This document shows, in pieces, positions 1-35,108 of a DNA stretch of 35,108 nucleotides. The notes under the pieces are model-generated. The model ran no database searches. It had not been told where the DNA came from and saw only the letters and a program-made list of their open reading frames with translations. The DNA is from Desulfobacteraceae bacterium (GTDB lineage: Bacteria; Desulfobacterota; Desulfobacteria; Desulfobacterales; JAJDOA01): assembly GCA_022340405.1 (NCBI GenBank), contig JAJDOA010000138.1, positions 1-35,108 of the forward strand, in the 5' to 3' direction. The first letter of the stretch is position 1. The number at the start of each line of letters is the position of its first letter. The position numbers were made by a program, and so were the translations under genes.

Positions 1-10
1 CTTGTCTTTC

Positions 11-85
11 GTAGGGGCGGGGTTTATCCCCGCCCGTTCGGGGTAAGTGATCCCACCAGTGGGAGGGGATAAACCCCTCCCCTAC
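11..85. repeat. REP-like palindromic repeat (gtaggggcggggtttatccccgcccg ... gggaggggataaacccctcccctac)
   Basis: Two self-complementary GGGG-TTTATCCCC / GGGGATAAACCCC modules in inverted arrangement, in non-coding sequence. Confidence 0.6.
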
Positions 86-137
86 CGATCGATTGGGAAG
101 CCATATCGGAAACGGAACAGAATTCTGACAATCGCTA

Positions 138-198
138 TATCCCCGCCCATCCGGAGGATGTGGTAGCACCAACGGGAGGGGATAAACCCCTCCCTCAC
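138..198. repeat. Second, partial copy of the same REP-like palindrome
   Basis: tatccccgcccatccgg ... gggaggggataaacccctccc, matching the right part of 11..85. Confidence 0.55.
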
Positions 199-440
199 AT
201 TTCTAGCGAAAGGGTGCTGGAAAAAAAGAGGTAAGGGTACGATCTCCCCGTGGAAAATACAGGGGGAAGGCGACGGGCTGCGCCGTGTCGGCGCAAAGGC
301 GGCAGCTATGGGTTACGAGGGATTAGCACACTCGAAAAAGGGGTGCGCTGTCCACGGTTCTAAATGTTGTGTCCCGGATCTTTCTTCAGAAAACATAGCC
401 CCAGCAAAGCCTCCAGGCCACGACCGAGACGGACCAAATC

Positions 441-595
441 CGAATATCGAAATCCGAAACAAATCCAAAGCACGAATGATGTAATGACCCAAACGGATGA
501 CAGTAAATTAGATGATAAAAATCAAATAGGGGAATTCCATGGTTTGGAATATTCGAATTTCGGTCATTCAATATTGTTTCGAATTTCGATATTCG
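441..595. repeat. AT-rich intergenic inverted repeat
   Basis: Arms cgaatatcgaaatccgaaacaa (441-462) and ttgtttcgaatttcgatattcg (574-595) are inverted with 21/22 matches. Confidence 0.55.
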
Positions 596-679
596 AATTT
601 CGTGCTTTGCCGATCGAATCCTTAGGATCGAACCAAACAAAGGCCGTTTCTTTTTTCCCGTAATTTGTGGGACAAGATA

Positions 680-2536
680 CTATGCATCCAGGGCTTTTCG
701 TACCTTCTGCGCCAACTCGCGGATATCCACGGGTTTTCTCAGAACGTCCCGGATACCGTCCGACTTGAGCATCTCGTTCTTTAGGTCTCCAGCGTACGCC
801 GAATAGACGATGACCCGCACGGACGGCTTGACATCCAACATCATCGCCGCCAGGCGGTCGCCCCGCATGCCCGGAAGGCTCCAGTCCGTGATTACCAGAT
901 CCAGCTCGCCGGATTGCTTGCGATACAACTCCAGCGCGTCTTCGGCATTGGCGGAGGTGACGACGGTGTAGCCCAGATGGTTGAGCATCTTCTCCACGGC
1001 CAGCATCACCAGGTGTTCGTCCTCGACCAGCAGGATGCTTTCGGTGCCCGTCGGAAGCCCTTGGTAGGCGTCCGCGTCAACGCGCCGTTCGAACTCCACC
1101 GAGGGCAAAAGCAGGTGCACGGTCGTTCCCTCACCGGGCTTGCTGTCCACCGATATGGCGCCGCCATGGCTTTGAACGACCCCTCGAACCAGAGGCAATC
1201 CGAGCCCGGTGCCCACCCCCCGGGCCTTGGTAGTGAAATAGGGCTCGAACATCTGCTTCATTACGTCGGCCTCGATGCCCCGGCCGTTGTCCTGGACGAT
1301 GAGTTCGATATAGATCCCCTGCTCGACGTCCTCGTGGCGGGGATCGTCTTCCACCACGGCAATCCGGTCAGTGGCGATGCGGATCGTCCCCCCGTGGTCG
1401 GGGACCGCGTCGGCGGCATTTTCCAACACATTCATCAACGCCTGGTGCAGCTGCGACGGATCGGCCATGAGCCACTGGCCGCGGGCTTTCAGATCGTGCT
1501 GGATGTCAATGGTCTTGGTCAGGCCCGCCTGAAACTGCTTGAGGCTCCGTGTCACCAGGTGGTTAATGCCGACCCGGATTTTTTTCTGATCGCGCTGCCT
1601 GCTGAAGGTATGGATCTGATCGACAAGATGGGTAGCCGTGTTGGTGGCGTTGATGATTTCCATCACATCCTTGCGGGCGGTCTCATCCTCGATGTCCAGA
1701 AAGAGGATCTCCGAAAAACCCAAAATGGCGTTCAACAGGTTCCGGAAATCATGGGACACGCCGGCGCTCAATTCCTCCAAAGCCCGATATTTTTCCGTCT
1801 CCACTTGCTGTTTGCGCAGCCGGTCGCTTTGATCGAGCCGGGCCTCCACTTGCTCGTACAAGCGTGCGTTGTGGACCGCACATGCAGCCTGGTCGGTGAA
1901 AAAGGATGTCAGCAGGGCGTCCTCCTCGGAAAATGCGGAGCCATCGGCCTTGTTGACCAACTCCAGCACACCGATACACCGGTCTTTCACCCGCAGCGGC
2001 GCGGCCAGCACCGACTGGACGGAAACGCCTTCGGGCCCATCCACGGCAGCATCGAAGCGGGCATCGCGTTCGACATCGGCGACAATCACCAGCACGTTGT
2101 TGTCGGCCGTCCAGCCGGCGATCCCCCTGCCGGGATCGTACCGTTCGCCCGCCAGGGCATGGTTTCCCTGCATGTCCGGTATGTACCCGTCCAGGTGTCC
2201 GGTCTCTTCGTCGACGAGAAACAGGCGGATCGCCTCGGGCCGGGTGACGGAAACCGCTTGATCCAAGATCACGGTAAGCACCTCGCTCAAGTGCAGGCTT
2301 TGGTGCACGCGTGAACACATTTTGACCAGAGAGGTAAAGGAGTCGCGTTTCAGGTGCAGGGATTGCTCGATGCCGCGCATGTGGTGCAAGAGCGCGCGAT
2401 CCAGCCGATCCTTCTCGAGGGTGCCGTGGGGCGCTTTGCCGAAAGCATCGTTGCCGCCTTGCTGGCCGGGCGGTGCCACCGGATCGGCTTTCGGCGGACT
2501 GTCAGCTCCAGTGAAAGCCGCCTTTATTTTTTTCAT
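680..2536 (-). CDS. Hybrid sensor histidine kinase: GAF domain, HisKA/HATPase, C-terminal receiver
   Basis: GAF-like region, H-box SAGVSHDFRNLLNAILGFSE, N/G boxes (NVLENAADAV, GTGLGLPLVRGVV), REC motif LVITDWSLPGMRGD; start placed at internal MKKIKAAF. Confidence 0.88.
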   Translation of the reverse strand: MKKIKAAFTGADSPPKADPVAPPGQQGGNDAFGKAPHGTLEKDRLDRALLHHMRGIEQSLHLKRDSFTSLVKMCSRVHQSLHLSEVLTVILDQAVSVTRPEAIRLFLVDEETGHLDGYIPDMQGNHALAGERYDPGRGIAGWTADNNVLVIVADVERDARFDAAVDGPEGVSVQSVLAAPLRVKDRCIGVLELVNKADGSAFSEEDALLTSFFTDQAACAVHNARLYEQVEARLDQSDRLRKQQVETEKYRALEELSAGVSHDFRNLLNAILGFSEILFLDIEDETARKDVMEIINATNTATHLVDQIHTFSRQRDQKKIRVGINHLVTRSLKQFQAGLTKTIDIQHDLKARGQWLMADPSQLHQALMNVLENAADAVPDHGGTIRIATDRIAVVEDDPRHEDVEQGIYIELIVQDNGRGIEADVMKQMFEPYFTTKARGVGTGLGLPLVRGVVQSHGGAISVDSKPGEGTTVHLLLPSVEFERRVDADAYQGLPTGTESILLVEDEHLVMLAVEKMLNHLGYTVVTSANAEDALELYRKQSGELDLVITDWSLPGMRGDRLAAMMLDVKPSVRVIVYSAYAGDLKNEMLKSDGIRDVLRKPVDIRELAQKVRKALDA

Positions 2537-2919
2537 GATATTTGTCAAGGTTATGGGCTGCTCCTCAGCCTTCAATGCCAAGCTGCGGGCCGTGTTTATA
2601 GCGGGAGATGCGCCTGTCCACATCCTATCCAGTTGAAGCCCAATGCACAAGAATCGATATTCGTCATAACCGGAGTGCCGAGCCAGACGCTTGCCGTGCG
2701 GAACATTTTTTTCGGCGCAGCCGCATGCCGTGCTTGCTCGCCCCCGATCCGCCTGGCGGCAGGATCGGGCAAAGCAGGGCATCAAGGAGACGGAGGGTAA
2801 CAGAGATCAGATAATATTATACCACTGTTACCATCGAAAAAGCAACGTTTATACGCGATCCCGCCGCCCCGGTGCCCGGGCTTTCCACTTCGCACCAGCA
2901 TACGGCGGGGAATGCGAGT

Positions 2920-3663
2920 TCATTCGTCTCCGAATCGAGAACAATACTCCGAATGGGATCCACAGCGGCATATCGCGTCGCAGTCTTTCATGATCGCATC
3001 CGCTGCGGGCTTTCCCAGCTTGGAGACCAGCATCGCCTCCGTCCTTTTCAGCGTCTCCAGATCCACGGCGGTGTTCAGGTAATGGAAAATCCCGGGGGAA
3101 AGGGAAAAGTCGGTTTTGTGGCGGACCACCAGAATCCGATAGGCCAGCATCGCCCTGTCGAAAACCCGTGTCGTGCCGAAACCCATTACCCTGCGTAAAA
3201 TGGCCTCTACACATCCCGCCTCGAGGACCTCCTCGTCTTCCCAGCCCCACATCACGGCGTTGACATCGAAATCGATGGCTGAAAGAAGGGCAGCCGGTGT
3301 CGGATCCAGCCGGAACTTATCGATGATCACGAACCGGGACAACAACCCGATGTCGAACGAATAAGGCGAAAGGCCGGACAGCCACCTTACGCCCCCGAGT
3401 TCCGTAGCCCGCAACTCGCCCTCCAGGTCCAGTCCGGCTAGCCGAAATTCCGGATCGATATTCTCGATGAACAAATCGATGTCTTCGGTAAGGGGGGATT
3501 CGCCGTGGATGGCTTCAATCAATGCGTTTCGGAGTGCACCGCCGATGATCCATAGCCTGGCTCCATGGGGAATGATGGCCTTCAGTTCCTCGATGGGAAG
3601 CCGAATGTCCTCTTCCATCAAAAACGCCTTTACGGTGCCTGCCGGATCGGGAAAGCGCGACAT
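2920..3663 (-). CDS. Nucleotidyltransferase-fold protein (poly(A) polymerase/CCA-enzyme head-like)
   Basis: IIGGALRNALIEAIHGESPLTEDIDLFIE resembles the GG(x)R...DxD signature of class II nucleotidyltransferase heads. Confidence 0.55.
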   Translation of the reverse strand: MSRFPDPAGTVKAFLMEEDIRLPIEELKAIIPHGARLWIIGGALRNALIEAIHGESPLTEDIDLFIENIDPEFRLAGLDLEGELRATELGGVRWLSGLSPYSFDIGLLSRFVIIDKFRLDPTPAALLSAIDFDVNAVMWGWEDEEVLEAGCVEAILRRVMGFGTTRVFDRAMLAYRILVVRHKTDFSLSPGIFHYLNTAVDLETLKRTEAMLVSKLGKPAADAIMKDCDAICRCGSHSEYCSRFGDE

Positions 3664-3687
3664 GATTTCACCAGAGCAGTTCTCATT

Positions 3688-5328
3688 TTACCGTCTCCCC
3701 GTCTGGCCAGGCCGCTTGCGGGGCTTCAGTGCGGGACGCCGGGTGGATGAAAGCGTCCGTTTGGAGGGGGATCCGGTGCGCATGGAACCGAGAAAGCCGA
3801 TCAGAAACGCCGCGAAAGCGGCCAAGAAGAAGATCGCGGGCCAGAACTGACCGTTCGACTTCGGGCGGGATTTCTTTTCCCGCTGGCCCGGGGCGCTCTT
3901 TTCCCTGCTTGACGACAGCAATCGCTTCACCTTGCGGGCAATGGTGTCCAGCAGATTGTCTCTTCGCGGCGGGCGGCTGGCCCGGGCCTTGCGAGGCGGG
4001 GCTTTTGGGGGTGCGGCGGCCCGGGCCGGCGGTTGTTTGGCCGGCTTCTGCAGTTCCCCCTGCAGTCGCGCCAGCAGATCCTTGCGGCTTTTCATGGGAG
4101 CCGAATTTGGGCCGTGCCTTTCGGTCAGAATGGCGAAAGCACGGCGGTAGAGCGCTTCGGCTTCCTCGAGCCTGCCCTGCCGCATGAAGAGATATCCGAG
4201 GTCCTCCATGGCCAACGCCGTTTCATCGGCCTCGGGTCCGTGGGCACTGCGGCGAATGTCCAAGGCGCCGCGGTACAGGCGTTCTGCGGTCTTTTCATCC
4301 CCCTTTTCGAGGTAGCACCGGGCTTGGAGGGCGATGGCTTCCGCTACGCTGGGATGGTTGTCGCCGAATTTCTCCCGGGCGCTTTGTCCGGCTTCCACGG
4401 CGGCTACGAGGGCTTCGGCGGTCTTCCCCTGCCGGATCAGAAGGCGAATTGCGGCGATCTCCTCGTCCCATCCGGGCGGTTGGGAAGCCTCCGGTCCGGA
4501 GATCGGCGAAGAAACGAGCACCTCCGGCGCAGGGGCGGTTTTTGCGTCCGATTGCCGGGTCTTCAGGTTTGCGATGGTTCTCTCCAGGGCCACCACCCGA
4601 TTGTGTCCGGACGGATATTGTCGTTTCCAGACGCCCAAGGCCTGTTCGTACATGGCCAGGGCGTCGGCGTACCGCCCCTGATCCCTGTACATCCGGGCCA
4701 GGAACATGGACGACTCCGCGACGTAGTTGTGGTCTTCGCCGAACGCCTTTTTCCGGATCGCAAGCGCCCGCAGGCCCAGCGCCTCTGCCGACACGAAATT
4801 CTTTCGGCGCTGGTCGATATAGGCCAGGCTCGTCAGGATCGTTGCTGCGCCCGCGTCGTCCGGGCCGCGGGTTTTTTCGATGATGCCCAGGGCTTCGCGG
4901 TACAGGGGCACCGCCTTGTCGAAATCCTGGAGGTTGGCATGGCTTCCGGCAAGGGTCTGGATGTAGAAGGCGGTCCTCGCATCGGCCGACCCGTATGTTT
5001 TGCGGGCCACTTCCAGGGCTTGGCGGGCGTATTCCAGCGCCGCCTCGCGATCCCGGTTCCAGGCGTGGATGTTGGCGATCCGGCTCAGGGTGGAGGCGGC
5101 CTGGGGGCTGGAAGCCCCGAAGCGATCCCGAGCGATGGCAAGCGCCTCGCCAGCCGCCTTCAGGGCCTGTTCGTATTGTTTCTCCTTCTGGAAGGCGATG
5201 GCTTCGTCGATCTTTTTCTTCCACGGATCCGCGGCGGCAGCGGGGTTTGCCTGTGCGCAGAAAAGCAGCAGAGAGAAAACGATTGCAAGGACACCGCCGA
5301 TGGATTTCACGGTCCGTCTCCAAACCAC
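3688..5328 (-). CDS. Tetratricopeptide-repeat protein with signal peptide and C-terminal transmembrane helix
   Basis: Repeated kinesin-light-chain-type TPRs (ALEYARQALEVARKTYG..., ADALAMYEQALGVWKRQ..., AEALYRRAFAILTERHGPN); hydrophobic N-terminus; AIFFLAAFAAFLIGFLGSM near C-terminus. Confidence 0.82.
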   Translation of the reverse strand: MVWRRTVKSIGGVLAIVFSLLLFCAQANPAAAADPWKKKIDEAIAFQKEKQYEQALKAAGEALAIARDRFGASSPQAASTLSRIANIHAWNRDREAALEYARQALEVARKTYGSADARTAFYIQTLAGSHANLQDFDKAVPLYREALGIIEKTRGPDDAGAATILTSLAYIDQRRKNFVSAEALGLRALAIRKKAFGEDHNYVAESSMFLARMYRDQGRYADALAMYEQALGVWKRQYPSGHNRVVALERTIANLKTRQSDAKTAPAPEVLVSSPISGPEASQPPGWDEEIAAIRLLIRQGKTAEALVAAVEAGQSAREKFGDNHPSVAEAIALQARCYLEKGDEKTAERLYRGALDIRRSAHGPEADETALAMEDLGYLFMRQGRLEEAEALYRRAFAILTERHGPNSAPMKSRKDLLARLQGELQKPAKQPPARAAAPPKAPPRKARASRPPRRDNLLDTIARKVKRLLSSSREKSAPGQREKKSRPKSNGQFWPAIFFLAAFAAFLIGFLGSMRTGSPSKRTLSSTRRPALKPRKRPGQTGRR

Positions 5329-5670
5329 GCGGTGGGTGGGAAAAATGAACGGTCAGCCACGGTCTTCGGAGGAAGGGTTGATGCCCTTTCGTTTCGTCAA
5401 GCGCCTGCCAGCCTCCTGTACCGCCGCTTACTGAAACGGCCGGACTCACACCCGCCCCTGCGAAAAGAAGAGGCACGGAACGTTGCGCATACCCCTTACG
5501 AATCATTGCCGTGAAGTGCAATTATAGCGAGGAAGGATGCTTCCGACAAGCGCGGAAGACCGATACATACGGTTTTTATTTCCAGCTGCCCGGCGGTGAA
5601 AGCCGCAAAGCATGGGGTTGATTGCCGGAAAGCGTTCGTTCTACCATGGAGAACCGGAAGGGAGACGGCA

Positions 5671-6381
5671 ATGGGATATCTGCTGCTGGAAGGAGGCGCC
5701 GAGTTCGGTGGTGAAATGGCCGCAGCGGACCGGAGGGCCCTGGATCTGGCCGGCGGCGACGAAGCCCCCGTGGACATCGTTCCGGCCGCGGCAGCGCCGG
5801 ACGGAAACCATGAAAGGGCAGGCCGGCGCGGTGTGATGTGGTTTCAGGGCCTCGGGGCCCGGAAGGTGGTCAGCCGACCGCTGATCGACGAGGCCTCGGC
5901 CCGCCGGCCCGAGATCGCCGATGCCCTGTGCCGCTCCCGGCTTGTGTACCTTTTGGGTGGCTTTCCGGCCCACCTGGCCGCTTCCCTGCTGGACACCCCC
6001 TGTCAGGACAGCATGCTGTCGGTCGTGAAAACCGGCGGCGTGGTCGGCGGCAGCAGCGCCGGCGCCATGGTGCTGTGCGACACTTTCTACGATCCGAAGA
6101 CCGACCGTCTCCGAAAAGGCCTCGGCCTGTTGTCGGGCGCCGTCATCATCCCCCATCACGACACGTACGGGAGCCGGTGGGTGGGCCGTCTGCGGGACAT
6201 GCTGCCCGACGTCCTCCTCCTCGGAATCGACGAGGAAACCGGTTTGATCAACGACGCCCCCGGCGGCGGCTGGACCGTCTACGGCAAAGGTGGTGCGACG
6301 CTGCACGGACGATCGCAACGCCGGTGCTACGCGGCCGGCAAGCGGATCCCCGGAGACAAGTTGCAGATGCCGGTCGGCTGA
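5671..6381 (+). CDS. Peptidase S51 / cyanophycinase-like protein
   Basis: GGSSAGAM nucleophile-elbow motif, YLLGGFP, IIPHHDTYGSRWVGRL; start at MGYLLLEGG after gggagacggcaATG. Confidence 0.72.
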   Translation: MGYLLLEGGAEFGGEMAAADRRALDLAGGDEAPVDIVPAAAAPDGNHERAGRRGVMWFQGLGARKVVSRPLIDEASARRPEIADALCRSRLVYLLGGFPAHLAASLLDTPCQDSMLSVVKTGGVVGGSSAGAMVLCDTFYDPKTDRLRKGLGLLSGAVIIPHHDTYGSRWVGRLRDMLPDVLLLGIDEETGLINDAPGGGWTVYGKGGATLHGRSQRRCYAAGKRIPGDKLQMPVG

Positions 6382-6536
6382 CATAGAGTATATGGGCCCG
6401 AATGGAAAAACCATGTTGGAAGTGGGACGGCACTGCAACGCGATCCGCTGACGATAACGGGGGCCTTCCCGTACCAACAAGAACCCTGCCCAATTTCGCC
6501 CTCCACCGGAGGGCGGTTGATGGAGCGCTGTCGACC

Positions 6537-7802
6537 ATGGGAATCATCGCTCTGATGGGATCGGGAGAGCTGACCGCCACCATGGTGGAGGTCCACAAAT
6601 CGCTGCTTTCGCGGCTGCCCGCCAAGGCCGAGGCCTCCTTTCTCGACACGCCCGCAGGATTCCAGCTCAATGCAGGCCAGATCGCCGCGAACGCGGTCGA
6701 CTACTTTCGCAGCCGTGTGGGCCATCCCATGCAGACCGCTTCCTACCCTTGCCGGGAGTCCATTTCGGAACTGGATGCCGCCGTTGCCTTCCAGCGGCTC
6801 CGGGATTCGGATTTTGTGCTGATGGGGCCGGGAAGCCCCACCTACACCGTGGACCAGCTTCGCGGATCCCCCATTCCGCAGATCCTCGCAGAGCGCGTCC
6901 GGGACGGCGGCTGCCTCGTTGCGGCCAGCGCCGCCGCACTGACGGTGGGTCGCTTCACACTGCCGGTATATGAGATCTACAAGGTCGGACAGCCGCTGCA
7001 CTGGGTGCCGGGACTGGACCTGCTGGGCGAGTTCGGGTTGGACCTGGTGGTCGTCCCCCACTGGAACAACGCGGAGGGGGGGACCCACGACACGAGCCGG
7101 TGCTTCATGGGAAAGTCCCGGTTCGAGAAGCTCACGGCGATGCTGGAGGAGCCGGTGCCGGTGCTGGGTATCGACGAGCACACCGCCTGCATCATCGATC
7201 TGGCCTCCGGAACCTTTGCCGTACGGGGCATCGGCAGCGCCCGTCTCCAGCAGCGGCAGGGCGCCCGGGTCTTTTCCGCGGGAGAGGACTATCCGGTGGA
7301 GGTCCTCCGGGGCGGCGAAACAACTTCCGGCAGCTTCGAACACGCCGACACCCCTTTCCCTCCGGCCGTGCCCTCGGACGCGGAGGGGGAAGAAGAAGAC
7401 TTCTGGCGCAGGGTCCATGCCAGGCAGGCCCAGTTCCAAGAAGGGCTTTCGGAGGGGGACGTGACAAGATCCGCCCAGGCCCTGCTGGAGCTGGACCGGA
7501 TGTTGTGGAAGGCGCAGGCCGATCTGGAAAATCCGGACATCATCGCCCAGGCCCGGGACCTGTTCCGCGAGCTGCTGGTGCTGGTGGGCACCCAGTGCCG
7601 GCCGACGCTGCCGAACCTGCAGCGGGCGCTGGCGCCGCTGGTCGATGACCTGCTGGCCTCGCGGCAGCGGTTCCGGAAAGACGGGTATTGGGATGCGGCC
7701 GATGCGATCCGGAATGCGTTGGCCCGGGTCGGCGTGGTCGTGGAGGACACCCCACGGGGGCCTCGCTGGCGCCTCGAACCGGAAGCGGAGGACAATCCAT
7801 GA
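6537..7802 (+). CDS. S51-like/type 1 glutamine amidotransferase-fold protein with C-terminal CysRS anticodon-binding-like segment
   Basis: N-terminal MGIIALMGSGELTATM...MGPGSPTYTV...AASAAALTVG...GIDEHTACI; C-terminal LVDDLLASRQRFRKDGYWDAADAIRNALARVGVVVEDTPRGPRWRLE resembles the C-terminal end of CysRS. Confidence 0.7.
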   Translation: MGIIALMGSGELTATMVEVHKSLLSRLPAKAEASFLDTPAGFQLNAGQIAANAVDYFRSRVGHPMQTASYPCRESISELDAAVAFQRLRDSDFVLMGPGSPTYTVDQLRGSPIPQILAERVRDGGCLVAASAAALTVGRFTLPVYEIYKVGQPLHWVPGLDLLGEFGLDLVVVPHWNNAEGGTHDTSRCFMGKSRFEKLTAMLEEPVPVLGIDEHTACIIDLASGTFAVRGIGSARLQQRQGARVFSAGEDYPVEVLRGGETTSGSFEHADTPFPPAVPSDAEGEEEDFWRRVHARQAQFQEGLSEGDVTRSAQALLELDRMLWKAQADLENPDIIAQARDLFRELLVLVGTQCRPTLPNLQRALAPLVDDLLASRQRFRKDGYWDAADAIRNALARVGVVVEDTPRGPRWRLEPEAEDNP

Positions 7803-9457
7803 TCTCCCATCCCGATTTGAACGTTCTCGTCGTGTCGGAAGCCGGCAGGGAGCAGGGCTTTCCGTGGCCCGGCTTCGGCGGTGACATGGCCCACTTGCAC
7901 GTTTCACGGGAAGCCTCCATACCGGACGATCTGACCGCATATCACGCTGTCGTCACTGCAGCGGGGATGGTGCGGCCTGGGAAGGCCGAACGGCTGCTGC
8001 AATTTGTCCACGCGGGCGGGGCGTGGCTTGCCATGAGCGGCCTGCAGGAAGATCCGCTGCCCGACGCTTTCGGCGCACAACCCGAGGGCGTCGGTCCTCG
8101 GGCCGAGCTGCGGGTGCTCTTGCAAAACGCCCACGATCCCCTTGCCGTGCGCCTGCCGGATGCGGTATACGTTGCGGGCCGTTACCACCCCCTACAGAGC
8201 GTCGCTCCCGACGCCGAAACCGTGCTCTACGCCGACTGGCATTACGGCCACAGTCCCGTATTCATCACCCGTTCCCACGGGGCCGGACACCTGGCTTGCA
8301 CGACGCTGCAGGATTTTTCCGCCAACATGCTCCGGCAGGTGATCCACCGGCTGCTGCGCCGGTGGCGGGGCTCGGCCCCGTCCCCCGAAACCAGGCTGGG
8401 CGTGGGCATCCTGGGCTATGCGCCGTCCATTGGGCAGGTACACGGCCTGGCGGCCGAGCGCACACCGGGGCTTCGCATCGCGGCCGCCTGCGATCTGAAC
8501 GCCCAGCGGCTCGCCCAGGCAGCGAAGGATTTTCCCGGCATCGCAACCTACGACCATTCCGCAAGGCTCGCCGAAGACCCGGACGTAGACTTGGTGATCG
8601 TGGCGACGGCGCCCGATACGCACGCCCGGCTGTCCGTGGAGATGATGGACGCAGGAAAGCATGTTCTCTGCGAAAAGCCCCTGGCACTCAACCGCCGGGA
8701 GACCGACGCCATGCAGGAAACGGCGGAGCGGCGAAAGGTCCACCTGAGCTGCCATCAAAACCGCCGGTTCGATCCCGACTTTCGCGCCATCCGCGACTGC
8801 GTGGCCGGCGGCCGAATCGGTGAACTGTTCTATCTGGAGACCTTCGTGGGTCAATACCACCACCCCTGCGGCTACTGGCACTCCCACGCTCCGGTCTGCG
8901 GCGGCACCGCCTACGACTGGGGTGCCCACTATCTGGACTGGATCGTGGGGCTGATGCCGCATTCCGTAACGTCCGTGGTCGGCACCCGACACAAGCGAGT
9001 GTGGCATGACGTCACCAACGCGGATCAGGAGCGCATTCAGATCCGATTCGCCGACGGCCGGGAGGCGGAGTTCCTCCACTCGGACATCGCCGCGGCCCGC
9101 AAGCCCAAGTGGTACCTTCTCGGCACCCGCGGTGCCATCGTGGGCGCCTGGAGGGACGTAACCGCGGTGGACGTCGATCCGGTGCACTACTTCGAGCAGA
9201 CCGATATCCCCGCAACGGAAATGATGCCCGACATCACCCTGTATCACCGGCGCGACTCGGGAGATCTGGAGCAAATCCGGCCGGCCGAGCCGGAGAGGGA
9301 TCCGCTGGCCTTCCATCGAAACCTGGCCGACCACCTGCTGTGGGGCGAACCGCTGGCCGCCCCCCTGGCCGATTCAGTCAAGGTGGTGGCGTTGCTGGAG
9401 GCGGCCTCCCGCTCCATGGCAAACGGGGGAAGTGTGGAGGTGCTCGATGGCCGATAA
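7799..9457 (+). CDS. ThuA-like domain fused to Gfo/Idh/MocA family oxidoreductase
   Basis: ATGA overlap with upstream gene; N-terminal ~190 aa ThuA-like (FVHAGGAWLAMSG, ...HSPVFITRSHGAGHLACTTL); C-terminal Rossmann RLGVGILGYAPSIGQVHG and HVLCEKPLALN. Confidence 0.75.
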   Translation: MISHPDLNVLVVSEAGREQGFPWPGFGGDMAHLHVSREASIPDDLTAYHAVVTAAGMVRPGKAERLLQFVHAGGAWLAMSGLQEDPLPDAFGAQPEGVGPRAELRVLLQNAHDPLAVRLPDAVYVAGRYHPLQSVAPDAETVLYADWHYGHSPVFITRSHGAGHLACTTLQDFSANMLRQVIHRLLRRWRGSAPSPETRLGVGILGYAPSIGQVHGLAAERTPGLRIAAACDLNAQRLAQAAKDFPGIATYDHSARLAEDPDVDLVIVATAPDTHARLSVEMMDAGKHVLCEKPLALNRRETDAMQETAERRKVHLSCHQNRRFDPDFRAIRDCVAGGRIGELFYLETFVGQYHHPCGYWHSHAPVCGGTAYDWGAHYLDWIVGLMPHSVTSVVGTRHKRVWHDVTNADQERIQIRFADGREAEFLHSDIAAARKPKWYLLGTRGAIVGAWRDVTAVDVDPVHYFEQTDIPATEMMPDITLYHRRDSGDLEQIRPAEPERDPLAFHRNLADHLLWGEPLAAPLADSVKVVALLEAASRSMANGGSVEVLDGR

Positions 9458-10490
9458 GCTGCGCTGGGGCATCCTGGGCAATGCCACCATCGGGCGCAAG
9501 TGCGTGATGCCGGCCATCCGCAAATCGACCAACGGGAAGATCCGGGCCCTGGGCACGCGACGGCCCGATGCAGCCGGGGAGATTGCGAAACAAAACCGGA
9601 TCGAGCGCGTCTACGGCGACTACGAATCCGTCCTCCGGGACCCGGAGGTGGAAGCGGTCTACATCCCCCTGCCCAATCACCTCCACCGGCCCTGGACACT
9701 GAAGGCCCTTGCCGCCGGAAAGCATGTGCTGTGTGAAAAACCGCTTGGCTGCAGTGCCGAACAAGCCCGGGAAATGGCCGCTGCGGCCCGCGGCAGCGGG
9801 CTTGTCCTGATGGAAGCGCTGATGTACCGGTTTCACCCCCGCACCCGACGGGTTAAGGGACTGATCGGCGAGGGAGCCGTCGGCACTCCGCGGCTGGTCC
9901 GGGCCGCCTTCTGTTTTTCCATGGCACCGGAGCTGCTGGAAAGCGGCGACAACTGCCGCCTACAGCCGAAAATGGGCGGCGGCGCACTGCTGGACGTGGG
10001 AAGCTATGCGGTAAGCGTCGCACGATGGTTTTTGGAGGCGGAGCCCGCGGCCGTTCAGGCCCAGGCCGTATACCGTGGCAAGACCGAGGTGGACATTCAC
10101 CTGGTGGGAACCCTGCGCTTTCCCGGGGGCGCCTTGGCGACCGTGGAGGCCAGTTTCTGTGCGGGCCTACAGCAGTCCTACACGGTGGTCGGCTCCGGCG
10201 GTGCCGTCGAACTGCCCCACGACGCCTTCATCCCCTGGGAGAAGGATGCCGCCGTCATGGTACGGGGAAAGGATGAGGAAACCGGAAAGACCCTTGTTGT
10301 ACCCGGTGCCGACGAGTACCGGCTGATGGTGGAGCACTTCGCCGACCGGGTGCGCACCGGAAAAGCCCCCACCGTGTCGGTCGAAGACAGCATCGGCAAC
10401 CTGGTGGCGCTGGACGCGATGGCCGAGGCGGCCCGGACCGGCCGAACCGTTTTCATCTCCCAGGAGGATCCGTCATCACGAAAACCCTGA
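9447..10490 (+). CDS. Gfo/Idh/MocA family oxidoreductase
   Basis: LRWGILGNATIGRKCVMPAI, HVLCEKPLGCSAEQA, GGGALLDVGSYAVS; overlaps upstream stop. Confidence 0.87.
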   Translation: MADKLRWGILGNATIGRKCVMPAIRKSTNGKIRALGTRRPDAAGEIAKQNRIERVYGDYESVLRDPEVEAVYIPLPNHLHRPWTLKALAAGKHVLCEKPLGCSAEQAREMAAAARGSGLVLMEALMYRFHPRTRRVKGLIGEGAVGTPRLVRAAFCFSMAPELLESGDNCRLQPKMGGGALLDVGSYAVSVARWFLEAEPAAVQAQAVYRGKTEVDIHLVGTLRFPGGALATVEASFCAGLQQSYTVVGSGGAVELPHDAFIPWEKDAAVMVRGKDEETGKTLVVPGADEYRLMVEHFADRVRTGKAPTVSVEDSIGNLVALDAMAEAARTGRTVFISQEDPSSRKP

Positions 10491-10510
10491 CCGAGCCCCG
10501 GAAGCCGCCT

Positions 10511-11488
10511 TTGGATGTCCGGGTGACGCCCGTTACCATGTCCGACCTGCCCGGACTCCGCTTCCCCGGCGACCAGCCCTGGCCGCAGCGGAACCCATTT
10601 GTAACGCCGGCCTGGCTGACGGCATGGTGGACTTACTTCGGCCGGAATCACAGACCGTTGATTCTGCGAGTGGACGTGAGGGGCCGCATGGCCGGCGTGG
10701 CGCCGCTGATGGTTCAAAACGGAACGGCCCGGTTCATGGGCTCGGAGGATCTGTGCGACCATGGCGACTTTCCGTCGAATCCCTTCCACCGGGAGGTATT
10801 TTTTTCGGCCCTGCTGCGGCACCTGAAAGACATGGGGGTCCACCGTCTGATGTTGGCATCGGTGCGACCGGATTCCGCCGTTCTTCGGTGGATCGTGCCG
10901 GCCGCACATGCCGCCGGATGTCGTGTGTCGGTGCTTCCGAAGGGCGTCTCCATGGAAATGGGCCTGCCCGCAAGCTGGGAAGCGTACCTCGGGGCATTGG
11001 AGGGCAAGCAACGGCACGAGGTGCGGCGGAAACTGCGCCGGGCGTCCGAAGCCGGCCGAATGACCCTTCGTACGGTTCAACATGCGGCAGAGGCCTCCGC
11101 CGGGATGGACGGCTTTCTGCGGTTGTTCCGCCGGAGCCGTCCGGACAAGCGGCGGTTTTTGACGCCCGAACGGGAAGCCTTTTTCCGTGCACTGGCCGAC
11201 GAACTGTCCCGGGCGGGCATGCTTCGGCTGAACCTGATCGAAATCGACAACCGCCCGGCTGCGGCCACCTTCTGCGTCCATCTCGGAAATACGACCTATC
11301 TGTACAACAGCGGTTTCGACCCCGTGTTTCGGGACATCTCCATCGGCATTGTCAGCAAACTGATGAGCATCCGGGAAAGCATTGAAAACGGTTTCGAAGT
11401 CTATGATTTTTTGAACGGAACCGAGCGTTACAAATACCGGCTGGGGGGAAAAGAGGTGTCGCTGTCCAGTTGCGTCGTGGAGTGGTGA
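10511..11488 (+). CDS. CelD/BcsL-type GNAT acyltransferase (Acetyltransf_6-like)
   Basis: NPFVTPAWLTAWWTYFG, KQRHEVRRKLRRASEAG, YLYNSGFDPVFRDISIGIVS; TTG start in ORF track, true start uncertain. Confidence 0.72.
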   Translation: MDVRVTPVTMSDLPGLRFPGDQPWPQRNPFVTPAWLTAWWTYFGRNHRPLILRVDVRGRMAGVAPLMVQNGTARFMGSEDLCDHGDFPSNPFHREVFFSALLRHLKDMGVHRLMLASVRPDSAVLRWIVPAAHAAGCRVSVLPKGVSMEMGLPASWEAYLGALEGKQRHEVRRKLRRASEAGRMTLRTVQHAAEASAGMDGFLRLFRRSRPDKRRFLTPEREAFFRALADELSRAGMLRLNLIEIDNRPAAATFCVHLGNTTYLYNSGFDPVFRDISIGIVSKLMSIRESIENGFEVYDFLNGTERYKYRLGGKEVSLSSCVVEW

Positions 11489-11597
11489 ACCTCCACCCTT
11501 GCATGATCGTAACAGGAAAACCAAACATCCGCCCCAGCGTCGTTCTGGCCAATACGATGGAACCGACTTCGGTGCCTGACAAAAAGGATCCTGCACC

Positions 11598-12848
11598 ATG
11601 TCCCTTCGCATCGCCATGCTGAGCATCCACTCCAGTCCGTTGGGCCGGATGGGGACCCGCGACACCGGAGGGATGAGCGTGTACCTGCAGGAGCTGGCCC
11701 GCGAAATGGGAAGCCGGGGTCATTTTGTGGACATCTTCACCCGGGCCACTGCGAAAGAAACGGAGCCGGTCGTGAAACCCTTCCCCAACGTGCGCGTCGT
11801 CTCTTTGCACGTCCGCGGGGCGGAGAAGGCCCCCAAAACGGCGCTCTACGATCATGCGGAGGCGTTTGCGGCGGCCATGACCGACTTTTGCCGGGAGACG
11901 GCCATCGAGTACGACCTGATCCACAGCAACTACTGGCTGTCCGGCGTGGTCGGCAGCCGGTTCGCAATGCTGCACCCCTGCCCCCATTTCATTACCTTTC
12001 ACACCCTGGGCGCCGCCAAAATGACCTCGCGCAGCGGCCACACGGAAGACAGCCGCCGTGTCGACGTGGAGGCCGAGCTGGCGGCACGATGCGACGGGGT
12101 CATCGCCCCCACCGCGGCAGAACGCCTCCGGCTGATTTCGCTCTGCGGGGCAAGGTCAGAGACCATCCATGTCGTTCCCTGCGGCGTGAACCTGAAACGG
12201 TTCGCACCCGATGCAGGCGATGATGCCCCTGCCGAAGAGCTTCGAAAGGATCCGGGGCGGGCGGTGCTGCTCGGTGTGGGGCGCTTCGATCCCATGAAGG
12301 GCATTCAGCGGCTATTGGCCGGTGTCGCCTGCTTGAATGCCGCGGGCGCAGCCGTGGATCTGGTCCTCGTCGGCGGCGACGGCCCCGGCAGCCCGGAGCA
12401 CCGCCGTGTACGCCGGCAGGTCCGGGGCCTGGGAATGGACGAGCGGGTCCGAATCGTCGGCTCCGTCGATCATCGCAAGATGCCCAGCTACTACAGGGGT
12501 GCAGATGCCGTGGGGGTCGCCTCCCGGTACGAGAGTTTCGGCCTGGTCGTTCTGGAGGCCCTGGCCTGTGGCACGCCGGTGGTCTCCACGCCGGTGGGCG
12601 TTGCGCCGGAAGTGATCCGGCCCGGTGTGAACGGGTATTTGGCCGCCGCCGGAGATGCAGAAAGCCTTGCACAGACCATCGCGCGCACCCTGCGGTTAGC
12701 CCGGGAGCGAGATCCTCTGCAGATCCACGCCACCGTTTCCGAATTCGACTGGTCCCGGGTGGCGTCCCTGCTGTTGGATGCCTATCGTAAAAGCATTGAC
12801 CCAACACACCGCCATAAAATGGGAAAGCATCGTGAGCCAGCCATTTGA
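11598..12848 (+). CDS. GT4 glycosyltransferase, MshA-like
   Basis: GTRDTGGMSVYLQELAREMGSRGHFVDIFTR, YDLIHSNYWLSGVVG, VPCGVNLKRFAP, SRYESFGLVVLEALACGTPVVSTPVGVAPEVI. Confidence 0.83.
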   Translation: MSLRIAMLSIHSSPLGRMGTRDTGGMSVYLQELAREMGSRGHFVDIFTRATAKETEPVVKPFPNVRVVSLHVRGAEKAPKTALYDHAEAFAAAMTDFCRETAIEYDLIHSNYWLSGVVGSRFAMLHPCPHFITFHTLGAAKMTSRSGHTEDSRRVDVEAELAARCDGVIAPTAAERLRLISLCGARSETIHVVPCGVNLKRFAPDAGDDAPAEELRKDPGRAVLLGVGRFDPMKGIQRLLAGVACLNAAGAAVDLVLVGGDGPGSPEHRRVRRQVRGLGMDERVRIVGSVDHRKMPSYYRGADAVGVASRYESFGLVVLEALACGTPVVSTPVGVAPEVIRPGVNGYLAAAGDAESLAQTIARTLRLARERDPLQIHATVSEFDWSRVASLLLDAYRKSIDPTHRHKMGKHREPAI

Positions 12849-13527
12849 CATCATGGTCGTCGTCGCCCATCCGGACGATGCCGAGTTCGGAGCCGCCGGC
12901 ACCGTGGCCCGCTGGACGGCGGATGGCAAATCTGTCATCTACGTGGTGTGCACCAACGGCGACAAGGGAACCACCGACCGCCGCCTGGCTCCGGACGAAC
13001 TCTCCCGGATACGGATGGCGGAGCAACGGGAGGCGGCCCATCGGATCGGCGTCGGGGAGGTGACCTTTCTGGGAATGCCGGACCAGCAGCTGGAGGAAAC
13101 GTCGGAGTTCCGCGAAACGATCGTTCGCCTGATCCGGACGCACCGCCCCGACATCGTGATCACCTCCGATCCCTACCGCCGGTATCTGTGGCACCGGGAC
13201 CACCGCATCGTCGGACAGGTGGTGGCAGACGCAATGTTTCCGTATGCCCGGGACCACATGGCCTATCCGGAGATGTTGGCCGAAGGCCTGGAGCCCCACA
13301 AGGTGAAAGAAGCCCTCTTTTTCGGTGCGGAGGAAATCAACCACCGCATCGACATTTCGGAAACCTTCCCCGACAAGCTGGCCGCGCTGCAATGCCACGA
13401 AAGCCAAGTCCGGGAACTGAACGTGGAAGATCTGGAAAACTGGCTGCGACAGCGCTGCCGTAAAGCGGCCGAAGGCACGCCGTACATGCTGGCAGAGGCG
13501 TTTTACCGGGTTCAAATGCCCGATTGA
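12832..13527 (+). CDS. PIG-L/LmbE family deacetylase, MshB/BshB-like
   Basis: VVVAHPDDAEFGAAGTVARW Zn-binding motif, CTNGDKGT, DPYRRYLWHRDHR; probable GTG start overlapping the upstream gene by 17 nt. Confidence 0.86.
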   Translation: MSQPFDIMVVVAHPDDAEFGAAGTVARWTADGKSVIYVVCTNGDKGTTDRRLAPDELSRIRMAEQREAAHRIGVGEVTFLGMPDQQLEETSEFRETIVRLIRTHRPDIVITSDPYRRYLWHRDHRIVGQVVADAMFPYARDHMAYPEMLAEGLEPHKVKEALFFGAEEINHRIDISETFPDKLAALQCHESQVRELNVEDLENWLRQRCRKAAEGTPYMLAEAFYRVQMPD

Positions 13528-13546
13528 AAGCGAACAGGCTACAACC

Positions 13547-14686
13547 ATGGAGAAGATTCGCATCGCCGTCGTGGGTGTGGGCAATTGCGTCAGTGCCTTG
13601 CTGCAGGGCATCCACTACTATGATGGGCAGGACGCCGGAACGGAAGCCACCGGGTTGATGTCACCGGAAATGGGCGGATACGGGCCATCGGATATTCTCG
13701 TTGCCACCGCCTACGACATCGACCGCCGCAAGGTCGACCTGGACGTCAGCCAGGCCGTTTTCCAGCCCCCCAACTGCACCACGGTATTCAACCCGGACCT
13801 GCCGCTGACCGGAGCCACCGTGAAGATGGGGGCAGTGCTGGACGGTGTGGCCGCTCACATGCGCGAACACGACCCCCGGCGCAGTTTCGACCCCGCCTCC
13901 CGGCCGGACGCCACCCACGAGGAGGTGATTTGCGATCTGCGGCGGAGCCGGGCGGAGGTGCTGGTGAATTTTCTGCCGGTGGGCGCCGAGGAAGCCACCG
14001 CATTCTATGTCCGTTGCGCCCTGGAGGCGGGCGTTGGGGTGGTCAACGGCATCCCGGTGTTCATCGCCAGCGATCCCGAATGGGCCGGCCGCTTTGCCGC
14101 CCGCGGGCTGCCGCTGATCGGCGACGATGTGAAATCCCAGATGGGGGCCACCATCGTCCACCGCACGTTGACGGACCTGTTCCGCCGCAGGGGAGTCGCC
14201 CTGGAGCGCACCTATCAGCTCAACACCGGCGGCAATACCGATTTTCTCAACATGCTGGACCGCAGCCGGCTCATATCGAAAAAGCGGTCCAAGACCGAAG
14301 CCGTCCAATCGGTTGCCGCCCGCCGCCTGGACGCCGCCGACATTCACATCGGCCCCAGCGACTACGTACCCTGGCAGCGGGACAACAAAGTGGGCTTCAT
14401 CCGGATGGAGGGGAAAATCTTCGGAAACGTGCCCATGCATCTGGAGATGCGGTTGTCCGTGGAGGACTCGCCCAACTCCGCCGGAGTGGTGATTGATGCG
14501 ATCCGCTGCGCCCGCCTGGCGATGGACCGCGGCCAGGGCGGGGTGCTGGAGGGTCCCTCGGCCTATTTTTGCAAGCACCCGCCGCGGCAGTACACCGACG
14601 ACGAGGCCTATCGTCTGGTGCAGGAATTCATCCAAGCCCCGACGCTGAACCCACAGGGGAAAACGAAGCAGACGGGCTGTCCATGA
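13547..14686 (+). CDS. ino1: Inositol-3-phosphate synthase (myo-inositol-1-phosphate synthase family)
   Basis: IRIAVVGVGNCVSALLQGIHYY, NVNPGGNTDF-like LNTGGNTDFLNMLDRSR, GPSDYVPWQRDNKVGFIRMEGKIFGNVPMHLEMRLSVEDSPNSAGVVIDAIR. Confidence 0.87.
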   Translation: MEKIRIAVVGVGNCVSALLQGIHYYDGQDAGTEATGLMSPEMGGYGPSDILVATAYDIDRRKVDLDVSQAVFQPPNCTTVFNPDLPLTGATVKMGAVLDGVAAHMREHDPRRSFDPASRPDATHEEVICDLRRSRAEVLVNFLPVGAEEATAFYVRCALEAGVGVVNGIPVFIASDPEWAGRFAARGLPLIGDDVKSQMGATIVHRTLTDLFRRRGVALERTYQLNTGGNTDFLNMLDRSRLISKKRSKTEAVQSVAARRLDAADIHIGPSDYVPWQRDNKVGFIRMEGKIFGNVPMHLEMRLSVEDSPNSAGVVIDAIRCARLAMDRGQGGVLEGPSAYFCKHPPRQYTDDEAYRLVQEFIQAPTLNPQGKTKQTGCP

Positions 14687-15288
14687 TCCGTGCAATCCTC
14701 TTCGACTTCGGCCGGGTTGTCTCCGCCCCCAAACCCCCATCGCTCTTCCGCCGATACGAGGTGGAGCTGGGCCTTTCCCCCGACACCATCAACACGGTCA
14801 TGTTCGATTCGCCCTACTGGCAGGATGCCCTGGTGGGGAAAACGGACATGGACGGCTACTGGCATGCCATCGGTCCGGCGCTGGGCCTGCACACACCGCA
14901 GGCGGTGGCGGACTTCCGGAAGCGCTATTACGCAGACGAGCGGATCAACGCCGGCGTTGTCCGGATGCTCCGCAAATTGTCGGGCACCCATTTGCTTGCG
15001 ATTCTCTCCAACCATCCCCCGGGGCTTCGGCAGTGGCTGGCCGACTGGGACATCGAAGGGTTGTTCGAGGTGGTTTTCTGCTCCGGCGACGAGGGCATCG
15101 CCAAGCCCGATTCCTGGGCATTCCGTGAAACCCTGCGGCGGCTGAACCTTGCGTCCCCCCGGGAGGCGGTGTTCGTCGACGACACCGAGGCACACGTGGC
15201 GGCGGCCCGAGAGCTGGGGATCCACGCCGTTCATTACACCACCACCGATGCCCTTGGGCGGGAGTTGGAAGCGCTCGGGTGTTGGTGA
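14683..15288 (+). CDS. HAD family hydrolase (YihX-like)
   Basis: ATGA overlap with ino1; ILFDFGRVVS motif I, ILSNHP motif II, KPDSWAF and FVDDTEAHVAAA motifs III/IV. Confidence 0.82.
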   Translation: MIRAILFDFGRVVSAPKPPSLFRRYEVELGLSPDTINTVMFDSPYWQDALVGKTDMDGYWHAIGPALGLHTPQAVADFRKRYYADERINAGVVRMLRKLSGTHLLAILSNHPPGLRQWLADWDIEGLFEVVFCSGDEGIAKPDSWAFRETLRRLNLASPREAVFVDDTEAHVAAARELGIHAVHYTTTDALGRELEALGCW

Positions 15289-15326
15289 CGGAACCAACCC
15301 AACGAACACAGGGAAGCCGTAACCGC

Positions 15327-15350
15327 TGAAACCCGCCGTTCGGGTTTTCA
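15327..15350. terminator. Putative bidirectional terminator hairpin between convergent genes
   Basis: gaaacccg-ccgtt-cgggttttc stem-loop between the HAD and AI-2E transporter genes; overlaps the transporter stop. Confidence 0.45.
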
Positions 15351-16397
15351 GGTAAGATGCTCTTTGAAGGTCTGGCCGTAGATGTCCCAGATGGTGACAA
15401 ACAGCGCCGCGATAATGGGGCCGATGATGAAGCCGATGATGCCGAACAGGCTGATGCCCCCCAGTGTGCCGAAGAAGATGAACAGCTCGTGCATCTGGGT
15501 ATCCTTTCCCACCATGAGCGGCCGGAGCAGGTTGTCCACGCTGCCCACCACCAGGCCGCAGAAAATCAGTAGGCCGACGGCCTTCAGGATATGCCCCATC
15601 GCGGCCAGTATGACCACCGCCGGCAGCCAGATCAGCGCCGACCCCACCGCCGGAATGATGGACAACACGGTCATCACCGTTCCCCAGAACACGGACCCGT
15701 CGATGCCCGCCACCCAGAAGGCCAGCCCGGCCGCCCCTCCCTGGATGACCCCGATAACCAGCGTCCCCTTCAACGTGGCTCGGGTGACCGAGGTGAACCG
15801 CTCCAGCAGGCGGCTCTCGTCTTTGTCGGTGAGCGGCAGGTAGTAAAGGATTTTTTCCAGCACCAGGGAGCCGTCCTTCAAGAAATAGAACATCGTGTAG
15901 AGAAAAACGAAGAAAAGGAAAATGAAACCGATGGTGGCCTTGGTGAAGTCGGATATGTTGTCCAACAGGAAGGAGCTCATCTTGCCCACCAACTCCCCCG
16001 CCTTGCGAAAGATCACTTCGCGGTGCGCTTCGATGTGCTCGAAAAAAGGGATCTTCTCGAAAAGCTCCTGGAAGTAGGAGGGCTCCTGCATTCGTTGGGA
16101 AATCCACGGACCCACCTGATTGCTGATCGCGATGGCCTGGGCAGCCGTGATGCTCAGCAGCAGAAACAGCGGCAGGATGACAATCAGGCAGATCACCACC
16201 AGGGTGGTCAGCGACGCCAGGTTGCGCCGGCCCCGGAACCAGCCAACGAAGCGCCGGTACAGAGGTTGGAACAGGGCCGAAAAGATCCCGGCCAGGAAAA
16301 TCGCCATCAGGAAATGCTGGATCATCGAAACGAAGAGCGCCGAGATCACCGCCACGAGGATCAGCAGTGTCGTTTTGCTCCAACCGAACTGGCCCAT
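15348..16397 (-). CDS. AI-2E family (PerM/UPF0118) transporter
   Basis: Multi-TM protein with FLAGIFSALFQPLYRRFV, FLYTMFYFLKDG and C-terminal GTLGGISLFGIIGFIIGPIIAALFVTIWDIY. Confidence 0.87.
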   Translation of the reverse strand: MGQFGWSKTTLLILVAVISALFVSMIQHFLMAIFLAGIFSALFQPLYRRFVGWFRGRRNLASLTTLVVICLIVILPLFLLLSITAAQAIAISNQVGPWISQRMQEPSYFQELFEKIPFFEHIEAHREVIFRKAGELVGKMSSFLLDNISDFTKATIGFIFLFFVFLYTMFYFLKDGSLVLEKILYYLPLTDKDESRLLERFTSVTRATLKGTLVIGVIQGGAAGLAFWVAGIDGSVFWGTVMTVLSIIPAVGSALIWLPAVVILAAMGHILKAVGLLIFCGLVVGSVDNLLRPLMVGKDTQMHELFIFFGTLGGISLFGIIGFIIGPIIAALFVTIWDIYGQTFKEHLT

Positions 16398-16506
16398 GGA
16401 ACGCCCCTTTTCGGAACGGTGTAAGAAAGATGGAACCGCAGCAGATTCGCAGTTTTCATAGCAGATCCATCATGGCCCTGCAATTTTTCCCCCTCCCCGT
16501 TCTCCT

Positions 16507-17166
16507 TCACCCAAGGCCGGGATAGTACCCCACCCCGTCCAGATGGGCCACGTCTCCCCAGCTGCGGATGACCCAGCGGGCGGTGCCGTAGAAGACACCG
16601 TGGGTGACCACGCTCAGGCTGGCGTTGGTGGTGACGAAACACCGCGGCCGGGACAGGGGAATGTCTGCGACATAGCGAAACAGACTGTCGAGCACCCCTC
16701 CGTGAAGAACCACCACGATGGTCGTACCCGATCTGCTTGCAAGGCAGTCGTCGAAGAACGCGGCGTTTCGCCGGTAATGCTCCCGATGGCTTTCCCCCCC
16801 GGGGATGGCAAAATCCGGATCGTTGGTCATCCACTGCTTCAGTAGGCCCGGGTGGTGCTGTTCGACTTCGGCAAGGGTCATCCCCTCCAGGATACCGAAG
16901 TTCCTCTCCCGCAGACGGGCGTCGGTATGAACGGCATGTCCGGTGGCCTCGACGATGAGGGCCGCCGACTGCCTGGCGCGGCCCAGATCGCTGCTGATCA
17001 ACGTGTCGAAGTCGACATCTCGGAGACGGCGGGCCAGCTCTCGGATCTGCTGCCGGCCCGTTTCGGTCAGAGGGCTGTCCCCATGGCCCTGGACACGGTC
17101 TTGGATGTTCCAGGTCGTTTCACCGTGACGAACGGCCATCAGCGTGGTCTGTCGGATCGTATCCGC
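16507..17166 (-). CDS. Histidine phosphatase family protein (phosphoglycerate mutase-like)
   Basis: LMAVRHGETTWNIQDRVQGHGDSPLTETGRQQ (RHGE motif), VVLHGGVLDSL. Confidence 0.87.
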   Translation of the reverse strand, partial: ADTIRQTTLMAVRHGETTWNIQDRVQGHGDSPLTETGRQQIRELARRLRDVDFDTLISSDLGRARQSAALIVEATGHAVHTDARLRERNFGILEGMTLAEVEQHHPGLLKQWMTNDPDFAIPGGESHREHYRRNAAFFDDCLASRSGTTIVVVLHGGVLDSLFRYVADIPLSRPRCFVTTNASLSVVTHGVFYGTARWVIRSWGDVAHLDGVGYYPGLG

Positions 17167-17288
17167 CATTTCCTTCCTTTCCCCTCTCGAGCGTTTCAAG
17201 AAAACCTATCCTATCGGGGCGAAGGTTTCAACGCCGATGCGTTGGATGGGGGGGATTGGCATGGTTCGTTGGTTGGGTCCGGCTGGTT

Positions 17289-17319
17289 GGGCTCTGTGGG
17301 CTGGGTTGGGTTGGAAGGG
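17289..17319 (+). other. G-quadruplex-forming motif
   Basis: GGGctctgtGGGctGGGttGGGttggaaGGG: five G3 runs with short loops, ~80-110 nt upstream of the flavin reductase start. Confidence 0.5.
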
Positions 17320-17398
17320 CAGGTCTGATACAGTGGGGTTCACATGCGGATTCGATCCTCTGCCATCTTACATTTCAAACGAATGGAGGGAACCAAAA

Positions 17399-17965
17399 AT
17401 GAAGCGATCCTTTGGGGCGAAGACCATGATTTTCCCGACGCCGGTGTGGTGCGTGGGCACCTACGACGCCGACGGCAAAGCCAACGTGATGACCATCGCA
17501 TGGGGCGGCATCTGCTGCTCCAAACCGCCATGTGTGACGGTGTCCCTGCGGAAAGCCACCTACACCTTCGACTGCCTCCTTCATCGGAAGGCCTTTACGC
17601 TGAGCGTCCCATCGGATCGGTACGCCAAGGAAGCCGACTATTTCGGGATGGCTTCCGGCCGCAATACGGACAAGTTCGCCGACACCGGGCTGACGGCGGC
17701 CCGTTCGGAAACGGTGGACGCTCCCTACGTGGCGGAATTTCCCATGGTGCTGGCGTGCCGACTGATTCACCACCACGAAATCGGTCTGCACACGCACTTT
17801 GTCGGAGAAATCGCGGACGTGATGGTGGACGAGGAAGCGCTGAACGAGGAGGGGCAGCCGGACATCGAAAAAATCCGCCCCGTGGTGTTCAGCCCGGAGG
17901 TGAGAAGCTATCACGGCATCGGCAGCTTCATCGGCAAGGCGTTCTCCATCGGCAAATCCATCTAG
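17399..17965 (+). CDS. Flavin reductase family protein (FMN-binding split barrel)
   Basis: FPTPVWCVGTYDADGKANVMTIAWGGICCSKPPCVTVSLRKATYT; AtgaGAGCG-like upstream gaggGAACCaaaaATG. Confidence 0.83.
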   Translation: MKRSFGAKTMIFPTPVWCVGTYDADGKANVMTIAWGGICCSKPPCVTVSLRKATYTFDCLLHRKAFTLSVPSDRYAKEADYFGMASGRNTDKFADTGLTAARSETVDAPYVAEFPMVLACRLIHHHEIGLHTHFVGEIADVMVDEEALNEEGQPDIEKIRPVVFSPEVRSYHGIGSFIGKAFSIGKSI

Positions 17966-17966
17966 T

Positions 17967-18104
17967 GGCTGTTTCTACATTCGGATTTTGGTTCAAGGTC
18001 GAGGAGGATCCGAGTTTTCAGCCGCAGGAATACGGCCGTATTTCGAGGACTGGAAACGAGGACGCGACGCCGAGATGGGGCCAAAAGACAATGTCGAAAC
18101 AGCC
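17967..18104. repeat. Copy A of a ~140-nt structured element with terminal inverted repeats
   Basis: Ends ggctgtttctacatt / aatgtcgaaacagcc are inverted with one mismatch; core closely matches the reverse complement of 22948..23093. Confidence 0.75.
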
Positions 18105-18105
18105 C

Positions 18106-19749
18106 CTATCCGATGCGGACCACGACGGCGGTAATGTCGTCGTCCTCCTTGCGGCCGTCGGCATGGCGCCGAACCGCGGCGAAAAGGGCGTCCAGCAGGG
18201 TGCCGGCGTCGCGGGTGCCGTGCCGCCGGAGAATCTCCAGAACGCTTTCTTTTCCGAACATGCGGCCTCTGCGGTCCTCCGCCTCCCAGACACCGTCGGT
18301 GGTCAGCAGGATCACCGTACCGTTGCGCACGGATAGCGTTTCGTTTTCCGGATACCGGGCATCTGCCTCGATTCCCAGGGCGATGCCCGGCCCCATGAGC
18401 TCGGAAACCGCCTCCCGTTCCGGATCGTAGACGAATGCAGGCAGGTGACCGGCCCGAACCCAGTGAAGCTCACCCCGGCGCGGGTCGATGTCCAGGAAAA
18501 ACAGCGTGACGAACTGGCCGGAGTCCCCCACATTGATGGCGAGGTTGCGGTTGAGGTCCTCGATGATGTGTCGCGCAGGGCCGGCGGCGGTCAGTCTCTG
18601 GCGAAGCGCTGAGCGTACCGCCGCCATGAGCAGCGCGGAAGGGATGCCGTGGCCGGAGACATCGCCGACGGCCACAGCCACTTTTTCCGCGCCCTTTTCC
18701 CCATAGAGCAGGTAGTCGTAGTAGTCCCCCCCGGTCTCGTCGCAGTAAAAACTGCGGCCGCGGATTTCGACCCCGGCCACGGCCAGGGTTTCCTGGGGAA
18801 GCAGACGCTGCTGGATCTCCCGGGCGAGAAGCAGCGAGTGGCGCATCCGCTCCCTCTCGGCCAGACCCGCGGTCATCTCGTTGATGGTGTCCCCGGTGAA
18901 GCCGATTTCGTCGTTGGAGGTCACGCGGATCTTCTGGTCGAAACGGCCCTTTTTGACGGACTGCAGGGTGTGGAGAATCTCCCCGAACGGTTCCGTAAGA
19001 TTCCGGCCCACCAACAGGGTGAGCAGGATACCGGTGACGATGAAGATGACGGCGTGCACCGTCACCGCCTGGCCCGTAACGGTCAACGCGGCATAGGAAT
19101 CGGAGACGGAGTTGTTCACCCGCCAGAGCATCGTCATGATGTAGGCGAGGGGTACGACGTTGATGGCCATCATCAGCACCAGCAGACGCGTGCGGATCCG
19201 GATGCGCATGGTGCGCGGAACTTGGCTGAGGCCGCCGTCGGGGAAAAAATGCGGCACCAAGTGCTCCTGAAGCACGTGCTCCAGAAAAAAGAAGGCCAGG
19301 GCCACGGTGATCAGCCCGTTGCCCAATGCAAGGGTCAGCGACCGGTGCACCCAGTACACGCCGCTGCTGTAGACCAGGTGCAGCACGGGATAGAACACCG
19401 CGGCCAAAAGCCACATGAGCATATCGGCGCCCATCAGGAAGAAGGGTTCGTTGAGCAGGCGGCGGCGGGCCTGGGCCAGACGGTCTGGTGATACGGCCTG
19501 GTTCTGGAATTTCCGGTTGAGAACCTCTCGGATGGGGGCCTCGTAGATGAGGGTGGCAATGATGGCGGTGCCGAAGGCAAAAGCCATGAACAGGCTGTCG
19601 TAGAGGAAAAACGGCCAACCGATGTCGCTGAAATCGGAGACCTCCACGGCCACCATGATGGCGTTGATGAAGTTGGCACCGATGGTGTTGGCCAGCACGT
19701 TGGCGGCGAGCATCTCGTTTTTCAGCAGAAACAACGCTTTGCGGTCCAT
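18106..19749 (-). CDS. Membrane-anchored HAMP + SpoIIE/PP2C-type serine phosphatase
   Basis: HAMP region GRNLTEPFGEILHTLQSVKKGRFDQKI; phosphatase motifs ARE IQQRLLP, DETGGDYYDYLLY, VAVGDVSGHGIPSALLMAAVRSALR, ILLTTDGVWEAEDRRGRMFG. Confidence 0.87.
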   Translation of the reverse strand: MDRKALFLLKNEMLAANVLANTIGANFINAIMVAVEVSDFSDIGWPFFLYDSLFMAFAFGTAIIATLIYEAPIREVLNRKFQNQAVSPDRLAQARRRLLNEPFFLMGADMLMWLLAAVFYPVLHLVYSSGVYWVHRSLTLALGNGLITVALAFFFLEHVLQEHLVPHFFPDGGLSQVPRTMRIRIRTRLLVLMMAINVVPLAYIMTMLWRVNNSVSDSYAALTVTGQAVTVHAVIFIVTGILLTLLVGRNLTEPFGEILHTLQSVKKGRFDQKIRVTSNDEIGFTGDTINEMTAGLAERERMRHSLLLAREIQQRLLPQETLAVAGVEIRGRSFYCDETGGDYYDYLLYGEKGAEKVAVAVGDVSGHGIPSALLMAAVRSALRQRLTAAGPARHIIEDLNRNLAINVGDSGQFVTLFFLDIDPRRGELHWVRAGHLPAFVYDPEREAVSELMGPGIALGIEADARYPENETLSVRNGTVILLTTDGVWEAEDRRGRMFGKESVLEILRRHGTRDAGTLLDALFAAVRRHADGRKEDDDITAVVVRIG

Positions 19750-19956
19750 GGTGACGGCCTCGGCTTGGGGATGTCCGAACATCCTACCACGATCTGGGCA
19801 GAATACAACCGAGGCTCCGGTTCATGCGGCAGACGCCTCCCGGCCCGCTTCCACATAGACGCGGATTGTCAACGGGGCCTCGTTTTGCTACAAACCCGAC
19901 AGAACCCAGTGAGACGGCCCTATGGAAGCTTTTTCATCCGAGGAGATGCCCGCATC

Positions 19957-20373
19957 ATGCACATCAACTTTGTCGACATCGACGACCCGGACTTCGATCC
20001 GGAGCTGTACCTGAGGCTGCTGGTGGCGGTGGCCAAGTCCGACCCGGACAACGGTCCACCCGAATACGCGTACGTCCAGGAACAGGCCCATCGATTGGGC
20101 TTGGACCTGGTGCCCTACTGGAACGAGACGAGCAAGCGCTTTTTGTTGGACACAGGGGTCCGGGCATCCCGCCTGACCGCACTGATCGTCATCAAGGACT
20201 GCATCATGCTGGCCACCCTCGACGGGCATTTCTCCCTTGGTGAGAAGGAGACCGTCTACAAGACCGCCGAACGGTTGGATCTGCCCCGCTCGAGCGTGGA
20301 CCGCCTGATGGAATGGCTGGAACGCTACCGCAAGCTAACGGCGGACTGGCAGCGTCTGGTGGATGACCGATAG
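19957..20373 (+). CDS. TerB-like helical domain protein
   Basis: LDGHFSLGEKETVYKTAERLDLPRSSVDRLMEWLERY resembles TerB/TerB-like domains. Confidence 0.5.
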   Translation: MHINFVDIDDPDFDPELYLRLLVAVAKSDPDNGPPEYAYVQEQAHRLGLDLVPYWNETSKRFLLDTGVRASRLTALIVIKDCIMLATLDGHFSLGEKETVYKTAERLDLPRSSVDRLMEWLERYRKLTADWQRLVDDR

Positions 20374-20385
20374 GTCGCAGCGCAG

Positions 20386-21408
20386 ATGAACGCAGCCGCC
20401 GCCCGGTCGCAGGTTCTTAGTGTATCCGATCACCTGGACGCCTTGACTCCCTGGAGCTACCTGGCCCTGTTCCTGGCTGCCTCGGCGCTGATGATCTGGC
20501 GCCTGGGGGCGCTGGAGCGCAGGGGTTTCGAGGGAACGGTGCTGGGCACGCTGATCATGCCCTACTGCTCGGGGCTTTCCAATCTCATCTTCGCCTACGT
20601 GCTGGGCAGGAGCGGCGGCAGTGGTTCCCTGGTGCTGGAAAACTGCCTGGTCAACAACGTCACAAACGCTACCCTTCTCCTCGGCCTGCCCGCACTGATC
20701 TGGCCGCTGTCCATTCTTGCAGGAAAGAAACCGTCCGGTGCAGGCCGCCCGGGCTCCCGGGAGACGACTGCCCGAATCCACCGCCTGTCGCTGCTGCTCA
20801 CCGTGCTGGCGATGCTTTTCTTCACCGGCGTGCTCTGGGCGCTGGCACGCGATGGCGTCCTGGATTTTGCCGACGGCCTCGTTCTGGTGGGCGTCTTCCT
20901 TTTCTGGCAGATCTTTCACGTCTTCGACGTCCTCAAGGAAAACGTTCGCCGCAACCGCCGCATGTCGTGGTTCGTGCCGCTGGAGTTGGTCGTGATCCTC
21001 GCCTCCGGCTACGGCGTGTTCGAGAGCGTCGACCGCCTGGTGGCCTGGATTCCGCGCACCGGTTCGGGATGGCTGGTATTCGACAACCTCGGCTGGCTGA
21101 CCGGGCTGCTCATGGTGATCCCCAACGCCCTTCTCGCCTTTTACTACGCCTGGCAGCGGCGTCCGGACGTGGTGTATTCTTCCCAGATCGGCGACGGCCA
21201 CATCTGCATCCCCATGGCCGTGGGCCTCTTCGCCCTCTTTTCACCCATCCGCATCGTCCCCTATCTCCAACAGGGCGTCACCGTTCTCATCGGAGCCGGG
21301 GTAGCGCATCTTTTCTTCGTAGGCGTGTGGGGAAGCCTTCCCCGGTGGGCGGGGGCGGGTCTGAGCCTGTCCTATTTCGTTTTTTTGTACGCCGGCCTGA
21401 TCCGCTGA
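20386..21408 (+). CDS. Sodium/calcium exchanger-like membrane protein
   Basis: Multi-TM; GTLIMPYCSGLSNLIFAYVLGRSGGSGSLVLENCLVNNVTNATLLLGLPALIW resembles an exchanger alpha-repeat. Confidence 0.65.
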   Translation: MNAAAARSQVLSVSDHLDALTPWSYLALFLAASALMIWRLGALERRGFEGTVLGTLIMPYCSGLSNLIFAYVLGRSGGSGSLVLENCLVNNVTNATLLLGLPALIWPLSILAGKKPSGAGRPGSRETTARIHRLSLLLTVLAMLFFTGVLWALARDGVLDFADGLVLVGVFLFWQIFHVFDVLKENVRRNRRMSWFVPLELVVILASGYGVFESVDRLVAWIPRTGSGWLVFDNLGWLTGLLMVIPNALLAFYYAWQRRPDVVYSSQIGDGHICIPMAVGLFALFSPIRIVPYLQQGVTVLIGAGVAHLFFVGVWGSLPRWAGAGLSLSYFVFLYAGLIR

Positions 21409-21433
21409 AGTGGGCAAGGCGAGGAATACGGAG

Positions 21434-22042
21434 TCAGGTTCGGGATTCTTCCTGGGCAATCTGCTCCAGGCTTCGCCCGGTGAGCACGGAATCGGGCTGG
21501 GTGCTCACCGGACTGCGACGGGCGTCGGCTTCCGAGTCCTTCATTTTGATCAAGAGCCAGTTGCGGTCTCCGGCGCCGCCGGGCCCAGTGCGGACCAGCG
21601 CGTAACCGCCGGTGAGTTTTTCCCCCTCCAGCCAAACCGTCACGTGTCCGTCGATCAGGCATTTGCGGATGGGAACCTCTTCTCCGTTGGCGTCTTCCTT
21701 TAGATTTCGATAACTGCCGGTGTCCCATACGAGCACGGTTCCGCCGCCGTATTGGCCTTCGGGAATGACGCCTTCGAAATCGGCGTATTCCAGCGGATGG
21801 TCCTCGGTGGCAACGGCCAGTCGCTTTTGGCGCGGATCGGTGGAAGGCCCCTTGGGCACGGCCCAGGACTTCAGCACCCCCTCCGCTTCCAGTCGAAAGT
21901 CGTAGTGCATCGCCCGGGCATCATGTTTTTGAATCACGAAAACGGGCTTATCTCCCGGCTTTCGACCGCCGCCATTGGGTTCGCCGGTGCGGCGGAAATC
22001 TCTTTTTGCCTGGTAGTCCCGAAGCCGGTGGTTTTCGGACAT
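21434..22042 (-). CDS. Stand-alone LigD 3'-phosphoesterase (PE) domain protein
   Basis: FVIQKHDARAMHYDFRLEAEGVLKSWAVPKGPSTDPRQKRLAVATEDHPLEYADFEGVIPEGQYGGGTVLVWDTG is the typical LigD PE signature. Confidence 0.9.
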   Translation of the reverse strand: MSENHRLRDYQAKRDFRRTGEPNGGGRKPGDKPVFVIQKHDARAMHYDFRLEAEGVLKSWAVPKGPSTDPRQKRLAVATEDHPLEYADFEGVIPEGQYGGGTVLVWDTGSYRNLKEDANGEEVPIRKCLIDGHVTVWLEGEKLTGGYALVRTGPGGAGDRNWLLIKMKDSEADARRSPVSTQPDSVLTGRSLEQIAQEESRT

Positions 22043-22141
22043 GGCGTCTCTCCTCGCCCTTGCGGGTCCAAGATGAACAATCGGCGCATCGACCGCATCA
22101 GTTCACCATCGTTGGAGTTCAAAGTCAAATTTCGCAGCTTC

Positions 22142-22690
22142 TTAAGCGCCTTTCGAGCGGAAACGGGCCGCCAGGGCGCCGTCCTTCCGCCAGACCCGGC
22201 AGGAATCGACAAGATAACGGTCCAACAGATCCTCCGACGGCTCGACCGGCTTCTCCCCCTGCATGCGGTGGACCCAGAAACCCTGGACCACGGCCGGTGC
22301 CATGGCCAGCACCAGGGCGGTCAGGTGCGTGCACCCGTTGACGCCGCCGATGGCGCGCCGCACCCTGCCGGAAAACCCCGGCTGGATTTTCATGCCCTCC
22401 AGCCGGCGAATGCTGTCCACAGTGGCGGGGCACTCGGAGTGCGGCGCCTGATGAACGACGGCCTCGGCTTCTTCCACGGTGAGGGATTTCACGTTCACCC
22501 GCAGGCGAACGACCATGTGGTGCACCGTGTGGGGATCTCGCCGTTCACCGGACACGGCGGTGTAGGGTATTCGCCGTTCCTCCCGGAGTTCCCCCTCCAC
22601 GAGAAGGTGACGGCTGCCGCACTCGGAGGTGGTGATGCGGATGTCTCTGCCGTGAATCGTTCGGTTTTCCGCTTCCGGACAAGACTTCAT
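22142..22690 (-). CDS. DUF2889-like protein
   Basis: RDIRITTSECGSRHLLVEGELREER...VNGCTHLTALVLAMAPAVVQGFW resembles DUF2889 family proteins. Confidence 0.7.
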   Translation of the reverse strand: MKSCPEAENRTIHGRDIRITTSECGSRHLLVEGELREERRIPYTAVSGERRDPHTVHHMVVRLRVNVKSLTVEEAEAVVHQAPHSECPATVDSIRRLEGMKIQPGFSGRVRRAIGGVNGCTHLTALVLAMAPAVVQGFWVHRMQGEKPVEPSEDLLDRYLVDSCRVWRKDGALAARFRSKGA

Positions 22691-22715
22691 TTCGATCGTT
22701 CCCTCCCTCGACCTA

Positions 22716-22901
22716 TCAGGACGCTTTCGGATCGACGCGGTAGCTGCCGTCGAGGCGTTTCCACATCTCGTCGTAGCGTCGCTGCAAAACGGCAAGCGCC
22801 TCGTGAAAGGCCGCCTCGGTGAGTTGTCCACGTCTGCGGCGCAGCTCCAGATAGGCTTTTTCGTTGTCGAACCAACGGTCCGGGTCGAAGTTGTAGGTCA
22901 T
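22716..22901 (-). CDS. Small hypothetical protein (61 aa)
   Basis: ATG with purine-rich upstream (gggaaagaaggcctctt), co-directional immediately upstream of the DUF2889-like gene. Confidence 0.5.
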   Translation of the reverse strand: MTYNFDPDRWFDNEKAYLELRRRRGQLTEAAFHEALAVLQRRYDEMWKRLDGSYRVDPKAS

Positions 22902-22947
22902 AAGAGGCCTTCTTTCCCTGCAGGGGATGCAGCCTGCTGGAATCGAT

Positions 22948-23093
22948 TAGAGGCCATCTCAAAATTGTCTTTTCGCCCCATCTCGGTGTCGGGTCCTCGT
23001 TTCCAGTCCTCGAAATACTCCAGTATCCCTGCGGCTGAAAACTCGGATCCTCCTTGACCTTGAACGAAAATCCTAATTTTGAGATGGCCTCTA
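22948..23093. repeat. Copy B of the ~140-nt structured element with terminal inverted repeats
   Basis: Perfect 19-bp inverted ends tagaggccatctcaaaatt / aattttgagatggcctcta; core conserved with copy A in opposite orientation. Confidence 0.8.
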
Positions 23094-23329
23094 GCAGCAA
23101 TCTCATCTCAGGCCGCCCCCGATGATGTCAACAGATTATCATCGATATTCCCATCCACGTAAATGGGCATGGTGGAATGGGATCGCGGGACGGTTGCAAT
23201 GTGCCGGCGTCTGCGGTAGGAAATAGCCCTTTTGACAGGGGATCGGCGGCCCGAGAAGAGAACCCCCCTTCCCCCCGGAATTTGTATACCACTGCCGTTG
23301 CATTGCCCGTCCAAACAAAGGTGTGCGTC

Positions 23330-24466
23330 ATGCCGTCCTGGAACGAAGCCCTGTACCGAAAACTGGCCGATCACCTCGACAGCCTGCCCGGCGGATTTCC
23401 GCCGACGAAAAGCGGCGTCGAACTGCGCATCCTTCGCCGTCTGTTTTCCCCGGAACAGGCGGAGCTTGCACCGTTTCTAACCCTGATTCCCGAGGAGCAC
23501 CGGGTCATCGCTCGCCGGTCCGGACTTTCCGCCGGGGAAGCCTCCCGAAGGCTGGAGGAGATGGCCGCAGAGGGGCTCGTTTTCCGCATCGCTCGGGGCC
23601 GACGGCCGCCCCTTTACATGGCGGCGCAGTATGTCATCGGTATCTGGGAATACCACGTAAACGATCTGGATCCGGAGTTGATCCGGGACATGAACGAATA
23701 CATCCCCACCCTTTTCGAGGCGGGGGTGTGGGAAAAAGCCCCGCAGCTTCGAACCGTACCGGTGCGCACCAGCATTCAGTCCCGTCCCGAGGTCCTCGCC
23801 TACGAAAATGTGGAAGAGCTGGTTGCCCGGCAGAAAAAATTCCATGTGGCACCCTGTATCTGCAGGAGGGAACACCGCATGGCCGGTGGCGGGTGCGACC
23901 GGCCGGAGGAGGCCTGTCTCATTTTCGGCCTGGGGGCCGACTATTACCGGCATCGGGGTGTCGGCAGGCCCATCGATCTGCAGGAAACCCTCGACATCCT
24001 GAAAAAGGCCGAGGAAACCGGTCTGGTGCTGCAGCCCAGCAACGCGCAGAAGATCGTCAACATCTGCTGCTGCTGCAGCTGCTGCTGCCAGGTGCTCAAA
24101 AACGTCCGGCGGTATCCCCGGCCAGCGGAGCTGATCGCCTCGCCGTTTTCCGTTTCCGCGGACAGCGGCACGTGCAAAGGGTGCAAGCTTTGTCTGGAGC
24201 GGTGCCCGATGGAGGCCCTGTCGGTAACGGAAAAAACCGTGAGCGTGGACAGAGGCCGCTGCATCGGTTGCGGGCTCTGCGTGTCCACCTGTCCCACCGG
24301 ATCGCTTTCCCTGCAGCGGCGACCGGATCATCAACAGCCAAAGGTTCCCCGAAACATGGTGGAATCCACCATACGCCTGGGTCGGACCCGGGGCAAGCTC
24401 GGTGCCGCGGAGCTGGTGAAAATGCAGCTCAAATCCAAGGTGGACCGATTTCTGGTATCACGATAG
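23330..24466 (+). CDS. 4Fe-4S ferredoxin-type protein with N-terminal winged-helix-like region
   Basis: Two ferredoxin motifs CKGCKLCLERCP and CIGCGLCVSTCP, cysteine cluster NICCCCSCCC, CICRREH...C. Confidence 0.83.
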   Translation: MPSWNEALYRKLADHLDSLPGGFPPTKSGVELRILRRLFSPEQAELAPFLTLIPEEHRVIARRSGLSAGEASRRLEEMAAEGLVFRIARGRRPPLYMAAQYVIGIWEYHVNDLDPELIRDMNEYIPTLFEAGVWEKAPQLRTVPVRTSIQSRPEVLAYENVEELVARQKKFHVAPCICRREHRMAGGGCDRPEEACLIFGLGADYYRHRGVGRPIDLQETLDILKKAEETGLVLQPSNAQKIVNICCCCSCCCQVLKNVRRYPRPAELIASPFSVSADSGTCKGCKLCLERCPMEALSVTEKTVSVDRGRCIGCGLCVSTCPTGSLSLQRRPDHQQPKVPRNMVESTIRLGRTRGKLGAAELVKMQLKSKVDRFLVSR

Positions 24467-24552
24467 CGCCGCCGAGAATGCGACACCGGACATGGAGGCT
24501 TCCGGGTTTGTGTCGGGAAAGGGCTTGGAGAAGGAAATGACAGGCGATGGGA

Positions 24553-25125
24553 TCAGGCGGCGCCCGCGTTCCGCTTCCACTTCCGATAGGCGGCCAGTTC
24601 CGTCTGCAGCGAGTTGATCACGGTGGCCAACACCGCCACATCATCAAAGAATCCTACGATGGGGAGCATGTCGGGGATGAAATCCATCGGCATGACAAAA
24701 TACAGCAGTCCGCCGGCGATCATCGTCAGGGAAACGGGATGGAGGCGATAGTTTCCGTTTACTGCATCGACGAACAAATGGTAGAGTTCGCGGGTACTTT
24801 CCACCATCTGCCCCAGCACCGGGGAAGCCTTCCGCAGTATGCGCAAAAAGGTGCTTTCCTCCAGGCCGTTCTTCACGCTGCTCGATCGGGCATACCGCAG
24901 GATCCGGTCGTATTGCTTGCGGCGCACGGGGTCCTTCAGAACGGAATACGCGGCGTTGAGGATCTTGGTCATCTCCTCGGCCTCCCGGAGCCGGTGCGCG
25001 TTTCGATCCGGATGCCATATCTTGATCTTCCCGCGGTAGGCCAGCCGAATTTGCTCGAAATCGGCCTGCGGTTCCACCCCCAGCAGCTCATAGTAGTCTT
25101 GCATTTGTCTCGTTCCGAGCGTCAT
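24553..25125 (-). CDS. DnaJ J-domain protein with C-terminal DUF1232-like membrane domain
   Basis: DYYELLGVEPQADFEQIRLAYRGKIKIWHPDRN (HPD) and YFVMPMDFIPDMLPIVGFFDDVAVL (DUF1232). Confidence 0.85.
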   Translation of the reverse strand: MTLGTRQMQDYYELLGVEPQADFEQIRLAYRGKIKIWHPDRNAHRLREAEEMTKILNAAYSVLKDPVRRKQYDRILRYARSSSVKNGLEESTFLRILRKASPVLGQMVESTRELYHLFVDAVNGNYRLHPVSLTMIAGGLLYFVMPMDFIPDMLPIVGFFDDVAVLATVINSLQTELAAYRKWKRNAGAA

Positions 25126-25261
25126 TGGTTTCGATCCTGAGGCGGCGTACGGCCGGCAGAGCAACCGAATCTATCTCTTTCAATCTATACGCAAGACATC
25201 CCGTATGCAAAATCTTGTTGCCCGCCGCGGTGAAACCCTTCCGCGCCGGCGGCAACCGTGT

Positions 25262-25834
25262 CTATGGGTTTCCACCTCCGACGGAGTCGGAGGGTTCCTG
25301 CAAAAATCGCTCGAAGTTGGCCACGATGGACTCTTCGATGATGCCCAGCCGCCGCGCCACTTTCGGCGTCAGCAACGCGAAAGTGCCCTCGGCCGTGGCG
25401 CAGATCCGCCCGCGATCGTCCACGATCCGCGCGCAAAGCACACCCTCCCGATCATTGTTCAATTGACGAACAATCCCCTCGGCCCGGATTTCTCTCTCCG
25501 TGTACAGGGGCCGCTTGAAATCCACGCGGATGGATTTGGTGAGAATCAGCCGGCGGATCAAATGGTGGGCGGTCCAGCTCATGACCTCGTCCAGAACGGT
25601 GGTGACGATGCCGCCGTGCGCCACCGAACGCCACCCGCACAGCGGTGCCGGGATTTTCAGCCAGGATACGACGACGGTGCCGTCGGTGTAAAACGACATC
25701 CGCAGCCCCACCGGATTGTCCGGGCCGCAGGCGAAACATCCCCGGTCCGAGTCGAAATTTTCGATGCGCCTCAGCCGCGCGCGATCCAGGGCCTCTGCCG
25801 GTTCTTCATGGAAAAAACGTTGATTTCGATCCAC
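25262..25834 (-). CDS. PaaI/hotdog-fold thioesterase family protein
   Basis: GCFACGPDNPVGLRMSF...GWRSVAHGGIVTTVLDEVMSWTAHHL; GTG start inferred (VDRNQRFFHEEP). Confidence 0.8.
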   Translation of the reverse strand: MDRNQRFFHEEPAEALDRARLRRIENFDSDRGCFACGPDNPVGLRMSFYTDGTVVVSWLKIPAPLCGWRSVAHGGIVTTVLDEVMSWTAHHLIRRLILTKSIRVDFKRPLYTEREIRAEGIVRQLNNDREGVLCARIVDDRGRICATAEGTFALLTPKVARRLGIIEESIVANFERFLQEPSDSVGGGNP

Positions 25835-26104
25835 GGATACCGCCGATCTCAGGGGTAACGATAGGTTGGGTGCGAATTCCGGGGATTCCGCCGCTGCGGG
25901 ATTCACCCCTCGTCCTTCCAACAGGACATCCGACACCGAACATCGGGCAGCACCATACCCCCGAACGTCCGTCTTGTCGAGGGTGCGGACAGGGGGTTCG
26001 ATGGGCCGGGCCCTGGCCTTTCCGAAACAGGTGTGGTATCGGCCCGTGGAGTGCGGCGGCGGGCCGCCATTGACGAAAGAGACGCGGGAGTCGAACGGAC
26101 GATC

Positions 26105-27526
26105 ATGACCGCCATCGACGATCATCGATACCAGCCGGGGTACCGGACGATCCTTGACGTCAGCGCCCCGCTGATGGCCTCCACCGCCTCGGTCATGGTC
26201 ATGGAGTTCACCGACAGGGTGTTTCTGGCCAACCACTCGGTGGAAGCCATTTCCGCCGCACTGCCCGCCGGCATCACCGCCTTCTTGTTCATCGCCTTCT
26301 TTGCCGGTATCGTCGGCTACGGCTCGGTTTTCGTGGCGCAGTATGCGGGGGCAGGACGGCACGGAGATGTCGGCCCCATCCTCTGGCAGGCGCTCTGGCT
26401 GGCCTTGGCTGCGGGGCTCGCCACATCGCTCATCGCCCTTGCCGGTGAACCGCTGTTTTCCCTTGCCGGGCATCCGGAACCGGTGAGACAGCTGGAGGCC
26501 GTGTATTTTTCCACACTGATGCAGGGTGCCGGCATCCATGTGGCCGGTGCGGCCTTGGCCGGTTTTTTCACGGGTCTGGGGATCACCCGTCCGGTGATGA
26601 TGTTTCATGCCGTCGGGGCAATGGTAAACATCCCGCTGGATTATGCCGTGATCAATGGCGTGGGGCCCTTTCCAGTGATGGGCATCCATGGGGCGGCCCT
26701 GGCAACGGTGGTGTCCTGGTCGGTGGTGACCGGGTTGCTGTCGGTTTTCGTAATGAGCCGGGAGCACGACCGTCGATATGCCGTCCGCCGTGTCGTCTGG
26801 CCGGACCGGTCAAGCATGGGCCGCCTGCTGCGATACGGGGTTCCCAGTTCGCTGCAGTTGACGATGGACATTTTGGCCTTCGCGTATTTTTCACTGATGG
26901 TGGGTCGGATCGGCCGCTTGGAACTGGCCGTGACCAACATCGTATTCTCCATCAACGCACTGGCGTTCATGCCCATGCTGGGCCTTTCCGTAGGCACCAG
27001 CACACTGGTGGGGCAGTGCATGGGAAACCGGCGCCCCGGGGACGCGGAGGAAGTGACGCGAAAGTCCCGTCACATGGCCTTTGTCTACCTGGCGGCCGTC
27101 GCCGTGTTGTATCTCGGATTTCCGGGGCCGCTCATCGACCTGTTTCGACCCCGCAACCTGCCTCCGCAGGCCTACGCGGCAATGCGTCAGGAGGGTATTC
27201 TCCTGCTGTGGATGGTCACGGTCTACATCTTTTTCGACGCCCAGTACATGGTCTACGTTGGCACGCTCAAAGGGGCCGGCGACACACGATTTATCATGCA
27301 GGCCGTCAGCGGTCTTTCCGTCTTCGTGATGGGGGTTCCGCTGTACGTGTTGGTGGAGATTCTGGATGCCGGATTGATGGCGGCATGGGCTTGTGTGATC
27401 CTCTACATCTTCAGCCTCTTCGCCGTCTCCTGGGGTCGGTTCCGGCACGGCAGATGGCGCCGGATACGCATGATCGATGAAATGCCGCCGGCAGCCCGCC
27501 TGCCGGCCGGTTCAAAGGGCTCCTGA
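26105..27526 (+). CDS. MATE family efflux transporter
   Basis: 12-TM-like protein; SAPLMASTASVMVMEFTDRVFLANHSVEAISAALPAG, repeated VGTSTLVGQCMGNRRPGDAEE. Confidence 0.88.
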   Translation: MTAIDDHRYQPGYRTILDVSAPLMASTASVMVMEFTDRVFLANHSVEAISAALPAGITAFLFIAFFAGIVGYGSVFVAQYAGAGRHGDVGPILWQALWLALAAGLATSLIALAGEPLFSLAGHPEPVRQLEAVYFSTLMQGAGIHVAGAALAGFFTGLGITRPVMMFHAVGAMVNIPLDYAVINGVGPFPVMGIHGAALATVVSWSVVTGLLSVFVMSREHDRRYAVRRVVWPDRSSMGRLLRYGVPSSLQLTMDILAFAYFSLMVGRIGRLELAVTNIVFSINALAFMPMLGLSVGTSTLVGQCMGNRRPGDAEEVTRKSRHMAFVYLAAVAVLYLGFPGPLIDLFRPRNLPPQAYAAMRQEGILLLWMVTVYIFFDAQYMVYVGTLKGAGDTRFIMQAVSGLSVFVMGVPLYVLVEILDAGLMAAWACVILYIFSLFAVSWGRFRHGRWRRIRMIDEMPPAARLPAGSKGS

Positions 27527-27528
27527 CC

Positions 27529-27906
27529 CTATCCGCTGCTCATTCTCGATTCCCAGTCGTATTCCCGGGAGGTCACCCGATCCTCCATGCGGCGGATGCG
27601 GCGGTCCAGGTTCTCGTAGCGGCGCCGCAGCTGGCGTGCGGTTCGGCGCCGCGAGTCCATGTAGGTGTCGTAAAAATCCTGTTCGTCCTGGTTTGCAAAG
27701 GAACGCAACGGTTCGGGCTTCATCATCAGGGCGGCGATGAGGTAGATTCCCACCGCGGGCCAGAGCCCGGAAAGAAGCAGCACCATCACCGCGATGAAGC
27801 GGACCCAGAACACGCTGAAGTCGAAATATCGGGCCAGTCCCTTGCAGACGCCCAGAATGGCGCCGCTGCGGGAGCGGTAGAGCCCGCGTCGTTGGCTATA
27901 GCTCAT
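27529..27906 (-). CDS. pspC: PspC domain protein
   Basis: RRGLYRSRSGAILGVCKGLARYFDFSVFWVRFIAVMVLLLSG; 4-nt overlap with pspB-like gene. Confidence 0.87.
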   Translation of the reverse strand: MSYSQRRGLYRSRSGAILGVCKGLARYFDFSVFWVRFIAVMVLLLSGLWPAVGIYLIAALMMKPEPLRSFANQDEQDFYDTYMDSRRRTARQLRRRYENLDRRIRRMEDRVTSREYDWESRMSSG

Positions 27907-28154
27907 CGATCGCCTTCCTTTCCTTTCCGGTCCATCAGGATGGTCTCCAGCGCTTCCACCCGCTGCTCGAGCCGCGACAGGCCGTGGAAAATTTCCTGAA
28001 TCATGCGCGCCTCCTCGGCCTCCGCGTTCCGGTCTGCGCGGAAGCCGCCACCATGCCGCATCCGTATGGCCATAAGGATGGTTCCCGCGATGATCCCCAG
28101 GATCAGTACAACCGAACCGAACACGATGGCGACGACGAATACCGGTGTGGACAT
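27903..28154 (-). CDS. pspB: PspB-like membrane protein
   Basis: Short TM protein followed by LEQRVEALETILMDR coiled coil; position between pspA and pspC. Confidence 0.72.
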   Translation of the reverse strand: MSTPVFVVAIVFGSVVLILGIIAGTILMAIRMRHGGGFRADRNAEAEEARMIQEIFHGLSRLEQRVEALETILMDRKGKEGDR

Positions 28155-28201
28155 GAGCGTTGACTCCAATGGATCGTGAATAGGGTGGAAAAGGCCCGGG
28201 G

Positions 28202-28876
28202 CTATTCGGTCGTTTCGCCGCGGTCACGGGCGGCGGACTTCATCGCCTCCAGCTCCTTTTCAATATCATCGTCTTCGAGTTTGTCAAATTCCTCTTCCAG
28301 CGTCGGGCGCCTCCCGTAGTTCACCAGGTCCGCCTCGGCCTCCATGCGCTCGATGCGGCTTTCCATTTCCTCGAACTTGGCAATGGTTTCGTAGCTGTCC
28401 ATCTTTCGGATCTCTTCCTGGGCTTTCCGGCTCCGCTGGGCGCGTAGATGCCGCTGGACCAGGACCCGCTGCTTTTCCCGGGCGCTCGCCAGTTTTTCTT
28501 CCAGCTGTCGGATGTCGTCCTGGTACTGCTCCACCAGTACGGCGAGATTCTCCTGCTCGATCTCCATCCCCTCCACGGCTTGGGTGAACCTGCGTTTTTC
28601 CAGCAGCGCCTCCCGCGCGAGCTCATCGCGGCCCTTGTCCACGGCCAGCCGCGCGCGTTGCTCCCATTTTTCCTCGTGGGATCGGGCGTCTTCCAGCCCT
28701 CGCTGAACCTTTTTCCGGTTGGCCATCACCGTGGCACAGGATGCCTTCAGCTCGATGAGGGTGTCTTCCATCTCACGGATCATCAGCTTGATGAGCTTCT
28801 CCGGGTCTTCGGCCCGATCCAGCATTGCATTGATGTTGGATCCGATGATGTCGCGAAATCGGGTGAAAATTCCCAT
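28202..28876 (-). CDS. pspA: Phage shock protein A (PspA/IM30 family)
   Basis: MGIFTRFRDIIGSNINAMLDRAEDPEKLIKLMIREMEDTLIELKASCA. Confidence 0.93.
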   Translation of the reverse strand: MGIFTRFRDIIGSNINAMLDRAEDPEKLIKLMIREMEDTLIELKASCATVMANRKKVQRGLEDARSHEEKWEQRARLAVDKGRDELAREALLEKRRFTQAVEGMEIEQENLAVLVEQYQDDIRQLEEKLASAREKQRVLVQRHLRAQRSRKAQEEIRKMDSYETIAKFEEMESRIERMEAEADLVNYGRRPTLEEEFDKLEDDDIEKELEAMKSAARDRGETTE

Positions 28877-28923
28877 GATCATCCTCCATGACTACCGACG
28901 GGTTGATGTTGCCATTACGGCAG

Positions 28924-28939
28924 AGCAGATTTCGTGCCA
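28924..28939 (-). promoter_or_regulatory. Sigma-54 promoter (-24/-12) for pspABC
   Basis: On the minus strand TGGCAC-GAAAT-CTGCT, near-consensus TGGCAC-N5-TTGCW, ~50 nt upstream of the pspA start. Confidence 0.72.
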
Positions 28940-28988
28940 CAACGGCGTTCGGCTGCAAGCCTTTGATTTCACATGAATCCTTCGGGTA

Positions 28989-29017
28989 TTGACGTGTCAT
29001 GTCGATTCGGTTAAATT
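28989..29017 (+). promoter_or_regulatory. Candidate sigma-70 promoter for the pspF-like gene
   Basis: TTGACG-N17-TAAATT, 45 nt upstream of the ATG at 29062. Confidence 0.5.
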
Positions 29018-29061
29018 AACCATAAATTAGTTTTTTCAGCTTATTTACGGTATAAAATGCC

Positions 29062-30117
29062 ATGAAATACCTCACTTCCATAGGGAATCCGAGTTCTGGA
29101 TCGGAAAGCCGCAGTATGGAAGCTTTGGGGCAATCCGAGGCCTTCCTGGATTTTCAGGATCGGTTGTCCCGGGTGGCACGGGTGGATCGTCCGGTTCTGC
29201 TGGTGGGGGAGCGGGGCACCGGCAAGGAGCTGGCCGCGGTTCGCATGCACTATCTGTCCCTCCGCTGGAAGGGGCCGATGGTGACATTGAACTGCGCCGC
29301 CCTGCAGCCCTCTCTGATGGAGGCCGAACTGTTCGGTCACGAACGGGGAGCCTTCACCGGTGCGGTGGCCCGTCGGACGGGCCGGTTCGAGACGGCCGAC
29401 GGCGGCACGCTGTTTTTGGACGAAATCGGCAACACCCCGCTGGAGGTGCAGGAAAAAATTTTGCGGGTGGTGGAATACGGCAGCTTCGAACGGGTCGGGA
29501 GCACCCGGCCCGTATGGGTGGACGTGCGCATCGTCGCTGCCACCAATGCGGACCTTGTGAAGCAGGCACGAAAGGGGCGGTTCAAGCGGGATCTGTTGGA
29601 CCGGTTGTCTTTCGAGGTGCTGTTTCTGCCCCCGCTGCGCGAACGGGTCGGTGATGTGCAGCTGCTGGCCGAGCATTTCGCACGCCGAATGGCCCTGGAG
29701 CTGCGCCGGGAGGAGCCGCCTCTGTTTACGGCAGACACCGTGGCCGAACTGGAAAGGTATGACTGGCCGGGGAACGTCCGGGAGCTGAAAAATGTGGTGG
29801 AACGGGCCGTCTGTCGATCAGAGGGTCCGCTGATCCGGGAGGTGGAGATCGATCCCTTCGGCTACCCTTATGGCAAGCGCCCGCAAAAAGAGACACCGCA
29901 AGAGCCGGAGGGGCCAGAGGCCCTTTCACCGAAAAACGGCCTACCGGACTGGAGAACCCTACCCCTCAAGGAAGCGATACAGGAGCTGGAAATTCGACGA
30001 ATTCAGGATGCCCTGAAAGCTGCCCGCTTCAACCAAAAACAAGCCGCCGAGATGCTGGGTCTGACCTATCACCAGTTCCGCGGCCTGTACCGAAAATACG
30101 CGGACGCAATCAAGTGA
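29062..30117 (+). CDS. pspF: PspF-like sigma-54-dependent transcriptional activator
   Basis: AAA+ with ERGTGKELAA, ELFGHERGAFTGA (GAFTGA), GGTLFLDEI; C-terminal Fis-type HTH (NQKQAAEMLGLTYHQFRGLYRKY); divergent from pspABC. Confidence 0.88.
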   Translation: MKYLTSIGNPSSGSESRSMEALGQSEAFLDFQDRLSRVARVDRPVLLVGERGTGKELAAVRMHYLSLRWKGPMVTLNCAALQPSLMEAELFGHERGAFTGAVARRTGRFETADGGTLFLDEIGNTPLEVQEKILRVVEYGSFERVGSTRPVWVDVRIVAATNADLVKQARKGRFKRDLLDRLSFEVLFLPPLRERVGDVQLLAEHFARRMALELRREEPPLFTADTVAELERYDWPGNVRELKNVVERAVCRSEGPLIREVEIDPFGYPYGKRPQKETPQEPEGPEALSPKNGLPDWRTLPLKEAIQELEIRRIQDALKAARFNQKQAAEMLGLTYHQFRGLYRKYADAIK

Positions 30118-30312
30118 GCGTGGGGATCCGCTTTTTTTGCATCGGATTTCGCGGGTTTCGCGGATTTTTTCCTTGATGGGGTCTCGGCTGTGGAGGGTGG
30201 ATCGGAAAGACCGCACCCTCGACAACCCTGACGTTCGGGTTATGTTATGGGTGTCGGAGAAAACCGACACCGAACATCAACACCGAAAACGACCCCAAGG
30301 GAGGTTTTCGAA

Positions 30313-30489
30313 ATGGAACACAGAAAAGATCAGCAGGAGGATTCCCGTCGGGAAGAATCCCGAGCCCGCAGCACCGGCAACGTGATGGACTCCTATCTGC
30401 GCGACCCCTGGGCCTGCTACGAGGACGATGACAGTTTCTGCGGCACCGAGGAGGTGGCGGAAGACGAGTGTTGCTGCTGCTGCTGTTAG
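30313..30489 (+). CDS. Small acidic protein (58 aa) with C-terminal hexacysteine
   Basis: ATG preceded by aaGGGAGGttttcgaa; ends DECCCCCC*; followed by a terminator. Confidence 0.65.
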   Translation: MEHRKDQQEDSRREESRARSTGNVMDSYLRDPWACYEDDDSFCGTEEVAEDECCCCCC

Positions 30490-30526
30490 GCTGCTCGGCG
30501 GCAGGTAAGACACCGAGACGGGACCG

Positions 30527-30554
30527 GGCCGGGTGCGCTGCACCCGGCCTTTTC
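30527..30554 (+). terminator. Rho-independent terminator
   Basis: Perfect 10-bp stem ggccgggtgc-gct-gcacccggcc followed by tttt. Confidence 0.82.
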
Positions 30555-30651
30555 AATTGGCGGCGCCTTTGATAAAGTGCTGCATTCACCGCGAGGCGGC
30601 CATGGCTGCAACGATTCCCGTTTTCCGCAACAACGGAGAAAGGTCCAGAGT

Positions 30652-31143
30652 GTGGAAGAAAACAAACTGGTCCCTGTCCTGCGCGACGGTATAAACTTGG
30701 TCAAAGTGATGCTTTTCAAACGCCTGAAAGACCGCTGTTCCAAGCAATACCCGGAGCGCGGGCAGGAGGACATCCAGCGACTGAGCGGAGCGGTAATCAA
30801 CGAACTGTTCGGCACCGCGAACGAGCGAGAGCCCTTCGCCTCTTTCCTGGAAGAAAACCGCGCCGCGGTGGAGGCCGAAATTCGTGCCATCCCCGCGGCC
30901 TTCGACACCTTTCGCATTGCCCTCACGGACGCTTTGCGAATGCAGTTTCTGTGCGACAGCCACGAAGGCGTGGACAGCAGCGCCATCCTTTCCCGGGCCG
31001 ATGCGATGGGCATCCTGATCATGGACCGGGAGGTTCCCCTTCCCAAAACTTTTCTGAATCTGATTCGAACCCTGGCCGTTGCCGACGGAATCCTGTCCCC
31101 TGAAGCCCTGGCCATCAACGAGGATCTGGATACGGAAGCGTGA
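30652..31143 (+). CDS. Hypothetical protein
   Basis: GTG start (VEENKLVPVLRDG) with purine-rich ggagaaagg upstream; 4-nt overlap with the next gene. Confidence 0.6.
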   Translation: MEENKLVPVLRDGINLVKVMLFKRLKDRCSKQYPERGQEDIQRLSGAVINELFGTANEREPFASFLEENRAAVEAEIRAIPAAFDTFRIALTDALRMQFLCDSHEGVDSSAILSRADAMGILIMDREVPLPKTFLNLIRTLAVADGILSPEALAINEDLDTEA

Positions 31144-32342
31144 CCACCTTTGATATGGCCATCGTCGGCGGCGGCATCGTAGGGGTTTGCACCGCCTGGC
31201 AGATGAAAAAGCGATTTTCGGATGCGGCCGTGGTCCTGATGGAAAAGGAGCCCTATCCGGCAGGACACCAGACGGGCCACAACTCGGGAGTGATTCACGC
31301 AGGCGTCTATTACCAGCCGGGTAGCCTGAAGGCGGAGTTCTGCAAACGCGGTGCTGAAGCGACGCTTCGTTTCTGCCGGGATCACAACCTGCCGGTGGAA
31401 CAATGCGGCAAACTGCTGGTGGCCACCGATGAGCTGGAATACCGGCGGATGGAGGCGCTGGAGAAACGCTGCGAGCAAAACGACATTGTCGTGAGGCGGA
31501 TGGATGCGTCGGCGCTTCGCCGGATGGAACCGAACATCATCGGTCGGGGCGCCCTGTACGTGCCGGCGACCGGCATCACGGACTACCGCCGCATCACCGG
31601 CAAAATGGCCGATCTCTTCGCTGCCCTGGGGGGGAAGATTCGCACCGGATGTGAGGTCGTCGGCATCGAGGAAACCGGCTCGGACGTCCGTGTCCGAACC
31701 CGTTCGGACACCATCCAGGCCCGCTATCTGGTGGCCTGTGCCGGACTGCAAGCCGACCGCGTCGCGAAGAGTACCGGTATCGAAATCGATTTTCAAATCA
31801 TCCCGTTTCGAGGAGAGTACTACCGGCTTTCCGGTCGTCTCAACGACCTCGTTCGGCACCTGATCTATCCGATTCCGGATCCCGATCTCCCCTTCCTGGG
31901 GGTTCATCTCACCCGGATGATCGACGGATCGGTGACCGTCGGACCCAATGCCGTACTCGGCTGGAAGCGGGAAGGCTATGGCGGGATCAACGTGAGCGGC
32001 AAAGACATCGCCGACATGCTCACTTTTCCTGGATTCTGGAGGGTGATTGCGGAAAACCTGGGATCGGGGATTTCGGAGATGAGGGACTCCCTGTTCAAGA
32101 CCGGCTACCTGCGTCGAATCCGCAGGTACTGCCCCGGGATTGGCCTGCGCAATCTACTGCCCTATCCCGCCGGTATCCGGGCCCAGGCCGTTCAACGGGA
32201 CGGGACGCTGGTACACGACTTCCTCTTTGCCGAGAGCGACCGCACCTTCCATGTCTGCAACGCACCGTCACCGGCTGCGACATCGGCCATTCCCATCAGC
32301 GAGCACCTCTGCGACCTCGTCTCCGACAGATTCGACCTGTGA
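31140..32342 (+). CDS. lhgO: L-2-hydroxyglutarate oxidase-like FAD-dependent oxidoreductase
   Basis: DMAIVGGGIVGVCTAWQM, EKEPYPAGHQTGHNSGVIHAGVYYQPGSLKAEFCKRG, FRGEYYRL, LGVHLTRMIDGSVTVGPNAV. Confidence 0.88.
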   Translation: MTTFDMAIVGGGIVGVCTAWQMKKRFSDAAVVLMEKEPYPAGHQTGHNSGVIHAGVYYQPGSLKAEFCKRGAEATLRFCRDHNLPVEQCGKLLVATDELEYRRMEALEKRCEQNDIVVRRMDASALRRMEPNIIGRGALYVPATGITDYRRITGKMADLFAALGGKIRTGCEVVGIEETGSDVRVRTRSDTIQARYLVACAGLQADRVAKSTGIEIDFQIIPFRGEYYRLSGRLNDLVRHLIYPIPDPDLPFLGVHLTRMIDGSVTVGPNAVLGWKREGYGGINVSGKDIADMLTFPGFWRVIAENLGSGISEMRDSLFKTGYLRRIRRYCPGIGLRNLLPYPAGIRAQAVQRDGTLVHDFLFAESDRTFHVCNAPSPAATSAIPISEHLCDLVSDRFDL

Positions 32343-32431
32343 TAACCGTCGGTCCATCCGGAAAATGCTTTCGCTTGAAGAAATCGACCCGTTTTGAGAT
32401 ACCCTACAGGGAACGCTTTTCGGAGAGGGCC

Positions 32432-33067
32432 ATGAGCCGATACCTTCTTCTCATTCTGTTTTGGACCGCATGGTGCACACTGCACAGCGCCCTGATCGCA
32501 CCGTCGGTCATGGATCGGATTCACAGGCGGTTTCCGCACGGATTCCGGTTTTATCGCATTTTCTTCAATACCGTGGCCCTGGCGACCCTGGTTCCGGTCC
32601 TTGTCTACGCCTTTTCCCTCAGGGGGCCGATTCTCTTTGCCTGGCAGGGGCCGTGGCGGGTTCTTCAACTCCTCCTGGCGGGCTGCGCCTTGTGGCTTTT
32701 CGCCGCCGGATCCCACCGCTACGACTTTTTTCAGTTTCTCGGGCTCCGGCAGCTCCGTAGTGAAACCAGTTGCGGTATGCTCACCGAAGACTGCTCGCTG
32801 GACACCAGCGGCGTGTTGTCCCTGGTCCGCCACCCCTGGTACACCGGGGGCATCCTGATCATCTGGGTCCGCCCCCTGGATTTGACAGCAATCCTGACCA
32901 ACATCGCCCTCACCGGATATTTCATTGTGGGGGCACACTTGGAGGAGCGGAAGCTGAGACTGCAATTCGGAGGGGAATACGCGGCGTATCAGCGCCGGGT
33001 GTCGATGTTTTTCCCCATCCGGTGGGCAAGAGACCGGTGGTTGGGCGGCCGATCCCGCTCTAGGTGA
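32432..33067 (+). CDS. NnrU/isoprenylcysteine-methyltransferase-like membrane protein
   Basis: Multi-TM; LVRHPWYTGGILIIW and HLEERKLRLQFGGEYAAYQRRVSMFFP motifs. Confidence 0.72.
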   Translation: MSRYLLLILFWTAWCTLHSALIAPSVMDRIHRRFPHGFRFYRIFFNTVALATLVPVLVYAFSLRGPILFAWQGPWRVLQLLLAGCALWLFAAGSHRYDFFQFLGLRQLRSETSCGMLTEDCSLDTSGVLSLVRHPWYTGGILIIWVRPLDLTAILTNIALTGYFIVGAHLEERKLRLQFGGEYAAYQRRVSMFFPIRWARDRWLGGRSRSR

Positions 33068-33099
33068 TCCCGCCCGGGCGGACGCCGGACGAAATCTCT

Positions 33100-33909
33100 T
33101 CACTCCCCGATGCCGGACCTGATGAAAATCTGATCGTTCAGGCTCTTCACCCCCGGAATTGCCGAAACGGCCTCCCTGCAGTCTTCCACGGTATTGCGGG
33201 CATAGGCGACGCCTTCCAGGTGGACGACACCTCCTTTCACCGAAAGATGATCCCAATGCAACCCCGGGATTTCCATGATGACCGACTCCACCTCCAGGGT
33301 CAGCAGAAGATCGTCCAGTTTTTCCCGCGCACGGGCGGAACCTTCCGACACCTTACGGACCCCAAGGGCCGTAACGATCATGTCGGCCGCCGTTTCCACC
33401 GGGATCGCTCGGGTGTTCAGCACCAAGTCGTATAGGGCTTCCTCGTCCCAATTGATCCCGAAAAAGGAGCGGATATATCCGGCGGAGTCCTGGTCGCTGC
33501 TCCGTAGAATCGAAGCGGTCTTTTTCTCGTCCCAACGGTTGCGGTCCATGAGGCGACGGATCCGATCCTCTTCGGGGGCGATGATGCGGACATGCAGGAC
33601 GTTGGGAAGATCCTTCAGCAGAAACTGCCCCCCCCGGCCGACGATCACGACGCGGTCCTTTCTGGCAAAATCGTAGATGACGGTCTTGATCAGAAGAAGG
33701 AACCGATCCCTCTGGTAGGAAAAGGATTGCCAGAACGAGGGTTTTCTCTCGTCGTATTTTTCGATCGCCTCGGCTGGAAAACCGCGCCCTGAAAGCGCTT
33801 CGCTGATCTTCTGCTTGTCGATGGTTTCGTAGCGGGTTCGGTAGGCGACCTCTTCGGCGACCTGGTTGCCGAAGCTGCCCATTTGCCTGGAAATGGTAAC
33901 GATAGCCAT
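33100..33909 (-). CDS. Cytidylate kinase-like family protein with C-terminal BON-like domain
   Basis: VTISRQMGSFGNQVAEEVA...VIVGRGGQFLLKDLPNVLHVRIIAPEEDRI; C-terminal LSVKGGVVHLEGVAYARNTVEDCREAVSAIPGVKSLNDQIFI. Confidence 0.78.
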   Translation of the reverse strand: MAIVTISRQMGSFGNQVAEEVAYRTRYETIDKQKISEALSGRGFPAEAIEKYDERKPSFWQSFSYQRDRFLLLIKTVIYDFARKDRVVIVGRGGQFLLKDLPNVLHVRIIAPEEDRIRRLMDRNRWDEKKTASILRSSDQDSAGYIRSFFGINWDEEALYDLVLNTRAIPVETAADMIVTALGVRKVSEGSARAREKLDDLLLTLEVESVIMEIPGLHWDHLSVKGGVVHLEGVAYARNTVEDCREAVSAIPGVKSLNDQIFIRSGIGE

Positions 33910-34019
33910 TGCGAGCCTCCTCCCCTGTTGCATCATTTCCTGAAAGAGCGGCGGACTGCAGTGCATGGGGCCGCCTCCCGGCCGCGGGCAGGCGGGAGCC
34001 CGCATCGCCATCGGGCTGG

Positions 34020-34321
34020 TCAGCAGGGTATCCTTCTTCGTTGCGGTTCCAGGTGAGGGCAGCTTTCGAAAGAATCCGGTCTCGAAACCGGTTGTCACAT
34101 TCGATGAAGTGCGGCGTCTGCAGGTGGGCCTTGAAGGCCGGCGAATCGGTGCAGATTTCGTAGAGAAAGAAGCGCGTTCGACCCTGGGGATCGAATCAGA
34201 CATCGAACGGGTGGCCGTCCGTTTCCCGCATCAGCGAATGGCGCGCCTGAGCCTGCACGGCTGCGGCGAACTGTTCCGCATACGCTTATTTTACAACAAA
34301 AGCCGCGGTGACGGCAAGCAA
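34020..34321 (-). pseudogene. Decayed antibiotic-biosynthesis-monooxygenase (ABM/YgiN-like) gene
   Basis: Conceptual translation LLAVTAAFVVK*AYAEQFAAAVQAQARHSLMRETDGHPFDV*FDPQGRTRFFLYEICTDSPAFKAHLQTPHFIECDN with in-frame TAA (34286-34288) and TGA (34196-34198); 3' limit approximate. Confidence 0.6.
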
Positions 34322-34444
34322 TGGATTTCACCTCCCTGGTTTATATCTCGACGGCGGGAGATCCGACCTTCCGAGATCCCCGATCAAATCCACCGGGTCG
34401 CCCCGGCGGCAGGTCTGAAAGCGGGATGGATGGGCAACCGTTTT

Positions 34445-35080
34445 CTATCCGGAGGCATACCGTTTTCGAAGCTCCGCAATCTGTTCGGGCCCGAGCGTGC
34501 GATAGTCGCCGCCTTTCACCAGGAAAAACACCCGGGCTGTCTCCTCGAGCTCCTCGGCGGCGTATACAGCATCCACCAAATCCTTCCCGGCCACAACGGT
34601 TCCATGATGGGCCATCAACACGGCCCGGTGAGAGCCGCATTTTTCTTCCACGGCCGCCGCCAGGCGACGGCTGCCCGGCGGATGAAAAGCAACCAGGGGA
34701 AGACGACCGATGCTCATGACGAAATAGGCCATCAAGGGCGGCAGCAGGTCCTCCGGATCCAGGCCCTTCAGGCAGGACAGGGCAACGGCGTACGGGGAAT
34801 GCAGGTGAACGACGGCCCGATCTTCCGGCCTTGCCCGATATACCCCCATGTGGAGAACCGCCTCTGTGGACGGCGGGTCCCCCGTCAGATGATTTCCCTC
34901 CGGATCCAGTTTCGCGATCCGGTCCGGATCCAGCCTTCCGAGACAGGAACGGGTTGGCGTCACCAGCATGCCGTCGTCCAGCTTGACACTGATATTGCCG
35001 GATCCCCCCGAGGTGTATCCCCTGTCGAAAAGAGATTTTCCGTGAACTGCGATCCATTCTCGCAAATCGGTCTCTTCCAT
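34445..35080 (-). CDS. Class II aldolase/adducin family protein
   Basis: GYTSGGSGNISVKLDDGMLVTPTRSCLGRLDPDRI, HLHSPYAVALSCL, LMAHHGTVVAGKDL. Confidence 0.87.
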   Translation of the reverse strand: MEETDLREWIAVHGKSLFDRGYTSGGSGNISVKLDDGMLVTPTRSCLGRLDPDRIAKLDPEGNHLTGDPPSTEAVLHMGVYRARPEDRAVVHLHSPYAVALSCLKGLDPEDLLPPLMAYFVMSIGRLPLVAFHPPGSRRLAAAVEEKCGSHRAVLMAHHGTVVAGKDLVDAVYAAEELEETARVFFLVKGGDYRTLGPEQIAELRKRYASG

Positions 35081-35108
35081 GGCAGCATCTCCAATGCTTT
35101 GTCGAAAA

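Follow-up and report, generated by a model that had tools for sequence, protein, structure and literature searches.

What does a gene that joins a peptidase-like domain to the tail of a cysteinyl-tRNA synthetase (CysRS) do among genes that resemble those of mycothiol biosynthesis? The question is raised by a locus in the window, the whole 35,108-nt stretch of contig JAJDOA010000138.1 (GCA_022340405.1) that was analysed; all coordinates are positions in this window, on the forward strand. The fusion and the cluster around it point to a modified form of mycothiol biosynthesis in anaerobic bacteria. To our knowledge, the protective thiol of many anaerobic Desulfobacterota and Nitrospirota is poorly known.

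Architecture and Distribution of the Fusion Gene

The fusion gene, here called S51CysS, starts with an ATG at 6537, ends at 7802 and encodes 421 amino acids. Residues 1-260 (6537-7316) form an S51 (cyanophycinase/dipeptidase E-like) domain, recognized by phmmer, Foldseek and Pfam S51. The tail (residues ~285-412, nt ~7389-7772) comprises a CysRS-type helical bundle in the DALR_2 position (residues 285-358, 7389-7610; CysRS profile alignments) and a CysRS anticodon-binding domain (CysS_C, PF23493; residues 364-412, 7626-7772; Pfam). These limits agree with those of a sequence-only reading of the same DNA, which had placed a CysRS-derived module at 7395-7799 behind an S51/amidotransferase-like part. 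The AlphaFold model (mean pLDDT 78, pTM 0.60) has three long helices in the helical-bundle region.

As that reading had also held, the gene carries no synthetase catalytic domain: Pfam and TIGRFAM profiles registered no match to tRNA-synt_1e or a HIGH- and KMSKS-bearing domain. Nor does the gene exceed the cut-off (485 bits) of the MshC model TIGR03447; by these membership tests S51CysS falls outside both CysRS and MshC. It is a real, conserved domain fusion. A chance match or a frameshift artefact as its origin is ruled out by conservation across the family and by several independent profile matches.

At least 268 relatives were found by a scan of the genome collection, and the residue counts given below refer to the best 80 of these. 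The 80 belong to the Desulfobacterota, Nitrospirota and Syntrophomonadaceae/Bacillota, and nearly all come from metagenome-assembled genomes. Among 57 genomes of the host's order, each listed as a different family, nine encode a full-length S51CysS, the host included and the other eight at 49-55% identity; a tenth encodes a shorter, solo variant. One such short variant (L029:6513-7556), which also matches CysS_C, joins the S51 domain to the anticodon domain with no helical bundle and lies outside the cluster, and copies of similar shortness occur in G096 and G268. The family is unannotated, and a search of the open literature (subscription papers were outside its scope, so that its silence is weak evidence) found no earlier report of an S51-CysRS fusion, of this cluster or of tRNA-dependent thiol synthesis.

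The S51 Domain

The N-terminal part of S51CysS is matched by phmmer to the cyanophycinase-like peptidase 6nqc (3e-5), and the top Foldseek matches of the model are 6nqc (8e-14), PepE 1fy2 (2e-10) and cyanophycinase 3en0, upholding the fold assigned from sequence. Pfam S51 matches nine of nine family members (best E=4.5e-7), the window copy scoring 16.9, below the curated cut-off of 23.9. By alignment to 6nqc, Ser131 (6927-6929) occupies the position of the S51 nucleophile, His175 (7059-7061) that of the histidine in the PH motif, and Glu214 (7176-7178), within GIDEHTA, that of the acid in the GxDExTA motif of 6nqc; all three residues are invariant in the best 80 of at least 268 relatives, which marks the family as one under selection.

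The CysRS-Derived Tail

The tail of S51CysS is derived from CysRS. Pfam CysS_C matches residues 364-412 (E=4.1e-10, 40.1 bits; cut-off 23), and a family profile built from nine S51CysS members finds the CysRS chains 8qhp (1.4e-8), 3tqo (7e-8) and E. coli 1li5/1u0b (1.8e-7), with matches that span the helical bundle and anticodon domain together. With the full CysRS model TIGR00435, residues 296-412 align only to model positions 346-464 of 466. The structural comparison that the sequence-only reading had suggested returned the S51 enzymes and, ranked after them, the CysRS:tRNA-Cys complex 1u0b (E=8.5e-3). Of the two CysRS domains that it had named for comparison, the C-terminal domain was matched but Pfam DALR_2 itself was not; the bundle is assigned because full-length CysRS profiles cover it.

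In E. coli CysRS, as described in PMC12684709 (citing Hauenstein 2004), Arg427 and Asp436 hydrogen-bond the anticodon base G34, which is stacked on Trp432, and Asp436 and Arg423 make water-mediated contacts to it. HMMER alignments place R423, R427, W432 and D436 opposite R376, R380, W385 and D389 of S51CysS (7662-7703). Among the best 80 of at least 268 relatives, R376 and D389 are present in all 80 and R380 in 79 (one R380K), and position 385 is always aromatic (65 W, 9 F, 6 Y). Of randomly drawn triples of tail positions, 0.2% are as conserved as R376, R380 and D389. The anticodon contacts are only part of the conserved tail positions, and judged from the alignments they could be kept for folding; nevertheless, the tail appears to have retained the means of reading tRNA-Cys.

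MshC derives from the cysteine-activating part of CysRS. The sequence-only reading had taken the kinship of MshC and CysRS as a hint of a cysteine- or tRNA-Cys-linked step; the tRNA-Cys half of this argument is sensible, but the connection to MshC chemistry is inexact, because the tail is the anticodon-reading part of CysRS.

Genomic Neighbourhood

In the window, the gene order is S51, S51CysS, a GFO/IDH-type oxidoreductase, GFO/IDH, GNAT, MshA, MshB, Ino1 and HAD, all on the forward strand. The second S51 gene (5671-6381; start uncertain), directly upstream of S51CysS, has an intact GGSSAGA motif; it adjoins the fusion in 26 of 80 loci, and its relatives are ~25-27% identical to the N-terminal domain of the fusion. 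Downstream, the gene for a two-domain GFO/IDH/MocA oxidoreductase (7799-9457) overlaps the S51CysS stop by 4 bases. This protein, whose N-terminal ~190 aa are matched by no Pfam model, is present in 40 of 80 loci, mostly at 50-66% identity. A second GFO/IDH/MocA oxidoreductase (9447-10490), recognized by Pfam, is followed by a FemX-like double-GNAT protein (Acetyltransf_6; 10511-11488), a candidate aminoacyl-tRNA-dependent transferase.

The next genes encode an MshA-like glycosyltransferase (11598-12848), a PIG-L deacetylase matching MshB/BshB profiles (12778-13527; start uncertain), an Ino1-like inositol-3-phosphate synthase (13547-14686; 400 bits with TIGR03450, cut-off 638) and a HAD phosphatase (14683-15288), which is found in 13 of 80 loci and is a candidate for MshA2-type dephosphorylation. 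The Ino1, MshA and MshB homologues of the window all score below the actinobacterial equivalog cut-offs. The inositol-phosphate-binding residues of MshA, which we take to be K78, Y110, T134 and R154 in the Corynebacterium glutamicum numbering, are kept in 46, 53, 52 and 53 of 53 copies, respectively, with identities confirmed in the alignment. A Syntrophomonadaceae locus (L099) has, divergent to the fusion gene, what reads as an inositol-monophosphatase-like gene (4409-5257), a possible phosphatase for the MshA product.

The link with MshA/MshB/Ino1-like genes, which had been noticed in this one gene run, is conserved far beyond the window. Where at least 5 kb of downstream sequence was available (50 loci), GNAT or MshA lies near S51CysS in 47 and two or more of GNAT, MshA and MshB are present in 45; Ino1 is present in 14 of 15 S51CysS carriers tested. 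Several Nitrospirota loci have the minimal recurring set, S51CysS-GNAT-MshA-MshB. A tail that did not match CysRS, or that was common on S51 proteins unlinked to such clusters, would speak against the earlier reading; the profiles do match CysRS, no such proteins were found, and the few cluster-unlinked copies of the fusion still share their genome with GNAT/MshA genes.

Co-Occurrence of S51CysS and the GNAT

Within the order set, the GNAT is encoded by ten of ten S51CysS carriers versus 2 of the 47 other genomes (P=1.5e-9), one of which is 65% complete; across 297 genomes of the phylum it is found in 28 of 33 carriers (P=6e-24). Both P values treat the genomes as independent, although they are related, and thus overstate the significance. 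In 12 of these 28 co-carriers, a comparison of contig numbers places the two genes on different contigs. In the Bacillota, S51CysS stands alone; the GNAT is encoded elsewhere in four of five genomes, and MshA lies near the GNAT.

Fourteen genomes of the phylum encode the GNAT, mostly adjoining MshA, without S51CysS; the fusion is therefore no absolute requirement. GNAT-MshA(-MshB) clusters that lack the fusion are seen in other families of the phylum (L156-L162, L164, L165); these may use another amino acid, or need no partner.

Known Cysteine Ligases and CysRS Paralogues

A hidden MshC or BshC elsewhere in the genome was considered and rejected for the 24 genomes searched. No protein exceeds the MshC cut-off (TIGR03447, 485 bits) in ten S51CysS carriers and 14 GNAT-only genomes, although the cut-off is exceeded in one of 14 control genomes; BshC is found in none of the 24, with positive controls in B. 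subtilis, Thermus and Deinobacterium.

CysRS paralogues, ordinary or fused, are likewise encoded by every S51CysS carrier, and one of them could serve as the ligase. A cysteine synthase-CysRS fusion (CysK-CysRS, ~760-850 aa) is found in almost every member of the 57-genome order set; examples are G000:C282:13990-16263 of the host (L118), L120-L124, L126 and L127. Its anticodon domain is kept, but HIGH is degraded and KMSKS is absent, so it is probably no ordinary synthetase. CysK-CysRS was rejected as a pathway-specific ligase, since it is near-universal in the order and its catalytic motifs are degraded. A usual CysRS of ~490 aa was not found in the host assembly, which does encode a CysRS-like protein (G000:C79:15961-16857, L125) that has KMSKS, lacks a C-terminal anticodon domain and reads WNVQD where the zinc-site WHIEC is usual.

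The FemX-Like GNAT

The structure model of the GNAT is confident (pLDDT 95), and its double-GNAT fold is, as modelled, closest to the FemX type. The best PDB matches are 9wqx/9wqy (Sbb17, Sba18; complexes with streptothrisamine), two peptide synthases described as dependent on aminoacyl-tRNA, followed by FemX and FemA, with MprF-type synthases further down. In BD-12 biosynthesis, Orf11, of the FemABX-like group, glycylates streptothrisamine, an amino-sugar compound, with Gly-tRNA as donor (PMC12945691). An MshC-free route to mycothiol would need a step of this kind, in which an aminoacyl group passes from a tRNA to an amino-sugar amine.

Among 54 GNAT members, Pfam matches Acetyltransf_6 in all, FemAB_like in 44 and FemAB in two; kinship to FemX is seen by structure comparison only, the GNAT having no sequence match to PDB FemX entries. 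Near the C-terminus, K308 is invariant (54 of 54) in the motif E-x-Y-K-x-x-L-G, which fits the lysine of FemX-type enzymes (FemX K305/DhpH-C K329; PMC12945691) by motif position. No acetyl-CoA loop motif is conserved among the 54; a regular expression for this loop matches at least once in 34 of them, at scattered positions, and is uninformative alone. This neighbour, whose likeness to aminoacyl-tRNA-dependent transferases the sequence-only reading had missed, is a more evident candidate for the attachment of the amino acid.

Proposed Function of S51CysS

From the domains, retained residues, linkage, co-occurrence, absence of MshC and BshC from the genomes searched, and structural kinship described above, we infer tRNA binding, cysteine transfer, a product and a division of labour. 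We give about even weight, for and against, to the proposal that S51CysS binds tRNA-Cys as one component of a pathway to a mycothiol-like thiol that does without MshC, with cysteine taken from Cys-tRNA-Cys and not from cysteinyl-AMP. In this pathway, Ino1 would supply inositol phosphate, MshA would add GlcNAc to it, a phosphatase (perhaps the HAD protein) would then take off the phosphate, and MshB would deacetylate the product to GlcN-inositol with a free amine. On this amine the FemX-like GNAT would form an amide, with Cys-tRNA-Cys as donor. S51CysS would grip tRNA-Cys via its anticodon domain; because the helical bundle is kept, its S51 serine site may sit at the charged CCA end, in the place of the CysRS catalytic site. 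There it would either hand on the cysteinyl group (via acyl-Ser131) or proofread the charged tRNA-Cys. Between the two proteins, the GNAT is the likelier cysteinyl transferase, because many genomes have it next to MshA but encode no S51CysS, whereas S51CysS is seldom found in the absence of the GNAT. Mature mycothiol is N-acetylated, which counts against this model, as no acetylating enzyme is placed in it.

Alternatively, S51CysS might itself be the cysteinyltransferase, in the role of MshC, passing the cysteinyl group of Cys-tRNA-Cys through acyl-Ser131 to the GlcN-Ins amine, with the GNAT acting as an MshD-like acetyltransferase. The triad positions are intact, the fusion copies the CysRS layout with the catalytic domain swapped, cyclodipeptide synthases are a precedent for acyl-serine chemistry on aminoacyl-tRNA, and the four core genes (fusion, GNAT, MshA, MshB) would pair one-to-one with the four MSH enzymes. 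However, the GNAT is nearer to tRNA-dependent FemX/Sbb17 than to acetyl-CoA enzymes and shows no conserved acetyl-CoA loop motif, the GNAT and MshA occur without S51CysS or MshC in 14 genomes, and amide formation in the cell is not known to us for any S51 enzyme; we therefore regard this assignment as possible but clearly short of probable. Its structural core we hold to be doubtful: a serine-hydrolase fold, the S51 domain, that forms amides with cysteine from Cys-tRNA-Cys through an acylated serine and is directed by an anticodon module transplanted from CysRS. If true, tRNA-dependent amide synthesis would gain a fold not seen in it before, and this would be the first case of a thiol pathway that runs on a charged tRNA.

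S51 enzymes are hydrolases, and with its triad positions intact S51CysS could instead act hydrolytically on tRNA-Cys, the tail targeting it, either clearing a wrong amino acid (e.g., serine) before the GNAT acts or freeing surplus cysteine. Anticodon-type targeting would suit proofreading in trans, and the GNAT can exist without S51CysS; on the other hand, general proofreading needs no linkage to MshA, MshB and Ino1, and S51CysS is missing from most genomes of the order, which makes such a role unlikely.

A tail that is a relic scaffold, on a peptidase or amidase with no RNA role that would act on the finished thiol or its conjugates, like Mca in the recycling of mycothiol, could draw on the cleavage of amide bonds by S51 enzymes and on the second S51 gene often adjacent (26 of 80). 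Yet the G34-contact positions are all kept across Desulfobacterota, Nitrospirota and Bacillota while the neighbouring linker diverged freely, which is unexpected for a relic, and we consider this very improbable. Least probable of all is that the actual ligase is a CysRS paralogue encoded at another locus: CysK-CysRS and the tail-less CysRS-like protein are both encoded in the host genome, but the former occurs in nearly all genomes of the order set, with and without the cluster, and has degraded HIGH/KMSKS, and the latter was not seen in those carrier genomes whose CysRS-like proteins were read.

If the preferred assignment, with the GNAT as transferase and S51CysS as its tRNA-Cys-binding partner, is true, many anaerobic Desulfobacterota and Nitrospirota gain a mycothiol-like thiol, this chemistry extends past the Actinobacteria, and a thiol pathway draws cysteine from the translation pool through a charged tRNA. 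It would give an unannotated fusion family of at least 268 relatives a testable function, and a further case of a synthetase tRNA-reading domain reused without its catalytic domain.

Comparison with Known Systems

S51CysS shares the fold and the Ser-His-Glu positions of peptidase family S51 (PepE, cyanophycinase, 6nqc), but has AASAAA where S51 enzymes have GxSAGA, carries invariant YEIYK and PHWNNAEGG motifs, and has gained the C-terminal CysRS module. With E. coli CysS (PDB 1u0b) it has in common the helical bundle, the anticodon domain and the G34-contact residues, whereas the S51 domain replaces the catalytic Rossmann domain.

The GNAT resembles FemX-type transferases (Sbb17/Sba18, Orf11 of BD-12) in its double-GNAT fold and its expected amino-sugar acceptor, and K308 is a candidate counterpart of their lysine near the C-terminus. 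FemX-type enzymes function without a separate anticodon-reading partner, a point against the proposed pathway; the GNAT differs in being paired with a separate protein that bears a putative tRNA-Cys-reading module, and in its predicted donor, Cys-tRNA.

With bacillithiol biosynthesis (BshA/B/C) the cluster shares a deacetylase with better scores against BshB1 models than against those for MshB, but the 24 genomes searched lack BshC and the glycosyltransferase is MshA-like, not BshA-like (265 versus 97 bits). The actinobacterial mycothiol pathway (Ino1, MshA, MshA2, MshB, MshC, MshD) has its counterparts in the clustered Ino1-, MshA- and MshB-like genes and in the shared inositol-phosphate residues of MshA; in place of MshC and MshD, with no MshC over the cut-off, stand S51CysS and the FemX-like GNAT. 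A 2018 survey found mshA-D in Actinobacteria only (PMC6282198), whereas the hosts of this cluster are Desulfobacterota, Nitrospirota and Bacillota.
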